DNA of 64,000 nt from Pectinatus brassicae (lineage in GTDB: Bacteria; Bacillota; Negativicutes; Selenomonadales; Selenomonadaceae). Numbering within the stretch: position 1 is the stretch's first letter; every line of letters starts with the position of its first letter. Under the pieces are notes generated by a model that was not told where the DNA came from, made no database searches, and saw nothing but the letters and a program-made list of their open reading frames with translations. The stretch is from NCBI RefSeq assembly GCF_014201835.1, contig NZ_JACHFH010000005.1:1-64000 (forward strand). Direction: 5' to 3'. Shown in pieces: positions 1 to 64,000 of the stretch. A program made the position numbers and the translations under genes.

Positions 1-98
1 CTACGGGGATAGCCTGTGGAGATAATGTAAGACGTGTTTTTTGCGCAACTATCTATGAAGCAGGAACCCCGCGACTTTAGTCGTGGGAGGTTCAGTTT
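1..98 (+). mobile_element. Right end of an IS200/IS605-family (TnpB) element
   Basis: The first 80 bases encode the C-terminus of a TnpB-type protein. They are followed at about 69-89 by a hairpin (CCCGCGAC, loop TTTA, GTCGTGGG) and then GAGGTTCA. This protein end plus hairpin is characteristic of the right end of IS200/IS605 elements, where the 3' part of the guide-bearing omega RNA (reRNA) overlaps the tnpB 3' end. In that family the bases just outside the element act as the guide, so sequence starting near 95-98 would be the guide here. The exact boundary is inferred. The left end lies outside the window. Confidence 0.75.
3..80 (+). CDS. tnpB: RNA-guided endonuclease TnpB, C-terminal end (partial)
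   Basis: Only the last 25 codons are present; the gene enters from the left edge. The readable end contains ACGDNVRR and finishes EAGTPRL, the typical TnpB/OrfB C-terminus next to the final RuvC-like and zinc-finger region. TnpB is the RNA-guided nuclease of IS200/IS605 elements and the ancestor of Cas12. Whether the rest of the gene is intact cannot be judged. The stop codon (TAG, 78-80) lies in the left arm region of the right-end hairpin, as usual for these elements. Confidence 0.75.
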   Translation, partial: TGIACGDNVRRVFCATIYEAGTPRL

Positions 99-143
99 AA
101 TACAGCCTTTATAGACATTGATAAGAATATTTTTGCTAAGGCC

Positions 144-428
144 ATGGCGTGTTTTAAAAATCCAAAATCATTTTTTGAAAAAGGCGATAGCAAAATTATG
201 GCTGATATTTTATTAGAACAGCTAAAAAAATTAGCTATGGATTATATTGAAGTCCAGCAAGAACGTCTTGACGAGTTTTATATTATGGCTATTAATAAAG
301 CTGTAGATATGCTTAAGGAAAATATCAAAGAACAGTTTGCCGATTATTATGTAAGTCTGCTTACGGCATTAGAAGGAAATATTGATATTGCGGTATTGCT
401 AAAAATAAAAGAAGAATTAAATAGTTAA
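144..428 (+). CDS. C-terminal remnant of an unidentified protein, probably cut by the TnpB element
   Basis: A 94-residue frame opens at ATG 144, but the same frame is open back to the tnpB stop at 78-80 and no convincing ribosome-binding site precedes the ATG. The most economical reading is that this is the 3' part of a longer gene truncated by the insertion element. The sequence is charged and helical (many K, E and L), with no membrane segment or cysteine motif I can recognise. I do not know its family. It ends 45 bases before the oppositely oriented hemolysin III gene and shares a terminator hairpin with it. Confidence 0.45.
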   Translation: MACFKNPKSFFEKGDSKIMADILLEQLKKLAMDYIEVQQERLDEFYIMAINKAVDMLKENIKEQFADYYVSLLTALEGNIDIAVLLKIKEELNS

Positions 429-435
429 AAATAAG

Positions 436-467
436 GTGCTGTTTACGAAGTTATGTAAACAGCCCCT
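436..467. terminator. Bidirectional terminator between convergent genes
   Basis: The 9-bp perfect stem GCTGTTTAC/GTAAACAGC (438-446 and 455-463), extendable with one mismatch, sits between two convergent reading frames. Confidence 0.6.
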
Positions 468-472
468 TTCCT

Positions 473-1114
473 TTATGATAATGGCAGAACATATTTAAAA
501 ATACTTATGAAATGTGATATACTGCCGCCTAGTACAAATAGATGCCAGACAGCATGATTATATGGTATCTTTTTATTAAGATAAAAGATGGTGCCAATAG
601 TATATAAAATACCACCAGCAAGCAGCCAATAAATGGCGGCACTTGGCAATACGGCTAACAGTGGTTTTACCATGATGACAGCCAGCCAGCCCATTATTAA
701 ATAACAAATAGTTGAAAAAATTTTAAAGCGTTTAACAAAAAATACTTTAAAAACTATGCCGACAATGGCGATGCTCCAGACAATGGCAAATAATGTCCAG
801 CCTAATGTGCCATGCAGTGATAATAGGGTGAAGGGAGTGTAATTACCGGCAATCAATATGTATATAGCTGAGTGATCAAATATTTTAAACAGTGATTTGA
901 TATGTTCTCTTTTAAAGCTATGATAAAGTGTTGAAGCTAAATACAAAAGTATTAGGGAGGTACCGTAGATAACAGCTGCGATCATATGCCAATGACCACC
1001 ATAGATATAGGCACGGGCTATTAAGAATATTAAAGCTAAAACGGCTAACCCTGTACCGATGCCATGCGTGATGGCATTTAATTTTTCTTCTAACACTGTA
1101 TTTATTTTAATCAT
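473..1114 (-). CDS. Hemolysin III family membrane protein (PAQR/TrhA)
   Basis: An integral membrane protein of 213 residues with seven hydrophobic segments, the size and topology of the bacterial hemolysin III (PAQR) family. Family signatures are visible: an N-terminal EEKLNAITHG, a SxLYHS motif near residue 65, DHSAIY near residue 80, and a C-terminal HAVWHLFVLGG. These His, Asp and Ser residues form the conserved putative metal-binding hydrolase site of the superfamily. The biological role is not settled; members have been linked to membrane-fluidity homeostasis. A longer frame begins 17 codons upstream, but AGAAGG lies 8 bases before the ATG at 1114, so I take that start. It appears monocistronic. 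Confidence 0.88.
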   Translation of the reverse strand: MIKINTVLEEKLNAITHGIGTGLAVLALIFLIARAYIYGGHWHMIAAVIYGTSLILLYLASTLYHSFKREHIKSLFKIFDHSAIYILIAGNYTPFTLLSLHGTLGWTLFAIVWSIAIVGIVFKVFFVKRFKIFSTICYLIMGWLAVIMVKPLLAVLPSAAIYWLLAGGILYTIGTIFYLNKKIPYNHAVWHLFVLGGSISHFISIFKYVLPLS

Positions 1115-1405
1115 ATATATACCTTCTTTCTTAGTTATATCATAAAAAAAGTGAATAACATTCATTTTTATGCTATTATACCATATTTTAAGAGCTGCAT
1201 TTGAATTTAGATAGCCCGAATAAAAAAATAAAACCGTAATAAAATGCTAAAATCAAACTATAATAATGATATTTGGCGATAATTTAGTTTTTTTCTAGTT
1301 TGACTTATTGCTGGTTTTAGAAAATATTGCAGCAGCTGTAAATGGAGAGTATAAATAAGCAGAAATTTGGTGTATAGTATTAATATAATAATGTAAAAGT
1401 GAGTG

Positions 1406-2356
1406 ATGCGGGATATGGATAGTAATTTTGTCGTTGCGGTAGGAGCAGTAGTTCCCATTTTTTGTTTGATGTTTGTCGGTGTTATGGTAAAAAAATATCA
1501 GCTGTTAAATGCAGAAGAACTAGTGCATATTAATCGTATGGTATTTAAAGTGTTTTTTTCAATTATGATGTTTTATAATATTTACAATACGGATTTAGCG
1601 ACAACATTTCAGCCTAATTTAATAATTTTTGCGGCAGTGGCATTGTTTGTTGTTTATATAATTGCTTTTTTAGGCATTGTGTATTGGGAAAAAAATGATA
1701 AGCGGCGTGGTGCGATGATTCAGGCTGTTTTTCGCAGTAATTTTGTACTATTAGGAATTCCACTTGTAGGCAATATTTTTGGTGATGATAAGATTGCTGT
1801 AACAACGATGATGATTGCTATAATTGTTCCATTATATAATATTTTAGGTGTTTTTACGTTGGAGACTTTTCGTGGCCATAAATTTTCTTTTTTACCGATT
1901 TTTATTCAGGTACTAAAAAATCCGATGATTGTTGGTGCTATTGTTGGGGCATTTTTTTTAATCGCAGGAATTCCTGTACCAAAAGCAGTATTAAAGCCTT
2001 TAGGTCAAATAACGGCAGCGACCAGTCCACTGGCACTTATAATACTTGGTGCTTCATTTCGTTTTGGCAGTACTAAAACACATCGTCCGCAGCTTATCTT
2101 TTGTATATTGGCAAGATTGATTATTGTGCCGGCAATTGTTTTGACAGCAGCTGTTTTTTGTGGTTTTCGCAGTGTGGAATTAGTAACGTTGGTCAGTATT
2201 TTTTGTACACCATGTGCCGTAGCATCATTTGCTATGGCGCAGCAAATGGATAGTGATGCAGAATTAGCGGGCAACTGTGTGGTGTTTACATCAGCCTTAT
2301 CCTGTATAACAATTTTTGGCTGGATTTTATTATTAAAATCGTTAAATTTGTTCTAA
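1406..2356 (+). CDS. AEC (auxin efflux carrier) family transporter
   Basis: A protein of about 316 residues, almost entirely hydrophobic, with roughly ten membrane segments in the two-halves arrangement of AEC/PIN-type permeases. The N-terminal GVMVKKYQLLNAEE followed by INRMVFKVFF is typical, as is the C-terminal segment near CTPCAVASFAMAQQM. Bacterial members export or import small organic acids such as malate; the substrate here cannot be read from sequence. Possible starts are GTG 1403, ATG 1406 and ATG 1415. None has a strong ribosome-binding site, so the N-terminus is uncertain by a few residues. The next gene, tcdA, starts about 60 bases downstream and may be cotranscribed. Confidence 0.85.
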   Translation: MRDMDSNFVVAVGAVVPIFCLMFVGVMVKKYQLLNAEELVHINRMVFKVFFSIMMFYNIYNTDLATTFQPNLIIFAAVALFVVYIIAFLGIVYWEKNDKRRGAMIQAVFRSNFVLLGIPLVGNIFGDDKIAVTTMMIAIIVPLYNILGVFTLETFRGHKFSFLPIFIQVLKNPMIVGAIVGAFFLIAGIPVPKAVLKPLGQITAATSPLALIILGASFRFGSTKTHRPQLIFCILARLIIVPAIVLTAAVFCGFRSVELVTLVSIFCTPCAVASFAMAQQMDSDAELAGNCVVFTSALSCITIFGWILLLKSLNLF

Positions 2357-2416
2357 ATAAATCCAACTAGTGTTATAATGATTGAGTAAAATATAAAAGC
2401 AAAGGATAGTATAAAT

Positions 2417-3175
2417 ATGTTAAATCAGTTCTCCCGTACGGAATTATTATATGGGAAAGAAGTTTTGCAAAAACTTAGTAATAAAAAAATAGCTGTTTTT
2501 GGTGTTGGCGGTGTTGGTGGTTATATAATTGAAGCGTTAGCTAGAGCTGGCGTTGGTCAGCTTGATATCATTGATGATGATAAGATATGTCTGACTAATA
2601 TTAATAGGCAGATATACGCTTTATATAATACTATTGGTCAATATAAGGTTGATGTGGCAAAAGAACGGGTTAGTCAGATAAACAAAAAATGCATTGTTAA
2701 TGCAATAAAGATATTTTATTCGCCAGAAACATCTTCTCAGTTTGAGTTTACACAATATGATTATGTGGTTGATGCTATTGATAGTGTTACTGGCAAGATC
2801 GAACTTGTTGTGCAGGCACAACAAGCAGGCACTAAAATAATAAGTGCGATGGGAGCCGGTAATAAAACTAATCCGTTGTTATTTGAAGTAACGGATATTT
2901 ATAAAACATCAGTTTGTCCTTTGGCTAAAGTTATGCGCAAGGAATTAAAAAAACGTAATATAGAACAGCTGAAGGTAGTTTATTCTCAGGAAAAACCAGC
3001 TGTGCCTATTGAAGATGACAGTAATAGTTGTAAAAATAATTGTGTTTGTCCGCCGGGCACGGCAAGAAAATGCACACATAAAAGACAGGTTCCGGCCAGT
3101 AATTCTTTTATACCACCAATTGTTGGGCTTATAATTGCCGGTGAAATAATAAATGAAATAGCAGATTGCAAATAA
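2417..3175 (+). CDS. tcdA: tRNA threonylcarbamoyladenosine dehydratase TcdA
   Basis: This E1-like ThiF/HesA-fold enzyme (252 residues) performs the ATP-dependent cyclisation of t6A37 to ct6A in tRNAs that read ANN codons. The adenylate-binding loop GVGGVGG lies at about residues 29-35. The D-x6-INRQ segment near residue 60 and the C-terminal Cys-rich stretch CKNNCVCPPGTARKC, before SFIPPIVGLIIAGEII, match the TcdA/CsdL (YgdL) branch rather than MoeB or ThiF. A strong terminator follows directly. The possible partner CsdE/SufE is not in this window. Confidence 0.92.
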   Translation: MLNQFSRTELLYGKEVLQKLSNKKIAVFGVGGVGGYIIEALARAGVGQLDIIDDDKICLTNINRQIYALYNTIGQYKVDVAKERVSQINKKCIVNAIKIFYSPETSSQFEFTQYDYVVDAIDSVTGKIELVVQAQQAGTKIISAMGAGNKTNPLLFEVTDIYKTSVCPLAKVMRKELKKRNIEQLKVVYSQEKPAVPIEDDSNSCKNNCVCPPGTARKCTHKRQVPASNSFIPPIVGLIIAGEIINEIADCK

Positions 3176-3180
3176 TTATG

Positions 3181-3214
3181 AAAAAACTCCGCTGATGTAT
3201 AGCGGAGTTTTTTC
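3181..3214. terminator. Terminator downstream of tcdA (and of the convergent pduO operon)
   Basis: AAAAAACTCCGCT, a short loop and AGCGGAGTTTTTTC form a GC-rich stem flanked by A and T runs, so it can act on both strands. Confidence 0.88.
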
Positions 3215-3250
3215 ATAATTATTATAGCGTATATTAAAGCAGAGAATAGT

Positions 3251-3748
3251 TTAATTTAATTCTTCTAAGCGCATCAATAAAAAGCATAAATCTGACAAGC
3301 GATTTAAATATAAACGATTGCGGTCAAAGACCATTTCCTGCTGGGCTAGATCAAGAACACGCCGCTCAGCGCGTCTGGTAGCAGTTCTGGCTAGATCTAA
3401 AAATGAACCGCATAATGTTTGACCAGGAACAATAAAAGCGGTCAATGGAGGTAATACGGCCTCTATTTCGTCAATAAGATTTTCAATCATATCAATTTCT
3501 TTTTGCTGGATACGCGGCTGGGTATTTATGCTGGCTAAATCAGCCATTAAGGCCATGTTCATTTCTTGTAAAAATTTAATGTTTTCTTTTATTTTTTCTT
3601 TTTGTGATGAAGCGCGGGCTAAAGCTAAAGCAGAGTTAATTTCATCAACGCTGCCATATGCTTCTACGCGAGGGGAATTTTTATCTACTCTTTGGCCTGT
3701 ATATAGACTTGTTTCACCTTTATCACCAGTTTTAGTACAAATTGACAT
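3251..3748 (-). CDS. pduO: PduO-type ATP:cob(I)alamin adenosyltransferase
   Basis: This enzyme transfers the 5'-deoxyadenosyl group of ATP to cob(I)alamin (or cob(I)yrinate diamide) to make coenzyme B12. The N-terminal TKTGDKGETSLYTG near residues 5-18 is the ATP-binding loop of the PduO family. The helix motif RTATRRAERRV near residue 128 carries the conserved arginines, and DEINSALALA is also typical. At 165 residues it is slightly shorter than many homologues because of a compact C-terminus. It has an AAGGAG site 8 bases before its ATG. It is the last gene of the minus-strand operon usp, gamma carbonic anhydrase, ndk, pduO, and ends at a shared terminator. Confidence 0.92.
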   Translation of the reverse strand: MSICTKTGDKGETSLYTGQRVDKNSPRVEAYGSVDEINSALALARASSQKEKIKENIKFLQEMNMALMADLASINTQPRIQQKEIDMIENLIDEIEAVLPPLTAFIVPGQTLCGSFLDLARTATRRAERRVLDLAQQEMVFDRNRLYLNRLSDLCFLLMRLEELN

Positions 3749-3762
3749 AGTGACACTCCTTG

Positions 3763-4191
3763 TTAGTTATCAAAAATTTCTGCTTCCGAAAAGAATATGT
3801 GGATTTCTTTATTGGCAGTTTCAGGACAGTCAGAAGCGTGGACAACATTATGCGTCTTGTCAGTAGCAAAGAGCTGACGAATTGTACCAGCTTCAGCTTT
3901 ACTAGGGTCAGTACAGCCATGCAGCTTTCTAACCCGGTTTATGATATCTTCGCCTTGCAATACAGCGGCGACTAAACGCCCTGAGGTCATAAAATCTACA
4001 AGACGGGTGTAAAATTCTTTACCAATGTGTTCTTCGTAATGTTTGGCGGCTAGTTTCTCGTTCATCCAAATCATTTTCATAGCTAAAATGTTAAAGTTGT
4101 TTTTTTCATACATTTCTAAAATTTTACCTATTTGAGAATTTTTAACGGCATCTGGTTTTATTAATATAAGTGTTTTTTCAGTATTATCCAA
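3763..4191 (-). CDS. ndk: Nucleoside diphosphate kinase
   Basis: Ndk moves the gamma phosphate of ATP to other (d)NDPs through a phosphohistidine. The active-site segment NVVHASDCPETA with catalytic His near residue 115 is present, together with the N-terminal TLILIKPDAV and the GTIRQLFA segment that binds nucleotide. The length of 142 residues is standard. The start codon lies inside the end of the upstream gamma carbonic anhydrase gene (8-base overlap), suggesting translational coupling. Only 14 bases separate it from pduO downstream. Confidence 0.96.
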   Translation of the reverse strand: MDNTEKTLILIKPDAVKNSQIGKILEMYEKNNFNILAMKMIWMNEKLAAKHYEEHIGKEFYTRLVDFMTSGRLVAAVLQGEDIINRVRKLHGCTDPSKAEAGTIRQLFATDKTHNVVHASDCPETANKEIHIFFSEAEIFDN

Positions 4192-4717
4192 TTGGCTGCA
4201 TCTCCTGTTTTTGTAGTTGGTACATCTTAGCTAACGAATGATAGTTATGTGCTGATTGATGTATTGCTTCAATTTCATCTTCGTGCAATTTGCGGTCAAT
4301 CTTATATGGTGATCCTGAAATTATGGAATTGGCAGGTAATTTCGCATTTAAAGGAATTAAGGTACCGGGCATAATAAGACTGTTTTCACCCAATGTTGAC
4401 ATTCCGAGCATTATTGAACCCATACCAATTATGCAATTATTGGCAATCTGGTCACAATGAAGAACCGTATTGTGGCCGATAGTGACATAATCACCAATTA
4501 TTGTTGAACGATTTTTCATAACATGAATAGTAGTATTATCTTGAATGTTTGTATATTGACCAACAACAATAGAACTCATGTCTCCCCGTAATACGGCATT
4601 ATACCAAATGCTGGAGTTGTCGCCAATGGTGACATCACCAATAATTACAGCTGTCTGAGCAATAAAAACATTTTTGCCGATTTTGGGTGTTTTGCCATCG
4701 AAAGAAATAATAGGCAT
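4184..4717 (-). CDS. Gamma carbonic anhydrase-like hexapeptide-repeat protein
   Basis: A left-handed beta-helix protein built from hexapeptide repeats (IGDVTIGDNSSIWYNAVLRGD and following turns). The His residues in IHVMK and GHNTVLH are the metal ligands expected for gamma-class carbonic anhydrase homologues (YrdA/CaiE/PaaY group). Many such proteins are annotated as carbonic anhydrases without proven activity, so CO2 hydration is only inferred. Start: ATG at 4717 has AGGAG eight bases upstream, whereas the GTG three codons earlier abuts that site. It is the second gene of the usp-gammaCA-ndk-pduO operon. Confidence 0.87.
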   Translation of the reverse strand: MPIISFDGKTPKIGKNVFIAQTAVIIGDVTIGDNSSIWYNAVLRGDMSSIVVGQYTNIQDNTTIHVMKNRSTIIGDYVTIGHNTVLHCDQIANNCIIGMGSIMLGMSTLGENSLIMPGTLIPLNAKLPANSIISGSPYKIDRKLHEDEIEAIHQSAHNYHSLAKMYQLQKQEMQPIG

Positions 4718-4729
4718 ATTAAACACTCC

Positions 4730-5110
4730 TTATTTGACAACCATTACTGGTATTTTAGAGATTTCTACTACTTTTTGGCTTTTGCTGCCAATGAGAGCAC
4801 CTTTGAAAAGTCCTAGTCCACGACTGCCGATTACAATTAAGTCAGCTTGTTCCTTTTCGGCTAATTCGACAATTGTTTTATGCACAGAACCACTTTCAAC
4901 ATGTTTTACAGCTTTAATGCCTTCGGGTAATTTTTTCCAAATGGCATCAAAAATCAGGTCACTAGGGATGTCTTTATTGATATGGCTTGCGACATAAACA
5001 AAATCGATTTGAGCACGACTTTTTTCAGCTAATTCAATAGCTCTGTCAACTGCCTTACATCCATCTACTGAGCCATCAGCTGCAACTATTATTTTTTTTA
5101 TTTTTTCCAT
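4730..5110 (-). CDS. Universal stress protein (UspA family)
   Basis: A single Usp domain of 126 residues. IIVAADGS at the N-terminus and GSRGLGLFKGALIGSKSQKVV near the C-terminus make the G-2x-G-9x-G(S/T) ATP-binding signature of the ATP-binding Usp class. Such cytoplasmic proteins respond to starvation and stress and usually act as dimers; no specific role can be assigned. The start at 5110 is set by GGAGGGG just upstream; the longer frame adds 18 codons of unlikely sequence. It leads the minus-strand operon, 12 bases before the carbonic anhydrase homologue. Confidence 0.9.
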   Translation of the reverse strand: MEKIKKIIVAADGSVDGCKAVDRAIELAEKSRAQIDFVYVASHINKDIPSDLIFDAIWKKLPEGIKAVKHVESGSVHKTIVELAEKEQADLIVIGSRGLGLFKGALIGSKSQKVVEISKIPVMVVK

Positions 5111-5217
5111 AATGGCCCCTCCTATAATATATTTACTATTCTTATCTTCGTTAAAATATAGCAAAATCCTTTTAAATAATAAATTTATTTTATAATTTAA
5201 TTAAGCTGGAAAAGAGA

Positions 5218-5254
5218 AAATGTCATCAGCAGGTTTGCTGATGACATTTTTGTT
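5218..5254. terminator. Terminator of the feo operon
   Basis: Perfect stem TGTCATCAGCA/TGCTGATGACA with flanking A and T runs on both sides. On the minus strand it directly follows the stop codon of the Cys-rich FeoB partner. Confidence 0.9.
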
Positions 5255-5429
5255 AATTTTTAGTTTTGCCTTGGTGGCAAGCACTGCAACCACCGCAGCT
5301 GCCATTACTGCTGCAGCAAGAGCTTTCACCCTTAAAAAAGTTGCAATAAATGTGATAGATTCCGTATAAAAATGCGGCTAGTAATATAGCGGCAATGATG
5401 TATGTGGCTATTGTTCCAGTAAGAGTCAT
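5253..5429 (-). CDS. FeoB-associated Cys-rich membrane protein
   Basis: A 58-residue gene on the minus strand. It starts at ATG 5429 with AGGAGGA seven bases upstream and stops at TAA 5253. The protein has one N-terminal membrane helix (about residues 5-28) followed by a short tail with clustered cysteines (CNFFKGESSCC, then CGGCSACH). This matches the small FeoB-associated cysteine-rich proteins common in Firmicutes, thought to assist ferrous-iron uptake or take the place of FeoC; the biochemical role is unproven. It begins 16 bases after feoB and closes the feoA-feoB operon. The stop overlaps the terminator region. Confidence 0.88.
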   Translation of the reverse strand: MTLTGTIATYIIAAILLAAFLYGIYHIYCNFFKGESSCCSSNGSCGGCSACHQGKTKN

Positions 5430-5445
5430 AGTAAAATCCTCCTAA

Positions 5446-7335
5446 TTAAAATCCTAACAGGCGACCTGCCTGATAGACAATAAGTGAAATAAACCAAGCA
5501 ACAAGAGAGGTGTAGGCAAATGCAAACAGCATCCATTTCCATTTACCAGTTTCTTTTTTTATAGTACCAAGTGCTGTTACACATGGTGAATAAAGCTGGG
5601 TAAATACCATAAAAGAAAAAGCTGACAAGGCGGTGAATGAGCCGCCTAGAGCGGTCATCATCTGGTTGGCAGCAGCTGCTGTATCGTCAGCAACATCACC
5701 AATGTTATAGAGGATTCCCATTGTGGAGATAACGGCTTCCTTAGCAACAACACCGGTGATCACAGCTGAACCGGCCTGCCAGGAATCAAAGCCCTGTAAT
5801 GCGAATAAATGTGATACACCAGCACCCAGATAAGCCAAAAAGCTTTGTGTCATTTCATCAGTGGGACCACTCATATTGTAATTGCTTAAAAACCAAATTA
5901 AAACTGACATAGCAAAGATAATTGTTCCAGCTTTGACCAGATAGCCTTTACCTTTATCCCATGTTTCCAGGAAAACGGTCTTCATATCGGGAATACGATA
6001 TGGCGGCAATTCCAATAAAAAAGTACTTTGTTTATCCTTAAAGGTAGTAACATTTAAAACTTTAGCCATTGCTATAGCCATTACTATACCAATTATATAC
6101 ATAGAAAAAACTATATTGGAAGCATTGTTTGGGAAAAATACGGCAGCAAATAATGCCATTACTGGTAATTTTGCACCACAGGTTAAAAATGGTGTAACAA
6201 GAATAGAAATCATACGGTCTTTTTCTGAGTCAAGCGCGCGTGCGCCCATGATAGCAGGAACACCACAGCCAAAACCCATGATAAGAGGCATTACCCCTTT
6301 ACCGGTAAGTCCGGCCCGGCGCATTACAGGATCCATAACAAAAGCAACACGTGCCATATAACCGGTACCATCAAGAAAGCTTAAGCAGAAAAATAAGGTA
6401 AAGATTAAAGGTACAAAGGTTAAAACACTGCCTACACCAGCAATAATACCGTCAACAATAAGTGACTGCAGCCAGCTGGCTACACCAATAGAGGCTAGGG
6501 TATTTGCGGCTACTCCGGAAAACCAGGTATTAAGCAGAAAATCAAGTTCATCAGCAATCGGCTGGCCTATCCAGGTGAAGGTGATTTCAAAAACACCATA
6601 GAGCATAAGAAGCAGTATGGGAAGTGCAATAAAACCGTTGGCTAATACACGGTCAATTTTTTCGGTTACACTGCTGCTGGCAACATTACTTGTATCAACT
6701 ATTTGGGCAATTATTGTATCGATTAAATTATAGCGGAGGGCAATAATTTGTTCTTCACATTTATCAGGATCTAACTGATCTTGTTTGATTTTTTCCACGG
6801 CAGCAATATGATTATCAATAAGTTCGCTGTTTTTATAATTGTGCATGACCGTTGAAGTGAAAATACTCAATAATTTTTTGATGCTCTTGTTGCTGCGGCC
6901 TACCGTTTCTACAACAGGCATACCAATTATTTCGGATAATTTATTGGTAGAGATTTTTAGGCCGCGTTTATTTGCTTCGTCCATCATATTCAAATCAATC
7001 AATATGGGAATGTGGTGTTCTAATAATTGCAAAGTTAAAAATAAGTTACGTTCTATATTTGATGAATCGATAACATCGACTACGATATCAGGTCGTTCAT
7101 TGAGAAGGTAATCAATAACGATTTGTTCTTCAGGTGAACGGGCATTTATACTGTATGTACCTGGTAAATCGACAATGGAAATTGCTCGATTATCATATTT
7201 GGCATAGCCAGTTTTTTTATCGACAGTAACGCCCGGCCAATTGCCTATTTTTTGGCGAATGCCGGTTAATTCATTGAATATCGTTGATTTTCCCGTGTTG
7301 GGATTACCAGTAAGTGCTACGGATAATGTTGACAT
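5446..7335 (-). CDS. feoB: Ferrous iron transport protein B
   Basis: An inner-membrane Fe(II) transporter with an N-terminal G-protein domain: G1 loop GNPNTGKST at residues 10-18, switch region near NWPGVTVD, G3 DLPG near 56 and the G4-type motif NMMD near 118. A helical GDI-like spacer follows, then the polytopic domain with two gate repeats, one containing FCLSFLDGTGYMARVAFVMD and the next FGCGVPAIMGAR; the Cys in this motif is a conserved pore residue. At 629 residues it is on the short side for the family. It follows feoA by 41 bases and is followed by its Cys-rich partner; the set is under a Fur-type promoter. Confidence 0.96.
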   Translation of the reverse strand: MSTLSVALTGNPNTGKSTIFNELTGIRQKIGNWPGVTVDKKTGYAKYDNRAISIVDLPGTYSINARSPEEQIVIDYLLNERPDIVVDVIDSSNIERNLFLTLQLLEHHIPILIDLNMMDEANKRGLKISTNKLSEIIGMPVVETVGRSNKSIKKLLSIFTSTVMHNYKNSELIDNHIAAVEKIKQDQLDPDKCEEQIIALRYNLIDTIIAQIVDTSNVASSSVTEKIDRVLANGFIALPILLLMLYGVFEITFTWIGQPIADELDFLLNTWFSGVAANTLASIGVASWLQSLIVDGIIAGVGSVLTFVPLIFTLFFCLSFLDGTGYMARVAFVMDPVMRRAGLTGKGVMPLIMGFGCGVPAIMGARALDSEKDRMISILVTPFLTCGAKLPVMALFAAVFFPNNASNIVFSMYIIGIVMAIAMAKVLNVTTFKDKQSTFLLELPPYRIPDMKTVFLETWDKGKGYLVKAGTIIFAMSVLIWFLSNYNMSGPTDEMTQSFLAYLGAGVSHLFALQGFDSWQAGSAVITGVVAKEAVISTMGILYNIGDVADDTAAAANQMMTALGGSFTALSAFSFMVFTQLYSPCVTALGTIKKETGKWKWMLFAFAYTSLVAWFISLIVYQAGRLLGF

Positions 7336-7376
7336 TTTATTCCTCCAAATTAACTATAAATTATTTGAACTGGTAG

Positions 7377-7631
7377 TTATAAAGCAGCTGTTGAGACAAT
7401 AATTTTTTGCGCATCAGCCAGGCGCAAAGATAAATTATATGAGCGAACACTTATGGCCATAGGATCACCTAACGGAGCACTGCGTAAAACTTTTAAGGCA
7501 GTGCCGGGAACCAAACCCATACTCATAAGACGCTCTTTTAATGGGGAGGGTTCCAGATATTCGATTTGTACGCGCTGTCCAGGTTTTATGGCAGCTAAAG
7601 TAATTTTTTCTGATGAAAGATTAGTGGACAT
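7377..7631 (-). CDS. feoA: Ferrous iron transport protein A
   Basis: A small cytoplasmic SH3-like protein of 84 residues that interacts with FeoB. The pattern IKPGQRVQIEYLEPSPLKERLMSMGLVPGT, ending in MAISVRSYNLSLRLADAQKI, is the FeoA domain. I place the start at ATG 7631, which has AGGAG seven bases upstream; the reading frame continues 33 codons further but that stretch covers the promoter. It is the first gene of the iron-uptake operon. Confidence 0.94.
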   Translation of the reverse strand: MSTNLSSEKITLAAIKPGQRVQIEYLEPSPLKERLMSMGLVPGTALKVLRSAPLGDPMAISVRSYNLSLRLADAQKIIVSTAAL

Positions 7632-7679
7632 AGTATCACTCCTAATATTGCTATTGATTTTAATTATCATTACAATAAT

Positions 7680-7708
7680 ATAATACAGATAATGATAATG
7701 ATTGTCAA
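7680..7708 (-). promoter_or_regulatory. feoA promoter with overlapping Fur box
   Basis: On the minus strand TTGACA (7703-7708), a 17-base spacer and TATTAT (7680-7685) form a near-consensus sigma-A promoter. The spacer holds GATAATGATAATGATTGTC (plus strand 7688-7706), which matches 17 of 19 bases of the classic Fur box. Fur-Fe(II) bound here would block RNA polymerase, giving iron repression of feoAB. Confidence 0.85.
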
Positions 7709-7720
7709 TAGCGAAATAAA

Positions 7721-7751
7721 AAAGCCGCACTTAAAATATAAAGTGCAGCCT
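7721..7751 (-). terminator. recJ terminator
   Basis: On the minus strand GCTGCACTT, a short loop and AAGTGCGGC are followed by seven T. It lies just downstream of the recJ stop. Confidence 0.85.
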
Positions 7752-7762
7752 TCAGGATATAA

Positions 7763-9733
7763 TTATTTATAGCGTTTAATAAAAGTGGGGGAAGAGTAAA
7801 GACTTTTTTTGCCGTTTAATTGCAGCGGAAGCGATATTGTATTATTGGCAGTATCAAATACTATAACGCCAATTTCTGTTAATACCTGTAAACAATATTG
7901 TATTAAGGAAATATCAATTGTCGGGGAAGACGTTTCGTGCTGGTAAATTTTTTGGAGATGTTCTATATTGGCTGAAATAATATTGTTGTTAGCTAGGAGA
8001 AATTTTTTTAAAAACAAATAAAAACTGCCAATAGTATCATGTTCAGGATATAGCGAAGTCAGCGGAGTGGTTTTTATATCTTTGACAATGAGCTGAATAT
8101 ATTCTTTATCGTTCCAAAGATTTATCTCAGGCTGAAAGACTAAATCCATTTTTTTGTTGGCAATAACAGCTGCATATTCAGCCATATTCCAAGCTAATAC
8201 GGTATAATTTTTTTGTTTATCGTTAAAAATAAATTTGAGATGCTCTTCATTACGGCCAATTTGTTTAACTGATTGAGGAATGACCGAGGTGCAAAGAAAT
8301 AATGGGGCAGGATTGCCCATACCAAAAGGCTCCAAAACAGCAATATCATCAATGAGTTTTTTGGTAATCATATTTGGTGAAATAACTTTAGTGATTTCAA
8401 TAAGCGGCTGTAAATCTTCTGGCTGCAAATTTTTTTTGGCATAATTATTGAAGAGTTTACGGAAGTCATCTATAGCAGAAGGTTTTAGAGATAGACCAGC
8501 TGCCATGGTATGTCCGCCAAAGGCTAATAAATTTTCTCGACAGTTTTCCAGAGCAGCACAGATATCGAAGTTTTTGATGCTGCGACAGGATCCTTTGGCA
8601 ATATCGCTATCAATACTTAAAACAATGGTCGGACGATAATATTTATCAACAATGCGTGAAGCTACAATACCGATGATACCAGGATGCCAGTTAGTACCAC
8701 CAACAACAATGGCGGCATCGTCATGGTAATGCTGTTTTTCTATGATCGAAATTGCTTCATTAAATGTAGCTTCAACCATGTCCTGGCGCAGTTGATTTTC
8801 TTCGTCAAGTGTTATGGCTAAGGCGTGAGCCTGGTTTTTATTATTGGCTAAGAATAATTCGACGCCAAGGCGGGCATGCTTTAGCCGACCAGCAGCATTT
8901 AAGCGCGGACCAATTATAAAACCAATATGACCGGCTGAAATATTATCCTTATCGAGATTACATACATTGATTAATTCCAATAAACCTATATTAGTTATAT
9001 TGGCAAGACCTTCCTGGACAAATTTGCGGTTCTCACCTAACAATGGAACAATATCAGCGACAGTGCCCAAGCTAACAATATCTAAATATTCACGATAAAT
9101 TTCGTGATGAATAGATTGCCAAAGAGCCTGACATAATTTAAAGGCAACGCCCACACCGGCTAAATTAGTATCAGGATATTTGTTGTCAGAACGTTTGGGG
9201 TCGATAACAGCAATTGCTTTTGGTAAAATTTCGCCAGGAAGATGGTGGTCGGTGACGATAACATCCATATATTGACTGGCATATTCAAGTTCCTCGACTG
9301 AACGAATACCACAGTCAACAGTTATCAGCAGCTGAACTTTATCGATGAACTTATCAATAGCTTCTTTATGAACACCATAACCTTCAGTTTGCCTGTCAGG
9401 TAGATAATAAGAAACATTAGCGTTTAATTTTTTTAGTGTTTTGTATAATACGGTAGTTGCTGTTATACCATCAACATCATAGTCACCAAATATCATAATA
9501 TGATCATTATTTTTGAGGGCTAATTGTATTCTGTCAGTACCTTGCTGCATATCCGGTAAAAGAAAGGCATCATGAAAGGGCTCTCGGCGGCTGTTTAAAA
9601 ATGTGCGCGCTTGGTCTAGTGAAAAGCCTTTTTTTATAAAAACTGCTGCAATAATTGGTGATATATTTAATTGTTTGGCAAATGTCTCTTGTGCTTCTGG
9701 GTTTTCAGCTAATATCTGCCATCTTTTTTGCAT
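7763..9733 (-). CDS. recJ: Single-stranded-DNA-specific exonuclease RecJ
   Basis: A 5'-3' ssDNA exonuclease for recombination and mismatch or base-excision repair. The DHH phosphoesterase core is clear: GDYDVDG near residue 80 and the DHH signature in VTDHHLPGE near 160, followed by VIDPKR. The DHHA1 part carries GGHTMAAGLSL. The 656-residue length includes a C-terminal extension typical of Firmicute RecJ. ATG 9733 was chosen because AGGGAG lies upstream; the 17 codons before it are not conserved-looking. It is transcribed alone with its own terminator. Confidence 0.94.
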   Translation of the reverse strand: MQKRWQILAENPEAQETFAKQLNISPIIAAVFIKKGFSLDQARTFLNSRREPFHDAFLLPDMQQGTDRIQLALKNNDHIMIFGDYDVDGITATTVLYKTLKKLNANVSYYLPDRQTEGYGVHKEAIDKFIDKVQLLITVDCGIRSVEELEYASQYMDVIVTDHHLPGEILPKAIAVIDPKRSDNKYPDTNLAGVGVAFKLCQALWQSIHHEIYREYLDIVSLGTVADIVPLLGENRKFVQEGLANITNIGLLELINVCNLDKDNISAGHIGFIIGPRLNAAGRLKHARLGVELFLANNKNQAHALAITLDEENQLRQDMVEATFNEAISIIEKQHYHDDAAIVVGGTNWHPGIIGIVASRIVDKYYRPTIVLSIDSDIAKGSCRSIKNFDICAALENCRENLLAFGGHTMAAGLSLKPSAIDDFRKLFNNYAKKNLQPEDLQPLIEITKVISPNMITKKLIDDIAVLEPFGMGNPAPLFLCTSVIPQSVKQIGRNEEHLKFIFNDKQKNYTVLAWNMAEYAAVIANKKMDLVFQPEINLWNDKEYIQLIVKDIKTTPLTSLYPEHDTIGSFYLFLKKFLLANNNIISANIEHLQKIYQHETSSPTIDISLIQYCLQVLTEIGVIVFDTANNTISLPLQLNGKKSLYSSPTFIKRYK

Positions 9734-9904
9734 AATAATAAGTCTCCCTGGAGTCAATAAATTTGTTCTGATATAGTATAACATAATATTTTATGATAAA
9801 TTTATTTTACACAATTAAAATGATATGATAAAATACAAAATACATAACCTGTACTATGTCTAAAATGGCTTGATAGAATATGAGCCTATAATATAGTGTT
9901 TAGT

Positions 9905-9934
9905 AATAACCGCTGCCTTGAGCAAGCGGTTATT
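9905..9934. other. Hairpin in the recJ-glycosyltransferase intergenic region
   Basis: A perfect 10-bp stem, AATAACCGCT (9905-9914) with AGCGGTTATT (9925-9934), lies about 110 bases upstream of the glycosyltransferase. No clear T run follows on either strand, so it is not a standard terminator. The rest of 9734-10040 is AT-rich, with nothing else I can name. Confidence 0.4.
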
Positions 9935-10040
9935 TATCGGTTTTAGGTTAGTCAATTTAAATTTATGGATAAAAGACATCATATACGTAGATATGTCAAT
10001 TCTGCTTTTAAGTTAAAGCGGGTTGGAGGAAAAGTCAGAT

Positions 10041-11162
10041 ATGACACAGAAGAATATTCTTATTGTTACCGCATCTATTGGCTCAGGTCACAATAAAGCA
10101 GCAGCGGCAATAAGCAATGAATTAAAGACGAGATATCCTGAGGCACATATAAGTGTAGTTGATTTTATGTCTCCGGATACAGCATATTTAAATGATTTAT
10201 TAAAAGAAATATATTTAAAGATGCTCGATTTTGTTCCTGGATTGTATAAATTTTTATATAGTTTTACAGCAGGACCGGTAAAAGGTACATCAGTTCAAAC
10301 TTTGCTGGCACATTTTATGAAACATAATATGGCTTCGATAGTTAAAAAACATCAAGCTGATATTATAGTTTGTACGCATCCTTTTCCTTGTGCGGCAGCG
10401 GCATATTTAAAAAGTAAAAATGAATTGGAAGCAAAATTATTTACCGTGGTAACAGATTTTTGCCTGCATCAAATTTGGATATATAAAAATGTCGATATGT
10501 ATTTTGTGGCCCATGAACAGTTGGCGCGCGAGCTTTATGCTAAGGGGCTTGATAAAAATCATGTGACAGTAACAGGGATTCCTATAAATAGGAATTTTAC
10601 ACAGGAATATGATAAAAAAATGCTTATCAAAAAGTTTGCATTGCAGGAAAATATGCCAATTATATTAATAATGGGCGGTGGTTTAGGTTTAGGTGGCGTG
10701 CAGACAGCACTAGAAGCTTTGGAAACATTGACTGTTCCCATGCAGATATTGGTAGTAACAGGTGCTAATGTGGCCCTGTGGTCGGAAGTTAATTCATATG
10801 TGGTTCATTCCCGCCATTCTATAAAAGTGTGGGGATATTCTCATAATATTAATGAGCTGATGGCGATTGCTTCACTGTTAATCAGCAAGCCGGGAGCACT
10901 TACAACCAGTGAGGCTATGGCAATGGAACTGCCGATGGTATTACAGACACCAATACCGGGACCGGAAGCAGAAAACGCTGATTATCTGGTTAATAATGGT
11001 GTGGCTGTTTTGATACAAAAGCAGGAACAAATAAGCGATATAGTAAAAAATGTCATAAATGATCCGGATCGACTTGCATGGATGAAAGAGAAGGCCCGAG
11101 AGTTGAAACGGCCAGATGCTGCACAGAAGATCGTTGACGTTATTGCTTACTATATGGAATAA
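10041..11162 (+). CDS. Diacylglycerol glycosyltransferase, GT28/MGDG-synthase type
   Basis: A GT-B fold glycosyltransferase (373 residues) of the MGDG synthase/UgtP-MurG group, which adds sugar from a nucleotide sugar to diacylglycerol to make membrane glycolipids. The N-terminal ILIVTASIGSGHNKAAAAI is the hallmark of the MGDG_synth domain. GGGLGLGG marks the start of the C-terminal nucleotide-sugar domain, and LISKPGALTTSEAMAMELPMV with PIPGPEAENADYL is the donor-binding site. ATG 10041 is preceded by GGAGG at a suitable distance; the upstream TTG is not used. The sugar donor (UDP-Glc or UDP-Gal) is not determined. Confidence 0.86.
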   Translation: MTQKNILIVTASIGSGHNKAAAAISNELKTRYPEAHISVVDFMSPDTAYLNDLLKEIYLKMLDFVPGLYKFLYSFTAGPVKGTSVQTLLAHFMKHNMASIVKKHQADIIVCTHPFPCAAAAYLKSKNELEAKLFTVVTDFCLHQIWIYKNVDMYFVAHEQLARELYAKGLDKNHVTVTGIPINRNFTQEYDKKMLIKKFALQENMPIILIMGGGLGLGGVQTALEALETLTVPMQILVVTGANVALWSEVNSYVVHSRHSIKVWGYSHNINELMAIASLLISKPGALTTSEAMAMELPMVLQTPIPGPEAENADYLVNNGVAVLIQKQEQISDIVKNVINDPDRLAWMKEKARELKRPDAAQKIVDVIAYYME

Positions 11163-11206
11163 ACTGTTAGCAAACTATGATTAAAGGTTTTTAGGGAAGT
11201 GAAATT

Positions 11207-11482
11207 ATGAAAAAACGACAATTGAATATTTTTACAGTCGTTTTTATTGCAATTATCGCTTATTTTTCTTACATTGCTATCAATCAACAAATGTATATAA
11301 GTAATGTTTCCAGCGAATATCAAATTGCTCAGCAAAAATATGATAAGGTAATGCAGGAAAATCAGAAACTAAAAGCCGAAAAAGATGCCTTGCAAAATCC
11401 TAAATATATTGAAAAGATAGCTCGTGATGAACTGGGGATGACTAAAAAAGGTGAAATTCCCTATGTGGCATCAGACAAGTAA
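11207..11482 (+). CDS. Septum formation initiator FtsB/DivIC family
   Basis: A bitopic division protein of 91 residues: short cytoplasmic N-terminus, one membrane helix at about 9-27, a coiled coil at about 35-65 rich in Q, K and E, and the diagnostic tail NPKYIEKIARDELGM. It would join FtsL and the FtsQ/DivIB homologue in the divisome. It stands 44 bases after the glycosyltransferase with a GGGAAG site upstream. The order ftsB-like gene, S1 protein, tilS, hpt, ftsH is widely conserved in Firmicutes. Confidence 0.88.
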   Translation: MKKRQLNIFTVVFIAIIAYFSYIAINQQMYISNVSSEYQIAQQKYDKVMQENQKLKAEKDALQNPKYIEKIARDELGMTKKGEIPYVASDK

Positions 11483-11537
11483 AAGGATATTTTGTTATAT
11501 AATTGAATAAAAACAGGTATATTTGTCTTTTGTTATC

Positions 11538-11567
11538 TTGACACTATTAATAAACAAAGGGTATAAT
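11538..11567 (+). promoter_or_regulatory. Promoter of the S1-domain gene
   Basis: TTGACA (11538-11543), an 18-base spacer and TATAAT (11562-11567), about 40 bases before the start codon. Perfect hexamers. Confidence 0.75.
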
Positions 11568-11609
11568 ACCATTAAAATGGCTTAATTTTAAGGAGGATTT
11601 AGTAAATTT

Positions 11610-12068
11610 ATGTCAATTGAAGTTGGCAGTGTACTTGAAGGTACAGTAACGGGAATTACAAATTTTGGTGCGTTTGTTGAATTACCCGAAGGAAAAGTAG
11701 GTCTGATTCATATATCTGAGGTTGCTGATGTATATGTTAAAGACGTAAAAGATTTTCTCAAAGAAAAAGATAAAGTTAAGGTTAAGGTTTTAACTGTAGA
11801 TGGTAATAAAATCGGATTATCGATAAAGCAACTTCAAGAAAAAAAGCCTCCTCAACCGGTTGCACAGAAAAGTAGCGCTGCTCCAGCCAAATTTGCGCCG
11901 CGTAAACCTTTTAAAAATGATTTTCGTCGGTCAAATAATTATCCAGGCACTACCACTTTTGAAGATAAGCTTTCTCAATTTTTAAAAGATAGCGATGAAA
12001 AATTGACGGATTTGCGGAAAAAGACAGATTCCAAACGTGGTGGCCGCGGTTCACGCCATTATGAATAA
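11610..12068 (+). CDS. S1 RNA-binding domain protein (YabR/GSP13-like)
   Basis: Residues 1-72 form one S1 OB-fold domain (GSVLEGTVTGITNFGAFVEL, then GLIHISEV and KVKVLTVDGNKIGLSIKQ). The rest is a low-complexity tail rich in P, A, K and R that ends with a basic GGRGSRHYE. This resembles Firmicute YabR/general stress protein 13, which associates with ribosomes; the precise role is not established. A strong AAGGAGG site precedes the ATG, and it has its own promoter and terminator. Confidence 0.88.
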   Translation: MSIEVGSVLEGTVTGITNFGAFVELPEGKVGLIHISEVADVYVKDVKDFLKEKDKVKVKVLTVDGNKIGLSIKQLQEKKPPQPVAQKSSAAPAKFAPRKPFKNDFRRSNNYPGTTTFEDKLSQFLKDSDEKLTDLRKKTDSKRGGRGSRHYE

Positions 12069-12081
12069 GTTATGATTTTTC

Positions 12082-12107
12082 AAAAGCACTCTTACAAGGG
12101 TGCTTTT
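12082..12107 (+). terminator. Terminator of the S1-domain gene
   Basis: AAAAGCACTC, short loop, GGGTGCTTTTT. Confidence 0.85.
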
Positions 12108-12136
12108 TGTATGTTGATGGATATATAGGAGTTTAT

Positions 12137-13516
12137 ATGCTTAAGCAGGTCGTGGAATTTTGTCAAAAACATAGGCTTTTTTTGGCTGGTGATAATATTT
12201 TATTGGCATGCTCTGGGGGACCGGATTCCTTGTGTATGGTTCATCTGTTTATAGAAATTGCTGCCCGGCATAATCTGATGTTGTTTGTAGCGCATATTGA
12301 ACATGGTATAAGGGGCAAAGAATCACTTGCAGATGCACGTTTTGTGGAACGATTCTGCCTTGATAATAATATTGATTGTTATCTGCGCACTGTAGATGCT
12401 CAAATGTATGCACAAAAGAATAAAATTTCCTTGGAAATGGCGGCGCGTGATTTACGCTATGCACAGCTTAGGGCTTTGGCAAAAAAATTAAATTGTCAGC
12501 ATATAGCAGTGGCACATCATCGCAAGGATCAGGCTGAGACAGTATTGATGCATATGCTGCGTGGTTCGGGTAGTAAGGGACTTGCCGGCATGCAGCCAAG
12601 TGCTAATGGTATTATCAGGCCTTTGCTTAATTGCAGCCGTGAACAGATAGAAGATTACTGCCAGCGGTACAGTCTTGTGCCGCGTATTGACAGTACCAAT
12701 TATGAAACAGATTATACACGCAATGATATTCGCTGGAATTTATTGCCCCAATTAAAAAAATTTAATCCCAATATTGAGGCGGCTTTATGTCGTACAGCCT
12801 CATTATTGGCAGAAGAAAATGATTTTATTCTTACATATACACAGGAAGTCTTTAGGCAAATTGCCGAAAAACTGGCAGCCGGATATGTTTTTTCATTGCC
12901 CCAATTTGTAGGAGAACATAGGGCAGTACAGCGGCAGCTTATAAGAACAGCAATATATTTTGTGAAAAAAAATATAAATAATATAAATAATGTACATATT
13001 GATGATATATTAATATTGGCTAAAAAAGCTGTTACTGGAACACAACTTGATTTACCAGAAGGATTAAAGGCAGTAATTCAATATCAAAAACTTTTTATAG
13101 GACTTGATAACACTTTGAGTGCAGAAGAAGTTTCTAATATATACTTACAGATCCCAGGACGCACTAAGATTAATAAGTCGTTGGGGGAGATTGACAGTGA
13201 AGTAATATATTCCTTTGAAAATATAAAGGCGCGGGAAATTTGTTATATTGATGCAGCAAAAATTACTGGCAAATTAATGCTTCGCTCTCGCCAGGACGGT
13301 GATATTTTTTATCCCAAAGGTTTAACTGGCCATAAAAAAATAAAAAAACTTTTTATTGATTATAAAATTCCTCGTCAGCAGCGTCAGCAAATTCCTATTT
13401 TATGTGATGATAAGGGAATTGTTTGGGTGGTTGGTTTGCAACAGGACAGACGGTATCTGCCGACACAAGACACGGAAAAAATCATTAAATTAGTCTTTAC
13501 TAAAAATATCAAATAA
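12137..13516 (+). CDS. tilS: tRNA(Ile)-lysidine synthetase
   Basis: TilS adds lysine to C34 of the CAU-anticodon tRNA-Ile, switching it to read AUA; the gene is normally essential. The N-type ATP pyrophosphatase P-loop SGGPDS is at residues 26-31. HIEHGIRGKES and VAHHRKDQAETVLMHMLRGSG are family-specific. The C-terminal TilS_C domain is represented by RSRQDGD and HKKIKKLFIDYKIPRQQR. The 459-residue length is usual. The start is fixed by AGGAG seven bases before ATG 12137. It is the first gene of the conserved tilS-hpt-ftsH cluster. Confidence 0.95.
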   Translation: MLKQVVEFCQKHRLFLAGDNILLACSGGPDSLCMVHLFIEIAARHNLMLFVAHIEHGIRGKESLADARFVERFCLDNNIDCYLRTVDAQMYAQKNKISLEMAARDLRYAQLRALAKKLNCQHIAVAHHRKDQAETVLMHMLRGSGSKGLAGMQPSANGIIRPLLNCSREQIEDYCQRYSLVPRIDSTNYETDYTRNDIRWNLLPQLKKFNPNIEAALCRTASLLAEENDFILTYTQEVFRQIAEKLAAGYVFSLPQFVGEHRAVQRQLIRTAIYFVKKNINNINNVHIDDILILAKKAVTGTQLDLPEGLKAVIQYQKLFIGLDNTLSAEEVSNIYLQIPGRTKINKSLGEIDSEVIYSFENIKAREICYIDAAKITGKLMLRSRQDGDIFYPKGLTGHKKIKKLFIDYKIPRQQRQQIPILCDDKGIVWVVGLQQDRRYLPTQDTEKIIKLVFTKNIK

Positions 13517-13629
13517 ATTTCTTGTTTTTAGCAGAACTCACTAAAAATAAGAAATTACTATTTCAAATGATTATTATATGAATAAGCATTTGTGATAAAT
13601 AGATTACATAATTGAAAGGCGGCTCTTGC

Positions 13630-14166
13630 ATGCATAAAGATTTAGAAAAAGTTGTATTTACTGAGGAACAAATAAAAAAACGCGTTAAAGAATTGGGTGA
13701 AGAAATTACCAGGGATTATGATGGCAAAGAAATTGTAGCTGTAGGTATATTAAAGGGTGCAATTGTTTTTTTTGCTGATTTGATTCGTGAAATAAAAGTA
13801 CCTGTTAAATTTGACTTTATGGCGGCATCAAGTTATGGTTCCAGTACAAAAACTAGTGGAACAGTAAGAATTTTGAAGGATATTGATACTGACATCGAGA
13901 ATAAACATGTAATAATTATAGAAGATATTATCGATTCGGGACTGACTTTAAAATATTTAAAGGAGAACTTTGAGCATAGGAAAGCAGCCAGTGTAAAATT
14001 ATGTGCAATGCTTAATAAGCCAGAGGGACGTCGCACTGATATAAAAGGGGATTATGTCGGTTTTGATGTACCAGATGAATTTATTGTAGGCTATGGACTT
14101 GATTATGCTAGTGTCTATCGTAATATTCCATATATTGGTATATTGAAAAAAGAAATTTACTCTTGA
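13630..14166 (+). CDS. hpt: Hypoxanthine phosphoribosyltransferase
   Basis: A purine-salvage enzyme that joins hypoxanthine or guanine to PRPP. The PRPP-binding loop VIIIEDIIDSGLTL is near residues 95-108 and the flexible-loop segment ASSYGSST is near 71-78. The C-terminal DEFIVGYGLDYASVYRNIPYIG is also typical. It has 178 residues from ATG 13630, chosen for the AAAGGCGG site upstream. It sits between tilS and ftsH; in Firmicutes Hpt is often coexpressed with these genes and reported to interact with TilS. Confidence 0.95.
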   Translation: MHKDLEKVVFTEEQIKKRVKELGEEITRDYDGKEIVAVGILKGAIVFFADLIREIKVPVKFDFMAASSYGSSTKTSGTVRILKDIDTDIENKHVIIIEDIIDSGLTLKYLKENFEHRKAASVKLCAMLNKPEGRRTDIKGDYVGFDVPDEFIVGYGLDYASVYRNIPYIGILKKEIYS

Positions 14167-14174
14167 TATACCAA

Positions 14175-14203
14175 TTGAGAATTTAATTAAATAATGCTAT
14201 AAT
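14175..14203 (+). promoter_or_regulatory. ftsH promoter
   Basis: TTGAGA (14175-14180), 17-base spacer, TATAAT (14198-14203), about 50 bases before the ftsH start. Confidence 0.7.
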
Positions 14204-14253
14204 TATAAACTATAAGCCTTATAAAATAAGATGCTTTTAAGGAGGATTAAAGA

Positions 14254-16227
14254 TTGAATAAGTTTCTGCGAAATGCCGGTTTTTATGTACTAATAATCTT
14301 GATCGCATTTTCCTTAATAGATTATTTTCATAGTAATTCATCGAAGAAACCAGAAATTAATTATACACAATTTCTGCAGCAAGTGAATGAAAAGAAAGTG
14401 TCGAAAATAACTATTGTCGAAAATACTATCAGCGGCACTTTATCTGATGGAACAGAATTTACTACTATTGCCCCTACTTACCCCAATAGTGATAACTCAT
14501 TATTGGCGAACCTGCAAGCTAACGGCGTAGAAATAAAAGCACAAAATCCACCTGATCCACCTTGGTGGACGACGATATTTACGTCTATACTGCCAATCCT
14601 TTTATTAATTGGTGTTTGGTTTTTTATTATGCAACAGTCGCAAGGCGGCGGCAACCGTGTTATGTCTTTTGGCAAAAGCCGCGCTAAAATGAATAATAAT
14701 AAGGTTAAGGTTACATTTAAGGATGTAGCTGGTGCTGACGAAGCCAAACAAGATTTAGAAGAAGTTGTAGAATTTTTAAAACATCCGAAGAAATTTAATG
14801 ATTTGGGTGCCCGTATACCAAAAGGTGTTTTATTATTTGGGCCTCCGGGAACAGGAAAAACACTTTTGGCAAAAGCTGTAGCTGGCGAAGCGGGTGTGCC
14901 TTTCTTCACGATAAGCGGTTCAGATTTTGTTGAAATGTTTGTTGGTGTTGGTGCATCGCGTGTACGTGATTTGTTTGATCAGGCCAAGAAAAATGCGCCA
15001 TGTATCGTTTTTATCGATGAAATTGATGCTGTTGGACGTCAGCGTGGAGCCGGTTTAGGCGGTGGACATGATGAACGTGAACAGACACTCAATCAGCTGC
15101 TCGTTGAAATGGATGGTTTTGCTGTTAATGAAGGTATAATAATAATAGCAGCTACTAATCGACCAGACATATTAGATCCGGCGTTATTGCGTCCAGGTCG
15201 TTTTGATCGTCAGATTGTAGTTGATCGACCTGACATTAAAGGAAGAACAGCTATTTTAAAAGTTCATTCCAGAAACAAACCTTTAGAAGAAACCGTTGAT
15301 TTGGGGATTCTTGCTCGTCAAACCCCGGGTTTCACTGGTGCCGATTTGAGCAATCTCATAAATGAAGGTGCGTTGCTTTCAGCACGACGTAACAAGAAAA
15401 CTATTGGTATGAATGAATTGGAAGAATCAATTGAACGAGTTATGGTTGGACCAGAAAGAAAATCAAAAGTGATAAGTGATGAGGATAAACGTCTCACAGC
15501 ATATCATGAAGGTGGGCATGCGTTAGTAGGACTTTTGCTGCCGCACTCTGATCCTGTGCACAAGGTAACGATCATTCCGCGTGGTCGTGCTGGTGGTTAT
15601 ACATTGAGTTTACCAAAGGAAGACCGTTCCTATCATACGCGCAGTGAATTAATCGATCAGCTGAAAGTGACATTAGGTGGACGAGTTGCTGAAGAGGTTG
15701 TATTAAAAGAAATAAGTACTGGTGCACAAAATGATATAAAACAGGCTTCACGTATAGTTCGCGGTATGATTATGGAATATGGCATGAGTGATGTGTTAGG
15801 GCCTATTTCCTTTGGTGAAGGTAATGACCATCAAGTATTCCTTGGTCGTGATTTAAATAATCAGCGTAATTACAGTGAAGAAGTGGCCTGTGAAATTGAT
15901 AAGGAAGTTCGACGCTATATAGAAGAAGCTTATGAGGAATGTCGTACATTATTAGTAGATAATCTTGATAAATTGCATCTTTTAGCGGACAAACTTATTA
16001 AACATGAAACATTATCGGCAGCTCAATTAAAAGAGCTTATGGAAACAGGTGATTTAACAGAAGATAGTAATGATAACAATGACGATTCGTCTTCTGATAA
16101 CGGTGTGACTGATACTGAGGAAACAGTAAAGACTGATGCTGCTGTTGAAACGGTTGAGGGAGAAGAAAAGGCCGAAGAACCTGAGGAAAAATCAGAGCCT
16201 AATTATAATTTAACTGTCAATAAATAG
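14254..16227 (+). CDS. ftsH: ATP-dependent zinc metalloprotease FtsH
   Basis: A membrane-anchored AAA+ protease for quality control of membrane and short-lived cytosolic proteins. Two membrane segments lie near residues 9-24 and 110-127 with a short external domain between. Walker A GPPGTGKT is at 196-203, Walker B FIDEIDA follows, and the second region of homology is RPGRFDR. The zinc-protease motif HEGGH is at 418-422. The last 60 residues are acidic and low complexity. Translation starts at TTG 14254, placed by AAGGAGG ten bases upstream. Confidence 0.96.
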
Positions 16228-16263
16228 TATATTTAGATGTCCTATTACATAATCTAAAATACT

Positions 16264-16309
16264 AAAGCCGCTGTACATTGTCGATAAACGCGTGTACAGC
16301 GGCTTTTTA
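16264..16309 (+). terminator. ftsH terminator
   Basis: A long stem AAAGCCGCTGTACA/TGTACAGCGGCTTT followed by T, about 40 bases past the ftsH stop. Confidence 0.88.
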
Positions 16310-16339
16310 TTTTAATAGTGGTTTTAATTTTAGCAACTA

Positions 16340-16372
16340 AAAAAGAGTGCTGCATTTCGCAGCACTCTTTTT
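16340..16372 (-). terminator. Terminator of the carboxyltransferase gene
   Basis: AAAAAGAGTGCTGC/GCAGCACTCTTTTT stem just downstream of the minus-strand gene ending at 16382; symmetric enough to work on both strands. Confidence 0.88.
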
Positions 16373-16381
16373 GTTTTTATA

Positions 16382-17842
16382 TCAACCTTTGAAGAACTTT
16401 TCGGCAACTTTTGGATTGAGGTTATAAAGAAGAACATCTTCATCGCTGGCATTGGCACGGCCAATTTCAGCTAGTTTTTTAACAGTACGTTTTTTGAAGA
16501 ATTCTTCAGCAACTTGTGGGAATAATGCATAAGATAATACATCTTCTTCACTAGCAAATGGGTAACCTTTATCAGCAAGTTCTGTTTTAAAGTTTTCCAT
16601 ACCTGGTTTAAGATGATCAGCAGGACGATCAGTAATGAGTTCGTCTTTTTTAATGCCGATTTTATCAAGAACTTCCTGACTGACAGGGGCAGGAGTACGA
16701 CCAAATTTACCGCGAACAAGGTCTTTAAATTCGTTAGGAACCATTTTATAACGTTCGCCAGTCATGACATTCATTGTAGCCATTGTGCCAACAATCTGGC
16801 TGGATGGGGTAACGAGTGGAGGATAGCCGGCATCAGCACGAACACGTGGCATTTCATCAAGAAGATCCTGATATTTATCTTCCATACCTTGTTCTTTAAG
16901 CTGATTTACAAGATTGGAGAGCATACCGCCTGGAATCTGGAAATCAAGAACGTTAGGATTAACATCAAAATAGCCTTTAAGACCAAATTCACTGATAAGT
17001 TGATTTTTAACACCAAGGAAGTGTTTAGCGATAGGAGTCATAGCCTGACGGTCAAGACCAGTATCGTATTCAGTTCCTTCTAATGTAGCAACAAATGTTT
17101 CGGTACAAGGCTGGGATGTATCACCGGAAAATGGTGATAATGCACAGTCGATAACATCAACGCCAGCTTCAATAGCTTTCAAGTATGTCATGAATCCAAA
17201 ACCGCTGGTGCAGTGAGTATGTAACTGAATAGGTAATTTAGTAGCTTTTTTAAGTTTGGTAACGAGTTCTTCAGCTACGAAAGGTTTTAAAAGACCTGAC
17301 ATATCTTTAATACAGATGCTGTCAACACCCATTTTTTCCAAGGCAGCAGCTAATGTAGCAAATTCATCAGTAGTATGAGGTCCGCCAACAGTATAAACAA
17401 GGCAGCCTTGAACTTCTACAGAATGTTTAACTTCTTTTTTTGCTTCTTTAGCAGCATCAATAGCTGTTTTTAAATTGCGTGTATCGTTCAATGCATCAAA
17501 AATACGGAATACACCGATACCATGCTGAGCAGCTTTTTTTACGAAAGCACGAACAACATCATCTGGATAATGATTGTAGCCTAAGAGATTTTGACCGCGT
17601 AACAGCATCTGGATAGGAGTTTTCAGATGTGCTTTTAAAGTGTCAAGACGTTCCCAAGGATCTTCATCCAAGAAACGAAGACAACTGTCAAATGTTGCGC
17701 CACCCCATGCTTCTAAAGATTTATAGCCAATAGCATCGAGAGCTTCTAACTGAGGAAGCATTTGGGAAAGATGCATACGAGTAGCTAATAGAGACTGATG
17801 ACCATCGCGTAATACTGTTTCAGTAATCTTAACTTTTGCCAT
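16382..17842 (-). CDS. oadA: Biotin-dependent pyruvate/oxaloacetate carboxyltransferase subunit (OadA/PycB type), no biotin domain
   Basis: The TIM-barrel carboxyltransferase domain is complete: TETVLRDGHQSLLATRM at the N-terminus, the metal-binding LHTHCTSGFG near residue 205, and CIKDMSGLL with the carbamylated-lysine candidate. A conserved C-terminal helical region follows. The protein stops at 486 residues with no biotinylation motif (AMKM), so the biotin carrier must be separate; this is common in Negativicutes oxaloacetate or pyruvate carboxylase systems. Whether it decarboxylates oxaloacetate (Na+ pump) or serves pyruvate carboxylase cannot be told from this subunit alone. The last 60 residues carry a duplicated motif. 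Start ATG 17842; GGAG lies rather far (14 bases) upstream. Confidence 0.88.
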   Translation of the reverse strand: MAKVKITETVLRDGHQSLLATRMHLSQMLPQLEALDAIGYKSLEAWGGATFDSCLRFLDEDPWERLDTLKAHLKTPIQMLLRGQNLLGYNHYPDDVVRAFVKKAAQHGIGVFRIFDALNDTRNLKTAIDAAKEAKKEVKHSVEVQGCLVYTVGGPHTTDEFATLAAALEKMGVDSICIKDMSGLLKPFVAEELVTKLKKATKLPIQLHTHCTSGFGFMTYLKAIEAGVDVIDCALSPFSGDTSQPCTETFVATLEGTEYDTGLDRQAMTPIAKHFLGVKNQLISEFGLKGYFDVNPNVLDFQIPGGMLSNLVNQLKEQGMEDKYQDLLDEMPRVRADAGYPPLVTPSSQIVGTMATMNVMTGERYKMVPNEFKDLVRGKFGRTPAPVSQEVLDKIGIKKDELITDRPADHLKPGMENFKTELADKGYPFASEEDVLSYALFPQVAEEFFKKRTVKKLAEIGRANASDEDVLLYNLNPKVAEKFFKG

Positions 17843-17900
17843 AATTAATAAAACAACTCCTTTTATATTATACAATTAATTGTAGTGAGCATACTTATTT

Positions 17901-17944
17901 GTTCGTAAATAATATGACTTATATTTAAAGATATCGTTACGAAC
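17901..17944. promoter_or_regulatory. Inverted repeat in the carboxyltransferase leader (possible operator)
   Basis: GTTCGTAA (17901-17908) and TTACGAAC (17937-17944) are exact reverse complements 28 bases apart. They lie just downstream of the predicted transcription start of the carboxyltransferase gene, so they could form a paired operator site or a leader hairpin. Confidence 0.4.
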
Positions 17945-17955
17945 TAACATAATAC

Positions 17956-17984
17956 AGTATAAAATTTATTATTTCTATTGTCAA
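17956..17984 (-). promoter_or_regulatory. Promoter of the carboxyltransferase gene
   Basis: Minus strand TTGACA (17979-17984), 17-base spacer, TATACT (17956-17961). Near-consensus sigma-A promoter. Confidence 0.8.
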
Positions 17985-18045
17985 TTGGTTAATGTGATTT
18001 TTTTAACAATATTTATGAATGTGATAAATGTTGTTTATAGTATAA

Positions 18046-18087
18046 AAACAAAGCATAAAACATCATTTATAGTTATGCTTTGTTTTT
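18046..18087 (-). terminator. Terminator of the two-component operon
   Basis: Minus strand stem AAACAAAGCATAA/TTATGCTTTGTTT with a T tail. It overlaps the stop codon of the response regulator at 18073. Confidence 0.75.
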
Positions 18088-18657
18088 TAAAGCTGAACGG
18101 ATTATTGCCTCAGCAACTTCTTTTATTGTCTTTCGCTTGGCCATGCTATATTGCTGGATGCGGCGATAGGCTTCTGATTCATTTAGATTATAGGCATCCA
18201 TTAATATTCCTTTGGCACGGTCAAGTGTTTTGCGCATTTCCAAAGAATTTTTGACATCATTTAGTTCTAATTCTAATGATTGTATTTCCTTAAAACGAGT
18301 TAGGGCTATTTCTATTGCTGGGAATAAATTATCTTCGCGCACAGGTTTTACAAGATAGGCTAAAACACCAGAATGTTTGGCTTTTTCTACTATGTCTGCT
18401 TGACTGAATGCCGTTAATAAAAGCACAGGTGCTATATTTTCGTCATCTATTATTTTAGCGGCGGTAATGCCATCCATTTCAGGCATTTTTATATCCATGA
18501 TCACGAGGTCAGGATGATATTTGCGTGCTAATTCTACAGCACGTTTTCCATTTATAGCCTCGCCAACCACGTTATGACCAGCTTCCTCAAGTATTTCCTT
18601 TAAATCCATTCGAATAATTGATTCATTGTCAGCTATAACTATTTTTAATTTATCCAT
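18073..18657 (-). CDS. ANTAR-domain response regulator
   Basis: Residues 1-120 form a CheY-like receiver: IVIADNES, phosphoacceptor in VIMDIKMPEMDG near residue 55, conserved Thr in LLTAFS and Lys in YLVKPV. After a short coiled coil, residues 130-190 form an ANTAR RNA-binding domain (LDRAKGILMDAYNLNESEAYRRIQQYSM, then KTIKEVAEAII). ANTAR regulators bind tandem hairpins in mRNA leaders and prevent termination. The 194-residue start at ATG 18657 has AGAGGTG upstream. It lies 4 bases after the histidine kinase, its presumed partner. The RNA targets are not obvious in this window. Confidence 0.93.
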   Translation of the reverse strand: MDKLKIVIADNESIIRMDLKEILEEAGHNVVGEAINGKRAVELARKYHPDLVIMDIKMPEMDGITAAKIIDDENIAPVLLLTAFSQADIVEKAKHSGVLAYLVKPVREDNLFPAIEIALTRFKEIQSLELELNDVKNSLEMRKTLDRAKGILMDAYNLNESEAYRRIQQYSMAKRKTIKEVAEAIIRSALKNKA

Positions 18658-18661
18658 TAAT

Positions 18662-20083
18662 TTATTCACCTCTAATATCACGCGGAATGGTTATTTTAGC
18701 ATGAGTTCCATTATTGTTATATAGTTCAAACTTTCCTTCCATATCATCTTCAATAAGTGTTCTGATTATTTGCAGACCCAATGACTTGGAACGTTTTTTC
18801 TCAAAACCGATTGGAAGTCCAGGTCCATCATCATACAGATCAAGAATATATTTATCGGCAGTATGGGAAATTTTTAGGCCGATAGTTCCCGAATCGGTTT
18901 CAGCAAAGGCGTGCTCAATAGAGTTTAAGATGAGCTCATTAACTATAAGGGCCAAATTGCTGGCTTGCTGCGAGGGCAGAACAATTGTTCCCCCAGAAAA
19001 TTCTGTAGTGAGATTAAAATCAGGCCGCAGCATATTTTGAGCAATAAGATTTAAAATATTGCGGGTAACTTTAGTTACATCAATCATTTCTTCTTGCTGC
19101 TGTGATAAAAATTCATGGACAACAGAAATGCTTAAAATACGATTGACGCTTTCCTTTAAAGCGTCTTTTACTTCTGTTGAGTCACTGCGTCTTGCCTGCA
19201 GGCGCAATAAACTGGCAATCGTTTGCAGATTGTTTTTTACCCGATGGTGTATTTCCTGAATAACAGCGGATTTTATGAGAATTTCTTTGTCTTTTTTACG
19301 AACCTCGGTAACATCAGAAATCACTACAATTTGGCAAAGTAAGTTGCCACCTTGTTTAATAGGAATATCACGGCGGACGATTGTTATACTGTCAGAAGAT
19401 AATTCTTTTTCATAAGGCTTGTCATTGGAAATAGTTTCTTTAATAATGCGACGAGACAACTGATGCTCAAACAAATGGTGTCCGATTAAATTTATAACAC
19501 CAAGAATATTATAAATGCGTAGTGCGGCAGCATTGGCAAAGACAATACGGTTGTTTTTATCGGCAATTATAATACCATCGCTGGGGGTCATTGTTTTAAA
19601 CATGTTAATGTCAAGTTCACGATGGGCATAGGCGATTAAGGAACAGGCGGTATGGTATAAATAAGAGTAGCCGTCTATTTTAGCCACAGATGGTTCCATT
19701 TCAAAGCTGACAACGGCAACAACGCCAAATGAATCCAAGATAGCTTCTGTGTGCATTTCAACAAATTTTCCCCAGCTCCATTCACGTTTACCGCTCATGC
19801 TTTTGCCGGTATCCATAGTATATTTTATTAAAGGCTCTTCCTGAATAGGCTGAATGGCACCACGGTTGCTGTGATAAAATGGCGTATAAGCAGTATGGGG
19901 TTTTATATAATCAACAATTAAAAACGAGTTGTTTTTTTTAGCGTATACATATAAACCAATATTAGCCATAACCAAGTCAGCGATAAAGGGAAGTGTTGTG
20001 TTTATTCGCTGTAGGAGATTTATCTGCATAGCTGATAAATTGGTTTCATTGCGGCAAAGTTCTAAAAAATTATTATCTGTCAT
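18662..20083 (-). CDS. HWE/HisKA_2-type sensor histidine kinase (PdtaS-like)
   Basis: A soluble kinase of about 473 residues. Residues 1-145 resemble the N-terminal GAF-like sensor domain of PdtaS-type kinases. A PAS domain follows (SDGIIIADKNNRIVFANAAALRIY). The HisKA_2 phosphoacceptor helix has IQEIHHRVKNNLQTIASLLRLQ, and the ATPase domain has N-box NELILNSIEHAF and G-box DDGPGLP. No membrane segment is seen. This kinase class pairs with ANTAR regulators, and the next gene is one. Start choice is uncertain: ATG 20083 has GGGAG 15 bases upstream, while TTG 20098 abuts that site. The upstream region is a decayed isochorismatase gene. Confidence 0.9.
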   Translation of the reverse strand: MTDNNFLELCRNETNLSAMQINLLQRINTTLPFIADLVMANIGLYVYAKKNNSFLIVDYIKPHTAYTPFYHSNRGAIQPIQEEPLIKYTMDTGKSMSGKREWSWGKFVEMHTEAILDSFGVVAVVSFEMEPSVAKIDGYSYLYHTACSLIAYAHRELDINMFKTMTPSDGIIIADKNNRIVFANAAALRIYNILGVINLIGHHLFEHQLSRRIIKETISNDKPYEKELSSDSITIVRRDIPIKQGGNLLCQIVVISDVTEVRKKDKEILIKSAVIQEIHHRVKNNLQTIASLLRLQARRSDSTEVKDALKESVNRILSISVVHEFLSQQQEEMIDVTKVTRNILNLIAQNMLRPDFNLTTEFSGGTIVLPSQQASNLALIVNELILNSIEHAFAETDSGTIGLKISHTADKYILDLYDDGPGLPIGFEKKRSKSLGLQIIRTLIEDDMEGKFELYNNNGTHAKITIPRDIRGE

Positions 20084-20084
20084 A

Positions 20085-20262
20085 TTAACTAATATCAACT
20101 CCCGTCAGTATTTTCATTTGCTCAAGACTATAAAGATAAGCTTTATTATCGAAACTGACTATATTGTTTTTGTAGACGGTTTCAACCTTGTTCACCACAG
20201 GAAAGTATACCTTGTTCATCGATGAAATCATTTAACATATCGATTACTAACAAAGCTTTCAA
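20085..20262 (-). pseudogene. Internally deleted isochorismatase-family hydrolase remnant
   Basis: On the minus strand a TTG at 20262 with GGGAG eight bases upstream opens a frame reading KALLVIDMLNDFID...GILSCGEQG, the N-terminus of cysteine hydrolases of the isochorismatase/nicotinamidase family. It stops after 26 codons at TGA (20182-20184). In another frame the following bases read VETVYKNNIVSFDNKAYLYS and then LEQMKILTGVDIS, which resembles the C-terminus of the same family, and stop at 20085. Intact members have about 170-190 residues, so roughly the middle two thirds, including the catalytic Cys, is missing and the halves are out of frame. It directly abuts the kinase gene. Confidence 0.7.
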
Positions 20263-20370
20263 AAATATCACTCCCAAGTAACTTTTATTATAAAAATTAA
20301 GTATGCGAATTATTTATTTAACATATTATAACAAATTATAGCAAAAAAATCATACAATTAGCAAATAAAA

Positions 20371-20394
20371 AAAGAGGAAACTAATGTTTCCTCT
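20371..20394 (-). terminator. Terminator of the NlpC/P60 gene
   Basis: Minus strand AGAGGAAAC, loop ATTA, GTTTCCTCT followed by seven T. Confidence 0.88.
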
Positions 20395-20409
20395 CTACCA
20401 TAAACGGTA

Positions 20410-21072
20410 TTATATAATTCTGCGGGCACCTATGTAATGAGCACTCCAGTAGCTACTGTTTAAGCTAGCTATAGAAACGCCACGACTACTCGATGCATTG
20501 ATAAATTGGCCATCTCCCATATATATACCAACATGGGAAGCCCCGTAAGTATACGTGGAGAAAAATACCAAATCACCAGCGATTAAATCATCATAAGCAA
20601 TTGGTGTACCAACTTCATATTGGGCATCTGCTGTGCGCGGTAATGATATGCCAGCGTTAGCAAACACATAGCGGGTAAAACCTGAACAATCAAAACCGCC
20701 AGGTGTTGTTCCGCCAAATACATAGGGAACACCGATGTATTGCAACGATGTTTGAACTATTCGGCGTGCATAATAATTAGAACCACGACTTACTTGTGGC
20801 ATGGAGCGTCCCATTAGCGCCTGATAAGTCTGTGGACCGACTACTCCATCGGCAGTGAGGCCGTTGGCAGCCTGAAATTCTTTTATTGCTTCTTTAGTAG
20901 CTGGACCAAAATCTCCGTCAGCAACAACATCGTAACCTAAATTTGCAAGTTCACCTTGAAGTTCTGCTACCTGTGTTCCTTGATCACCTGTTTGAAATGC
21001 ATCCGCACTAGCAACAGAAAACCAGCACATAAATAGCAGGGAAAGTGCCATCAAGCGTATTATCTTACTCAA
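20410..21072 (-). CDS. Secreted NlpC/P60 (C40) peptidoglycan hydrolase with PG-binding domain
   Basis: An exported cell-wall endopeptidase of 220 residues. A signal peptide covers about 1-24 (hydrophobic core, ASADA cleavage region), a PG_binding_1 domain about 27-86 (VAELQGELANLGY...GDFGPATKEAIKEFQ), and the NlpC/P60 domain 100-220. Catalytic Cys129 lies in GGFDCSGF, His180 in ASHVGIY, and the third residue is probably Asn192. It cuts stem peptides, typically between D-Glu and the diamino acid. Translation starts at TTG 21072, set by AGGAG. The gene sits behind a c-di-AMP riboswitch, so its expression should fall when c-di-AMP is high. Confidence 0.93.
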   Translation of the reverse strand: MSKIIRLMALSLLFMCWFSVASADAFQTGDQGTQVAELQGELANLGYDVVADGDFGPATKEAIKEFQAANGLTADGVVGPQTYQALMGRSMPQVSRGSNYYARRIVQTSLQYIGVPYVFGGTTPGGFDCSGFTRYVFANAGISLPRTADAQYEVGTPIAYDDLIAGDLVFFSTYTYGASHVGIYMGDGQFINASSSRGVSIASLNSSYWSAHYIGARRII

Positions 21073-21099
21073 AAGGTCACTCCTCTCTTTTGTTTTTTT

Positions 21100-21212
21100 T
21101 TACCTGCGAGGTTAGCTGTCGGATTAGGGACAGAAGAAGAAACCGGCCCTTGCAAAAAACAACATTCACCCCTAGAATGGTTCCCCCGCTCCTGAGTTGG
21201 ATTCGGTTTATA
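21100..21212 (-). promoter_or_regulatory. c-di-AMP riboswitch (ydaO-yuaA class)
   Basis: On the minus strand the leader shows the class's conserved blocks in order: CCGAATCC (near 21199-21208), GGAGCGGGGGAACCA, GGGGTGAAT, and the 3' block CGACAGCTAACCTCGCAGG (near 21103-21121). This class binds c-di-AMP and turns off genes for cell-wall hydrolases and ion transport. The position about 30 bases before an NlpC/P60 gene matches its known regulon. Confidence 0.92.
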
Positions 21213-21364
21213 ATTTACTCATAAGCTATATTTTACTCGCAAAAGAGAAAAAAAGCAAGAAAAATCGATAAATAAATTCATTAGTCTGATAATTCCAATT
21301 TATATCAAGGCTGAATACTAATATAAAAATGTTTATATAATTTTTATTTTTAATAATACTTTGT

Positions 21365-21393
21365 TTGAATTTATCAAGATTTTGTGCTATTAT
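21365..21393 (+). promoter_or_regulatory. ileS T-box transcript promoter
   Basis: TTGAAT (21365-21370), 17-base spacer, TATTAT (21388-21393), about 300 bases before ileS. Confidence 0.7.
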
Positions 21394-21409
21394 ATCAAAC
21401 ATAATAATA

Positions 21410-21646
21410 TAATGGCATTGATGGAGACCGTCAAAATAATAGAAAATTTCAGCGAGCCAATGATAGTGTAAGATTGGTATTAGTATATGTTTTGAGAAAT
21501 CACTCCTGAGCTGCTGGCTGAACAATATAGTAAGCTAAGCCGGTTCCCACCGTTATACGGGTTGCATATGTTGGTATGTGAAATAGGTGGTATATGATAA
21601 GTCAAAGCTTTCATCCTGTTTTAGGATGAGGGCTTTTTTATTTGTT
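21410..21646 (+). promoter_or_regulatory. T-box leader (Ile) controlling ileS
   Basis: The leader carries T-box landmarks: a stem I apical region near 21453-21478 (GCGAGCC...GTGTAAGATTGG), the specifier loop GAAATCACTCC with ATC (Ile codon) at 21499-21501, stem III around 21541-21560, and a degenerate T-box with GGTGGTAT near 21585-21592 that can pair with the ACCA end of uncharged tRNA-Ile. An intrinsic terminator at 21604-21639 ends in seven T. Low charging of tRNA-Ile would favour read-through into ileS. Confidence 0.88.
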
Positions 21647-21699
21647 TATTTCAGTTAAAACCAGCATGATAATATTTCTTTATTGGAGGAATTATATTT

Positions 21700-24600
21700 A
21701 TGTACGAAAAAGTCGAGACTAGTCTTAAATTTGTCGAACGTGAAAAAAATATGGAAAAATTTTGGCAGGACAATAAAATTTTTCAAAAGAGCATTGATCA
21801 GCGTGATAGTGAGGATGTATTTACTTTTTATGACGGACCGCCTACTGCTAATGGTAAACCACATATCGGTCATGTGCTGACTCGTGTAATAAAGGATATG
21901 ATACCACGCTTCCAGGCCATGAAAGGACATAAAACTGTACGCAAGGCTGGCTGGGATACACATGGTTTGCCAGTAGAGCTTGAAGTAGAAAAATTATTAG
22001 GACTTGACGGCAAAGAACAAATTGAAAATTATGGTATTGAACCATTTGTTAAAAAGTGTAAGGAAAGTGTCTGGCAATATAAAGGTATGTGGGAAGAATT
22101 TTCCCGTACGGTAGGGTATTGGGCCGATATGGATGATCCATATGTTACCTATGATAATAAATATATCGAATCAGTATGGTGGGCATTAAAAACTATTTGG
22201 GAAAAGAAACTTCTATATAAAGGCCATAAAATCGTGCCTTACTGTCCGCGCTGTGGTACACCTTTATCATCACATGAAGTGGCGCAGGGCTATAAAGACG
22301 TTAAAGAACGTTCAGCAGTTGTTCGTTTTAAGGTAAAGGGAGAAGAAGCATACTTTTTAGCTTGGACGACAACACCATGGACATTGCCATCAAATTTGGC
22401 ATTATGTGTAAATCCTGAGGTTACTTATGCAAAAGTAAAACATGAAAATTATACTTATTACATGGCTGAGGATTTAGTTGGCAAGGTATTAGGTGAAGAA
22501 GCTTCTATATTAGAACGTTTTCCTGGTAAAGCTTTGGAATATAAAGAATATGAACCATTATATCCATATGCCGTTGGTAAAATAAAGAAAAAATCATTTT
22601 ATGTTACCTGTGATGATTATGTAACCACTGCTGATGGTACCGGTATTGTTCATATGGCGCCGGCTTTTGGGGAAGATGATTCCCGTGTCTGCCATAAATA
22701 TGATATTGATTTTGTACAGTTTGTTGATGCTAAAGGCTGCATGACAGCGGAAACTGATTGGGAAGGTGTATTCGTTAAAAAAGCTGATCCGCTTATTTTA
22801 AAAGATTTAGAGGAAAAAGGCTTATTATTTGATGCACCGAATTTTGAGCATAGTTATCCTCATTGCTGGCGCTGCGATACGCCGCTTATCTATTATGCGC
22901 GTGAATCATGGTTTATAAAAATGACAGCTGTTCGCGAAAAATTAATTGAAAATAATAATAAGGTAAATTGGATACCGAAAACCATCGGTAAAGGTCGTTT
23001 CGGTGATTGGATAGAACATGTGCAAGATTGGGGTATCAGCCGTAATCGTTATTGGGGAACCCCTCTTAATATTTGGGAATGTGAATGTGGTCATCAGCAT
23101 TCCATTGGATCCATTGACGAATTAAAACAAATGTCTGACAATTGTCCGGTTGATGTCGAATTACATCGTCCTTTCCTTGATGACATAACCATAAAATGCC
23201 CGCATTGTGGCAAACAGATGCATCGTGTACCGGAAGTAATTGACTGTTGGTTTGATTCTGGAGCAATGCCATTTGCTCAGTGGCACTATCCGTTTGAAAA
23301 TAAAGACGTATTTGAAAAAACTTTCCCAGCTGATTTTATTTCAGAAGCAGTTGATCAGACGCGCGGCTGGTTTTATTCCTTGATAGCAATATCAACATTG
23401 TTATTTGATAAGCCGGCTTATAAAAACGTAATAGTGTTAGGGCATGTTCAAGATAAAAATGGTCAGAAAATGAGTAAATCCAAGGGAAATGCTGTTGAAC
23501 CGATGGAAGCACTGCAGCAACATGGTGCTGATGCTATTCGCTGGTATTTTTATGAAAATAGTGCACCTTGGCTGCCTAATCGCTTCCATGACGATGCTGT
23601 GCAGGAAGGTCAGCGTAAATTTATGGGAACATTATGGAATACATATGCTTTCTATATTTTATATGCGAATATTGATAAGTTTAATCCTGCTGAATATCAA
23701 TTGGATTATGCTAAACTTTCGATAATGGATAAATGGGTGTTGTCCCGTCTTAATACCTTGATTAAAACAGTGGACAGTAATTTGTCTGATTATCGCGTAA
23801 CAGAAACGGCCAAGGCTTTACAGGAATTTATCGATGAATTGTCTAACTGGTATGTTCGTCGCAGCCGTGAACGTTTCTGGGGCAAAGAAATGACTCAGGA
23901 TAAGATAAATGCTTATATGACTTTATATACAGCACTTGAAACATTTATTAAATTAGCAGCGCCAATGATACCATTTATTACGGATACTATTTATCAAAAC
24001 CTTGTCAGAAACTCTTATGCGGAGGCTAAGGAAAGTGTTCATTTATGTGATTATCCTGTAGCCAATGAAGCATATATTGATGCTGAACTGGAAAAAAATA
24101 TGGAATTGATATTGGAAATTGTAGCGCTGGGAAGAGCGGCCCGCAATACGGCTAATATCAAAAATCGTCAACCTATCGGTCAGATGTTTGTAAAAGCCCC
24201 ATTCGTGTTAAATGATTTTTATAAAGCAATTGTTGCTGATGAACTTAATATAAAAAATGTCGATTTTAAAGATGATATGGAACAGTATTTATCATACAGC
24301 TTTAAGCCGCAATTTAAAGTATTAGGGCCAAAGGCTGGTCGCTATATCAATGAAATTAAAAATTCTTTGGCAGCGTTAAATGGTCATGCTGCTAAAGAAG
24401 AGCTTGATAAAACTGGTACAATAAAGATAAATATATCTACCGGAGAATTCACGCTTACACGTGAAGATGTTGATGTAGCTGTTACTCAGACTGATGGATT
24501 TGCTACTGAAAGCTATAATAAAGTAACAGTAGCATTAGAAACAACACTTTCGCAGGAACTTATTGAAGAAGGTTTTGTGCGTGAAATAATCAGTAAAATC

Positions 24601-24810
24601 CAGACAATGCGTAAGGAAAATGGTTTTGAAGTAACTGACAGAATAACAGTCTATGTTGAAGGCAATGATAAGCTTGCTGCAATAGTCAAAGCAAATAGTT
24701 CTGAAATAGAAAAAATTGTTCTTGCCGATAGTATTGAAACTGGCAAAACAGATGGTTTTTCTAAAGACTGGAACATAAATGGTGAAAAAGTAGTATTGGC
24801 AATTAAATAA
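21700..24810 (+). CDS. ileS: Isoleucyl-tRNA synthetase (type 2-like)
   Basis: This enzyme charges tRNA-Ile. HIGH is at residues 55-58 and KMSKS at 590-594. The CP1 editing domain is present (GRGFGEDD-like region seen as APAFGEDDSRV), as are the PYCPRCGTPL and HCWRCDTPL zinc-ribbon-like segments. The 1036-residue length, the N-terminus FYDGPPTANGKPHIGHVLTR and the divergent C-terminus fit the type 2 (eukaryote-like) IleS group, members of which are typically mupirocin-insensitive; that property is inferred, not shown. An AGGAGG-like site precedes ATG 21700. Expression is controlled by the Ile T-box upstream, and a strong terminator follows. Confidence 0.95.
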   Translation: MYEKVETSLKFVEREKNMEKFWQDNKIFQKSIDQRDSEDVFTFYDGPPTANGKPHIGHVLTRVIKDMIPRFQAMKGHKTVRKAGWDTHGLPVELEVEKLLGLDGKEQIENYGIEPFVKKCKESVWQYKGMWEEFSRTVGYWADMDDPYVTYDNKYIESVWWALKTIWEKKLLYKGHKIVPYCPRCGTPLSSHEVAQGYKDVKERSAVVRFKVKGEEAYFLAWTTTPWTLPSNLALCVNPEVTYAKVKHENYTYYMAEDLVGKVLGEEASILERFPGKALEYKEYEPLYPYAVGKIKKKSFYVTCDDYVTTADGTGIVHMAPAFGEDDSRVCHKYDIDFVQFVDAKGCMTAETDWEGVFVKKADPLILKDLEEKGLLFDAPNFEHSYPHCWRCDTPLIYYARESWFIKMTAVREKLIENNNKVNWIPKTIGKGRFGDWIEHVQDWGISRNRYWGTPLNIWECECGHQHSIGSIDELKQMSDNCPVDVELHRPFLDDITIKCPHCGKQMHRVPEVIDCWFDSGAMPFAQWHYPFENKDVFEKTFPADFISEAVDQTRGWFYSLIAISTLLFDKPAYKNVIVLGHVQDKNGQKMSKSKGNAVEPMEALQQHGADAIRWYFYENSAPWLPNRFHDDAVQEGQRKFMGTLWNTYAFYILYANIDKFNPAEYQLDYAKLSIMDKWVLSRLNTLIKTVDSNLSDYRVTETAKALQEFIDELSNWYVRRSRERFWGKEMTQDKINAYMTLYTALETFIKLAAPMIPFITDTIYQNLVRNSYAEAKESVHLCDYPVANEAYIDAELEKNMELILEIVALGRAARNTANIKNRQPIGQMFVKAPFVLNDFYKAIVADELNIKNVDFKDDMEQYLSYSFKPQFKVLGPKAGRYINEIKNSLAALNGHAAKEELDKTGTIKINISTGEFTLTREDVDVAVTQTDGFATESYNKVTVALETTLSQELIEEGFVREIISKIQTMRKENGFEVTDRITVYVEGNDKLAAIVKANSSEIEKIVLADSIETGKTDGFSKDWNINGEKVVLAIK

Positions 24811-24819
24811 TATTAAAAA

Positions 24820-24857
24820 TAAATGTCCCAGGCAGCTATGAGCTGTCTGGGACATTT
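24820..24857. terminator. Bidirectional terminator after ileS
   Basis: AAATGTCCCAGGCAGCT, loop ATG, AGCTGTCTGGGACATTTT: a stem of about 17 bp with T tails on both strands, between convergent genes. Confidence 0.92.
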
Positions 24858-24874
24858 TATAAGAAATGAAATTA

Positions 24875-25912
24875 TTATTTTTGATGGGCTAATTCATATA
24901 ATTTGGAAGCTGTTTCAGATAGGCCGGTTAAATCATTAGCAGATTCTTCAATAGCTGAGGATTGCTGGCTTACTATTTGTGATGTTGCTTCACCTTTGGA
25001 TACGGTTTCATTAACGGAATGATTTATCATGCCGGTAAATTCGCGGATTTTTTCAACTGTTTCTTTGGAATTATCGGCTAGTTTACGAATTTCTTCAGCA
25101 ACTACGCCGAAACCTGCACCGGAAGTGCCGGCACGGGCAGCTTCAATAGAGGCATTTAAGCCTAAAAGCTGTGTTTGCGTAGCAATATCTTTTATTAAAT
25201 TAGTAAATTCATTTATTTTGCCGGAAACTTCATCAACATGCTGGATTTCTTTGTTGAGTGCTTTTTGATTTTCATCAACATCATTAGCCGAAGCAGCAAG
25301 TTCTTCCATAGAAGCGGAAACATGCATAACAGTATCATTGATGGATTCAGAAATTTTACGCAGCTGGTATTGATAATAACCTATTTTGGAAAAAGTATTA
25401 GCCATTAAGAATAGAACCTGAGCAGCATGTTCTAAGTTTTCTTTAGGAACATATTTAATTTTTTTTACTTCTTCTACGTATTTATCGGGATCAGCACCAA
25501 TTTCAGCAGCAATGCGGCGGAATTTATCTTCATCAACTTCACCGATAACAGCCTGGCCGCCAAGGATGGAGCCAATCTGCTGACCGTTGAGTAAGATTGG
25601 AGCAGCAAAATCCATAAGACCGGCATGACATTCATAAACGGCAGGTTTACCGCTTTTGGCAGCACGTTCCCCGCCTAGACGGTCACATTCCTGGCAACGT
25701 TGGTTGCCAAGTGTTGTTCCACGAGTATATTCCATGCAGAATTTAGTCCAGTCAGTAGGGTGTGTTATTGGAGTGCCAGTCAAATCTACAGTTACGGCTG
25801 TTATACCAAGACTTCTGGCAAAATGATCCTGGAATTCCTGCAAAAAATCCATATCAAAAATATCTTGGACCTTTAAATTAGCGAGCTCATTTGAATTGTT
25901 TAATTCGTCCAT
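24875..25912 (-). CDS. Soluble chemoreceptor-like protein with PocR sensory domain
   Basis: Residues about 14-165 form a PocR domain: NLKVQDIFDMDFLQEFQDHFARSLG, the Cys-rich TTLGNQRCQECDRLGG and VYECHAGLMDFAAPI, then GSILGGQ. Such domains sense small ligands, for example hydrocarbon derivatives or metabolites, possibly via the cysteines. The C-terminal 170 residues are a shortened methyl-accepting chemotaxis hairpin with the tip IATQTQLLGLNASIEAARAG and GFGVVAEEIRKLADNS. No membrane segment is present, so this is a cytoplasmic receptor that should couple to CheA/CheW. Start ATG 25912 is set by AAGGAAGG. The ligand is unknown. Confidence 0.88.
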   Translation of the reverse strand: MDELNNSNELANLKVQDIFDMDFLQEFQDHFARSLGITAVTVDLTGTPITHPTDWTKFCMEYTRGTTLGNQRCQECDRLGGERAAKSGKPAVYECHAGLMDFAAPILLNGQQIGSILGGQAVIGEVDEDKFRRIAAEIGADPDKYVEEVKKIKYVPKENLEHAAQVLFLMANTFSKIGYYQYQLRKISESINDTVMHVSASMEELAASANDVDENQKALNKEIQHVDEVSGKINEFTNLIKDIATQTQLLGLNASIEAARAGTSGAGFGVVAEEIRKLADNSKETVEKIREFTGMINHSVNETVSKGEATSQIVSQQSSAIEESANDLTGLSETASKLYELAHQK

Positions 25913-26072
25913 AAAAACCTTCCTTTTAATAAAATAATCACAATAGAGTGTAAATAAAAATAATAGCATTATAATTCGGATATAAAAGCACTTCTATTAT
26001 AGCAAAAATAATGGTGATACGCAAAATAAAAGACGAATATTTTATTGAGATTACTAGCTTAAAATAAAATAC

Positions 26073-26101
26073 TTGCGAAAAGTCAAAAAGTCAAATATAA
26101 T
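26073..26101 (+). promoter_or_regulatory. ctsR operon promoter with CtsR-like direct repeat
   Basis: TTGCGA (26073-26078), 17-base spacer, TATAAT (26096-26101). The spacer holds two AGTCAAA heptads (26081-26087 and 26089-26095), the CtsR half-site. The heptads are separated by one base here, while the published Bacillus consensus has three. Autoregulation by CtsR is expected. Confidence 0.7.
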
Positions 26102-26133
26102 AGAAGAAAAGTAAGATATGAAGGTGATTTATT

Positions 26134-26589
26134 ATGAGCAATATAGCAGATTTAATAGAAAGCTATATATTACAGCGATTAGCAGCCCAACAAAATCGTA
26201 ATATAATTTTAAAACGTGCTGATATTGCCAATGCAATAGAATGTGCTCCGTCGCAAATCAGTTATGTTTTAAATACCAGATTTACTTCTGATAAGGGATT
26301 TGTGGTTGAATCACGCCGAGGCTTAGGTGGGTTTATAAAAATAGCACGCCTTCCTTTGCAGGATTTAGTCTATAGTAATCTAATAGATAAGATAGATGAA
26401 AATACCACAGTGGATGACTTGCATCATATGTTAAGTTATATGCTGCGCAACGGAATGATTGAAAACCGTGAAGCAGCGCTTTTATTCCAGACCTTTAATA
26501 ATATTTATAATAAAATTTCACCATCAGACAGGGCTGAGTTACTCAAAGCTTTATTTATAACTCTGGCTGATTTTGCCGAGGAGGAGTAA
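26134..26589 (+). CDS. ctsR: Transcriptional repressor CtsR
   Basis: A heat-shock repressor of clp genes, 151 residues. The N-terminal winged-helix region (MSNIADLIESYILQRLA, then RADIANAIECAPSQISYVLNTRF) and the glycine-rich wing ESRRGLGGFIKI with the arginine that McsB phosphorylates or that senses heat are conserved. The C-terminal helical dimer domain contains REAALLF. It is the first gene of ctsR-mcsA-mcsB-clpC; the spacing to mcsA is 2 bases. Confidence 0.96.
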   Translation: MSNIADLIESYILQRLAAQQNRNIILKRADIANAIECAPSQISYVLNTRFTSDKGFVVESRRGLGGFIKIARLPLQDLVYSNLIDKIDENTTVDDLHHMLSYMLRNGMIENREAALLFQTFNNIYNKISPSDRAELLKALFITLADFAEEE

Positions 26590-26591
26590 AC

Positions 26592-27131
26592 ATGTTATGT
26601 GATAATTGTAAAAAAAATGAAGCTTGTATCCATATTACTCAAATAAACGGTAATAAAAAAATCGACAGATATCTTTGTGAGGATTGTGCAGCTAATTATG
26701 GTGAGTTTATAATGCAGGAAAATTCAGAAGATCAGCCAGAAGTATTTTCTATAAATGATTTTTTATCAGGTATTTTTCATAACACTCCGCAGGCAGAAGA
26801 GACTGCCGAGCCAGTAAAAAGTGAGGAATACACTTGCCCAGCTTGCGGAATGACTTATATGGATTTTACCCGCTCAGGAAAAATTGGCTGCAGCAAATGT
26901 TATGATACATTTCGGTCAAAATTAGAACCATTGCTGCGTCGGATTCATGGTGCCAGCAAGCATAACGGCAAAATACCGCAGCGCGCTGGGAAAATGCTTA
27001 ATATACAGCAGGAGCTGGCCTTACTGCGTAAACAAATTCAAGAATATATAACTAAAGAAGAATACGAAAAAGCTGCTCAGGTACGGGACTGCATTCGTCG
27101 ACTGGAAAACGACATTGAGTCTAAGGAGTAG
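26592..27131 (+). CDS. mcsA: McsA, activator of protein-arginine kinase
   Basis: A zinc-binding partner of McsB, 179 residues. CxxC pairs occur at the N-terminus (MLCDNCKKNEACIHI and LCEDC) and in the middle (CPACGMTYMDF and IGCSKCYDTF). A C-terminal UVR motif (EEYEKAAQVRDCIRRLE) ends the protein. McsA stimulates McsB arginine phosphorylation and helps deliver CtsR to ClpC/ClpP. It lies between ctsR and mcsB with an 11-base gap to mcsB. Confidence 0.94.
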   Translation: MLCDNCKKNEACIHITQINGNKKIDRYLCEDCAANYGEFIMQENSEDQPEVFSINDFLSGIFHNTPQAEETAEPVKSEEYTCPACGMTYMDFTRSGKIGCSKCYDTFRSKLEPLLRRIHGASKHNGKIPQRAGKMLNIQQELALLRKQIQEYITKEEYEKAAQVRDCIRRLENDIESKE

Positions 27132-27142
27132 GGGGTATAATA

Positions 27143-28213
27143 ATGTTATTAGAAAATATGTTTACTGATGATAATTTGGTTTGGATGGATGGACAAGGTC
27201 ACGATAATGATATAGTTTTATCAAGCCAGGTGCGTTTGGCACGTAATTTTAAAGAAATACCATTTCCTAACAGAGCTTCGGTAACACAATTGACAGAAGC
27301 CAAGATGAGGATATTAAATATTACGTCTGACTTTTCTAATATTACTAAAGAAAATTATACCAGCATTGATATGGATAAACTTACGAATCTGCAAAAAAAT
27401 GTTTTAGTGGAAAAACATATAATCAGCAGTAATTTTCTTAAAAATACTGAGGCCAGAACGTTAATTATCAGTATAAACAGTGATATTGCGATAATGTTAA
27501 ATGAAGACGATCATTTGCGTATACAATGTATGCAAAGTGGCTTGGATATAAAAAAAGCTCTGGAAAAAGCCTTTATAATTGATGATGCTGTTGAAAAGAA
27601 ATATGATATGGCTTTTGATGATGCTATGGGGTATTTAACAGCCTGTCCCACCAATTTAGGTACAGGATTAAGAGCTTCGGTAATTCTCCATTTGCCAGGC
27701 CTGGTGGCAACAAATCAGGTAGGTAAGATTATAAATGTTTCGCCACAGTTGGGACTTGCAGTGCGTGGGTTATTTGGCAATACGGCCCATGGTCACTTAT
27801 TCCAGATTTCTAATCAATTATCATTAGGCTTTGAAGAAAATGAATTAGTTGATAATTTGACCCATACGGTGGAAGAAATAGTTTCCCACGAAAGAGAAGC
27901 TCGCAAAGCACTTCTATCGTATGCTGAGGAGAAGGTTTGCGACCAAGCATGGCGGGCGTTGGGAGTATTAAAATATGCGCGCAGTCTTTCCGATAAGGAA
28001 TTATTGCAGCTAGCAAGCAATGTACGTTTAGGTATTGATGAAAAAATAATTACAGGAATTAATGAAAATGTATTTAATAAATTAATTATAGCCGGTCGAA
28101 CAAATTACCTTACTAATTTACAAGATAAGGAAAGCATGTCCCAACGGGAAGTGGATAAAATAAGAGCTGATGTTACCCGTAGGATAATTGCCAGCAGCTC
28201 TGTAAAGGAGTGA
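27143..28213 (+). CDS. mcsB: Protein-arginine kinase McsB
   Basis: A guanidino kinase-like enzyme of 356 residues that phosphorylates arginines on proteins and marks them for ClpCP. Visible signatures are DIVLSSQVRLARNFKEIPFP at the N-terminus (phosphagen-kinase ATP loop), the catalytic-site segment MGYLTACPTNLGTGLRASV with Cys near residue 167, and the C-terminal region that reads pArg allosterically. Its stop codon is only 5 bases before the clpC start. Confidence 0.95.
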   Translation: MLLENMFTDDNLVWMDGQGHDNDIVLSSQVRLARNFKEIPFPNRASVTQLTEAKMRILNITSDFSNITKENYTSIDMDKLTNLQKNVLVEKHIISSNFLKNTEARTLIISINSDIAIMLNEDDHLRIQCMQSGLDIKKALEKAFIIDDAVEKKYDMAFDDAMGYLTACPTNLGTGLRASVILHLPGLVATNQVGKIINVSPQLGLAVRGLFGNTAHGHLFQISNQLSLGFEENELVDNLTHTVEEIVSHEREARKALLSYAEEKVCDQAWRALGVLKYARSLSDKELLQLASNVRLGIDEKIITGINENVFNKLIIAGRTNYLTNLQDKESMSQREVDKIRADVTRRIIASSSVKE

Positions 28214-28218
28214 TTTTT

Positions 28219-30744
28219 ATGAATAATAATAAATTGACGTTTAGCGCAGAAAAGGTATTAGAACTTGCCAGCTATGAAGCAAATAAACAAAAATGCGGCT
28301 ATATTGGGACAGAACATATTTTATTGGGGCTTACTAAAGAGCATAAAGGTGTTGCGGCTAAAGTTTTAGCAGCATTAGGAATCACTCGTGATATGGTTAA
28401 AGGCCGTCTAAACAATATAATTATTATTCCACCGATTATGAGCAGCGCATCGCTCACGTATACTCCTTTAGCAAAGATGGTAATGAGTTTTGCCGAAGAT
28501 GAGGCACAGGATTTGGGGCATGATTATATTGGCACAGAGCATATTTTATTGGGCATAGTGCGCCAGGAAGATGCCATTGCGGCTAAAGTGCTTGTTTCAT
28601 TAGGAGCTGATCTTGATGTTGTGCGTACGACAATAATGGACATGATCGGTGATGGTTTTCAGGATTCATCGACTGATGATAATACATCGGCAGATATGGA
28701 TGAATTGGCAAAAAGAACGCCATTTATAAACCGCTATTGCCGTGATTTGAAAGATTTAGTACTAAAAGATAAAATTGATCCAGTTATTGGCAGAACTAAG
28801 GAAATAGAACGTGTTATCCAGATTTTGCTGCGCCGCACCAAGAATAATCCGGTATTAATAGGTGAGCCAGGCGTAGGTAAAACGGCGGTGGCCGAAGGTT
28901 TAGCCCGACGCATGGCTGAGGGGGTTATGCCCAAATTGCTTGCCAATAAAAGAATTATGAGCCTTAGTATGACTTCGTTAGTAGCTGGAGCCAAATATCG
29001 CGGTGAATTTGAGGAACGGTTAAAAAATATTATTGACGAAATAACACAGGTTGAAAATATAATTTTATTCATTGATGAATTGCACACTTTAATTGGTGCT
29101 GGTGCTGCGGAAGGCTCAATTGATGCAGCAAATATTTTAAAGCCGGCTTTATCACGTGGTGAAATACAGGTTATTGGAGCTACTACCTTAAATGAATATA
29201 AAAAATATATTGAAAAAGATTCAGCACTTGAGAGACGTTTTCAGCCGATATTGCTTGATGAGCCCAATGAAGAAGACGCTGTGGCAATATTGATGGGAAT
29301 TCGCAGCAAATATGAAGAATTCCATCAGGCCAAGATAACTGACGCAGCTGTACGAGCAGCAGTTAAATTATCTGCTCGTTATATTAATGATAGATTTTTG
29401 CCTGATAAGGCAATTGACCTCATGGATGAGGCCGCATCAAAAGTAAGATTGGCTACAATTGCTTATCCTAGCGAGCTCAAAGAGTTAAAAGATAAGCTGG
29501 AACAATTAAATGGCAATAAACAGGCAGCTATTGAGGCCCAGAATTTTGAGAGCGCAGCACAAATTCGCGATGAAGAAAGCAAGATAAAAGAATCGCTGCA
29601 AATGGCTGATGAAGAGTTAAAGAAAAAAGAAGAACGAGAAATAATCGTTGATGAAGATGATATAGCTGATGTTCTTGCTTCCTGGACAGGGATCCCTGCA
29701 AGACGACTGGCTGATAAAGAAGCAAAGCGGCTGCTGCATATGGAGGAAAACCTTCATGAACGAGTTGTGGGACAAGATGACGCAGTTATAGCTGTAGCTA
29801 AAGCTATCAGACGAGCCAGGGCTGGTCTGAAAGATGAAAAGCGCCCAATTGGTTCATTTATGTTCTTGGGACCGACTGGTGTTGGTAAAACAGAATTGGC
29901 ACGATCATTGGCAGAAATATTATTTGGCGATGAAAATGCCATGATACGTTTTGATATGTCTGAATACATGGAAAGGCATACAGTGTCACGTATGGTAGGT
30001 GCCCCTCCTGGTTATGTAGGCTATGAAGAAGGTGGACAACTTACCGATGTTGTCAGAAGAAAGCCTTATTCAGTAATACTGCTCGATGAAATAGAAAAGG
30101 CACATCCGGATGTGTTTAATTTATTGCTGCAGATACTCGAAGATGGTAGACTTACTGATGGACAGGGACGTACGGTTGATTTTAAAAATACAGTTATAAT
30201 AATGACCTCTAATGTGGGGGCTAATCTTTTGCAAAAAAGTAATGTGGCAATGGGCTTTAATACCAGCACGGATAGTAAGGCTGATTTTGCTGCTACCTCA
30301 CAAAAAATAATGGAAGAGGTAAAGCGTGTATTTAAACCGGAATTTTTAAATCGCATTGATGATATAATCGTATTTAAATCCTTGGATAAGGAAAGCTTAT
30401 TAAAGATTATTGATATTTTATTAATAGATGTGGAAAAACGCATTAAAAATGTCGATATGGAGCTTGTTATCAGTGCTAAGGCTAAAGAATATTTACTTGA
30501 TAAAGGTACTGATATTAAATTTGGTGCACGTCCATTAAAAAGGGCTATCCAAAAATATCTTGAAGATGAGCTGGCAGAAAAAATTTTAGATAAAAAATTT
30601 GCTGCTGGTGATAAGATTCTTGTATCATATAAGAGTAAAGATGATAAGCTGTCATTTAGCTGCAAAAAAGAAAATCTGCCTGATGAAGAAAATAATTCTG
30701 AAAATAAGGAAGAAACATTGGCGGATAATCAGGCCGTAAAATGA
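28219..30744 (+). CDS. clpC: ATP-dependent Clp protease ATPase subunit ClpC
   Basis: A class I Hsp100 unfoldase (841 residues) that pairs with ClpP. Two Clp_N repeats span about 1-140. AAA module 1 has Walker A GEPGVGKT near 215, a UVR-containing middle domain lies near 400-450, and AAA module 2 has GPTGVGKT near 551. A D2-small domain and an acidic tail end the protein. The UVR/M-domain is where MecA or McsB adaptors bind. I place the start at ATG 28219 with AAAGGAG eight bases before. It is the last large gene of the ctsR operon; a tiny gene overlaps its stop codon. Confidence 0.96.
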   Translation: MNNNKLTFSAEKVLELASYEANKQKCGYIGTEHILLGLTKEHKGVAAKVLAALGITRDMVKGRLNNIIIIPPIMSSASLTYTPLAKMVMSFAEDEAQDLGHDYIGTEHILLGIVRQEDAIAAKVLVSLGADLDVVRTTIMDMIGDGFQDSSTDDNTSADMDELAKRTPFINRYCRDLKDLVLKDKIDPVIGRTKEIERVIQILLRRTKNNPVLIGEPGVGKTAVAEGLARRMAEGVMPKLLANKRIMSLSMTSLVAGAKYRGEFEERLKNIIDEITQVENIILFIDELHTLIGAGAAEGSIDAANILKPALSRGEIQVIGATTLNEYKKYIEKDSALERRFQPILLDEPNEEDAVAILMGIRSKYEEFHQAKITDAAVRAAVKLSARYINDRFLPDKAIDLMDEAASKVRLATIAYPSELKELKDKLEQLNGNKQAAIEAQNFESAAQIRDEESKIKESLQMADEELKKKEEREIIVDEDDIADVLASWTGIPARRLADKEAKRLLHMEENLHERVVGQDDAVIAVAKAIRRARAGLKDEKRPIGSFMFLGPTGVGKTELARSLAEILFGDENAMIRFDMSEYMERHTVSRMVGAPPGYVGYEEGGQLTDVVRRKPYSVILLDEIEKAHPDVFNLLLQILEDGRLTDGQGRTVDFKNTVIIMTSNVGANLLQKSNVAMGFNTSTDSKADFAATSQKIMEEVKRVFKPEFLNRIDDIIVFKSLDKESLLKIIDILLIDVEKRIKNVDMELVISAKAKEYLLDKGTDIKFGARPLKRAIQKYLEDELAEKILDKKFAAGDKILVSYKSKDDKLSFSCKKENLPDEENNSENKEETLADNQAVK

Positions 30745-30884
30745 CGAGAAAACAAAAAAATGTTTTAAATCAAAATTGTTCTATAAAAAGACGGATTACA
30801 AATTTTATCATGAATTTTTTTCTGGCACTAGTTTGGCTTATACGCTCGATGATAAAATTGCTGGGAAAATATTTACGTGATTAA
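30741..30884 (+). CDS. Small basic membrane protein overlapping the clpC stop
   Basis: A 47-codon frame whose ATG overlaps the clpC stop in the ATGA arrangement typical of translational coupling. The protein begins with a basic, Asn/Lys-rich segment (TRKQKNVLNQNCSIKRR), has one hydrophobic helix (about residues 22-36), and ends with a basic amphipathic tail. I do not recognise a family. The overlap and sensible topology argue for a real gene; without homologues it remains hypothetical. Confidence 0.5.
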   Translation: MTRKQKNVLNQNCSIKRRITNFIMNFFLALVWLIRSMIKLLGKYLRD

Positions 30885-30893
30885 TAGCAGGTA

Positions 30894-30958
30894 TTCAGCC
30901 GCGCTTATTTTCTGGGAGGGATTTAAGGTTTTATAAGCAGAAAATTAGTGCGGTTGAA
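30894..30958 (+). other. Long hairpin between clpC and radA
   Basis: Two 21-base arms (30894-30914 and 30938-30958) pair with only one true mismatch and two G-U pairs. The 23-base loop contains GGAGGG. No T run follows, so it is not a normal terminator. It ends about 45 bases before radA. Confidence 0.55.
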
Positions 30959-31003
30959 TTGTGTATAGGAACTTATTATATAATTTAGAAAATGGTGAGA
31001 TTT

Positions 31004-32365
31004 TTGCCGAAGAAAAAAAGTGTTTATGTCTGTCAGGAATGTGGTTATGATACTCCCAAATGGGTAGGGAGATGTCCTGGTTGTGGCGCATGGAATTCAA
31101 TGGTGGAAGAGACAGCTAAGACCAATATAGCACATGGATTATCATTAGGCTTGGGGAGTGCTAAAGTACAAAAACCACAGCTGTTGTCAGAGATATCTAT
31201 TGCCAAGATGCCGCGATTTACTACGGGATCAGTTGAGCTTGACCGTGTACTTGGCGGCGGTATTATTCCAGGCAGTATGGTACTGATGGTAGGAGATCCG
31301 GGCGTTGGTAAGTCTAGTTTGAATTTGCGCATTTGTGCCTATACAGCTAATATGAAAAAAGTACTGTATATTACGGGGGAGGAAAGCCTACAGCAAATTC
31401 GTATGCGTGCTGAACGAATAGATGCCTTGTCTGATAAAATGTTGGTTCTAAGTGAAACAAATATGGAACTTATAAATGAACATGTTGAAAAACAGCAGCC
31501 AGACTTATTAGTAGTGGATTCTATTCAGACGATTTTTCGTCCTGATGTGCAAAGTGCACCGGGCAGTGTAAGCCAAGTGCGTGAATGTGCAGTGGAATTG
31601 CTACGACTGGCAAAATCCAAGGCAATAGCCGTGTTTATAATTGGGCATGTGACTAAAGATGGGACATTGGCCGGCCCCAGAGTGCTGGAGCATATTGTCG
31701 ATACAGTACTTTATTTTGAAGGGGAAAGAAATGCACAATATCGTATTTTGCGGGCAGTAAAAAATCGTTTTGGCAGTACTAATGAGATAGGTTTATTTGA
31801 GATGCGTGATATAGGTTTGGTGGATGTACCAGATGCCTCAAAGTTATTTCTGTCGGAAACGGTACATGATTCAGGCGTTATAATAACACCCACTATAGAA
31901 GGCACCAGGCCTTTATTAGTTGAGATTCAGGCATTGGTGGCGCCAACTCCGTATATCCCGCCGCGTCGTACTTCGGATTTAGTTGACATCAAAAAAATAC
32001 AGTTGTTACTGGCTGTATTGGAGAAGAGAGTAAATTTAGCTTTGGGAGCCTGTGATGTTTATGTTAAGATTGCCGGAGGAATTAAAATCGATGAGCCGGC
32101 CTGTGATTTAGCTTTATGTGTAGCATTGGCATCAAGCTTTACCAATAAAGTAGTAAAGGAAAAAACTGTAGTTTTTGGCGAGGTTGGTCTGTCCGGTGAA
32201 GTACGTGCTGTAAATGGTGCTGATATAAGAATAAAGGAAGCTTGCAAACTGGGATTTACAAATATAATTATTCCGCAAAAAAATCTTAATACAGTGGGAA
32301 AAATAACTGGGGTAAATATTATCGGAGCAGCCAATATAAAGGAAGCTCTACAGGCAGTTTTCTAA
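31004..32365 (+). CDS. radA: DNA repair protein RadA
   Basis: A RecA-like branch-migration motor used in recombination. An N-terminal C4 zinc finger (VCQECGYDTPKWVGRCPGCGAW, residues about 8-30) is followed by a RecA-type ATPase with Walker A GDPGVGKSS near 95 and the RadA-specific KNRFGSTNEIG. A Lon-C-like domain forms the C-terminus. I choose TTG 31004, preceded by GGTGAG; an in-frame ATG 12 bases earlier lacks a binding site. The 453-residue length is standard. Confidence 0.94.
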   Translation: MPKKKSVYVCQECGYDTPKWVGRCPGCGAWNSMVEETAKTNIAHGLSLGLGSAKVQKPQLLSEISIAKMPRFTTGSVELDRVLGGGIIPGSMVLMVGDPGVGKSSLNLRICAYTANMKKVLYITGEESLQQIRMRAERIDALSDKMLVLSETNMELINEHVEKQQPDLLVVDSIQTIFRPDVQSAPGSVSQVRECAVELLRLAKSKAIAVFIIGHVTKDGTLAGPRVLEHIVDTVLYFEGERNAQYRILRAVKNRFGSTNEIGLFEMRDIGLVDVPDASKLFLSETVHDSGVIITPTIEGTRPLLVEIQALVAPTPYIPPRRTSDLVDIKKIQLLLAVLEKRVNLALGACDVYVKIAGGIKIDEPACDLALCVALASSFTNKVVKEKTVVFGEVGLSGEVRAVNGADIRIKEACKLGFTNIIIPQKNLNTVGKITGVNIIGAANIKEALQAVF

Positions 32366-32439
32366 GGTAATATCAGGAAAAATAACAATACAATTGAAGC
32401 TGATAGTTGTACAGCATTAATTGCCTGAATATTTATTTT

Positions 32440-32468
32440 TTGACAAAATACGCCCTATTTAGTATTAT
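32440..32468 (+). promoter_or_regulatory. Promoter of the PIN/TRAM gene
   Basis: TTGACA (32440-32445), 17-base spacer, TATTAT (32463-32468). Confidence 0.8.
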
Positions 32469-32633
32469 AGCTGTATGCATTTATTAAATAAAATGCATCA
32501 ATAATTCCTTATAAATAAATTGATGCAGATGATTAATGGACTTATTTTAATTTTAGGCATAGGGGTATGGAGTTAGTTTAATTTAGTAACGATGTTTGAA
32601 ATATCATATATTATATTATTTGGAGATGAGTCT

Positions 32634-33749
32634 GTGTTAGAGAAAATAGTACGTGTTTCTATAGTGGTTCTTGCTGCTATATTTGGATTGGCTACATTTC
32701 AATTCATGTTCCAATTCATCGCACCGTTAATTGCAACTGAATATCTTAATATTAATTTAAATATTTTTGGGATAACGTTGGCCCGTCTGATAAGCGGACT
32801 GATGGGAATATTGGTGGGGGGAATTGTAGGTTATATAATTTCACCGTATTTAATAAGATTATTAAGAAAATTTTCTATGTGGGTAGAAAACCAGCTTAAT
32901 AAAATGAAAATACATGATGTTATTGCTGGTGTATGTGGGCTAGCAATAGGTCTTATTATTGCCAATTTATGGGGCGTAGCCTTTTTAGGTGTGCCAATTG
33001 TTGGCAGTTATCTGCCAATCGTATTTAGCATTGTCTTAGGATATTTAGGTATACACATTACGATAAAAAAACGTGATGAAATAGTTGCTCTTTTTCCGCG
33101 ATTGTTTAGAGATCAGCCGAAGGATAAAAAAGGTTCAGCAGAGAAGAATGCGGTGAAAAAAGCTTATAAGCTTTTAGATACCAGTGTTATAATTGATGGA
33201 CGCATTGCCGATATTTGTGGAAGTGGATTTGTTGAAGGAACATTATTGATCCCGGTTTTTGTGTTGGAAGAATTACAACATATAGCCGATTCAGCTGATT
33301 TATTGAAACGCACAAGAGGTCGTCGTGGTCTTGATGTTTTAAAACGTATTCAAACAGATTTTGATATGTTTGTTGAGATTGATGAAACTGACTTTGAGGA
33401 TATTGCAGAAGTTGATTCCAAACTTATAAAATTGGCTCAAGCTGTTGGTGGTAAAATTGTTACCAATGATTATAATTTAAATAAAGTTGCTGATTTGCAG
33501 GGAATTACAGTTTTAAATATCAATGAATTAGCAAATGCGGTTAAGCCTGTGGTAATCCCAGGCGAAGATATGACAGTAACTATCGTTAAGGATGGCAAGG
33601 AACAAGGGCAGGGGGTGGCCTATCTTGATGATGGGACGATGATTGTTGTTGAAGGTGGTAGAAAGTTTATAAATACTACACTGCCTGTTACAGTGACATC
33701 TGTATTACAGACGGCTGCCGGGCGCATGATTTTTGCGAAGCCTAAATAA
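32634..33749 (+). CDS. PIN/TRAM-domain membrane protein (YacL-like)
   Basis: Four membrane segments in the first 140 residues are followed by a PIN nuclease-like domain (KLLDTSVIIDGRIADI, then LIPVFVLEELQHIADS, TRGRRGLDVL and KIVTNDYNLNKVA, which supply the acidic metal ligands). A C-terminal TRAM domain follows (VIPGEDMTVTIVKDGKEQGQGVAYLDDGTMIVV). The architecture matches Bacillus YacL, which lies near radA and ispD in Firmicutes. It is probably a membrane-tethered RNase. GTG 32634 has GGAG eight bases upstream and is preferred to the ATG 14 codons earlier. Confidence 0.9.
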   Translation: MLEKIVRVSIVVLAAIFGLATFQFMFQFIAPLIATEYLNINLNIFGITLARLISGLMGILVGGIVGYIISPYLIRLLRKFSMWVENQLNKMKIHDVIAGVCGLAIGLIIANLWGVAFLGVPIVGSYLPIVFSIVLGYLGIHITIKKRDEIVALFPRLFRDQPKDKKGSAEKNAVKKAYKLLDTSVIIDGRIADICGSGFVEGTLLIPVFVLEELQHIADSADLLKRTRGRRGLDVLKRIQTDFDMFVEIDETDFEDIAEVDSKLIKLAQAVGGKIVTNDYNLNKVADLQGITVLNINELANAVKPVVIPGEDMTVTIVKDGKEQGQGVAYLDDGTMIVVEGGRKFINTTLPVTVTSVLQTAAGRMIFAKPK

Positions 33750-33788
33750 AGTATTTGTTTATATAAGATTTGTTATTTAATAGTATAG

Positions 33789-33821
33789 AAAAATGCTGCG
33801 GGTTTAACCGTGGCATTTTTT
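33789..33821 (+). terminator. Terminator of the PIN/TRAM gene
   Basis: AAAAATGCTGCGG, loop, CCGTGGCATTTTTT; the stem includes G-U pairs and ends in a T run. Confidence 0.8.
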
Positions 33822-33846
33822 AAAGAGTATAAAGGGTGGTAATAAG

Positions 33847-34614
33847 GTGATTACGGCTATTTTTCCAGCTGCTGGAAAAGGCAAACGTATGGGTGCTTCA
33901 TTTAATAAAATATTTGCGGGGTTGTCAGATAAACCGATATTGATTCATACTTTAATTAGTTTTTCACGCTGTAATTTAGTTGATAATTTTGTGGTGGTTG
34001 CAGCTAAAGAGGAAGTGGAATCAATCAGCCGAGTATTAAACTCAATGCCGGGAATAAAGCCATGTAAAGTTGTAGCTGGCGGCTCAGAACGGCAATATTC
34101 TGTCTATAATGGTTTGTTGGCCGTGCCCAAAGAAACTGATATTGTATTAGTGCATGATGCGGCTCGACCACTAATAACTGCCAAAGTAATTGAGAATGTA
34201 ATTGATGAAGTAAAATCATCGGGAGCTGCTGTTGCTGCAGTACCTGTTACTAGTACAATAAAAGTAGTTGATGATAATAATGTAGTAACACATACGCCGA
34301 AACGTGAAACACTCTGGACAATTCAAACACCACAGGGATTTCGCAAAGACATATTGTTAGAAGCTAATGAAAAAGCTCGTCAGGAAAATTTTCTAGGGAC
34401 AGATGATGCCAGTATTGTAGAGAACATGGGCTATTCAGTAAAAGTCGTTATGGGAGATTATAAAAATATAAAAATAACATCGCCAGAAGATTTAATTTTT
34501 GCTGAAGCTGTTTTAGGGAAAAAAGCCGTTAAAAAGGTAAAAAATCATGTATCATCAGCACTGTATAATGCTTTTGATGATATGAAGGCAAAAATATTAA
34601 AGACGAGGTTATAA
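33847..34614 (+). CDS. ispD: 2-C-methyl-D-erythritol 4-phosphate cytidylyltransferase
   Basis: The third step of the MEP isoprenoid pathway: MEP + CTP to CDP-ME. The nucleotide-binding N-terminus [11 protein letters not shown], the core [11 protein letters not shown] with the Mg ligand, and [13 protein letters not shown] are conserved. At 255 residues it is about 20 longer than usual owing to a basic C-terminal tail. It starts at GTG 33847 with a GGGTGG site. ispF begins 2 bases after its stop. Confidence 0.95.
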
Positions 34615-34616
34615 AC

Positions 34617-35090
34617 ATGAGAATAGGTTTTGGTTACGATGTACATAAATTGGTAACTGATCGTAAACTGATTATCGGTGGCGTTGATATCCCTTATGAA
34701 AAGGGGTTGCTGGGTCATTCTGATGCTGATGTGTTATTGCATGCAATTTCCGATGCACTGCTGGGCGCTGCAGCACTAGGGGATATTGGCCGGCATTTTC
34801 CAGATACCGATGAAAAATATAAAGGAATATCAAGCATAATATTATTACAGCATGTTAATAAATTATTGCAGGAACATAAATATAAAATAGGCAATATTGA
34901 TGCGACAATCATCGCACAGCAGCCTAAGATGGCAGGTTATATTGCTATGATGCGCCAAAATATAGCCGATGCGCTGTTAATTGACATTGACCAGGTTAAT
35001 GTCAAAGCTACAACAGAGGAAAAATTGGGCTTTACCGGGAAAGGCGAGGGAATAGCTGCTAATGCGGCCGTTCTTATTGAAAATTGCTAA
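34617..35090 (+). CDS. ispF: 2-C-methyl-D-erythritol 2,4-cyclodiphosphate synthase
   Basis: The fifth step of the MEP pathway, forming MEcPP from CDP-MEP. The zinc ligands Asp8 and His10 are in GYDVHKL, with another His in the [12 protein letters not shown] segment near residue 42. The C-terminal [22 protein letters not shown] is also typical. It has 157 residues and forms a trimer in the family. It is coupled to ispD. Confidence 0.96.
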
Positions 35091-35095
35091 AATGA

Positions 35096-35124
35096 TTGTT
35101 AAAAAGATTCATTTCTGTTAAAAT
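35096..35124 (+). promoter_or_regulatory. gltX promoter
   Basis: TTGTTA (35096-35101), 17-base spacer, TAAAAT (35119-35124). Confidence 0.6.
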
Positions 35125-35159
35125 ATACTTTACAAGTATTATTTGGAGGTAATTGTTAA

Positions 35160-36623
35160 ATGTCAGAACAAATCAGGGTTCGTTTTGCTCCAAGTCCAAC
35201 CGGTCCTTTTCATATCGGTGGAGCACGTAGTGCACTTTTTAATTGGCTGCTTGCCAGAAAATATCCTAATGGAAAACTTATTTTACGTGTTGAGGATACT
35301 GATCAGGCAAGATCCACAAAAGAGTCAGAGGAAAACATTAAAGAATCACTGAAATGGCTTGGACTTACATGGGATGAAGGTGTTGATGCCGGCGGCGACT
35401 ATGGTCCGTATCGTCAGATGGAACGCCTTGATATTTATAAAAAATATGCGCAAAAACTTATTGATGAGGGAAAAGCATATTATTGCTATTGCACTGAAGA
35501 GGAAATTGTTAAAGAGCGCGAAGCTTTAATGAAAGAAAATAAAATGCCTATTTATCAGGGACATTGCCGCAATTTAACACAAGAACAAATTGCGCAGTAT
35601 GAAGCTGAGGGCAGAAAACCGACTATACGTTTTCGTACACCGGAAAATCAAGCTGTTGAATTTGAAGATCTTGTGCGCGGGCATATGAATTTTGATTCCA
35701 ATGGGGTTGGTGATTTTGTTATAGTCAAGGCTGATGGAATACCAGTGTATAATTTTGCTGTAGTTATTGATGATGCCTTGATGAAAATTTCACATGTTAT
35801 TCGCGCTGAAGAACATCTATCAAATACACCGCGTCAAGTAGTTCTCTATGAAGCATTGGATTTTGCTGTGCCGAAGTTTGCCCATATATCACTGATTTTA
35901 GGTAAAGATCATTCTAAAATGAGTAAGCGTCATGGCGCAACTTCAGTTGAACAATATAAAAATCTTGGCTATTTGCCGGAAGCACTTGTTAATTTTCTGG
36001 CACTTTTAGGCTGGGCACCGCAGGATGAGCAGGAAATTTTTACGATTGATGAACTAATTAAAGCTTTTTCCATGGACCATGTAGCTAAAAATCCAGCTGT
36101 TTTTGATATAGATAAGCTTAATTGGCTTAATGCGCAGTATATGAAAAAGTTGAGTGCAGAAAAAATTACGATGATGGCTATTCCTCATTTGGTGGAAAAA
36201 GGCTATTTAAAAGAAGCTGTTTCTACTGATGAAATGGCAAAATTGGTACGTTTCACAGAAATTATTCGTGACCATTTAAGCTATGGTGCGCAATACTTGG
36301 AATTTGCTGATTTATATTTTAAAGATGATATAGTAGTGGAAGATGATGAAGCTAAACAGGTTCTTCTTGATGAAACAGCCAATGATGTTATGGCACTGTT
36401 CCAACAAAAATTAGCAGCTTTGGAAGAATTTGATGCGGCTCATATTCAGCCGATATTTAAACAGGTTATAAAAGAATTAAAAGTGGGCGGCAAGAAGGTT
36501 TATATGCCATTGCGCGTTGCAATAACAGGACAGATGCATGGACCTGATTTAGCAGGAATAATTGAAGTACTTGGCTATGATAAAATGCTGAGTCGCATGC
36601 AAAACACTATGTCAGCATTTTGA
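35160..36623 (+). CDS. gltX: Glutamyl-tRNA synthetase
   Basis: A class I synthetase charging tRNA-Glu; in many Firmicutes also tRNA-Gln when GatCAB is present. The HIGH variant HIGG is at residues 18-21 in APSPTGPFHIGGARSALFN, and the KMSKS loop reads KMSKR at about 253-257. The 487-residue length and C-terminal helical anticodon-binding region are standard. A GGAGG site lies upstream. It heads the classic gltX-cysE-cysS-mrnC order. Confidence 0.95.
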   Translation: MSEQIRVRFAPSPTGPFHIGGARSALFNWLLARKYPNGKLILRVEDTDQARSTKESEENIKESLKWLGLTWDEGVDAGGDYGPYRQMERLDIYKKYAQKLIDEGKAYYCYCTEEEIVKEREALMKENKMPIYQGHCRNLTQEQIAQYEAEGRKPTIRFRTPENQAVEFEDLVRGHMNFDSNGVGDFVIVKADGIPVYNFAVVIDDALMKISHVIRAEEHLSNTPRQVVLYEALDFAVPKFAHISLILGKDHSKMSKRHGATSVEQYKNLGYLPEALVNFLALLGWAPQDEQEIFTIDELIKAFSMDHVAKNPAVFDIDKLNWLNAQYMKKLSAEKITMMAIPHLVEKGYLKEAVSTDEMAKLVRFTEIIRDHLSYGAQYLEFADLYFKDDIVVEDDEAKQVLLDETANDVMALFQQKLAALEEFDAAHIQPIFKQVIKELKVGGKKVYMPLRVAITGQMHGPDLAGIIEVLGYDKMLSRMQNTMSAF

Positions 36624-36642
36624 ATTTATAAGGCATAGCAGC

Positions 36643-36688
36643 AAAGGTGTGTTGAAAACAGTAATAATGTTTTTGGGCACACCTTTTT
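36643..36688 (+). terminator. Terminator between gltX and cysE
   Basis: AAAGGTGTG (36643-36651) pairs with CACACCTTT (36678-36686) and a T run follows. It could attenuate read-through from gltX into cysE-cysS. Confidence 0.7.
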
Positions 36689-36704
36689 CTATAGGAGGAA
36701 AACT

Positions 36705-37430
36705 ATGAAATTTTTACATATGTTAAAAAAGGATATCAGGGTAGTTTTTGAACGTGATCCAGCGGCAAGAAGTTATTTGGAAGTTGTTTTATGCTATCCC
36801 GGCCTTCATGCTATTTGGTTATATCGGATTGCCCATTGGTTTTATAAACGTAAATTTGTTTTGATTCCAAGATTGATATCAAATTTAGCAAGATTTCTCA
36901 CAGGAATTGAAATCCATCCGGGGGCAACAATCGGACCAGGATTATTTATTGATCATGGAACGGGAATTGTAATAGGTGAAACAGCTGAATTGGGACGCAA
37001 TGTTACCTTATATCAAGGTGTAACTTTAGGCGGAACCGGCAAGGAAAAAGGAAAAAGACATCCAACTATTGGCAATAATGTTGTTGTATCGTCAGGAGCT
37101 AAAATATTAGGCTCATTTTCTGTTGGCGATCATGCTAAAATTGGTGCTGGTTCGGTAGTGCTGAAAGAAGTGCCGGCATATGCTACCGTGGTTGGTATTC
37201 CAGGCAGGGTTGTCCTAATGAAAGGGAAAAGAGTTTCTCCTATCACTATGCCGGAAGAAGAATTAAAAAACAAGGCCATATCAGAGGCTTTAAAAAGAGA
37301 ATTAGCTGAAGAATTAGATGTTGATTTAGCGCATGACAAATTACCTGATCCAGAACTTGATATGATAAAAGGATTGCTGGAGAAAATTAAAGTACTTGAA
37401 GATAAAGTGGCAAATTTAGAAAAGAAGTGA
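36705..37430 (+). CDS. cysE: Serine O-acetyltransferase
   Basis: Forms O-acetylserine from serine and acetyl-CoA, the entry step to cysteine. The N-terminal helical region contains [28 protein letters not shown]. The left-handed beta-helix has [25 protein letters not shown] with the catalytic Asp-His, and [16 protein letters not shown]. At 241 residues it carries a C-terminal extension ending in a coiled coil. A GGAGG-type site precedes the ATG. cysS starts 4 bases downstream. Confidence 0.94.
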
Positions 37431-37434
37431 AAAA

Positions 37435-38865
37435 ATGCTAAAAGTATATAATAGTATGACCAAAACAAAAGAAGAGTTTAAACCAGTTGTTCCAGGACAA
37501 GTAAGCATTTATGTTTGCGGAATAACACCGTATAATGACCCGCATATTGGCAATGCCAGACCATTTGTGACCTGGGACGTTATCAAGCGTTTTTTGCGGC
37601 AGCAGGGGTATAAAGTAAAACATGTACAAAATTTTACGGATGTTGATGATAAAATAATACGCACGGCTAATCAAAATAATGTAACATGGAAAGATATTTC
37701 TGATAAATATATTGCTGGATATTTTGAAGTAATGGACAAATTAAATATTGAACATGCAGATGTTTATCCACGTGTATCAGAAACAATGGCAGATATAATA
37801 AATATGGTAAAAGGTCTTATCGACAAGGGGTTTGCCTATTGTGTTGATGGTGATGTATATTTCAGCGTAGAAAAGTTTAATGGCTATGGAAAACTCAGTG
37901 GACGCAAGCTGGAAGATATGCAGGCTGGGGCCAGAATAGAAGTAGATACACGTAAACATCATCCGATGGATTTTGCTTTATGGAAAAGTGCTAAACCAGA
38001 TGAACCGTCATGGGATAGCCCTTGGGGAAAAGGTCGTCCTGGCTGGCATATTGAATGCTCGACGATGTCGTTAAAATATTTGGGAGAAAACTTTGATTTT
38101 CATGGCGGTGGCAGTGATCTTATATTTCCGCATCATGAAAATGAAATAGCTCAGTCACAGGCCTATTGCTGCAATGAACATTCATTTGCCAAATACTGGC
38201 TGCACAATGGTTTTATAACTATTAATCAGGAAAAAATGAGCAAATCATTAAATAACTTTTTTACTGTAAAAGATATATTAAAAACATATCCGGCAGAGAC
38301 ACTGCGGTATTTCTTGGTAGCAACACATTATCGCAGTCCGCTTGATTTTAGTGATGAACGCTTAAAAGAGGCTCAAGCAAGTCTTGGCCGCTTAAAAAAT
38401 GCTCAGGATAGTTTGAATGAGTTACTGGCTATGAAATCAGATGCGAATGATAGTGCTAAAGATGTTTTATCATTTGCTGTTGCTGCTAAAGATGGTTTTT
38501 ATGAAGCAATGAATGATGATTTTAATACGGCGTTGGCACTTGCCAATATGTTTGATCTGACGAAAAAAATAAATATATATCATCAGTCTGTATTAGCTGG
38601 AGAAGTGAGCGCAGACAAAGAAAATATTGCCAAAATATTAGATATCTATAATGAAATGGTCGATATTTTAGGGATTTTGCAGGGGAATGAAGAAAATATT
38701 CAGGATGATAAATTAGTTGATGATCTAATGAATATAATAATAAACTTGCGTCAGGATGCCCGTAAAAATAAAGATTGGACTACTGCTGATAAAATTCGCG
38801 ATGCCTTAAATGAAATAGGCGTAGTTATTGAGGATTCACCTACCGGTCCAAGGTGGAAGAAATGA
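37435..38865 (+). CDS. cysS: Cysteinyl-tRNA synthetase
   Basis: A class I synthetase. The zinc-ligand Cys is in YVCGITPYNDPHIGNARP, where HIGN is the HIGH motif. The other zinc residues lie in WHIECSTM and HHENEIAQSQ, and the second signature is KMSKSLNNF. The 476-residue length is normal. mrnC overlaps its stop codon by 4 bases. Confidence 0.96.
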   Translation: MLKVYNSMTKTKEEFKPVVPGQVSIYVCGITPYNDPHIGNARPFVTWDVIKRFLRQQGYKVKHVQNFTDVDDKIIRTANQNNVTWKDISDKYIAGYFEVMDKLNIEHADVYPRVSETMADIINMVKGLIDKGFAYCVDGDVYFSVEKFNGYGKLSGRKLEDMQAGARIEVDTRKHHPMDFALWKSAKPDEPSWDSPWGKGRPGWHIECSTMSLKYLGENFDFHGGGSDLIFPHHENEIAQSQAYCCNEHSFAKYWLHNGFITINQEKMSKSLNNFFTVKDILKTYPAETLRYFLVATHYRSPLDFSDERLKEAQASLGRLKNAQDSLNELLAMKSDANDSAKDVLSFAVAAKDGFYEAMNDDFNTALALANMFDLTKKINIYHQSVLAGEVSADKENIAKILDIYNEMVDILGILQGNEENIQDDKLVDDLMNIIINLRQDARKNKDWTTADKIRDALNEIGVVIEDSPTGPRWKK

Positions 38866-39347
38866 AGTTTGCCCAATACCAATTTCTATGTCAGCGAATG
38901 TTTGCTCAGGATGAAAATGGCACTATAAAACAGCATTATGATGAAATAAAACCGCAGCAATTATCACCACTTGCACTGGCTTATATTGGTGATGCTTATT
39001 TTCATCTATTTGTAAGAACAAAATTACTGTATTATGAGCAAAATAAAGTACGTGTTTTAAACGATTTTGGTGCTAAAATTGTTTCAGCGACATATCAGGC
39101 TTATGCTTATAAAGAATTGCAAAATGAATATACAGAAGAAGAGCAGAAAATTTTTCGGCGGGCCTACAATGCCAAATCACATGCACCACGCGTGGCCAGT
39201 GTGATTGATTATCATCTCAGTACAGGTTTTGAGGCAGTGCTGGGACATTTGCAGCTTAGTGGTCGGCAGGCACGACTGGAGGAAATCTGTCAAAAGTCAT
39301 TTGAAGTAATAATAAAGGATATTTCTGATAAACAAAATAAAAATTAA
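38862..39347 (+). CDS. mrnC: Mini-ribonuclease III
   Basis: An RNase III catalytic domain without a dsRNA-binding domain, which matures 23S rRNA in Firmicutes. SPLALAYIGDAYFHLFVRTKLL contains the catalytic acidic region and KSHAPRVASVIDYHLSTGFEAVLGHLQL is the signature helix. ATG 38862 overlaps the cysS stop (ATGA) and has AGGTGG upstream, giving 161 residues, slightly longer than typical because of an N-terminal extension. Confidence 0.93.
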   Translation: MKFAQYQFLCQRMFAQDENGTIKQHYDEIKPQQLSPLALAYIGDAYFHLFVRTKLLYYEQNKVRVLNDFGAKIVSATYQAYAYKELQNEYTEEEQKIFRRAYNAKSHAPRVASVIDYHLSTGFEAVLGHLQLSGRQARLEEICQKSFEVIIKDISDKQNKN

Positions 39348-39353
39348 ATATTT

Positions 39354-39455
39354 AGCAGAGTAAGTGATTGCGCGTTAAGTGCCAGATGGACGGGGAGTTG
39401 ACATCTGGACGAAAAACTAAATGTTTGCGGTACAATCATTGCATCCCGCTGCTGC
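39354..39455 (+). promoter_or_regulatory. Tetrahydrofolate (THF) riboswitch
   Basis: The leader matches the THF class: GCAGAGTAAGTGATTGCGCG and TTAAGTG at the 5' side, a variable hairpin (CCAGATG...CATCTGG near 39382-39415), GCGGTACAATCATTGCATCC at the 3' side, and closing pairing of GCAG with CTGC. This class sits before folT and folE genes and lowers expression when reduced folates are plentiful. The gene downstream is folT-like, which fits. Confidence 0.93.
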
Positions 39456-39465
39456 ATTATAGAGA

Positions 39466-39515
39466 ATATCTCCTTATGTGGCAACGTAACAGCTAATATA
39501 GGGAGATGTTTTTTT
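39466..39515 (+). terminator. Expression platform: terminator that also masks the folT ribosome site
   Basis: ATCTCC (39468-39473) pairs with GGAGAT (39502-39507), extended by flanking TTAT/ATA pairing, and is followed by seven T. GGGAG in the 3' arm is also the ribosome-binding site of the GTG start at 39516. Confidence 0.75.
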
Positions 39516-40010
39516 GTGCAAAAAAGTTCAGTTAGCTTCATTATTTTAAGTGGTATATTTATGGCATTAACGATTATCTTTACGCATATTTTTGCTATAC
39601 AAACTCCTTTTATGCGTTTTAGTTTTGGCTTTTTGCCAATAGCAGTTTATGCAATTAATGCTGGTTCGTTTAAAACCGCCATTATGGCAGGTTTAGCAGA
39701 TATATTAGGCTGTTTATTATTTGAGCCGGGTCTGTACTACCCTGGTTTTACTATTAGCAGTATTATAACAGGATTAATTTATGGCTATTTTTTTAGCAGG
39801 AAAAATATTACTTTACCAGTAATGGGTGGTTGTTTTTTATTGACATTTTTGCTGGTCGACTTATTTTTAAATACTTTTTGGTTGACGCAGCTTTACCATA
39901 AGGCGGCAACAGTATTCTTATATGGGCGTTTTATTAAGGGGATTGTATTATTACCAATACATATCTGGCTGTTTTATATAATATATAAAGTAATCATAAA
40001 ATATAAATAA
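39516..40010 (+). CDS. folT: Folate ECF transporter S component FolT
   Basis: A substrate-binding integral membrane subunit of an energy-coupling factor transporter, 164 residues with six hydrophobic segments. The pattern MRFSFGFLPIAVYAINAGSFKTAIMAGLADILGCLLF is typical of the FolT family, including the conserved loop arginine. It would use shared EcfA/A'/T subunits encoded elsewhere. Assignment to folate rests on the sequence family and on the THF riboswitch directly upstream. It starts at GTG 39516. Confidence 0.92.
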   Translation: MQKSSVSFIILSGIFMALTIIFTHIFAIQTPFMRFSFGFLPIAVYAINAGSFKTAIMAGLADILGCLLFEPGLYYPGFTISSIITGLIYGYFFSRKNITLPVMGGCFLLTFLLVDLFLNTFWLTQLYHKAATVFLYGRFIKGIVLLPIHIWLFYIIYKVIIKYK

Positions 40011-40032
40011 TTGAATGGCAGGTATTTAATAG

Positions 40033-40082
40033 AGAAACCTAGAAAATAATATAAAATAATTGCGGAATTTTTTCTAGGTTTC
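40033..40082. other. 13-bp inverted repeat after folT
   Basis: GAAACCTAGAAAA (40033-40045) and TTTTCTAGGTTTC (40070-40082) are exact reverse complements with a loop of about 24 bases. No T run follows. Possibly a weak terminator or a processed hairpin. Confidence 0.5.
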
Positions 40083-40148
40083 AAGTTAAGTAGGCAACTC
40101 TGTTAAAACCTGAATATTTGGAAAAAAATAATAAAAGGAGTTGAGGGA

Positions 40149-42176
40149 ATGTCAAGAAAAAGCGTGAAATTTAAAATATTAGCAGGGCTTATACCAGTAT
40201 TTGTTTTCTTTTTAGCGGTATTATCATTATCTAGCTATTATTTTGCTAAAAAAACATTGCAGCAAAGTATCAATGAAACAGCAGTATCAATAGGTGAAGA
40301 TTATGCTACTCGTATTGAAAACTACCTTAATGTTTATGTAACACAGCTCGATGGGCTGGCTGCGCAGCCGGCTATTACCGATGGCAAAAATACGGCACAA
40401 ATTATGCAGTTATTAAATGCCCAAGAGCAGGAAAAGAAAAGTTTTGATGTGTTGTTTTATATTGATGCCGCAACTGGCAAAGGTTATACGAGTGCGATGA
40501 AGGAAAATGATTATCAGGGCAGAGCATATTTAAAGGATTGTTTGGAAAAAAAGATGCCGGTAATGTCTGAACCCTTGATTTCCAAGACTACAGGAAAATT
40601 ATCCGTGGTCATAGTGGTGCCGGTAAAAAATAATGGGCAGATAACTGGCGTCATGGGTGGAACAATGTCTCTGGAATATTTAAGCACTATGCTGAAAAAA
40701 TTAAAATTCCTCGATACCGGTTATGGTCAGATATCAGATGAAAATGGTGTTATTATAGCTCATCCGACAAAGGCTAATCTTGTTGGTAAATTGAATTTGT
40801 CAAAAACCGAGGTTGATCCGGCTCTCAATATACCAAATAATAAATTAGATGAAAAATTGGTAGAGCTTGTAAAAACTGCGCAAAATGGCAAACAGGCCAT
40901 TGGCACCTATAATCATAATGGTGAACGAATTGCAGTTATGACACCGATAAATATTCCTGGCGGTAAACGCTGGGTTATGTCAGTAGCAGCACCGCTTAGT
41001 GAAGCAACTGACAAGGTGGTAACCTTAGGCTGGTTGATGTTGGGACTTTCAATTCTTTGCATTATATTGTCAGTAGTGGCAATTATAATATTTGCAAAAA
41101 AATTTATTGCACCGATAATAAAACTGAGTGATGAAAGTCTGCTTTTAGCACAAGGTGATTTAGCAGATCGTGATATAGACATTGATTCTGAAGATGAAAT
41201 CGGGCAATTGGCACAAAGCTTCCAAAAAATGAAACAACAAATAAAAGCTTTAATATCAAATGTCAGAGATCAATCTTCGCAATTAGCTGCTTCAAGTGAA
41301 GAGCTGACAGCACAGTCACATCAATCCTCACAGGCGGTAAATCAGGTAGCCGATTCGATTACCAATGTTTCTGACAAAGCTAATGAACAATTAAACGTTG
41401 CCAATACAGCATCTGGGCTTATGCAAAAAGTATCAGACCAAGTTGATATTGCAGCAAGGATTGGTGAAGATGTGGCCAATAAGTCACGTCAGTCCTCAGA
41501 AAAAGCGACACAGGGCAGCATAGCCATCCAAAAAGCAATAAAACAAATGGAACAAATCCAGATTACTGTAGGTGAGTCTGCTCGTGTGGTAGAGGATTTA
41601 GGCAATAGTTCAACTGAAATTGGTAAAATTATCGAAACTATAGCCGGGATTGCTGGTCAGACTAACTTATTGGCACTTAATGCGGCTATTGAAGCAGCTC
41701 GTGCTGGCGAAAGTGGTAAAGGTTTTGCTGTAGTAGCAGAAGAGGTCAGAAAACTAGCAGAACAGTCACAAGATGCGACAGAACAGATAAGTTCATTGAT
41801 TACCAAGATACAAAATGAAACGCAAAATGCTGTTGTAGCAATGAATACAGGCAATCAGGAGGTAGAACTTGGAACTAAGGTAATCCAGACAGCCGGGCAG
41901 TCATTCGAAGAAATTGTTGGCTTAATAAAAACAATTTCTGAACAGGTACAGCAAAATACTGCAGCTATCAGGATAATGCACGAGAGCAGCCAACAGGCCC
42001 TTAGAAGTGTATTATCGATTGACGAGCTCAGTCGTGATACAGCGGAAGAAACCCATACTGTATCGGCAGCAACAGAGGAACAATCAGCAATTATGGAAGA
42101 AATTGCCACCGCCAGTCAGACCTTGGCAGAGTTGGCTACTGAACTGCAAAATGGTATTCACAAATTTAAATTATAA
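40149..42176 (+). CDS. Methyl-accepting chemotaxis protein with dCache-type sensor
   Basis: A membrane receptor of 675 residues. The first membrane segment lies at about 10-32. An extracytoplasmic dCache-like domain spans about 35-280 ([59 protein letters not shown]). A second membrane segment lies near 290-315, then HAMP, then the full signalling hairpin with [21 protein letters not shown] and [16 protein letters not shown]. dCache domains often bind amino acids or other small metabolites; the ligand is unknown. An AGGAG site lies upstream. Confidence 0.93.
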
Positions 42177-42196
42177 AATTTGAATTTATATTATAA

Positions 42197-42245
42197 TAGG
42201 GATGCTGTATCTTAAATAAAAATGCAGTATTCCTGTTATTTTTAT
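42197..42245 (+). terminator. Terminator of the chemoreceptor gene
   Basis: AGGGATGCTGTAT pairs with ATGCAGTATTCCT through several G-U pairs and is followed by TTATTTTTATTTT. Confidence 0.65.
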
Positions 42246-42272
42246 TTTCAGTATATAAATTTATGCAAAACA

Positions 42273-42308
42273 AAAACCACAATACAGCTGTTGTATTGTG
42301 GTTTTATA
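42273..42308. terminator. tmRNA terminator
   Basis: AAAACCACAATACA, loop GCTG, TTGTATTGTGGTTTT; on the minus strand the stem is followed by TTTTTGTTTTG, just downstream of the tmRNA 3' end. Confidence 0.88.
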
Positions 42309-42341
42309 TAATATTATCCTTAAGTACGTTAAGGTCATTGT

Positions 42342-42694
42342 TGGTGGAGACGAGGAGAATCGAACTCCTGTCCGAAAACATTGCTGCACAAGTTTCTCCG
42401 AGCGCATTTTGTGTTTTAATTTTAGTTAATAAAGCTACACAAACAAACCCTTGTTAACCTATCTCGATAAAATTCCTTTATAATTTCCGAGAATTAATTA
42501 TAAAGTATCCCGCTATTGTCCTCTTTTTGCTTCATGCGGGAAAAGAAACAAAAGAGGTTAGCATTAAGCTGCTAAAGCGTAATTTTCGTTAGCTTTTATA
42601 TTTATAAAAGTTAGTTTCACCTTACTGACGGGTTGATGACCCCCCGGCTCGCTTCTCATGCATCAGCTGCCCCCGTCGAAACCATTACGTCCCC
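42342..42694 (-). ncRNA. ssrA: tmRNA (ssrA)
   Basis: On the minus strand the RNA begins GGGGACGTAATGG and ends CGTCTCCACCA; the first 7 bases pair with the 3' acceptor arm. TTTCGACGGGGG near the 5' end and GAGTTCGATTCTCC near the 3' end give the tRNA-like T-arm. The tag reading frame at 42564-42593 encodes ANENYALAA then stop. tmRNA frees stalled ribosomes and tags the product for ClpXP or FtsH. Length is about 353 nt. smpB is not in this window. Confidence 0.97.
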
Positions 42695-42749
42695 GTGAGT
42701 TACTAGTGCTAAAAGCATTAAGCTAACAAAATAAATTACTACGATATTT

Positions 42750-42778
42750 ATTATATATATATATAATAATAAAGTCAA
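42750..42778 (-). promoter_or_regulatory. tmRNA promoter with CtsR-like repeat at its upstream edge
   Basis: Minus strand TTGACT (42773-42778), 17-base spacer, TATAAT (42750-42755), about 55 bases before the mature 5' end. On the plus strand AGTCAAT and GGTCAAA heptads one base apart cover 42773-42787, the same arrangement seen in the ctsR promoter. Confidence 0.7.
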
Positions 42779-42789
42779 TAGGTCAAATA

Positions 42790-43120
42790 TTTATGACAAC
42801 TAAACATAGATAAAAGTAAACGTTTAATTATATAAATTATTTGAATTTTTTAGAACTAAATGATATAATAACAAATAATGATAATGAATATTAGTAATAA
42901 ATAGTTATAATAAGTATGCATTATCCAATTTTTGTTAATATAGGATACAGTATTATAAATTAACCTATTGAAATTTATGATTATATATACTATAATTTCT
43001 TTTATTGCTATACGATGATTTGTGAGAAAATTTCAATATAGTATATTATAAAAATATATAAAAAAACTTTTAATTATATTTATTTATAATTGGATTATAT
43101 GTTATAATAAATACGATTAT
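42790..43120. other. AT-rich intergenic stretch upstream of dhaL
   Basis: Very AT-rich with no open reading frame of note. A TATAAT near 43103 could be part of the dhaL promoter but I see no good -35 partner. Nothing else is recognisable. Confidence 0.5.
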
Positions 43121-43139
43121 ATTTTTGGGGGAATTAGTG

Positions 43140-43760
43140 TTGACAAGATTGAAAGATGCGCTTGACCATATTGCGGAAGCAGTTATTAAACAGCGCGATT
43201 TATTAGACAGACTAGATTCTATTGGAGATAGTGACCATGGTACTAATATGGCACGTGGTTTTACCGCTGCAATGGAAGAATTGGAACGCTTAAATGATTT
43301 AAGCAGTACAAAAGTAGTTTTTGAAACAGTAGGAACGGCTTTTGCTGAAAGTATTGGCGGAGCATCAGGTCCTTTATACGCAACGGCCTTTTTGCGAGCA
43401 GCAGCAGCGTGTGATGAAAATACGACTTTTAATGTTGAAAATGTTGAAAAATTATTGAACGCAGCAGTTGAAGGTGTAAAAAGACGTGGTCATTCTGATG
43501 CAGGCGAAAAAACAATGCTGGATGTTTTGATACCAGTGCATAAATGTTTTACGCCGGAAGAAGCAAAAGATAAAACGTTATATCAATGTATTGAAGCAGC
43601 TGTAAAAGCAGCTAAGGATGGCTTAGATTATACAAAGACTATTCCGGCTAAGAAAGGACGCGCTTCTTATATTGGGGAACGCAGCATAGGACATGAGGAT
43701 CCAGGGGCGATGTCATCTTTAATCATGGTTCGTGAATTGTTCAACTTCTTAAAATATTAA
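43140..43760 (+). CDS. dhaL: Dihydroxyacetone kinase subunit DhaL (solitary)
   Basis: The ADP/Mg-binding subunit of PEP-dependent dihydroxyacetone kinase. The metal-nucleotide motif IGDSDHGTNMARGF is at about residues 30-43. GGASGPLYATAF, RGHSDAGEKTMLDVLIP and GRASYIGERSIGHEDPGAMS are DhaL signatures. In PTS-type kinases DhaL works with DhaK and DhaM, neither of which is adjacent. Starts are ambiguous (TTG 43125, GTG 43137, TTG 43140); GGGGGA lies seven bases before TTG 43140. A DhaR-like regulator is encoded about 15 kb away. Confidence 0.9.
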   Translation: MTRLKDALDHIAEAVIKQRDLLDRLDSIGDSDHGTNMARGFTAAMEELERLNDLSSTKVVFETVGTAFAESIGGASGPLYATAFLRAAAACDENTTFNVENVEKLLNAAVEGVKRRGHSDAGEKTMLDVLIPVHKCFTPEEAKDKTLYQCIEAAVKAAKDGLDYTKTIPAKKGRASYIGERSIGHEDPGAMSSLIMVRELFNFLKY

Positions 43761-43766
43761 GAGGTT

Positions 43767-43795
43767 GGACTATATCTAAATTTTAGATATAGTCC
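43767..43795 (+). terminator. Hairpin after dhaL
   Basis: A perfect 14-bp stem GGACTATATCTAAA/TTTAGATATAGTCC immediately after the dhaL stop; the T tail is poor. Confidence 0.55.
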
Positions 43796-43836
43796 AGTAT
43801 ATGTCTGAAAATTTTAAATAAAAATATATTTCTATA

Positions 43837-43865
43837 TTGATAAATTATTATCATTATGTTATACT
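43837..43865 (+). promoter_or_regulatory. Promoter of the unassigned structured RNA
   Basis: TTGATA (43837-43842), 17-base spacer, TATACT (43860-43865). No protein gene follows on this strand for more than 500 bases. Confidence 0.7.
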
Positions 43866-43871
43866 AAAGGT

Positions 43872-44412
43872 AGAAAAGATGGACCAATTGATTTGATGAT
43901 TGGTGTTATCTTTTCGGTCCTAAGAAACAGAAGAAATATTGATCAATATTAAGAAATGTTTTTGTGGACGAAGGGGAGTGACAAATTATAATAAAAAGTA
44001 TAATTTTGTTGTCTGGTGATAATTTTTGCTAAAGTGTACAGGCTATGAAGTTGCCAAAATGCTTGCTTCGGAGAATGAAAATAGACACAATGGTGTAAAA
44101 GTTGGTCATGAGACAGAGTTCTACAGTATAATGCGCATTAGATTTGTTAATATGGATGATTGCTCCAATGCTATATAAATTATCCATAGTAAGAATAACG
44201 AAGATAACGCGTCGTTACTAATAGCCGGCTATGTATTATAAAGTGTATATTTATTTCGCGGATAGATATATACAAAGAACAATGGCCTAAGAAAGAATGA
44301 AGGGCTAGAGAGAATTGAGCTTCAAAAACAAAAAAAGAATAAAGAGGTATGAATGTTGGAATCTAGGTAAGGGCAGCTTGTTCGATAAATAATATCAGCA
44401 AGCTGCTTTTTA
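43872..44412 (+). ncRNA. Candidate large structured non-coding RNA, about 540 nt, class unknown
   Basis: The stretch has its own sigma-A promoter (43837-43865) and an intrinsic terminator (GCAGCTTG 44373-44380 with CAAGCTGC 44399-44406, then T run), and no credible protein gene. It contains many strong helices. The opening one is GAAAAGAT/ATCTTTTC with inner ACCAAT/ATTGGT (43873-43915). Others are a 16-bp palindrome at 43935-43950, ACAAATTATA/TATAATTTTGT (43981-44009), TAACGA/TCGTTA (44196-44217) and TGAAG/CTTCA (44298-44324). It is not RNase P RNA, tmRNA or SRP RNA. The size is in the range of large ornate bacterial RNAs (OLE, ROOL, GOLLD), but I cannot assign it to one. Confidence 0.6.
44373..44412 (+). 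terminator. Terminator of the structured RNA
   Basis: GCAGCTTG (44373-44380) pairs with CAAGCTGC (44399-44406), followed by TTTTTA. Confidence 0.75.
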
Positions 44413-44431
44413 ATGTCCAAAAATTTTATAT

Positions 44432-44473
44432 AACAAAAATGGACCTAACCATATGGTTAGGTCCATTTTTGTT
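44432..44473. terminator. mdh terminator
   Basis: A perfect 19-bp stem, AACAAAAATGGACCTAACC with its complement, loop ATAT, T tails on both strands. Confidence 0.92.
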
Positions 44474-44480
44474 ATAAAGA

Positions 44481-45413
44481 TTATTTTAATGCTTCTTTTA
44501 ATTGAGCATTGGTATCTTTAGCGCTATTAACACTTTTTTGGAACATATCTTTTTCTTTATCGTTAAGGGCAATTTCAAGAACTTTTTCAATACCGTTTTT
44601 GCCAAGAACAACAGGAACACCAGCGCAAACGTCTTTTTCGCCGTATTCACCGTCTAATAAAGCAATACAGGATAATGTTTTGCCAGTGTTTTTAGCAATA
44701 GCTTCTGCCATTGTAGCTGCAGTTGTACCAGGAGCATACCAAGCAGAGGTTCCAAGTAATGAAGTGAGGGTACCACCGCCAACCTGGGTAGCATGTTCAA
44801 TTTCAGCAAGTTTTTCTTCGGACAGATATTCGCTGACAGGAACACCTTTATAAGTAGCCATGCGTGTAAGAGGAACCATAAGGTCACCATGAGCACCGAT
44901 AACCATAGCATCGATATCACCTACAGGGCAGCCGATAGCTTGTGCTAAATAATATTCAAAACGGCTTCCATCTAAAAGACCGCTCATACCAATTACGCGT
45001 TCACGAGGTAATCCACTATCTTTAAGTGCAAGATATGTAAGAGTATCAACAGGATTGGAGATGATAAGGAATATAGCGTCAGGAGAATGTTTCAAAGCTT
45101 CATCCATAACTGATTTTACGATTTTGGAGTTAACACCAATAAGGTCAGTACGGCTCATGCCAGGTTTACGAGGCATACCGGAAGTGATGATAACGATATT
45201 GGAGCCTTCAGTTTTAGAATAGTCATTGGTTATGCCGACGATTTTTGTATCAATATGCATCATTTTAGCAGTTTGCATCATATCCATAGCTTTGCCTTCA
45301 GCAACGCCATCTTTAATATCGAGCAATACTACTTCATCAGCAAAGTTTTTTAAAGCCAATACGTTGGCAGCAGTAGCGCCTACGTTACCAGCGCCAATAA
45401 CAGAAATTTTCAT
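44481..45413 (-). CDS. mdh: Malate dehydrogenase
   Basis: NAD-dependent malate/oxaloacetate interconversion. The dinucleotide-binding GAGNVGATAA is near residues 7-16 and VLLDIKDG follows. The substrate-specificity loop GMPRKPGMSR carries the arginine that selects malate over lactate, and the catalytic His is in IGAHGDLMVPL. The 310-residue length matches the LDH-like MDH group. AAGGAGG precedes the ATG. Single gene with its own promoter and terminator; it would work with the carboxyltransferase at 16.4 kb in the oxaloacetate-malate branch leading to succinate or propionate. Confidence 0.94.
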   Translation of the reverse strand: MKISVIGAGNVGATAANVLALKNFADEVVLLDIKDGVAEGKAMDMMQTAKMMHIDTKIVGITNDYSKTEGSNIVIITSGMPRKPGMSRTDLIGVNSKIVKSVMDEALKHSPDAIFLIISNPVDTLTYLALKDSGLPRERVIGMSGLLDGSRFEYYLAQAIGCPVGDIDAMVIGAHGDLMVPLTRMATYKGVPVSEYLSEEKLAEIEHATQVGGGTLTSLLGTSAWYAPGTTAATMAEAIAKNTGKTLSCIALLDGEYGEKDVCAGVPVVLGKNGIEKVLEIALNDKEKDMFQKSVNSAKDTNAQLKEALK

Positions 45414-45464
45414 GTTAAGAATCCTCCTTAAAATATTGGATTATAAAATCCAGCTTTAATTAAA

Positions 45465-45493
45465 AGTATAATACAATCATAGTTATAAGTAAA
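45465..45493 (-). promoter_or_regulatory. mdh promoter
   Basis: Minus strand TTTACT (45488-45493), 17-base spacer, TATACT (45465-45470), about 50 bases before the ATG. Confidence 0.65.
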
Positions 45494-45590
45494 GCGTTTG
45501 TTTATCAAATAATAAAAATAATATATACATATAATATGGTGAATAATTATAATTTTTGGCAAATACTAGGAAAAAACTAAAAAAATAATA

Positions 45591-45622
45591 AAAAACAGCC
45601 GCCATAGGGGCCAACTGTTTTT
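45591..45622 (-). terminator. serA terminator
   Basis: AAAAACAG/CTGTTTTT outer stem with a GC-rich inner part; on the minus strand a T-rich tail follows. Confidence 0.7.
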
Positions 45623-45629
45623 AGCTTAA

Positions 45630-47213
45630 TTACATTGCATAAAAATTGACTAGTTTAGCGTCAAAAATACCATCAATTTTTAAAACTTCATTAATAATAT
45701 CCTGTGAGATATCATCATCGATAGTTAAAACCATCATGCTGGTACCGGCAATTGCTGTTTTACCAACCTGCATACCAGAAATATTGATAGAAAATTTACC
45801 AAGGATAGAACCGACCAGCCCAATCATACCGGGGCGGTTGATATGCGGGCAGATAAGAATGCGGGCATGGGGGTCGACATCAACACGATGCTGGTTTATG
45901 CTGACAATGCGGCCTTCTGTGCCAAATAGTGCACCTTGCACGGATTGCTCACCTTTTGGTGTTATTACACTTACCGTTATAAGATTAGCAAAGTTACTGA
46001 CATCTTTATTTTTTATTTCTTCAATTTTTATATTGCGTTGTTTAGCTATTGACGGAGCGTTTACATAATTTACTGAGGTTTGCAGTATTGGATTTAGTAA
46101 ACCTTTAATAATAGCAATGGAAATCATCTTTGTGTCTATTGCCGCGATTTCACCATTATAGCGAATGGTAAGATCTTTTATAGGACCGTCAGAGAGTGAT
46201 TGGGCGGTGCAGCCGAGTCTTTCGGCCAAAGTAAGATATGGACGGATTTTAGCCATGGTATCAGCGGATACAGGTGCCATATTGACAGCTGTTGATACTG
46301 GCTCACCTTTTAATGCTGCAGCTACACCATGGGAAGCGTCAATAGCAACACCAATTTGAGCTTCGACGGTAGATGCGCCAAGATGTGGAGTAAGTACAAT
46401 GTTATCAATATTACGTAATGGGTTATCCTCAGCCAATGGTTCAGAGGTGAACACATCGATAGCAGCACCGGCGACTTGGCCGGATTTCACAGCATCAGCT
46501 AAATCCTGCTCATTAATGATACCGCCGCGGGCACAGTTTATTAAGCGCACGCCTTTTTTCATTTTGCCAAGATTATCTTTATTAATCATGTTTTTGGTTT
46601 GCGGGGTAAGAGGCATATGTACAGTGATGAAGTCGGCTTTTTCTACAACGTCATCCAACGAACCAATAGTCACACCCAAGGCATCAGCACGTTCTTCATT
46701 TAAATAAGGGTCATAAGCAATAATATTCATGTCAAAGGACATAGCACGTTTGGCAACACCAGAGCCAATGCGACCCAAACCAATAACGCCAAGTGTCTTG
46801 CCGCGCAATTCAACACCAACATATTTTTTGCGGTTCCATTCACCTTTTTGTAGGGTTTCATTAGCAATAGGAATCATACGGCTCATAGAAAGCATCATAG
46901 CCATGGTATGTTCGGTTGCGGCAATAGTATTTCCTTCTGGAGCATTTAATACGATGATACCGCGCTCGGTTGCAGCAGAAATATCAATATTGTCAGTACC
47001 AACACCGGCACGACCAATGACTTTTAAATTATCAGCTTTGGCGATAACTTCTTTGGTTATTTTAGAAGCACTGCGTACAATAATACCATCATACTGCGGA
47101 ATTATTTCTAATAATTCTTCGGCAGATAATTTATCCTTAACAACTATATCAAAATCTTTTTCTAAAATATTGACGGCTTTTTTTGATACGCCATCAGCCA
47201 CTAAAACTTTCAT
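45630..47213 (-). CDS. serA: D-3-phosphoglycerate dehydrogenase
   Basis: The first step of serine biosynthesis. The N-terminal catalytic half holds GIIVRSASKITKEVI and the Rossmann motif GLGRIGSGVAKRA near residue 146. Catalytic residues lie in NCARGGIINEQDL and TPHLGASTVEAQ. An ASB-like intermediate domain and a C-terminal ACT domain (HINRPGMIGLVGSILGKFSINISGMQVGK) follow, consistent with serine feedback control. The 527-residue length is the long form. ATG 47213 has GGGAG upstream at a somewhat long distance of 13 bases. Confidence 0.95.
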   Translation of the reverse strand: MKVLVADGVSKKAVNILEKDFDIVVKDKLSAEELLEIIPQYDGIIVRSASKITKEVIAKADNLKVIGRAGVGTDNIDISAATERGIIVLNAPEGNTIAATEHTMAMMLSMSRMIPIANETLQKGEWNRKKYVGVELRGKTLGVIGLGRIGSGVAKRAMSFDMNIIAYDPYLNEERADALGVTIGSLDDVVEKADFITVHMPLTPQTKNMINKDNLGKMKKGVRLINCARGGIINEQDLADAVKSGQVAGAAIDVFTSEPLAEDNPLRNIDNIVLTPHLGASTVEAQIGVAIDASHGVAAALKGEPVSTAVNMAPVSADTMAKIRPYLTLAERLGCTAQSLSDGPIKDLTIRYNGEIAAIDTKMISIAIIKGLLNPILQTSVNYVNAPSIAKQRNIKIEEIKNKDVSNFANLITVSVITPKGEQSVQGALFGTEGRIVSINQHRVDVDPHARILICPHINRPGMIGLVGSILGKFSINISGMQVGKTAIAGTSMMVLTIDDDISQDIINEVLKIDGIFDAKLVNFYAM

Positions 47214-47279
47214 TATATTATTCAATCTCCCTCTTATTATATACATAGATAATGTGATTTATATATTATCTTTCGTAAT

Positions 47280-47309
47280 ATTGTAGTTTATCAATGTTAT
47301 ATACGTCAA
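47280..47309 (-). promoter_or_regulatory. serA promoter
   Basis: Minus strand TTGACG (47304-47309), 18-base spacer, TACAAT (47280-47285). Confidence 0.6.
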
Positions 47310-47546
47310 GTACTATAGTCGAATTAAATGTAAAATGAGAATAGAAAAAAGTACAAATTTTTCTATAAGTTACATGAATTGTTGATTATAAAGTAAATAG
47401 TAATCTATTATAAGATAAGGTATAATGATATACTGTATTAATAGAAATAAGGGGACACTGCTGTAGGAAACGGCAGTGGCACAAGGAAGAATTAGGCGGC
47501 ACAACTATTTTGCATTTTGATTTACCTATGGAAAGGAGAATTTTAT
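47310..47546 (+). other. Leader of the efflux operon
   Basis: A TATAAT at 47421-47426 suggests a promoter, though no good -35 is seen. Downstream, CACTGC (near 47457) and GCAGTG (near 47473) make a short hairpin about 65 bases before the TolC-like gene. I match it to no known riboswitch. Confidence 0.35.
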
Positions 47547-48839
47547 ATGCATTTTAGCATAATAAAAAAAATAATGTTGGGAGCTGTTTTGTTATTTTCA
47601 TTACAGCAAGCGACAGGTTATTGTGCTTCGTTATCAATTAATGAAGCAGTACAAATGGCGCTGCAAAATAATCTTGATATAAAAATAGCAGCTAAGGATG
47701 AGGCTAAGGCCAAGGCTGAATTGGAAGCAACTAAAGCGAAAGACGGTATGACGATTTCCCTTAAAAGCAGTTTATCCGTAGCTGATGGTGTTACTGACGG
47801 TGTAAAAAAAGATTTTGAGCGTGATAATGACAATAGTATTGCAGTCAGCAAGTCAATTTATTCAGCAGGGAAAAATAAACTTAATGTACAGATAAAGGAA
47901 GATAGTTTACGGCAAAGTGGGTTAAATATTGAGCGTACTGCTGAAAATATCGAATATAATACGGTAAAAGCCTATTATGATATATTGCAGGCAAAAAAAA
48001 CCATTATTGTAGATAAAGAATCGGTGGCTAATTATGAAAAACATTTAACTAATGTCCGCAATTTATATCTAGGCGGCAGTGTGCCTAAATCAGATTTGCT
48101 GCGTTCGGAGGTGGAACTGTCCAATGCCAGGCAAACTTTGATAAAAGCTGTTAATGATTATGATATAGCAGTAATTACATTTAAAAACATTGTTAAAATG
48201 CAGCATGATGAAGAACTGATATTAACTGATGATTTCAAATATATTCCGTTTGAAAAATCACTTATCAGCTGCTTGGGTTATGCTGATGATAATAGGAAGG
48301 ACTTACAGCAGGCACAGATTGATTGTGCTATCGAGGAGAAGAATCTCAAACTGGCCAAGGCCGGTTATAAGCCTACTGTTGACAGTTCATTAAGTGTGGG
48401 CTGGAATAAACAGCCAGCACCATCTAAAAATGATTATAATTATACGGTGGGGATTTCTGCCAGCTGGGATATTTTTGACAATGGTATTACTAGAGCGAAC
48501 GTTGATGCAGCAAAGGCCGCCTGGGAATCAGCACAACTGACTTTGCTGCAGAAAAAGGATGATGTTGATTTGGCGGTGCGTCAGGCTTATCTTAATATGC
48601 GTGAGGCGGAAAAAAGGGTTAATACAAGTGAAACTGCGGTAGAACAGGCGCAGGAAGACTTATTTATCGCTCAGGAAAAATATCGTGTTGGTGCAGGTAT
48701 CATATTGGATATAATTGATGCTCAATTAGCGTTATCAACAGCCAGTCTTGATAGAATAAGTGCCCAATATGATTATGCCCGTTATATGGCGCAATTGGAA
48801 AACGTTATGGGTAAAAAAGCGGGGGAACTTGATATATGA
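47547..48839 (+). CDS. TolC family outer-membrane efflux channel
   Basis: A protein of 430 residues with a signal peptide (about 1-27, ending near GYCAS). The two-repeat TolC/OEP architecture follows: SINEAVQMALQNNLDIKIA opens the first half, long helices rich in A, K and E follow, and AQEKYRVGAGIILDIIDAQLALSTASL closes the second half. It would form the trimeric outer-membrane tunnel of a tripartite pump. The adaptor gene overlaps its stop by 4 bases. The presence of TolC shows a diderm envelope. GGAG lies eight bases before ATG 47547. Confidence 0.92.
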   Translation: MHFSIIKKIMLGAVLLFSLQQATGYCASLSINEAVQMALQNNLDIKIAAKDEAKAKAELEATKAKDGMTISLKSSLSVADGVTDGVKKDFERDNDNSIAVSKSIYSAGKNKLNVQIKEDSLRQSGLNIERTAENIEYNTVKAYYDILQAKKTIIVDKESVANYEKHLTNVRNLYLGGSVPKSDLLRSEVELSNARQTLIKAVNDYDIAVITFKNIVKMQHDEELILTDDFKYIPFEKSLISCLGYADDNRKDLQQAQIDCAIEEKNLKLAKAGYKPTVDSSLSVGWNKQPAPSKNDYNYTVGISASWDIFDNGITRANVDAAKAAWESAQLTLLQKKDDVDLAVRQAYLNMREAEKRVNTSETAVEQAQEDLFIAQEKYRVGAGIILDIIDAQLALSTASLDRISAQYDYARYMAQLENVMGKKAGELDI

Positions 48840-49954
48840 AAAAATTTTTAAATAAGAAAATAATCATAGCTGTAATAGTTATATTATGTTTGGCTGCGGG
48901 CGGCTATAAATATTGGCAGGTTCAGCAGGCAGCCCAAAACAGCAAGCTGCCGAGTGAAATGTACACTGTAAAGAAAATGAACTTAAAATCGACAGTATCG
49001 GCAACAGGTACGATAAAACCAGTGGAATCAGTTGAAGTCAGTTCTAAAATAACTGCAAGAATAAAGCAGGTATTAGTAAAAGAAAATGATACTGTAACGC
49101 AGGGACAGACTGTAGCTGTTTTGGATGGTAAGGATTTAGAAAATGAATTGGTAAAAGCAAAAGAAACAGTGAATAATACACTGTCTAAATATAACCGTAT
49201 GCAGTATTTATACAATATTGGAGCTAAATCAAAAGAAGACTTAGAAGATGCTCAGTATAATTATGCGACAGCTAAAAGTGATATGGAAGTTACTAAATCA
49301 GACCTTGATGAAACCGTTATTACAGCACCGATAAGCGGCGTAGTAGTAGGTGAGCCTAAAACACCGGGGACAATGGCGGTGCAGGGAACAAGCAATCCTA
49401 CGGTTATAATGCGAATTGCGGACTTATCAAAAAAACAAATATTAGCCAAAATTGATGAAACGGATATTGGCAAGATAAAAGTTGGACAATCAGCGACATT
49501 TACGGTTGATGCCTATAATAATAAAAATTTTACAGCAAAAGTAATTAAGATATCGCAGACTGATACAAGTAATACCTGGGATGTTTCGTCAGACAGCACG
49601 AGCTCATCGTCATCGTCGTCAGTAATTTATTACTATGTAACGTTAGATGTTGCTGATGATGATAATTTATTAAAACCAGCAATGACGGCAAGGGTAGAAA
49701 TAAATACTGCTGACAAAAAAGATGCTGTGGCAGTACCTTTATCAGCATTAAAAACAGACAGTAAAGGCTCATATGTAGTAATTATAGAAAATCAAGGAAC
49801 TGTTAACAAATATGTAAAAACAGGTATTTACAGCGATGACTATGTGGAAATAACCAGCGGATTAAATGTCGGTGATAAAATATCGCTTGATTATACAGCC
49901 AGTAAAACTAAAACGTCAACAACGTCAACACGTCATGGCGGGCCGCCGTTTTAA
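48836..49954 (+). CDS. Efflux periplasmic adaptor (HlyD/MacA family)
   Basis: A membrane-anchored adaptor (372 residues) with an N-terminal helix at about 7-24. The lipoyl-like domain has TVSATGTIKPVESVEVSSKI and VKENDTVTQGQTVAVLDG, and a coiled-coil hairpin (LVKAKETVNNTLSKYNRMQ) follows. The second lipoyl half is DLDETVITAPISGVVVGEPKTPG, then a beta-barrel and a membrane-proximal domain. A Ser-rich insertion (about residues 252-262) interrupts the barrel. It links the TolC-like channel to the ABC pair downstream, MacAB-like. Confidence 0.92.
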   Translation: MKKFLNKKIIIAVIVILCLAAGGYKYWQVQQAAQNSKLPSEMYTVKKMNLKSTVSATGTIKPVESVEVSSKITARIKQVLVKENDTVTQGQTVAVLDGKDLENELVKAKETVNNTLSKYNRMQYLYNIGAKSKEDLEDAQYNYATAKSDMEVTKSDLDETVITAPISGVVVGEPKTPGTMAVQGTSNPTVIMRIADLSKKQILAKIDETDIGKIKVGQSATFTVDAYNNKNFTAKVIKISQTDTSNTWDVSSDSTSSSSSSSVIYYYVTLDVADDDNLLKPAMTARVEINTADKKDAVAVPLSALKTDSKGSYVVIIENQGTVNKYVKTGIYSDDYVEITSGLNVGDKISLDYTASKTKTSTTSTRHGGPPF

Positions 49955-49980
49955 TAATAGGACAAAAAAGCAGGTGTAAA

Positions 49981-50679
49981 ATGACTATTGAACTTAAAGA
50001 TATAAAAAAGATTTATCAGGTAGGAACGCAGCAGGTAGCTGCGTTAAACGGTATTGACTTAAATATAAAAAAAGGGGAATTTGCAGCCCTTATGGGGCCA
50101 TCAGGCTCAGGTAAATCAACTTTGATGAATATCTTGGGCTGCTTGGACAGACCAACCGAAGGCTCTTATAAGCTGGACGGTGCAGAAGTAGCCCATTTGG
50201 GTGATGATGAACTGGCCAAAACGCGCAATAAAAAGATTGGTTTTGTCTTTCAAAATTTTAATTTATTATCGCGCATAAGTGCCTTAGAAAATGTTGCTTT
50301 GCCATTAGTATATGCTGGAGTTGGCTATAAGGAACGGCATGAGCGGGCCCATTATTTTTTGCGGGCAGTAGGCCTTGATGATAGGGCAGAACATCAGCCT
50401 AATGAACTATCAGGTGGGCAAAGACAAAGAGTAGCAATCGCCAGAGCACTTGTAAATGATCCCAGCATAATTATGGCTGATGAACCTACGGGCAATCTCG
50501 ACACAAAATCCACCAGGGAAATAATGAATATATTTATGGATCTGCATGAGCAGGGGAAAACTGTTATTTTAGTTACGCATGAGCCGGAAATAGCAGAATG
50601 CGCGTCACGACAATTATTGGTGCGGGATGGAAAAATTACCAAAGATGTCGGAAAGGGGGTCAAAATGGATGTTGTTTAG
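49981..50679 (+). CDS. ABC transporter ATP-binding protein (MacB/LolD type)
   Basis: A nucleotide-binding subunit of 232 residues. Walker A GPSGSGKST is near residues 39-47, the Q-loop in FVFQNFNLLSRISALENVALPL, the signature LSGGQRQRVAIARAL, Walker B IIMADEPTGNLD and the switch His in VTHEPEIA. This is the MacB/FtsE/LolD subgroup. The permease gene overlaps its 3' end by 11 bases. The adaptor and TolC-like channel are immediately upstream. Confidence 0.94.
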   Translation: MTIELKDIKKIYQVGTQQVAALNGIDLNIKKGEFAALMGPSGSGKSTLMNILGCLDRPTEGSYKLDGAEVAHLGDDELAKTRNKKIGFVFQNFNLLSRISALENVALPLVYAGVGYKERHERAHYFLRAVGLDDRAEHQPNELSGGQRQRVAIARALVNDPSIIMADEPTGNLDTKSTREIMNIFMDLHEQGKTVILVTHEPEIAECASRQLLVRDGKITKDVGKGVKMDVV

Positions 50680-51886
50680 AGAAAGTGTAATTATTGCCAT
50701 AAAGGCACTTTTCGCGAATAAAATGCGCTCAATTCTTACAATGCTGGGTATAATAATTGGCGTTGGCGCTGTTATTGCAATGGTTTCTGTTGGAATGGGC
50801 GTCAGAAAACAGGTTCAAGACTCCATAGCAAGTCTTGGCAGTAATATGCTTATTGTTACTGCTGGCGCGCCTAGGGTCAATGGGGTGCGTCAGGCAGCTG
50901 GCAGTGGTGAAAAACTAAAATTAGATGATGCTGATGCAATTAAGAAAAAGATAAAAAATATTGATTATGTTGCCCCTAATGTGCAAAAATCATATCAGGT
51001 TGTAAATGGCAACCAAAATTGGAATACCACAGTATATGGTATCACTTCAGAATATATGATGATACGCTCACTGACCGTAAAAAGCGGTTCGTTTATTACC
51101 ACAAATGATATGAATACACGAAATCGTGTGGCCGTTATTGGCGCAACTGTAGCATCAAATTTATTTGGTGAGAGTAACCCGGTAGGTAAAAATATTCGTA
51201 TTAATAATGATCCGTATAAGGTCATAGGTGTACTTGCTAGCAAGGGTCAGTCCTCAATGGGACAGGATCAGGATGACTGTGTATTGATACCAATAACAAC
51301 AGCGATGGAAAGATTAATGGCGTTGACAAGTATACGTACTATAAATATACAAGTATCTTCAGCGGATAAAATAGATATGGTGCAGGAGCAAGTAGAAACA
51401 TTACTAAGGCAGCGCCATCGTATAAAAAAACCGGCTGATGATGATTTTGAGGTGCGTAATTTAACCAGTATAATGGAAACAATGACTAATACTACTACGA
51501 TGATTACACTGCTGTTAGGCAGTATTGCGGCAATTTCATTGCTGGTAGGCGGCATTGGCATAATGAATATTATGATGGTATCGGTCACCGAACGCACCAG
51601 GGAAATCGGCATAAGAAAAGCATTAGGAGCAACTTTTAAAGATATAATGCTGCAATTTTTGATTGAGTCGATAGTTGTGAGTGTAATTGGCGGGGTCATT
51701 GGTATTGGGGTTGGTTGTGGGGCCGCTATGGCAATATCACAGGTTGGTAGTTTTACTACCGTTATAACAATTGAGCCCATACTGTTGTCATTTTTATTTT
51801 CTGTTGGAATTGGCTTGTTCTTTGGTATATATCCGGCACGAAAGGCAGCTAAATTGGATCCGATAGAAGCATTGCGTTATGAATAA
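50669..51886 (+). CDS. ABC transporter permease (MacB-like)
   Basis: A mechanotransmission-type permease of 405 residues: a membrane helix at about 20-45 (MRSILTMLGIIIGVGAVIAMVSVG), a large periplasmic MacB_PCD domain (about 50-260), and three C-terminal membrane helices within FtsX-type sequence (LLVGGIGIMNIMMVSVTERTREIGIRKALGA, ending GIYPARKAAKLDPIEALRYE). ATG 50669 sits inside the end of the ATPase gene with GGGGG upstream. The E. coli MacB fuses these two parts; here they are separate. Substrate unknown: antibiotics, peptides or lipids are possible. Confidence 0.93.
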   Translation: MLFRESVIIAIKALFANKMRSILTMLGIIIGVGAVIAMVSVGMGVRKQVQDSIASLGSNMLIVTAGAPRVNGVRQAAGSGEKLKLDDADAIKKKIKNIDYVAPNVQKSYQVVNGNQNWNTTVYGITSEYMMIRSLTVKSGSFITTNDMNTRNRVAVIGATVASNLFGESNPVGKNIRINNDPYKVIGVLASKGQSSMGQDQDDCVLIPITTAMERLMALTSIRTINIQVSSADKIDMVQEQVETLLRQRHRIKKPADDDFEVRNLTSIMETMTNTTTMITLLLGSIAAISLLVGGIGIMNIMMVSVTERTREIGIRKALGATFKDIMLQFLIESIVVSVIGGVIGIGVGCGAAMAISQVGSFTTVITIEPILLSFLFSVGIGLFFGIYPARKAAKLDPIEALRYE

Positions 51887-52008
51887 TAGAAAAACATGTA
51901 AACTTTGACACAATATTGTATAATGTATTATTATCAAATAAATAACTTATTTGAAGTTATAGTTTATAAAGTATAAATTTTTTTAGTAAGGATGGTATCG
52001 AGTAGTTT

Positions 52009-53934
52009 ATGTTAGTCAATAAAAAAACAGTTGAACTTTTGGCCCCGGTTGGTCAATGGAGTACATTAGTAGCTGCGGTAGAAGCTGGCGCTGATGCAGT
52101 TTATATGGGCGGTAAAGCCTTTAACATGAGAAGGTTTCGTGATGATTTTAACTTCGATAATAAAGAACTAAAAAAAGCGGTAGAATATGCCCATGCTCAT
52201 GGAGTAAGTTTATATATAACGCTGAATAATCTTATAAGTGATGAGGAAATTCCAGCGTTGGAAGAATATCTGACTTGCCTTAGCAATGATGTCCATCCTG
52301 ATGCACTTATAGTACAGGATTTTGCTGTTGTAGAAATAGTGAAGCGTTTGGGACTCGATTTGACCTTACATTCATCAATAATGATGAATACGCATAATGC
52401 CCAAATGATAGAAAAATTTCAGCAGTTTGGTATTACCCGTATTGTAGCCAGCCGAGAAATGAGTTTGGCCGACATACGCCTAATGAAAAATGAAACTAAT
52501 ATGGAAATAGAATTTTTTGTGCATGGTGATATGTGCATTGCTGAGGGCGGTCAGTGTATACATTCCGGTGTGGTATTCGGTCATAGCAGTAATCGTGGTT
52601 TATGCATGAAACCTTGTCGTTGGCAGTATAAATTTGCCGAAGAAAAAAACATTAATGATGCTGATTATATGGCACAGAAAAAATCTGAATATAAAATGGC
52701 TCTTAAAGATATGTGTATGTATCAGGCTTTGCCGGAACTTATTCAGTCAGGTGTATATTCTTTTAAAATTGAGGGACGTATGCGTGATGCGGAATTTGTC
52801 AGCAATATAGTTGGTACATATCGTCGTGCTATTGACAGATATGTAGCTGATCCTACCGGCTACAGCATGGATAAAAAAGATTGGCAGATTTTAAAGGATA
52901 ATGAAGTTCGTGGCTATTCTACATGTTTTGCTGTTGCTAAACCGACCTATGATGAGATTGGTTTATCAGGAGAAGGTGAACCACGCTTTTTCAGCAAGGC
53001 TGTTAAAGAAGCAGATTTAACAATAAAAACAGAATTTAAAACAGTTTCCAGCGAAAATAAGCCAGTGCTGGCAGTTCGCTGTGCTTCACTAGAGCATTTA
53101 AAAGAAGCTTGCGCCAATGGTGCTGATGTTGTATATGCTGGTGGCGATGTTTACCGTCCACTTACACCATGGACATTAGCAGATTTTAAAGAAGCCCGTA
53201 TTATTACAGAAAAAGCCAATTGTAAGCTGGTGATTGCGACACCGCGCATAACGAGAAGACTGGAAATCAGTGAGCTGGAACAATTATTTACACAGCTTAA
53301 TATTATAAAACCAGATGGTATTCTCGTACATAATATAGGAACACTTAATATGGCTAAAAAATTGACTGCTATCCCTGTGCAGTGCGGTGTATCCTTTAGT
53401 TTATTTAATGCTAAGGCAGCAGCATTGCTGCAAAATGAAGGGGCAGTAATGGGAACTGCTTCTTTAGAACTTGGCTGTAAACAGGTACAAACCTTGATAG
53501 AAAAAAGCTCATTGCCGATTGAAGTTATCGTGCATGGTGCAATAGAAGCGATGATTTGCGATTTTGACTTTATCGAACAGGAAACTGGTAAAAAACAAAT
53601 TACTAATCCAGAAGTATTTGATAAGCACTATGCCTTTATAGATACTGCTGATGAAATTCATAGTGTTCGCCGCACGCAGTATAATAGAAATAATGTATTG
53701 TTTGCTCATGATTTATGCCTGTTGCCATATTTGGATAAATTAAATACAGCAGCATCATTTTGCATTGAAGCACAGGATTATACAGCAGCCTATACAGGTA
53801 GTCTTGTGAACATTTATCGCCAGGTCATTGATGATTTTGCTGCTTATAATATTGATGAACTCATTGAAGAAATAAAAGTAGATGCACCACGTGCCTTTGG
53901 CAATGGTGTATATCGTTATGAAGCATCGAGATAA
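52009..53934 (+). CDS. U32 family peptidase-like protein (RlhA/TrhP/UbiU superfamily)
   Basis: A TIM-barrel U32 domain occupies about residues 8-290: ELLAPVGQWSTLVAAVEAGADAVYMGGKAFNMR at the start, then EFFVHGDMCIAEGGQCIHSG and SNRGLCMKPCRW carrying the conserved cysteines expected to hold an iron-sulfur cluster, and SFKIEGRMRDAEFV. A second homologous barrel-like half runs from about 350. Relatives include RNA hydroxylation enzymes (RlhA for 23S rRNA, TrhP for tRNA) and UbiU/V; classical peptidase activity is doubtful. At 641 residues it belongs to the long U32 group. The ribosome site is weak. Confidence 0.88.
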   Translation: MLVNKKTVELLAPVGQWSTLVAAVEAGADAVYMGGKAFNMRRFRDDFNFDNKELKKAVEYAHAHGVSLYITLNNLISDEEIPALEEYLTCLSNDVHPDALIVQDFAVVEIVKRLGLDLTLHSSIMMNTHNAQMIEKFQQFGITRIVASREMSLADIRLMKNETNMEIEFFVHGDMCIAEGGQCIHSGVVFGHSSNRGLCMKPCRWQYKFAEEKNINDADYMAQKKSEYKMALKDMCMYQALPELIQSGVYSFKIEGRMRDAEFVSNIVGTYRRAIDRYVADPTGYSMDKKDWQILKDNEVRGYSTCFAVAKPTYDEIGLSGEGEPRFFSKAVKEADLTIKTEFKTVSSENKPVLAVRCASLEHLKEACANGADVVYAGGDVYRPLTPWTLADFKEARIITEKANCKLVIATPRITRRLEISELEQLFTQLNIIKPDGILVHNIGTLNMAKKLTAIPVQCGVSFSLFNAKAAALLQNEGAVMGTASLELGCKQVQTLIEKSSLPIEVIVHGAIEAMICDFDFIEQETGKKQITNPEVFDKHYAFIDTADEIHSVRRTQYNRNNVLFAHDLCLLPYLDKLNTAASFCIEAQDYTAAYTGSLVNIYRQVIDDFAAYNIDELIEEIKVDAPRAFGNGVYRYEASR

Positions 53935-54052
53935 TCAGCTTATTTAAAAAGAAAAAATGTTGCACTAATTTATTAGTTGGTACAACATAATATCGATATT
54001 ATTTGTATTGTGTTAGTTAATAAACTAGTATGTCCTTTAAGCCGTCCCTGCA

Positions 54053-54101
54053 CGGTGTGTACTGTATTTCTAAAGTGTTAAAGCACTAAGAACTACAGCA
54101 T
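54053..54101 (+). repeat. Hairpin repeat unit, copy 1
   Basis: Begins CGGTGTGTACTGTATTTC and ends AGAACTACAGCAT. Its stem has CTGTA/TACAG outside and GTGT-TAAA-GCAC at the tip. Copy 2 begins 121 bases downstream. Confidence 0.75.
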
Positions 54102-54173
54102 AGGGAAGGTGGCTTGACGAAGTCAAGTCGGAAGGGTTAACCCCTCAGGCAGCTTTGCTGCCAGCTCCGCACG

Positions 54174-54221
54174 CGGTGTGTACTATATTTCTAAGCGCTA
54201 AAGCGCAAAGAACTATAGCAT
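54174..54221 (+). repeat. Hairpin repeat unit, copy 2
   Basis: Begins CGGTGTGTACTATATTTC and ends AGAACTATAGCAT. The stem has CTATA/TATAG and tip GCGC-TAAA-GCGC. Differences from copy 1 are base-pair preserving. Confidence 0.75.
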
Positions 54222-54306
54222 ATAGGGGAGCCTTTCATGCACCTAAAATACAACTAGTATAATGCGACGATATTGTATATTGTGATTTTCAGGAAAGGGA
54301 GTACTT

Positions 54307-55596
54307 ATGAAACAATATATTGGACCGGAAAAAATACTGGAAAAAAAGAAAAAATACATTATGCCTTGTCTGGGACATTTTTATCAGGAACCACCGGAAA
54401 TGGTTAAAGGTAATATGCAGTATTTGTTCGACCATACGGGAAAAAAATATACGGATTTTTTTGCCGGTGTTTCAGTAATGAACTGCGGGCACTGTAATCC
54501 TCAAATAACCAAGGCTGTTTGCGATCAGGTAAATGAACTGCAGCATGTCTGTAATATATATCTTACGGAAAATTTTGTTAATTTGGCAGAAAAATTGGCA
54601 CAGGTTACGCCCGGTAATCTGCAAAAATCATTCTTTTGCTCAACTGGAACGGAAGCTAATGAAGGTGCATTACTTTTGGCTCAGCTATATACTAATAACA
54701 GTGAGTATATCAGCCTGCGTCATGGCTTACATGGCCGTACCAAGCTCACGATGAGCCTTACGGGAATAAGTATGTGGCGTACTGATCCTAATCCAGTAGG
54801 CGGTATTCATTTTGCGCCTAATCCTAATTGTTATCGCTGTCCGCTGAAAAAACGCTATCCGGAATGCGATATGGAATGCGCTAATATGATTGAAGATATT
54901 ATCGGCTATGCTACTTCTGATAAAATTGCTGCCTATATTGCTGAGCCAATACAGGGAAATGGTGGGATAGTGGTTCCACCTAAAAACTATTTTAAACGCG
55001 TAAAAGAAATTCTCGATAAGCATAAGATATTATTTATTGCTGATGAAGTCCAGACGGGATTTGCCAGAACAGGCAAAATGTTTGCTATTGAAAATTTTGA
55101 CGTCGTGCCCGATATTATGACTATGGCAAAGGCTCTTGGCAATGGTGCTCCGATAAGTGCGTTTATTGCTAAACCAGAAGTAGCAGATATATATACTAAG
55201 CCTGGGGCGTCAACACTGGGCGGTAATCCAGTCTCAACGGCAGCAGGTATAGCTGTGCTTAACTATATAGAAGAAGCTGATTTAATTGAATGTGCAAAAG
55301 AACGTGGAGCTCAGCTTAAAGCAGGACTGGCAGAAATACAAAATCGTCATAGCATTATCGGGGATATACGTGGTCTTGGCCTTATGGTTGGAGCGGAATT
55401 GGTAGATAAGGACAATAGTCCGGCACCAGAAAAAGCAGATTTAATTGTTGAAGAAATGAAAAATAATGGTTTTATAATTGGTAAAAATGGTATAGCCAGA
55501 AATGTTTTGGCTTTTCAGCCGCCGCTTGTAATAACTAAAGAAGATATTAATAATATGCTTGATGCTTTGGAAAAAGCTATTAGTAAATATGAATAA
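54307..55596 (+). CDS. Class III PLP-dependent aminotransferase
   Basis: Fold-type I aminotransferase of 429 residues in the AGXT2/4-aminobutyrate aminotransferase group. FFCSTGTEANEGALLLA holds the phosphate-binding segment, AYIAEPIQGNGGIVVPP and LFIADEVQTGFARTGKMFA contain the Asp that contacts the PLP nitrogen, and the Schiff-base Lys is Lys275 in MTMAKALGNGAPIS. A Cys-rich insertion (CYRCPLKKRYPECDMEC, about 176-192) is typical of alanine-glyoxylate or beta-alanine type members. The amino donor is not determined. Preceded by AGGAAAGGGAG and by the hairpin repeat region. Confidence 0.9.
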   Translation: MKQYIGPEKILEKKKKYIMPCLGHFYQEPPEMVKGNMQYLFDHTGKKYTDFFAGVSVMNCGHCNPQITKAVCDQVNELQHVCNIYLTENFVNLAEKLAQVTPGNLQKSFFCSTGTEANEGALLLAQLYTNNSEYISLRHGLHGRTKLTMSLTGISMWRTDPNPVGGIHFAPNPNCYRCPLKKRYPECDMECANMIEDIIGYATSDKIAAYIAEPIQGNGGIVVPPKNYFKRVKEILDKHKILFIADEVQTGFARTGKMFAIENFDVVPDIMTMAKALGNGAPISAFIAKPEVADIYTKPGASTLGGNPVSTAAGIAVLNYIEEADLIECAKERGAQLKAGLAEIQNRHSIIGDIRGLGLMVGAELVDKDNSPAPEKADLIVEEMKNNGFIIGKNGIARNVLAFQPPLVITKEDINNMLDALEKAISKYE

Positions 55597-55598
55597 AC

Positions 55599-55628
55599 AA
55601 AAAGCACCGCCAGCTGGCGGTGCTTTTT
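55599..55628. terminator. Bidirectional terminator between aminotransferase and mgsA
   Basis: AAAAAGCACCGCCAG/CTGGCGGTGCTTTTT, a 15-bp stem with almost no loop and T tails on both strands. Confidence 0.92.
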
Positions 55629-55633
55629 GTTTA

Positions 55634-56011
55634 TTAGTCCATTTTATTGGAAACATATTTGAGGATGATATGAGCACTTTTGCGATTAGTAGCTAATGGA
55701 ATGTTATGTACATCACAAATGCGCAGTAAAGCGTTAATATCAGGTTCATGCGGCTGTGAAGTCAAAGGGTCACGTAAAAAAATTACATAATCGACTTTTT
55801 CAGTAGCAATCATAGCACCTATTTGTTGGTCACCGCCTAGTGGACCTGACATCATTGTTTCGACATCAAGCTGATAATTCTTATTTATAAGTGTACCGGT
55901 AGTACGAGTTGCAACAAGATGAAAATTTTTTAATAAATCTTTGTGATTATTGACGAAATCGAGCATTTCATCCTTTTTGGCATCATGAGCTATAAGAGCG
56001 ATTGTTTGCAT
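55634..56011 (-). CDS. mgsA: Methylglyoxal synthase
   Basis: Converts dihydroxyacetone phosphate to methylglyoxal and phosphate. [12 protein letters not shown] at the N-terminus, [20 protein letters not shown] with the catalytic Asp region, and [32 protein letters not shown] are the family signature. At 125 residues it is a normal short form. It is a single gene on the minus strand. Its substrate links to the DhaL subunit elsewhere in this window, though no operon connects them. Confidence 0.95.
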
Positions 56012-56177
56012 AAATACACCGACTTTCTAAAATTATATGTAATGATTAAAAAATATAAAATATTTATATCTAATATAATCTTTTTTAAAATCTGATAATA
56101 CCAGATAGTATAAATATATTATTAATTATAATTTAGTATAGACTATTTCAGCAAATTCGTAAATATATATCTTTTTC

Positions 56178-56206
56178 TTGCAAGATAATACATCATGTGT
56201 TAAAAT
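56178..56206 (+). promoter_or_regulatory. SRP RNA promoter
   Basis: TTGCAA (56178-56183), 17-base spacer, TAAAAT (56201-56206), a few bases before the RNA start. Confidence 0.65.
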
Positions 56207-56213
56207 AGTTAAG

Positions 56214-56370
56214 CAAAAGCAGTTTCCCAGGTGAGACTGCGGCGCTTGGGTCTCACGCAATGAAGACTCATGAACCCCGTCAGATCCGGAAGGAAGCAGC
56301 GGTAAGTGATCACCTTTATGTGCCGTGAGGGTGCCTGAGCGTCGTAGTCTGACTTGAGAAGCTGTTTTTT
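56214..56370 (+). ncRNA. ffs: Signal recognition particle RNA
   Basis: The universal SRP apical domain is present: GAACCCCGTCAGATCCGGAA, then GGAAGCAGCGGTAAG. The 5' AGCAGTTTC pairs with the 3' GAAGCTGTT to close the rod, followed by seven T. At about 150 nt it is intermediate between the E. coli 4.5S form and the roughly 270-nt Bacillus form; I see no separate Alu-type 5' domain. Position just before dnaX is the common Firmicute arrangement. Confidence 0.93.
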
Positions 56371-56407
56371 TAGTTCGCAAAATTATGTAGTAAAAAGGTG
56401 GTTTATT

Positions 56408-58198
56408 ATGGCATATGTAGCACTGTATCGCAAATGGCGTCCTAAAGATTTTGCTGATTTAGTGGGGCAGGATCATATTAGCCATACTTTGGCACAAGCC
56501 ATAAAGACGGGTAAAATAGGTCATGCTTATTTGTTTTCTGGGCCGCGTGGGACAGGCAAGACAAGTACCGCTAAAATTTTGGCAAAAGCATTAAATTGTG
56601 AGCATGGACCTACAGCTAAGCCTTGTAATAAATGCAGCAACTGCTCAAAAATAAATAATAATACCTTTATGGATGTATATGAAATAGATGCTGCCTCCAA
56701 CCGTGGTATTGATGAAATACGCGATTTGCGTGAGACGGTAAAATATGCACCAGTTGATGGTAAATATAAAGTATATATAATCGATGAAGTTCATATGCTG
56801 ACATCGGAAGCATTTAATGCTTTACTTAAAACATTGGAAGAGCCACCTTCGAATGTTGTTTTTATTTTAGCAACAACTGAAGTACATAAAGTTCCTACTA
56901 CGATACAATCACGTTGTCAGCGGTATGATTTTAAACGAATAACCAAAAAAGATATCCAAAAACAGTTAGAAAAAATAACAAGTAGTATTGGTGTTGTATG
57001 TGAAGATGAAGCACTAGAGACAATAGCAGTACATGCTGATGGCGGCATGCGCGATGCCTTAAGCCTGCTCGATCAATGTACGGCACAATCAGATGAAAAG
57101 CTGACAAAAGAAAAAGTAACAGAAATTTTGGGGATTATTGCCCATGAATCATTGTGGAAGATTACTGATGCGATAGCCGCTCATGATATACAGAGTATTT
57201 TGCAGGAAATAGCTGATATATTGAACACTGGTAAATCAATCAGTCAATTATTGACTGAGCTTAGCTGGCATTGGCGTTCTCTTATGGTTTATAAAGCGGC
57301 GCAAACCTTGACGCTTGATATGTATAAGGAAGATTTTGCGGTAATAAAAAGACAGTCTGACAGTTTTACACATGAACAACTTACAACTATGATAAAAACT
57401 GTCTACGAAGCACTCGGACAAACTCGTTGGTCACCGCAGCCGCGCGTAACTGTGGAAATGGCATTAATGAAATTATGTTATCCCTATGAAAATAGGGAAG
57501 CAACAGTTCCAACTAATGAAAAAATAAATATGCTGGAAGCAAAAATAATGCATTTGGAAAAATTACTGTCCAATATCGGACAGCAGGCAGCAAATGCACC
57601 AGTAATGCAGACAAAGATTTCTGTAAAAGCTACTGGACCTGGACAGGTAGAAAATGTTAAAAAATCACTGCCTTTAGAAGCGGCAGAATCATTGTTGCCG
57701 GATATTAAAGTACAGAAAAATACTGAAACAGCATCTTTGGTACAACCGGCAATTGATATAACAGATGCTGATGCATCATCTATTTGGCAGGTTGCTTTAC
57801 GTGAATTAAAAATGCAGCATAAAATACCAGCCTTAGCTTGTGTGGAAAAGGCGCAGCCTCGCTCACTGCAAAATGGACAGCTGGTATTGGCATTTAAAGC
57901 GTCTTTTTTAAAAGCTCGTACGGAACGGGATGATTATCGGAATCTATTGGAAGGAATCCTGTTCGAAAAAACAGGGCAGACCATACGTCTTGTTTGTATA
58001 ATGGATGAATCAGCTGGGGCGAAATCATCAGAAAAAGCCCCAGCCAAACAAACAAAAACAGCAACAGTACCTGTTGACAAAACTAAGATTATTGTTGCTG
58101 ATGATGATTTGAATGAAGAAGAACAAAAGAGATTAAAAAATGCTGTTAATATATTTGGCAATAATATAGTTAATGAAGATAAGGAAACTGATAAATAA
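56408..58198 (+). CDS. dnaX: DNA polymerase III subunits gamma/tau
   Basis: The clamp-loader ATPase. Walker A GPRGTGKTS is at residues 45-53, a zinc module with Cys residues in LNCEHGPTAKPCNKCSNCSK lies near 60-80, Walker B is in VYIIDEVHMLT and sensor 1 in ILATTEVHKVPTTIQSRCQRY. The C-terminal half (from about 380) is a low-similarity tau region with acidic end. Total 596 residues. ATG 56408 follows AAGGTGG. It is directly downstream of the SRP RNA. YbaB/recR, which often follow, are not next here. Confidence 0.95.
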   Translation: MAYVALYRKWRPKDFADLVGQDHISHTLAQAIKTGKIGHAYLFSGPRGTGKTSTAKILAKALNCEHGPTAKPCNKCSNCSKINNNTFMDVYEIDAASNRGIDEIRDLRETVKYAPVDGKYKVYIIDEVHMLTSEAFNALLKTLEEPPSNVVFILATTEVHKVPTTIQSRCQRYDFKRITKKDIQKQLEKITSSIGVVCEDEALETIAVHADGGMRDALSLLDQCTAQSDEKLTKEKVTEILGIIAHESLWKITDAIAAHDIQSILQEIADILNTGKSISQLLTELSWHWRSLMVYKAAQTLTLDMYKEDFAVIKRQSDSFTHEQLTTMIKTVYEALGQTRWSPQPRVTVEMALMKLCYPYENREATVPTNEKINMLEAKIMHLEKLLSNIGQQAANAPVMQTKISVKATGPGQVENVKKSLPLEAAESLLPDIKVQKNTETASLVQPAIDITDADASSIWQVALRELKMQHKIPALACVEKAQPRSLQNGQLVLAFKASFLKARTERDDYRNLLEGILFEKTGQTIRLVCIMDESAGAKSSEKAPAKQTKTATVPVDKTKIIVADDDLNEEEQKRLKNAVNIFGNNIVNEDKETDK

Positions 58199-58215
58199 AC
58201 CTTCATTGTAAAAAT

Positions 58216-58247
58216 AAAAACCAATGCATTGTTTTGCATTGGTTTTT
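58216..58247. terminator. Bidirectional terminator after dnaX
   Basis: AAAAACCAATGCA/TGCATTGGTTTTT with T tails on both strands. Confidence 0.9.
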
Positions 58248-58251
58248 ATTT

Positions 58252-58584
58252 TTAAGCAGCGATATATCGCAGATAACAGCTATAAATGAAAAATAAAAAG
58301 GCAAAGCCCATACAAACAAAGCTAAAATATTTTACCCAATCGGTATATTTTTCGCTAAGTTTAGCATGACGCTGAGCATAAATTGATAATAAAGCACCTT
58401 CTAATAATATGTAAATTACACGGTCAAGAATTGCCAGCTGACTCCAGCCAATCATCAAAAAAATAAAGTTGATACAAATGAGGATGATTAGAACAATGTC
58501 GCGGCCCGGCTTAGCTGGCGACGGAGTCGAAGGCTTTTTAGATTTTTCAATCTTTTCACTGATACGTTTGGAGTATCGTGACAT
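58252..58584 (-). CDS. Hypothetical three-helix membrane protein
   Basis: A protein of 110 residues with a basic, proline-rich cytoplasmic N-terminus (about 1-28) and three hydrophobic helices (about 29-47, 52-68 and 85-107). ATG 58584 has AAGGA nine bases upstream. I do not recognise the family. It is a single gene that shares a terminator with dnaX. Confidence 0.7.
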   Translation of the reverse strand: MSRYSKRISEKIEKSKKPSTPSPAKPGRDIVLIILICINFIFLMIGWSQLAILDRVIYILLEGALLSIYAQRHAKLSEKYTDWVKYFSFVCMGFAFLFFIYSCYLRYIAA

Positions 58585-58589
58585 TAACA

Positions 58590-58940
58590 CCAGTCCTTTT
58601 ATATTAGATTTGTCTTATTATACCATATATTTTAGCGGCTGACTAACACTAATCTAGTTGTATGACAAAAGATATGAAATTTATAATATATATTCTTTAT
58701 CAATAGGGAAATTGTACTAAATTGCAGCAAAATATATGAATATATGTAAAGGTGTCTTTGTTTAAAAAAAGTTATAAGAATTGTTTCTGGATTGATAAAA
58801 ATAACTGTACAATTTAAAAAAAATATTACACTATAATGTATTTTTTTTTCAGAATATGGATTGCTACTTTGGTAAAGGCTTGGTACAATATAACATATTA
58901 GTTTTAAATTTTATTAAAGATATAGAATTGAGGTGTACAT
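58590..58940. other. AT-rich region upstream of the DhaR-like regulator
   Basis: About 350 bases between divergent genes. Apart from A/T runs I see no long reading frame, no sigma-54 GG-N10-GC element and no clear operator until the inverted repeat at 58941. Confidence 0.5.
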
Positions 58941-58966
58941 TTTGCGTCATATGTATACGACGCAAA
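58941..58966 (+). promoter_or_regulatory. Inverted repeat over a 10-codon leader frame before the regulator
   Basis: TTTGCGTC (58941-58948) and GACGCAAA (58959-58966) form a perfect 8-bp inverted repeat. A GAGGTG site (58930-58935) precedes TTG 58942, which opens a 10-codon frame whose TAA overlaps the regulator's ATG (TAATG, 58972-58976). The regulator has no ribosome site of its own, so coupling or hairpin control is possible. Confidence 0.45.
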
Positions 58967-58973
58967 GACTATA

Positions 58974-60878
58974 ATGATTAGACAAAATCGCAATAGAGAA
59001 AAACTCGCGAATTATTATAATATGTTTACACAAATGGGAACATTGGATCCTAATGTCCATCCGTGGGTCGCTGAGTCTTGGGAAAAAAGTAAACAGCATA
59101 ATATAGATATAAAAAGATTTAACGATTTACAGGGATTAAATAAGGATGAACTAAAAATATTACAGGGACACCATCGGGCTGCTATTGAATATATGCAGGA
59201 ATATACAGAAGGAATAAAAGATTTCCTGCAGGAATATGATTTAAGTTTATTACTGCTTGATAAAGACTGTAATGTATTAAAAAATTATTCCTCGCCTTAT
59301 AATAGACTATTGTCAAAAAAAATTGAAGGTGTAAATCTTCAGTTGGAAAATGTAGGTACTTTTAGTGCCAACATAACAGCACAGTATAAGAGTATGTTTT
59401 GGCTATTTGGGCCTGAGATGTGGCTGCAAAACTATCATGACTGTGATTCTGGTTCAGCACCAATATTCGTTTGCGGTGAAATGAATTATATAGTAACAAT
59501 TTTGTGTCGGGACTATGATAAATTGCCACAGGATGCCATAATTTCATTATTGATGTCGATAAAGACAGCAATGGAAATACATTTAAAACAAAAGACATTT
59601 TTGCAGGCACAAAAAACTATTCTTGATGCTACCCCGTTTGCTGTATATCATATACTTAAAAATGGTGATGTTGCTTATGCCAATAAATTGGGTGAATCAC
59701 GTTTGGCAGGTATAGGCGCTATTGATAAAGATGTAACACTTAATCTTAACGAGGTTTTGCTTAATTACCAGCACACACCTATATATAAAGGTTTTGATGG
59801 AATATCATGCATAAATCAGGAAGTTACCTGGACGACAACAAGCAAAACTTATGAGGATATTACCACAGTAATACCGATAAAAGATGAATTTGACCAAAGT
59901 GTAAGCAGTGTAGTAACAGTTACTATGCCAATAGAAGATTTGCGTATGCTGGTAGCACATGCAGCAGGGTATACAGCTAAATATAGTCTTGATACAATAG
60001 TCGGTGATAGCACAGCCTGTGTGTCAATGAAAGACAGGGCAATGCGGGCAGCACGAAAAAATAATCATATTTTATTGCAGGGAGAACCGGGAACGGGCAA
60101 GCAGCGTTTAGCGCATGGAATTCATATGGCAGGTCTGCGTGCCAATGGTCCGCTTATCTCTATTAACTGTGGTGATGTTCCACCGGAATTATTGGAACAG
60201 GAATTATTTGGTGCCAAAACTGGACAGGAAGTAAGCCATCCGGGTAAATTGGAATTAGCCAGCGGCGGTTCCTTGTTGATGGATGAAATTGAAAAACTGC
60301 CATTATCGCTCGCAGAAAAACTTGCCCATGCTCTGCAGACTAGAAAAATACGCCGTATCGGCGAAGATATTGAGCGTAGTATCAATATGCGGATAATTGC
60401 TTCTTCTGATGGTAATTTGCGTCGTTTGTGCGAAAAAAATCTCTTTGATGAAAGTCTTTTTGAAATAATTTCACGTAGCATAATTCATTTACCACCGCTT
60501 AGAAGTCGTCGTGAAGACATATTGTTATTAGCAAACAGCATAATGAGTGAACTTTTGGCACAGCATAAAATCCCAGCTAAAGAATGGTCGGACGAGGCGA
60601 TTAAAGTACTGTCAGAATATGATTGGCCGGGCAATATCAAGCAATTGCAGGGAGTAATTGAAAATGCTGTATTAAGCACTTCCAGCAATATAATTAAGGC
60701 TGAAAATATCAACCTTATGGGTAATATTAAACCAGACAGCAAATGGAAAGAAGATAAGGAAATATTTATCAGGGCATGGCAGTCGGCCGGCGGCAATGTC
60801 AGTCGTTTAGCCAATTTGCTTGGTGTGAGTCGTGTTACCTTATATCGTTATATAAAAAAATATGGCGTAGAAAAATAA
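58974..60878 (+). CDS. AcoR/DhaR-type AAA+ transcriptional regulator lacking GAFTGA
   Basis: A protein of 634 residues: an N-terminal GAF-like sensor (about 20-210, opening HPWVAESWEKSK as in AcoR/DhaR proteins), a PAS-like domain (about 215-320), an AAA+ domain with Walker A GEPGTGKQ at 370-377 and Walker B SLLMDEIEKLPL, and a Fis-type HTH at the end (VSRLANLLGVSRVTLYRYIKKYG). Where sigma-54 activators have GAFTGA, this one reads ELFGAKTGQEVSHPGK, so contact with sigma-54 is unlikely. DhaR of E. coli is a related sigma-70 regulator; calling this one DhaR is inference. Confidence 0.8.
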   Translation: MIRQNRNREKLANYYNMFTQMGTLDPNVHPWVAESWEKSKQHNIDIKRFNDLQGLNKDELKILQGHHRAAIEYMQEYTEGIKDFLQEYDLSLLLLDKDCNVLKNYSSPYNRLLSKKIEGVNLQLENVGTFSANITAQYKSMFWLFGPEMWLQNYHDCDSGSAPIFVCGEMNYIVTILCRDYDKLPQDAIISLLMSIKTAMEIHLKQKTFLQAQKTILDATPFAVYHILKNGDVAYANKLGESRLAGIGAIDKDVTLNLNEVLLNYQHTPIYKGFDGISCINQEVTWTTTSKTYEDITTVIPIKDEFDQSVSSVVTVTMPIEDLRMLVAHAAGYTAKYSLDTIVGDSTACVSMKDRAMRAARKNNHILLQGEPGTGKQRLAHGIHMAGLRANGPLISINCGDVPPELLEQELFGAKTGQEVSHPGKLELASGGSLLMDEIEKLPLSLAEKLAHALQTRKIRRIGEDIERSINMRIIASSDGNLRRLCEKNLFDESLFEIISRSIIHLPPLRSRREDILLLANSIMSELLAQHKIPAKEWSDEAIKVLSEYDWPGNIKQLQGVIENAVLSTSSNIIKAENINLMGNIKPDSKWKEDKEIFIRAWQSAGGNVSRLANLLGVSRVTLYRYIKKYGVEK

Positions 60879-60885
60879 AAATGTG

Positions 60886-60927
60886 GTTGGCAATGAAGTA
60901 TTTTATACTTTCATTGCCAGCCTTTTT
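60886..60927 (+). terminator. Terminator of the regulator gene
   Basis: GGTTGGCAATGAA/TTCATTGCCAGCC, then TTTTT. Confidence 0.88.
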
Positions 60928-61098
60928 CGTCTTTAAATATATTTTATATAGTAAAAAAGATAGTATACTATTAAAGTTAATTCAATATTTGTGCTTAAAT
61001 AAACGCATATTCTGTTAGAAAAATAATAATAAGAAAAATATGTACTTAATTAAATGCCGATATACCTGTTTATGCGTATAAATGACAAAATATCAAGA

Positions 61099-61126
61099 TT
61101 GCACTATAGAATATAAGTGTTATAAT
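61099..61126 (+). promoter_or_regulatory. Promoter of a short transcript
   Basis: TTGCAC (61099-61104), 16-base spacer, TATAAT (61121-61126). The interval from the previous terminator to here (60928-61098) holds nothing recognisable. Confidence 0.6.
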
Positions 61127-61132
61127 AATAAT

Positions 61133-61207
61133 CATTCCCAAGCTATACAGATAAATATTATTTTTCAATGGAAATGCACTGTTTTAAATAATAGTGCCGG
61201 TTTTTTT
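61133..61207 (+). ncRNA. Short leader RNA ending in an intrinsic terminator (sRNA or attenuator)
   Basis: From the predicted start near 61133 the RNA runs only about 75 nt to a terminator: GCACT (61176-61180), loop, AGTGC (61193-61197), CGG and a run of T. TATTATTT (61156-61163) can alternatively pair with AAATAATA (61186-61193), which would break the terminator stem. The next gene starts at 61228, so this may be an attenuated leader. Confidence 0.45.
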
Positions 61208-61227
61208 GTTAAAGGGAGATGTGTTGC

Positions 61228-61341
61228 ATGAAAGAAAAAAATACTAAGAATAATCCTGTAGCGGAAGCTGATGAAATGCACAAAGAATTACCACACAAAA
61301 AGCAAAAGAAGTTGAAAAAACCAAAAAGAGTATATAATTAA
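61228..61341 (+). CDS. Small highly basic protein, 37 residues
   Basis: ATG 61228 has GGGAG nine bases upstream. The product begins MKEKNTKNNPVAEADEMHKE and ends with a dense lysine tract (HKKQKKLKKPKRVYN). No membrane segment, no known domain. Its stop codon lies within the left arm of a 26-bp inverted repeat. It may bind nucleic acid through its charge. Its reality rests on a good ribosome site and promoter only. Confidence 0.5.
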   Translation: MKEKNTKNNPVAEADEMHKELPHKKQKKLKKPKRVYN

Positions 61342-61396
61342 CACGATTAAAGCCCTCTATCATGAATAATTGATAGAGGGCTTTAATCGTGTTAAT
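61337..61396. repeat. 26-bp perfect inverted repeat
   Basis: The arms 61337-61362 and 61371-61396 are exact reverse complements with an 8-base loop (TGAATAAT). It starts at the stop codon of the small basic gene. The stem core CCCTCTATCA is terminator-like, but the T run is inside the stem rather than after it. Confidence 0.75.
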
Positions 61397-61496
61397 ATAT
61401 ATTTTTTTCTTTTAAAATAGATAATTGTGCTAAATGTTAATTATATCAAGATCGTGCTAGAGGCTTTTTACTGTTTTTATTTAATATTAAGTTAAT

Positions 61497-61525
61497 TTGA
61501 CATTAAATAAAGATGGTATTAATAT
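61497..61525 (+). promoter_or_regulatory. Promoter of the HTH regulator with GGTA repeats
   Basis: TTGACA (61497-61502), 17-base spacer, TAATAT (61520-61525). GGTA boxes recur at 61515, 61529 and 61547, the last inside ATATAGAGGTATAAAA (61540-61555), just before the start codon. Confidence 0.75.
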
Positions 61526-61556
61526 ATAGGTACATAAATATATAGAGGTATAAAAT

Positions 61557-62042
61557 ATGAAATTTTTAACACCGCAGCAGGTAGCAGATATGCTGCAAGT
61601 TGACTGTGATACAATAATAGCGTGGTTAAAGCAAAATAAATTGCCAGCTGTTAAGATTGGCGATGTTTGGCGGATAGAGGAAGAACGGCTGCAAAATTAT
61701 TTACAGCAGGAACTTGATAAAAATAGTATTGAAGAAAAATATGCTGATTATGAAGATAATGTTATACCTAAAAAAGGACGACGTGGCAGGAAACCAACTG
61801 GTAAATATGATGGTCTGAAAGAAGTCTTAAAAAATACTAAGGGAAAACTTATTAATATGACTTTTGCTGAGGTACAGGATCATATGGGAGATAGTCTGCC
61901 CCAGTCGGCTTATCGTTTGCGACCATGGTGGGCAAATGATTATACACATTCTCAAGCTAGGGCATGGTTGCATAGTGGTTGGGAAACACGCAATGTGGAT
62001 TTAAAGAATCATAAAGTTACTTTTGAACGGATAAAAAAATAG
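61557..62042 (+). CDS. HTH (excisionase-like) DNA-binding protein with C-terminal DUF7662-like domain
   Basis: Residues 1-50 form an excisionase/MerR-type winged helix (FLTPQQVADMLQVDCDTIIAWLKQNKLPAVKIGDVWRIEEERLQNYL). After an acidic linker and a basic GRRGRKPTGKYDGL patch, residues 85-161 contain MTFAEVQDHMGDSLPQSAYRLRPWWANDYTHSQARAWLHSGW, a small domain seen in many hypothetical and restriction-linked proteins and called DUF7662; I name that from memory. Motifs upstream of this gene recur at the next promoter, which suggests it is an autoregulated repressor of the small-gene/cas10 region. Confidence 0.8.
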   Translation: MKFLTPQQVADMLQVDCDTIIAWLKQNKLPAVKIGDVWRIEEERLQNYLQQELDKNSIEEKYADYEDNVIPKKGRRGRKPTGKYDGLKEVLKNTKGKLINMTFAEVQDHMGDSLPQSAYRLRPWWANDYTHSQARAWLHSGWETRNVDLKNHKVTFERIKK

Positions 62043-62118
62043 GTTTATAAAAAATTTAATAAAGAAATGCTAAAAAGAGAGGCTGTCGTAGGTTTTTAGC
62101 TTTATAATAAAAAAATCA

Positions 62119-62147
62119 TTGACAACCTTTAAATACCTCTATATAAT
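62119..62147 (+). promoter_or_regulatory. Consensus promoter upstream of the small genes, overlapped by an operator-like motif
   Basis: TTGACA (62119-62124), 17-base spacer, TATAAT (62142-62147): both hexamers perfect. TACCTCTATAT (62134-62144) is the exact inverse of ATATAGAGGTA at 61540-61550, and GGTAC (62152-62156) and AGGTATAAAA (62161-62170) also repeat motifs upstream of the HTH gene. Repression by the HTH protein is likely. Confidence 0.75.
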
Positions 62148-62199
62148 TATGGGTACTTAAAGGTATAAAAATATAGGAAAATAAAACAGGGAGAGAATA

Positions 62200-62310
62200 A
62201 TGAAAGAGATAATGGATTATCTAATAATTTTTTGTTTAGCGATTATCATTATATATTTAGTCGAAAATAATAGAAAACTGCGTACTAAAATAAAAATAAT
62301 AGACAGGTAG
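62200..62310 (+). CDS. Small single-pass membrane protein, 36 residues
   Basis: ATG 62200 has GGGAGAG seven bases before it and follows a consensus promoter. The product is one hydrophobic helix (YLIIFCLAIIIIYLVE, about residues 6-21) with a basic, Asn/Lys-rich tail. No family recognised. It could be an accessory membrane peptide of the adjoining locus or a toxin-like peptide; the sequence alone does not decide. Confidence 0.5.
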   Translation: MKEIMDYLIIFCLAIIIIYLVENNRKLRTKIKIIDR

Positions 62311-62435
62311 AAAAATAGTTTTAAAAATATGAGTGAATCAGATTTATTATCTGGTGCTAAGAATCGTAAAAGGGCATATTTTTGTTTCAAACTGGCTGAA
62401 ACAGCACAATTTAATTGATATCGGAGGACATACAA

Positions 62436-62609
62436 ATGAGTAATGAATTGATACAAGAAGAAAATAGAAATAAACGACGTGATAAACATCGGCAAAAAGC
62501 TCGCTATGCTCCTAAAATTACAGGAATGCCATTAGGGTTGACTAAAGGACAGTGGCAGTGTAAAAAAAATAATAGAAATAAAAGTACAGTTAGTTGCAAA
62601 AATTATTAA
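62436..62609 (+). CDS. Small basic hypothetical protein, 57 residues
   Basis: ATG 62436 has a strong GGAGG eight bases upstream. The product is rich in K, R and N (RNKRRDKHRQKARYAPKI), contains GMPLGLTKGQWQCKKN, and has no membrane segment. I do not recognise it. It lies between the promoter at 62119-62147 and cas10 on the same strand, so it may be cotranscribed with cas10. Confidence 0.55.
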   Translation: MSNELIQEENRNKRRDKHRQKARYAPKITGMPLGLTKGQWQCKKNNRNKSTVSCKNY

Positions 62610-62876
62610 TAATGGTTATTATAAAATAAGATTTAATTGTAGTTTGTATCAGAAATTTGTATTAAATAATGATAAGTTACTAAAGATTAGAAAAAGGATT
62701 TATATTAATTGCTATATAGTTTCTAATTTACTGAATTTAAAAGTAACTAATAGATACTTTTTAAGGAATAGAGAATTATTATGCCAGTATTCATAGTAAA
62801 AAGATATTTTATATAAATCTTTTATTATTGAAGTTTTTTGCTAGCATAAAAAATTATAAAGAGAGGGTGTAAAACA
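62610..62876. other. AT-rich leader before cas10
   Basis: No reading frame or strong terminator. A weak AAAAGAT/ATCTTTT hairpin (62799-62823) is the only structure. No CRISPR repeats are present here. Confidence 0.5.
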
Positions 62877-64000
62877 GTGCGAAATATAGAAAAACTACAT
62901 AAAATAACATTAGCAGCTTTGCTGCATGATTGTGGGAAAATAGTTTATCGTAGTAATGATATCAAACGTACTCATTCTTTATTAGGTACAGAATTATTGA
63001 TGAAATATTGTAATGATAAAGAAATTCTGCAGGCGGTAAAATATCATCATGGCAAAGCATTGGCACAGGCTAAATTAGCTAATGATAATATAGCATATAT
63101 TGTTTATGAGGCTGATAATATTGCGGCTGGTTTTGACAGACGTGATGAAGAAGGGGCAGATATTAAGACTGGATTTAATAAATATGTTCCTTTGGAAAGC
63201 GTTTTTAATCATCTGCAAGGCAGTTGCCCGGATACGGATAAAGCATATCATTATTTACGTGGTTTGGCACAAGGTGAAAAGATTAATTATGGTATACGGG
63301 CAAGCGACAATAAAATACAAGCAAGTCGTGATAATTATGCAAAATTATTGAATTATTTTGAAGAAAATCTACAATCATTAATGATTAAAAATGGCAAGAT
63401 AGCAAAAGATAATTTTATAAATGCAGGTGCGGCGCAGTTATTGAAAATAATTGAAGCAATTTGTTCATATATGCCCTCGAGTACAATGCAAAAACAAGCC
63501 ACTGATATTTCCTTATATGACCATGTAAAATTAACAGCAGCAATTGCTAATGCCATGTATTTATATTTTGCTGAAAATAATATTATTGATTATAAGAAAG
63601 CTTGTTTTAAAAATAATAAAGACTATCGGCAAAAAGATATGTTTTTGCTAGTGTCTGGTGATATGTCGGGTATACAGGACTTTATTTATACAATAGCTAA
63701 TGCCGGAGCATTGAAATCATTGCGTGGACGTTCATTTTACCTTGATATGGTATTGGAATATCTTGCCGATGAAATATTGCAGGAACTGGGATTGAATCGC
63801 TGTAATCTTATATATACCGGCGGCGGTCATTTTTATTTATTGGCTGCTAATACACAAACGGTTAAAGATAAAATTGCTCAGATGAAAAATAAATGTAATG
63901 AATGGTTTTTGCAGAAAACAGGAACAACATTATATTTGGAATTGGGCTGGCAGGAATGCAGCGCTGTTAATTTTATGGTTCCAGATAATGCTGTTGCAGA
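62877..64000 (+). CDS. cas10: Type III-A CRISPR-associated protein Cas10/Csm1 (N-terminal part, runs off the window)
   Basis: The frame opens at GTG 62877 with AGAGGG nine bases before it and stays open for 374 codons to the right edge. The N-terminus LAALLHDCGKIVYR (His17-Asp18) with HSLLG and VKYHHGKAL is the HD nuclease domain of Cas10. SGDMSGIQDFIYTIANAGALKSLRGRSFYLDMVLEY around residues 258-293 is a strong Csm1/Cas10 signature (first Palm domain). Cas10 is the large subunit of the Csm effector: its HD domain cuts ssDNA and its Palm domains make cyclic oligoadenylate. The GGDD motif would lie beyond the edge, so cyclase activity cannot be judged. Confidence 0.93.
   Translation, partial: MRNIEKLHKITLAALLHDCGKIVYRSNDIKRTHSLLGTELLMKYCNDKEILQAVKYHHGKALAQAKLANDNIAYIVYEADNIAAGFDRRDEEGADIKTGFNKYVPLESVFNHLQGSCPDTDKAYHYLRGLAQGEKINYGIRASDNKIQASRDNYAKLLNYFEENLQSLMIKNGKIAKDNFINAGAAQLLKIIEAICSYMPSSTMQKQATDISLYDHVKLTAAIANAMYLYFAENNIIDYKKACFKNNKDYRQKDMFLLVSGDMSGIQDFIYTIANAGALKSLRGRSFYLDMVLEYLADEILQELGLNRCNLIYTGGGHFYLLAANTQTVKDKIAQMKNKCNEWFLQKTGTTLYLELGWQECSAVNFMVPDNAVA

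Follow-up and report, generated by a model that had tools for sequence, protein, structure and literature searches.

The intergenic region between dhaL and mdh in the 64,000-nucleotide stretch of Pectinatus brassicae DNA analysed here (the window) carries an independent transcription unit on the plus strand (43837-44411), whose product almost certainly belongs to a real and previously uncatalogued RNA family. Judged from its sequence and those of its homologues, this is probably a new family of trans-acting, homo-oligomerising large RNAs with a ribosome-loaded mini-ORF at the 3' end. The features of the unit in the window are collected in Table 1.

Table 1. Features of the RNA gene and its predicted transcript in the window.
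Feature	Position	Strand	Description
Sigma-70-type promoter	43837-43865	+	TTGATA-N17-TATACT, extended -10 TG
Predicted transcript (RNA), about 540 nt	43872-44411	+	Promoter, terminator, fold z -5.5, homologues
5' domain hairpin	43873-43915	+	AGAAAAGAT...ATCTTTTC; fold, covariation analysis
Long palindrome	43935-43950	+	AATATTGATCAATATT; kept in 3/4 full-length RNAs of the genus
Body motif and hairpin	43970-44013	+	GAAGGGGAGTGAC; GAAAGGATGTG-N5-TTATTGAAGAT in other genera
Long-range helix	44020-44029 with 44095-44104; 44034-44037 with 44085-44088	+	Covariation in the genus
Palindromic hairpin	44129-44140	+	TAATGCGCATTA; CGTTATCGATAACG in other genera
Hairpin P_a	44197-44216	+	AACGA...TCGTT; ACGCGT reaches into the loop
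Hairpin P_b	44221-44232	+	ATAG-CCGG-CTAT, self-complementary loop
Hairpin P_c	44243-44273	+	Covarying stem; self-complementary loop core CGCG 44257-44260
Conserved A-rich stretch	44330-44347	+	Ends in Shine-Dalgarno-like AAAGAGG 44341-44347
Mini-ORF (MLESR)	44353-44370	+	ATG TTG GAA TCT AGG TAA; after AAAGAGG 44341-44347
Intrinsic terminator	44371-44411	+	GGGCAGCTTG...CAAGCTGC-TTTTT; helix 21 of the covariation structure

An earlier note on this DNA had proposed a large structured RNA flanked by a promoter and a terminator of its own, in a region with no credible gene, and each of these points held up. The promoter spacer is exactly 17 nt in every full-length member examined (homologue consensus TTGCAATnnTCTGA...TATAAT), and the promoters of most full-length members contain TTGCAAT-nn-TCTGA. 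The TCTGA, which lies between TTGCAAT and the -10 element, is a conserved part of the spacer in most genera and may mark the site of a regulator. At the other end, the terminator was missed by a simple terminator scanner because of its long loop. The RNA has an MFE of -137 kcal/mol compared with -108 +/- 5 kcal/mol for dinucleotide shuffles, while the z of the minus strand is only -2.9; furthermore, GU far exceeds AC in the helices of the homologues (323 vs 84), which identifies the plus strand as the RNA. The longest ORF in the interval encodes 50 aa, and the presence of 50- and 52-aa ORFs in the window would fit an unannotated small protein gene or a pseudogene. However, a Pfam search of the interval's ORFs gave no match, no protein match to the interval was found, the longest ORFs of the homologues lie in differing frames and places with no frame in common, and the covariation described below is of the RNA type, which leaves this explanation a negligible probability.

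The upstream neighbour of the unit is a dhaL-like gene with a DAK2 domain, after which comes a hairpin (43767-43795), and downstream mdh lies convergently on the opposite strand. Immediately 3' of the RNA is a 48-nt perfect inverted repeat (44429-44476; TATAACAAAAATGGACC...GGTCCATTTTTGTTATA), which is probably the mdh terminator, usable from both sides. The RNA gene sits between dhaL and mdh in the window's genus; in genomes G003 and G001 mdh is not its downstream neighbour, and the RNA unit is therefore independent of its neighbours. Most other genera have it between a divergent gene that we take to be yqeB-like (MKHLIIVRGGGELASG...; for example in L110, L127, L128 and L106) and a convergent radical-SAM gene, presumably of the TatD-linked type and followed by a pyridoxal-kinase-like gene, and at locus L113 it is flanked by what we assume to be selD/yedF-like genes; these neighbours hint at a possible link to selenium metabolism. 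Since structure, Shine-Dalgarno sequence, short ORF and terminator follow one another in the order of an attenuator, the unit could also be read as a long regulatory leader, in which a 500-nt structured 5' region, a leader peptide and a terminator attenuate a downstream gene. However, the next gene is convergent (mdh in the window, the radical-SAM gene in nearly all other genera), so that there is nothing downstream for the RNA to regulate, and the flanking genes vary among genera while the RNA unit is retained. Because the downstream gene is convergent almost everywhere, we consider it very unlikely that the RNA serves as a leader or attenuator; action in trans is the most likely mode.

Within the window's genus, BLASTN detected two diverged relatives, the conserved position next to dhaL led to a third in G004, an RNA of about 770 nt that carries large inserts, and model R1, which represents the 3' part of the RNA, gave a fourth in G001, truncated by the contig end. 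Homologues are thus present in four further species of the genus, and these relatives are only about 70% alike in sequence, with stems that covary. R1 also reached other genera, and model R3, built from 14 sequences, matched 48 of 189 Selenomonadaceae genomes in 13 of 30 genera, with one copy per genome except for one draft genome with two R3 matches. A candidate genus-level member, G021 (L132), was rejected on reading its sequence and, as this match is false, 12 genera are confirmed. The other weak R1/R3 matches (L054, L056, L057, L058, L060-L062, L064-L068, L070 and L071) were discarded along with it, being either without the family motifs or inside genes. Model R2, which represents the 5' core, is too genus-specific for other genera, where it gave nothing above chance and its best matches fell on the body motif. 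Outside the Selenomonadaceae, R3 had no match in a 300-genome sample of the class. Likewise, a query with the body motif (AAAGGATGTG-N5-TTATTGAAGAT, 21 fixed bases) had 20 exact matches among the 84,980 species of a collection, every one in a record of Selenomonas, Mitsuokella or related Selenomonadaceae. Viral contigs gave none, and plasmid and phage records held no match to the RNA. In the collections searched, the family is confined to the Selenomonadaceae, and its cultured carriers include Selenomonas ruminantium, Mitsuokella multacida and Mitsuokella jalaludinii.

All 4227 covariance models of Rfam 15 were run over the window, and none matched within the RNA interval above threshold. At E 10, the window RNA and the G+C-rich homologue L055 had no match, and the other homologous loci scanned had none at gathering level; a search at a loose threshold gave chance matches only, mostly on the inverted repeat at 44429-44476, which causes the miRNA-type ones. 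Elsewhere in the window, Rfam located a THF riboswitch (39354-39453, plus strand), a c-di-AMP riboswitch (21086-21218, minus strand), the large SRP RNA (56176-56382, plus strand) and tmRNA (42342-42694, minus strand). Although it resembles tmRNA as a structured RNA bearing a short reading frame, the tmRNA model does not match it, the window has a normal tmRNA gene elsewhere, and the peptide of its mini-ORF, unlike a tag peptide, is not conserved. Literature searches found no description of the family. Two possibilities had been raised at the outset, membership of OLE, ROOL or GOLLD and a new class, and it is the second that agrees with these results.

The first of these possibilities nevertheless deserves weighing. 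OLE is about 600 nt long and dimeric, and its symmetric kissing loop, L9.3, alternates among the palindromes GGCC, GAUC and AGCU; ROOL and GOLLD are large ornate RNAs that form homo-oligomers through kissing loops (PMC12286853). The new family has palindrome-switching loops, a trait of large homo-oligomeric RNAs, and is thereby similar to OLE (RF01071), another large conserved bacterial RNA, although the dimer here is predicted only; its predicted symmetric self-association is also shared with ROOL and GOLLD. Size and complexity are alike as well, and many carriers dwell in the rumen, as do ROOL carriers, all of which could suit a diverged member of one of these classes. However, RF01071 does not match the RNA and the hosts of OLE differ, and neither an Rfam match nor shared motifs connect the RNA with ROOL or GOLLD. 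These two are frequent in phages or prophages, whereas the new RNA is a single-copy chromosomal gene that is absent from the viral contigs and from the phage and plasmid records. To our knowledge, OLE has no 3' mini-ORF, and altogether we see only a slight chance that the RNA is a diverged member of these classes. The smtA motif ('Soda Lake RNA') is also a large structured RNA restricted to one bacterial group, but, going by the text of its description, it has been reported only in Thioalkalivibrio (PMC11109978).

Members of the family are about 460-780 nt in length, and the full-length ones examined measure 455-771 nt. They consist, in this order, of a 5' domain closed by AAAGAGGAGA/CTCTCTTC, the GAAAGGATGTG motif with a variable hairpin, a long-range helix, the hairpin CGTTATCGATAACG, site A, P_a, P_b and P_c, the tail GACAAAnGAATAAnGAGG, the mini-ORF and the terminator. 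The body motif, the P_a/P_b/P_c module, the tail, the mini-ORF and the terminator have the same order in the window and in 37 homologues. The 5' domain hairpin of the window is likely to be the equivalent of helix 1 (AAAGAGGAGA/CTCTCTTC) of other genera, and its long-range helix (44020-44104) corresponds to helix 10 (CTGAC..GTGC / GCAC..GTCAG). The long-range helix is the clearest single item of covariation, with 5/5 pairs changed on both sides and 98% paired, and within the genus its 10 bp covary next to an invariant GTGT/ACAC. Likewise, the P_a stem switches from AATGA/TCATT to AACGA/TCGTT, and the P_c stem covaries within the genus (GTGTATAT/ATATATAC, GTGCGTGT/ATATGCAC and GTATGTAT/ATATGTAC). 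Between P_c and the tail, the window has about 55 extra purine-rich nt (44277-44331) that its relatives lack. Across 23 RNAs, 87% of cells were paired, and 54 pairs were changed on both sides compared with 36 +/- 3.3 in shuffles and 29-36 with slid partners. The covariation score of 0.298 was three times that of the slid controls (0.08-0.10), a control that partly favours the structure, which was predicted from the same 23-RNA alignment. Homologues in 12 genera with covarying helices thereby bear out the large structured RNA.

We scanned the same 23 RNAs (alignment A8) for all palindromes of at least 6 bases and found five peaks only, over a background of one palindrome per 58 nt. The P_c loop is palindromic in all 23 (CUCGAG, CUUAAG, UCGCGA) and the P_b loop in 19 (CAGCUG, UAGCUA and extensions); genus g3 has just GGCC there. 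Site A, which lies upstream of these two consecutive hairpin loops, is palindromic in 22/23 and has ten different palindromes, among them GUGUACAC, GUGCAC, CGCGCGCG, GUGCGCAC, GUACGUAC, UGCACGUGCA and GGCGCC. The remaining peaks are column 486 (16/23) and hairpin 16 (10/23). Near column 486, where others have CCCGGG, L092, L084 and L082 carry a long palindrome, TGTATTGCAATACA, a possible further symmetric contact. The window's genus has ATAG-CCGG-CUAU, ATAG-UCGA-CUAU, UAAUGCGCAUUA and AAUAUUGAUCAAUAUU; the window's own P_c loop is a weaker case, with CGCG plus a U-G only, and the P_b loop of G003 (CUGG) needs wobble pairs. The features agree in twelve members inspected once these regularities were already known, which added the palindromes TTCGATCGAA and TGATGCATCA and included a new genus, g30, with UUCGAUCGAA in the P_b loop, UGAUGCAUCA at site A and CGCG in P_c. 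No RNA examined has a second copy of its P_c palindrome in the same molecule, and intramolecular pairing therefore does not explain this palindrome; for P_b, a second in-molecule copy occurs in just 2/38 RNAs.

Palindrome switching has been used to argue for homo-oligomer contacts at L9.3 of OLE and L21a of GOLLD, where the contacts were seen by cryo-EM (PMC12286853). Sequence that changes with its symmetry kept would do so because two copies of the same site pair, and this pattern suggests that the RNA very probably self-associates through its palindromic sites. Self-complementarity alone is no proof of RNA-RNA contact, and with several sites per molecule the palindromes of such a new trans-acting family might instead dock a symmetric (dimeric) protein or a partner RNA. 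A protein that reads sequence, however, would not allow ten variants of site A with the symmetry kept; two of the palindromic sites lie in hairpin loops, and in OLE and GOLLD, sites that behave in this way are proven to make contacts between RNAs (PMC12286853). We therefore regard docking of a protein or partner as improbable.

One feature absent from the earlier note is a mini-ORF of 4-5 codons with a Shine-Dalgarno-like sequence (44341-44370), which in the window is overlapped by an ATG at 44349 that encodes MNVGI*. The arrangement of a Shine-Dalgarno sequence, an ATG or TTG, 3-7 codons and a stop abutting the terminator was recognised by eye in 37/38 RNAs and by an automatic test in 36/38, the terminator of L078 not being located by the latter. 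Shuffled linkers gave an expectation of 5.4/38, although these shuffles ignore the terminator A-tracts, which favour TAA beside the stem. Most members of the window's genus, and also L101, start with TTG and the others with ATG; the last bases of the stop enter or touch the terminator stem. From start to stop the frame measures 12, 15, 18, 21 or 24 nt and has changed in length by threes in about five lineages, whereas the Shine-Dalgarno-to-start spacing (5-14 nt) does not vary by threes. Stops exchange among TAA, TAG and TGA, starts are replaced only by other starts, and the peptides vary freely (MVINK, MSITT, MNYC, MVYTV, MYSMIQNV, and MTIKR* in g30). We also considered the GTG of GAAAGGATGTG as the start of another mini-ORF but rejected it, as the reading frame is broken in L094, L101 and L089.

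This pattern of change points to selection for being translated and not for a peptide product, and in our view ribosomes are likely to bind or translate the mini-ORF. If the 3' tail were a terminator module only, with an untranslated mini-ORF whose purines and ATG are kept, for example, for protein binding, then the unconserved peptides, the wide Shine-Dalgarno-to-start spacing and the one member without a stop ahead of the terminator (L089) would be readily accommodated. Such a tail would not, however, account for the excess of mini-ORFs over the expected number (37/38 vs about 5), for length changes in threes, for starts and stops that swap like for like, or for the mini-ORF seen again in the 12 later-read members, and we consider it unlikely. 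Mini-ORFs in the esp, ler and axe-txe leaders likewise consist of a Shine-Dalgarno sequence and 2-6 codons with no fixed peptide, and their occupancy by ribosomes protects the transcript (PMC8708949). They are cis-acting parts of the leaders of mRNAs, whereas the present mini-ORF stands at the 3' end of a structured RNA that has no downstream gene.

The mechanism that we favour, on the model of OLE/GOLLD assembly and of transcripts protected by mini-ORFs, is a ribosome-protected oligomeric RNA. The RNA would act in trans, and two or more copies would join through the symmetric kissing loops P_b and P_c and the palindromic site A, as in OLE and GOLLD. A 30S subunit or ribosome would load on the purine-rich tail, read 3-7 codons whose sequence is not fixed, and terminate against the 3' hairpin; it would thereby protect the end of the RNA against nucleases, anchor the RNA assembly to ribosomes, or both. 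More tentatively, the family might be a self-assembling RNA class held on ribosomes by an arbitrary-sequence 3' mini-ORF and coupling or linking them; if so, an RNA oligomer would sit on ribosomes and might, for example, sense the state of translation or act as a hibernation-type factor. Few classes of large ornate RNA are known from bacteria, and their functions are mostly open. The new family would add one that has cultured carriers, whose sequences argue very strongly for self-association through several sites, and whose built-in mini-ORF makes the putative link to ribosomes directly testable.
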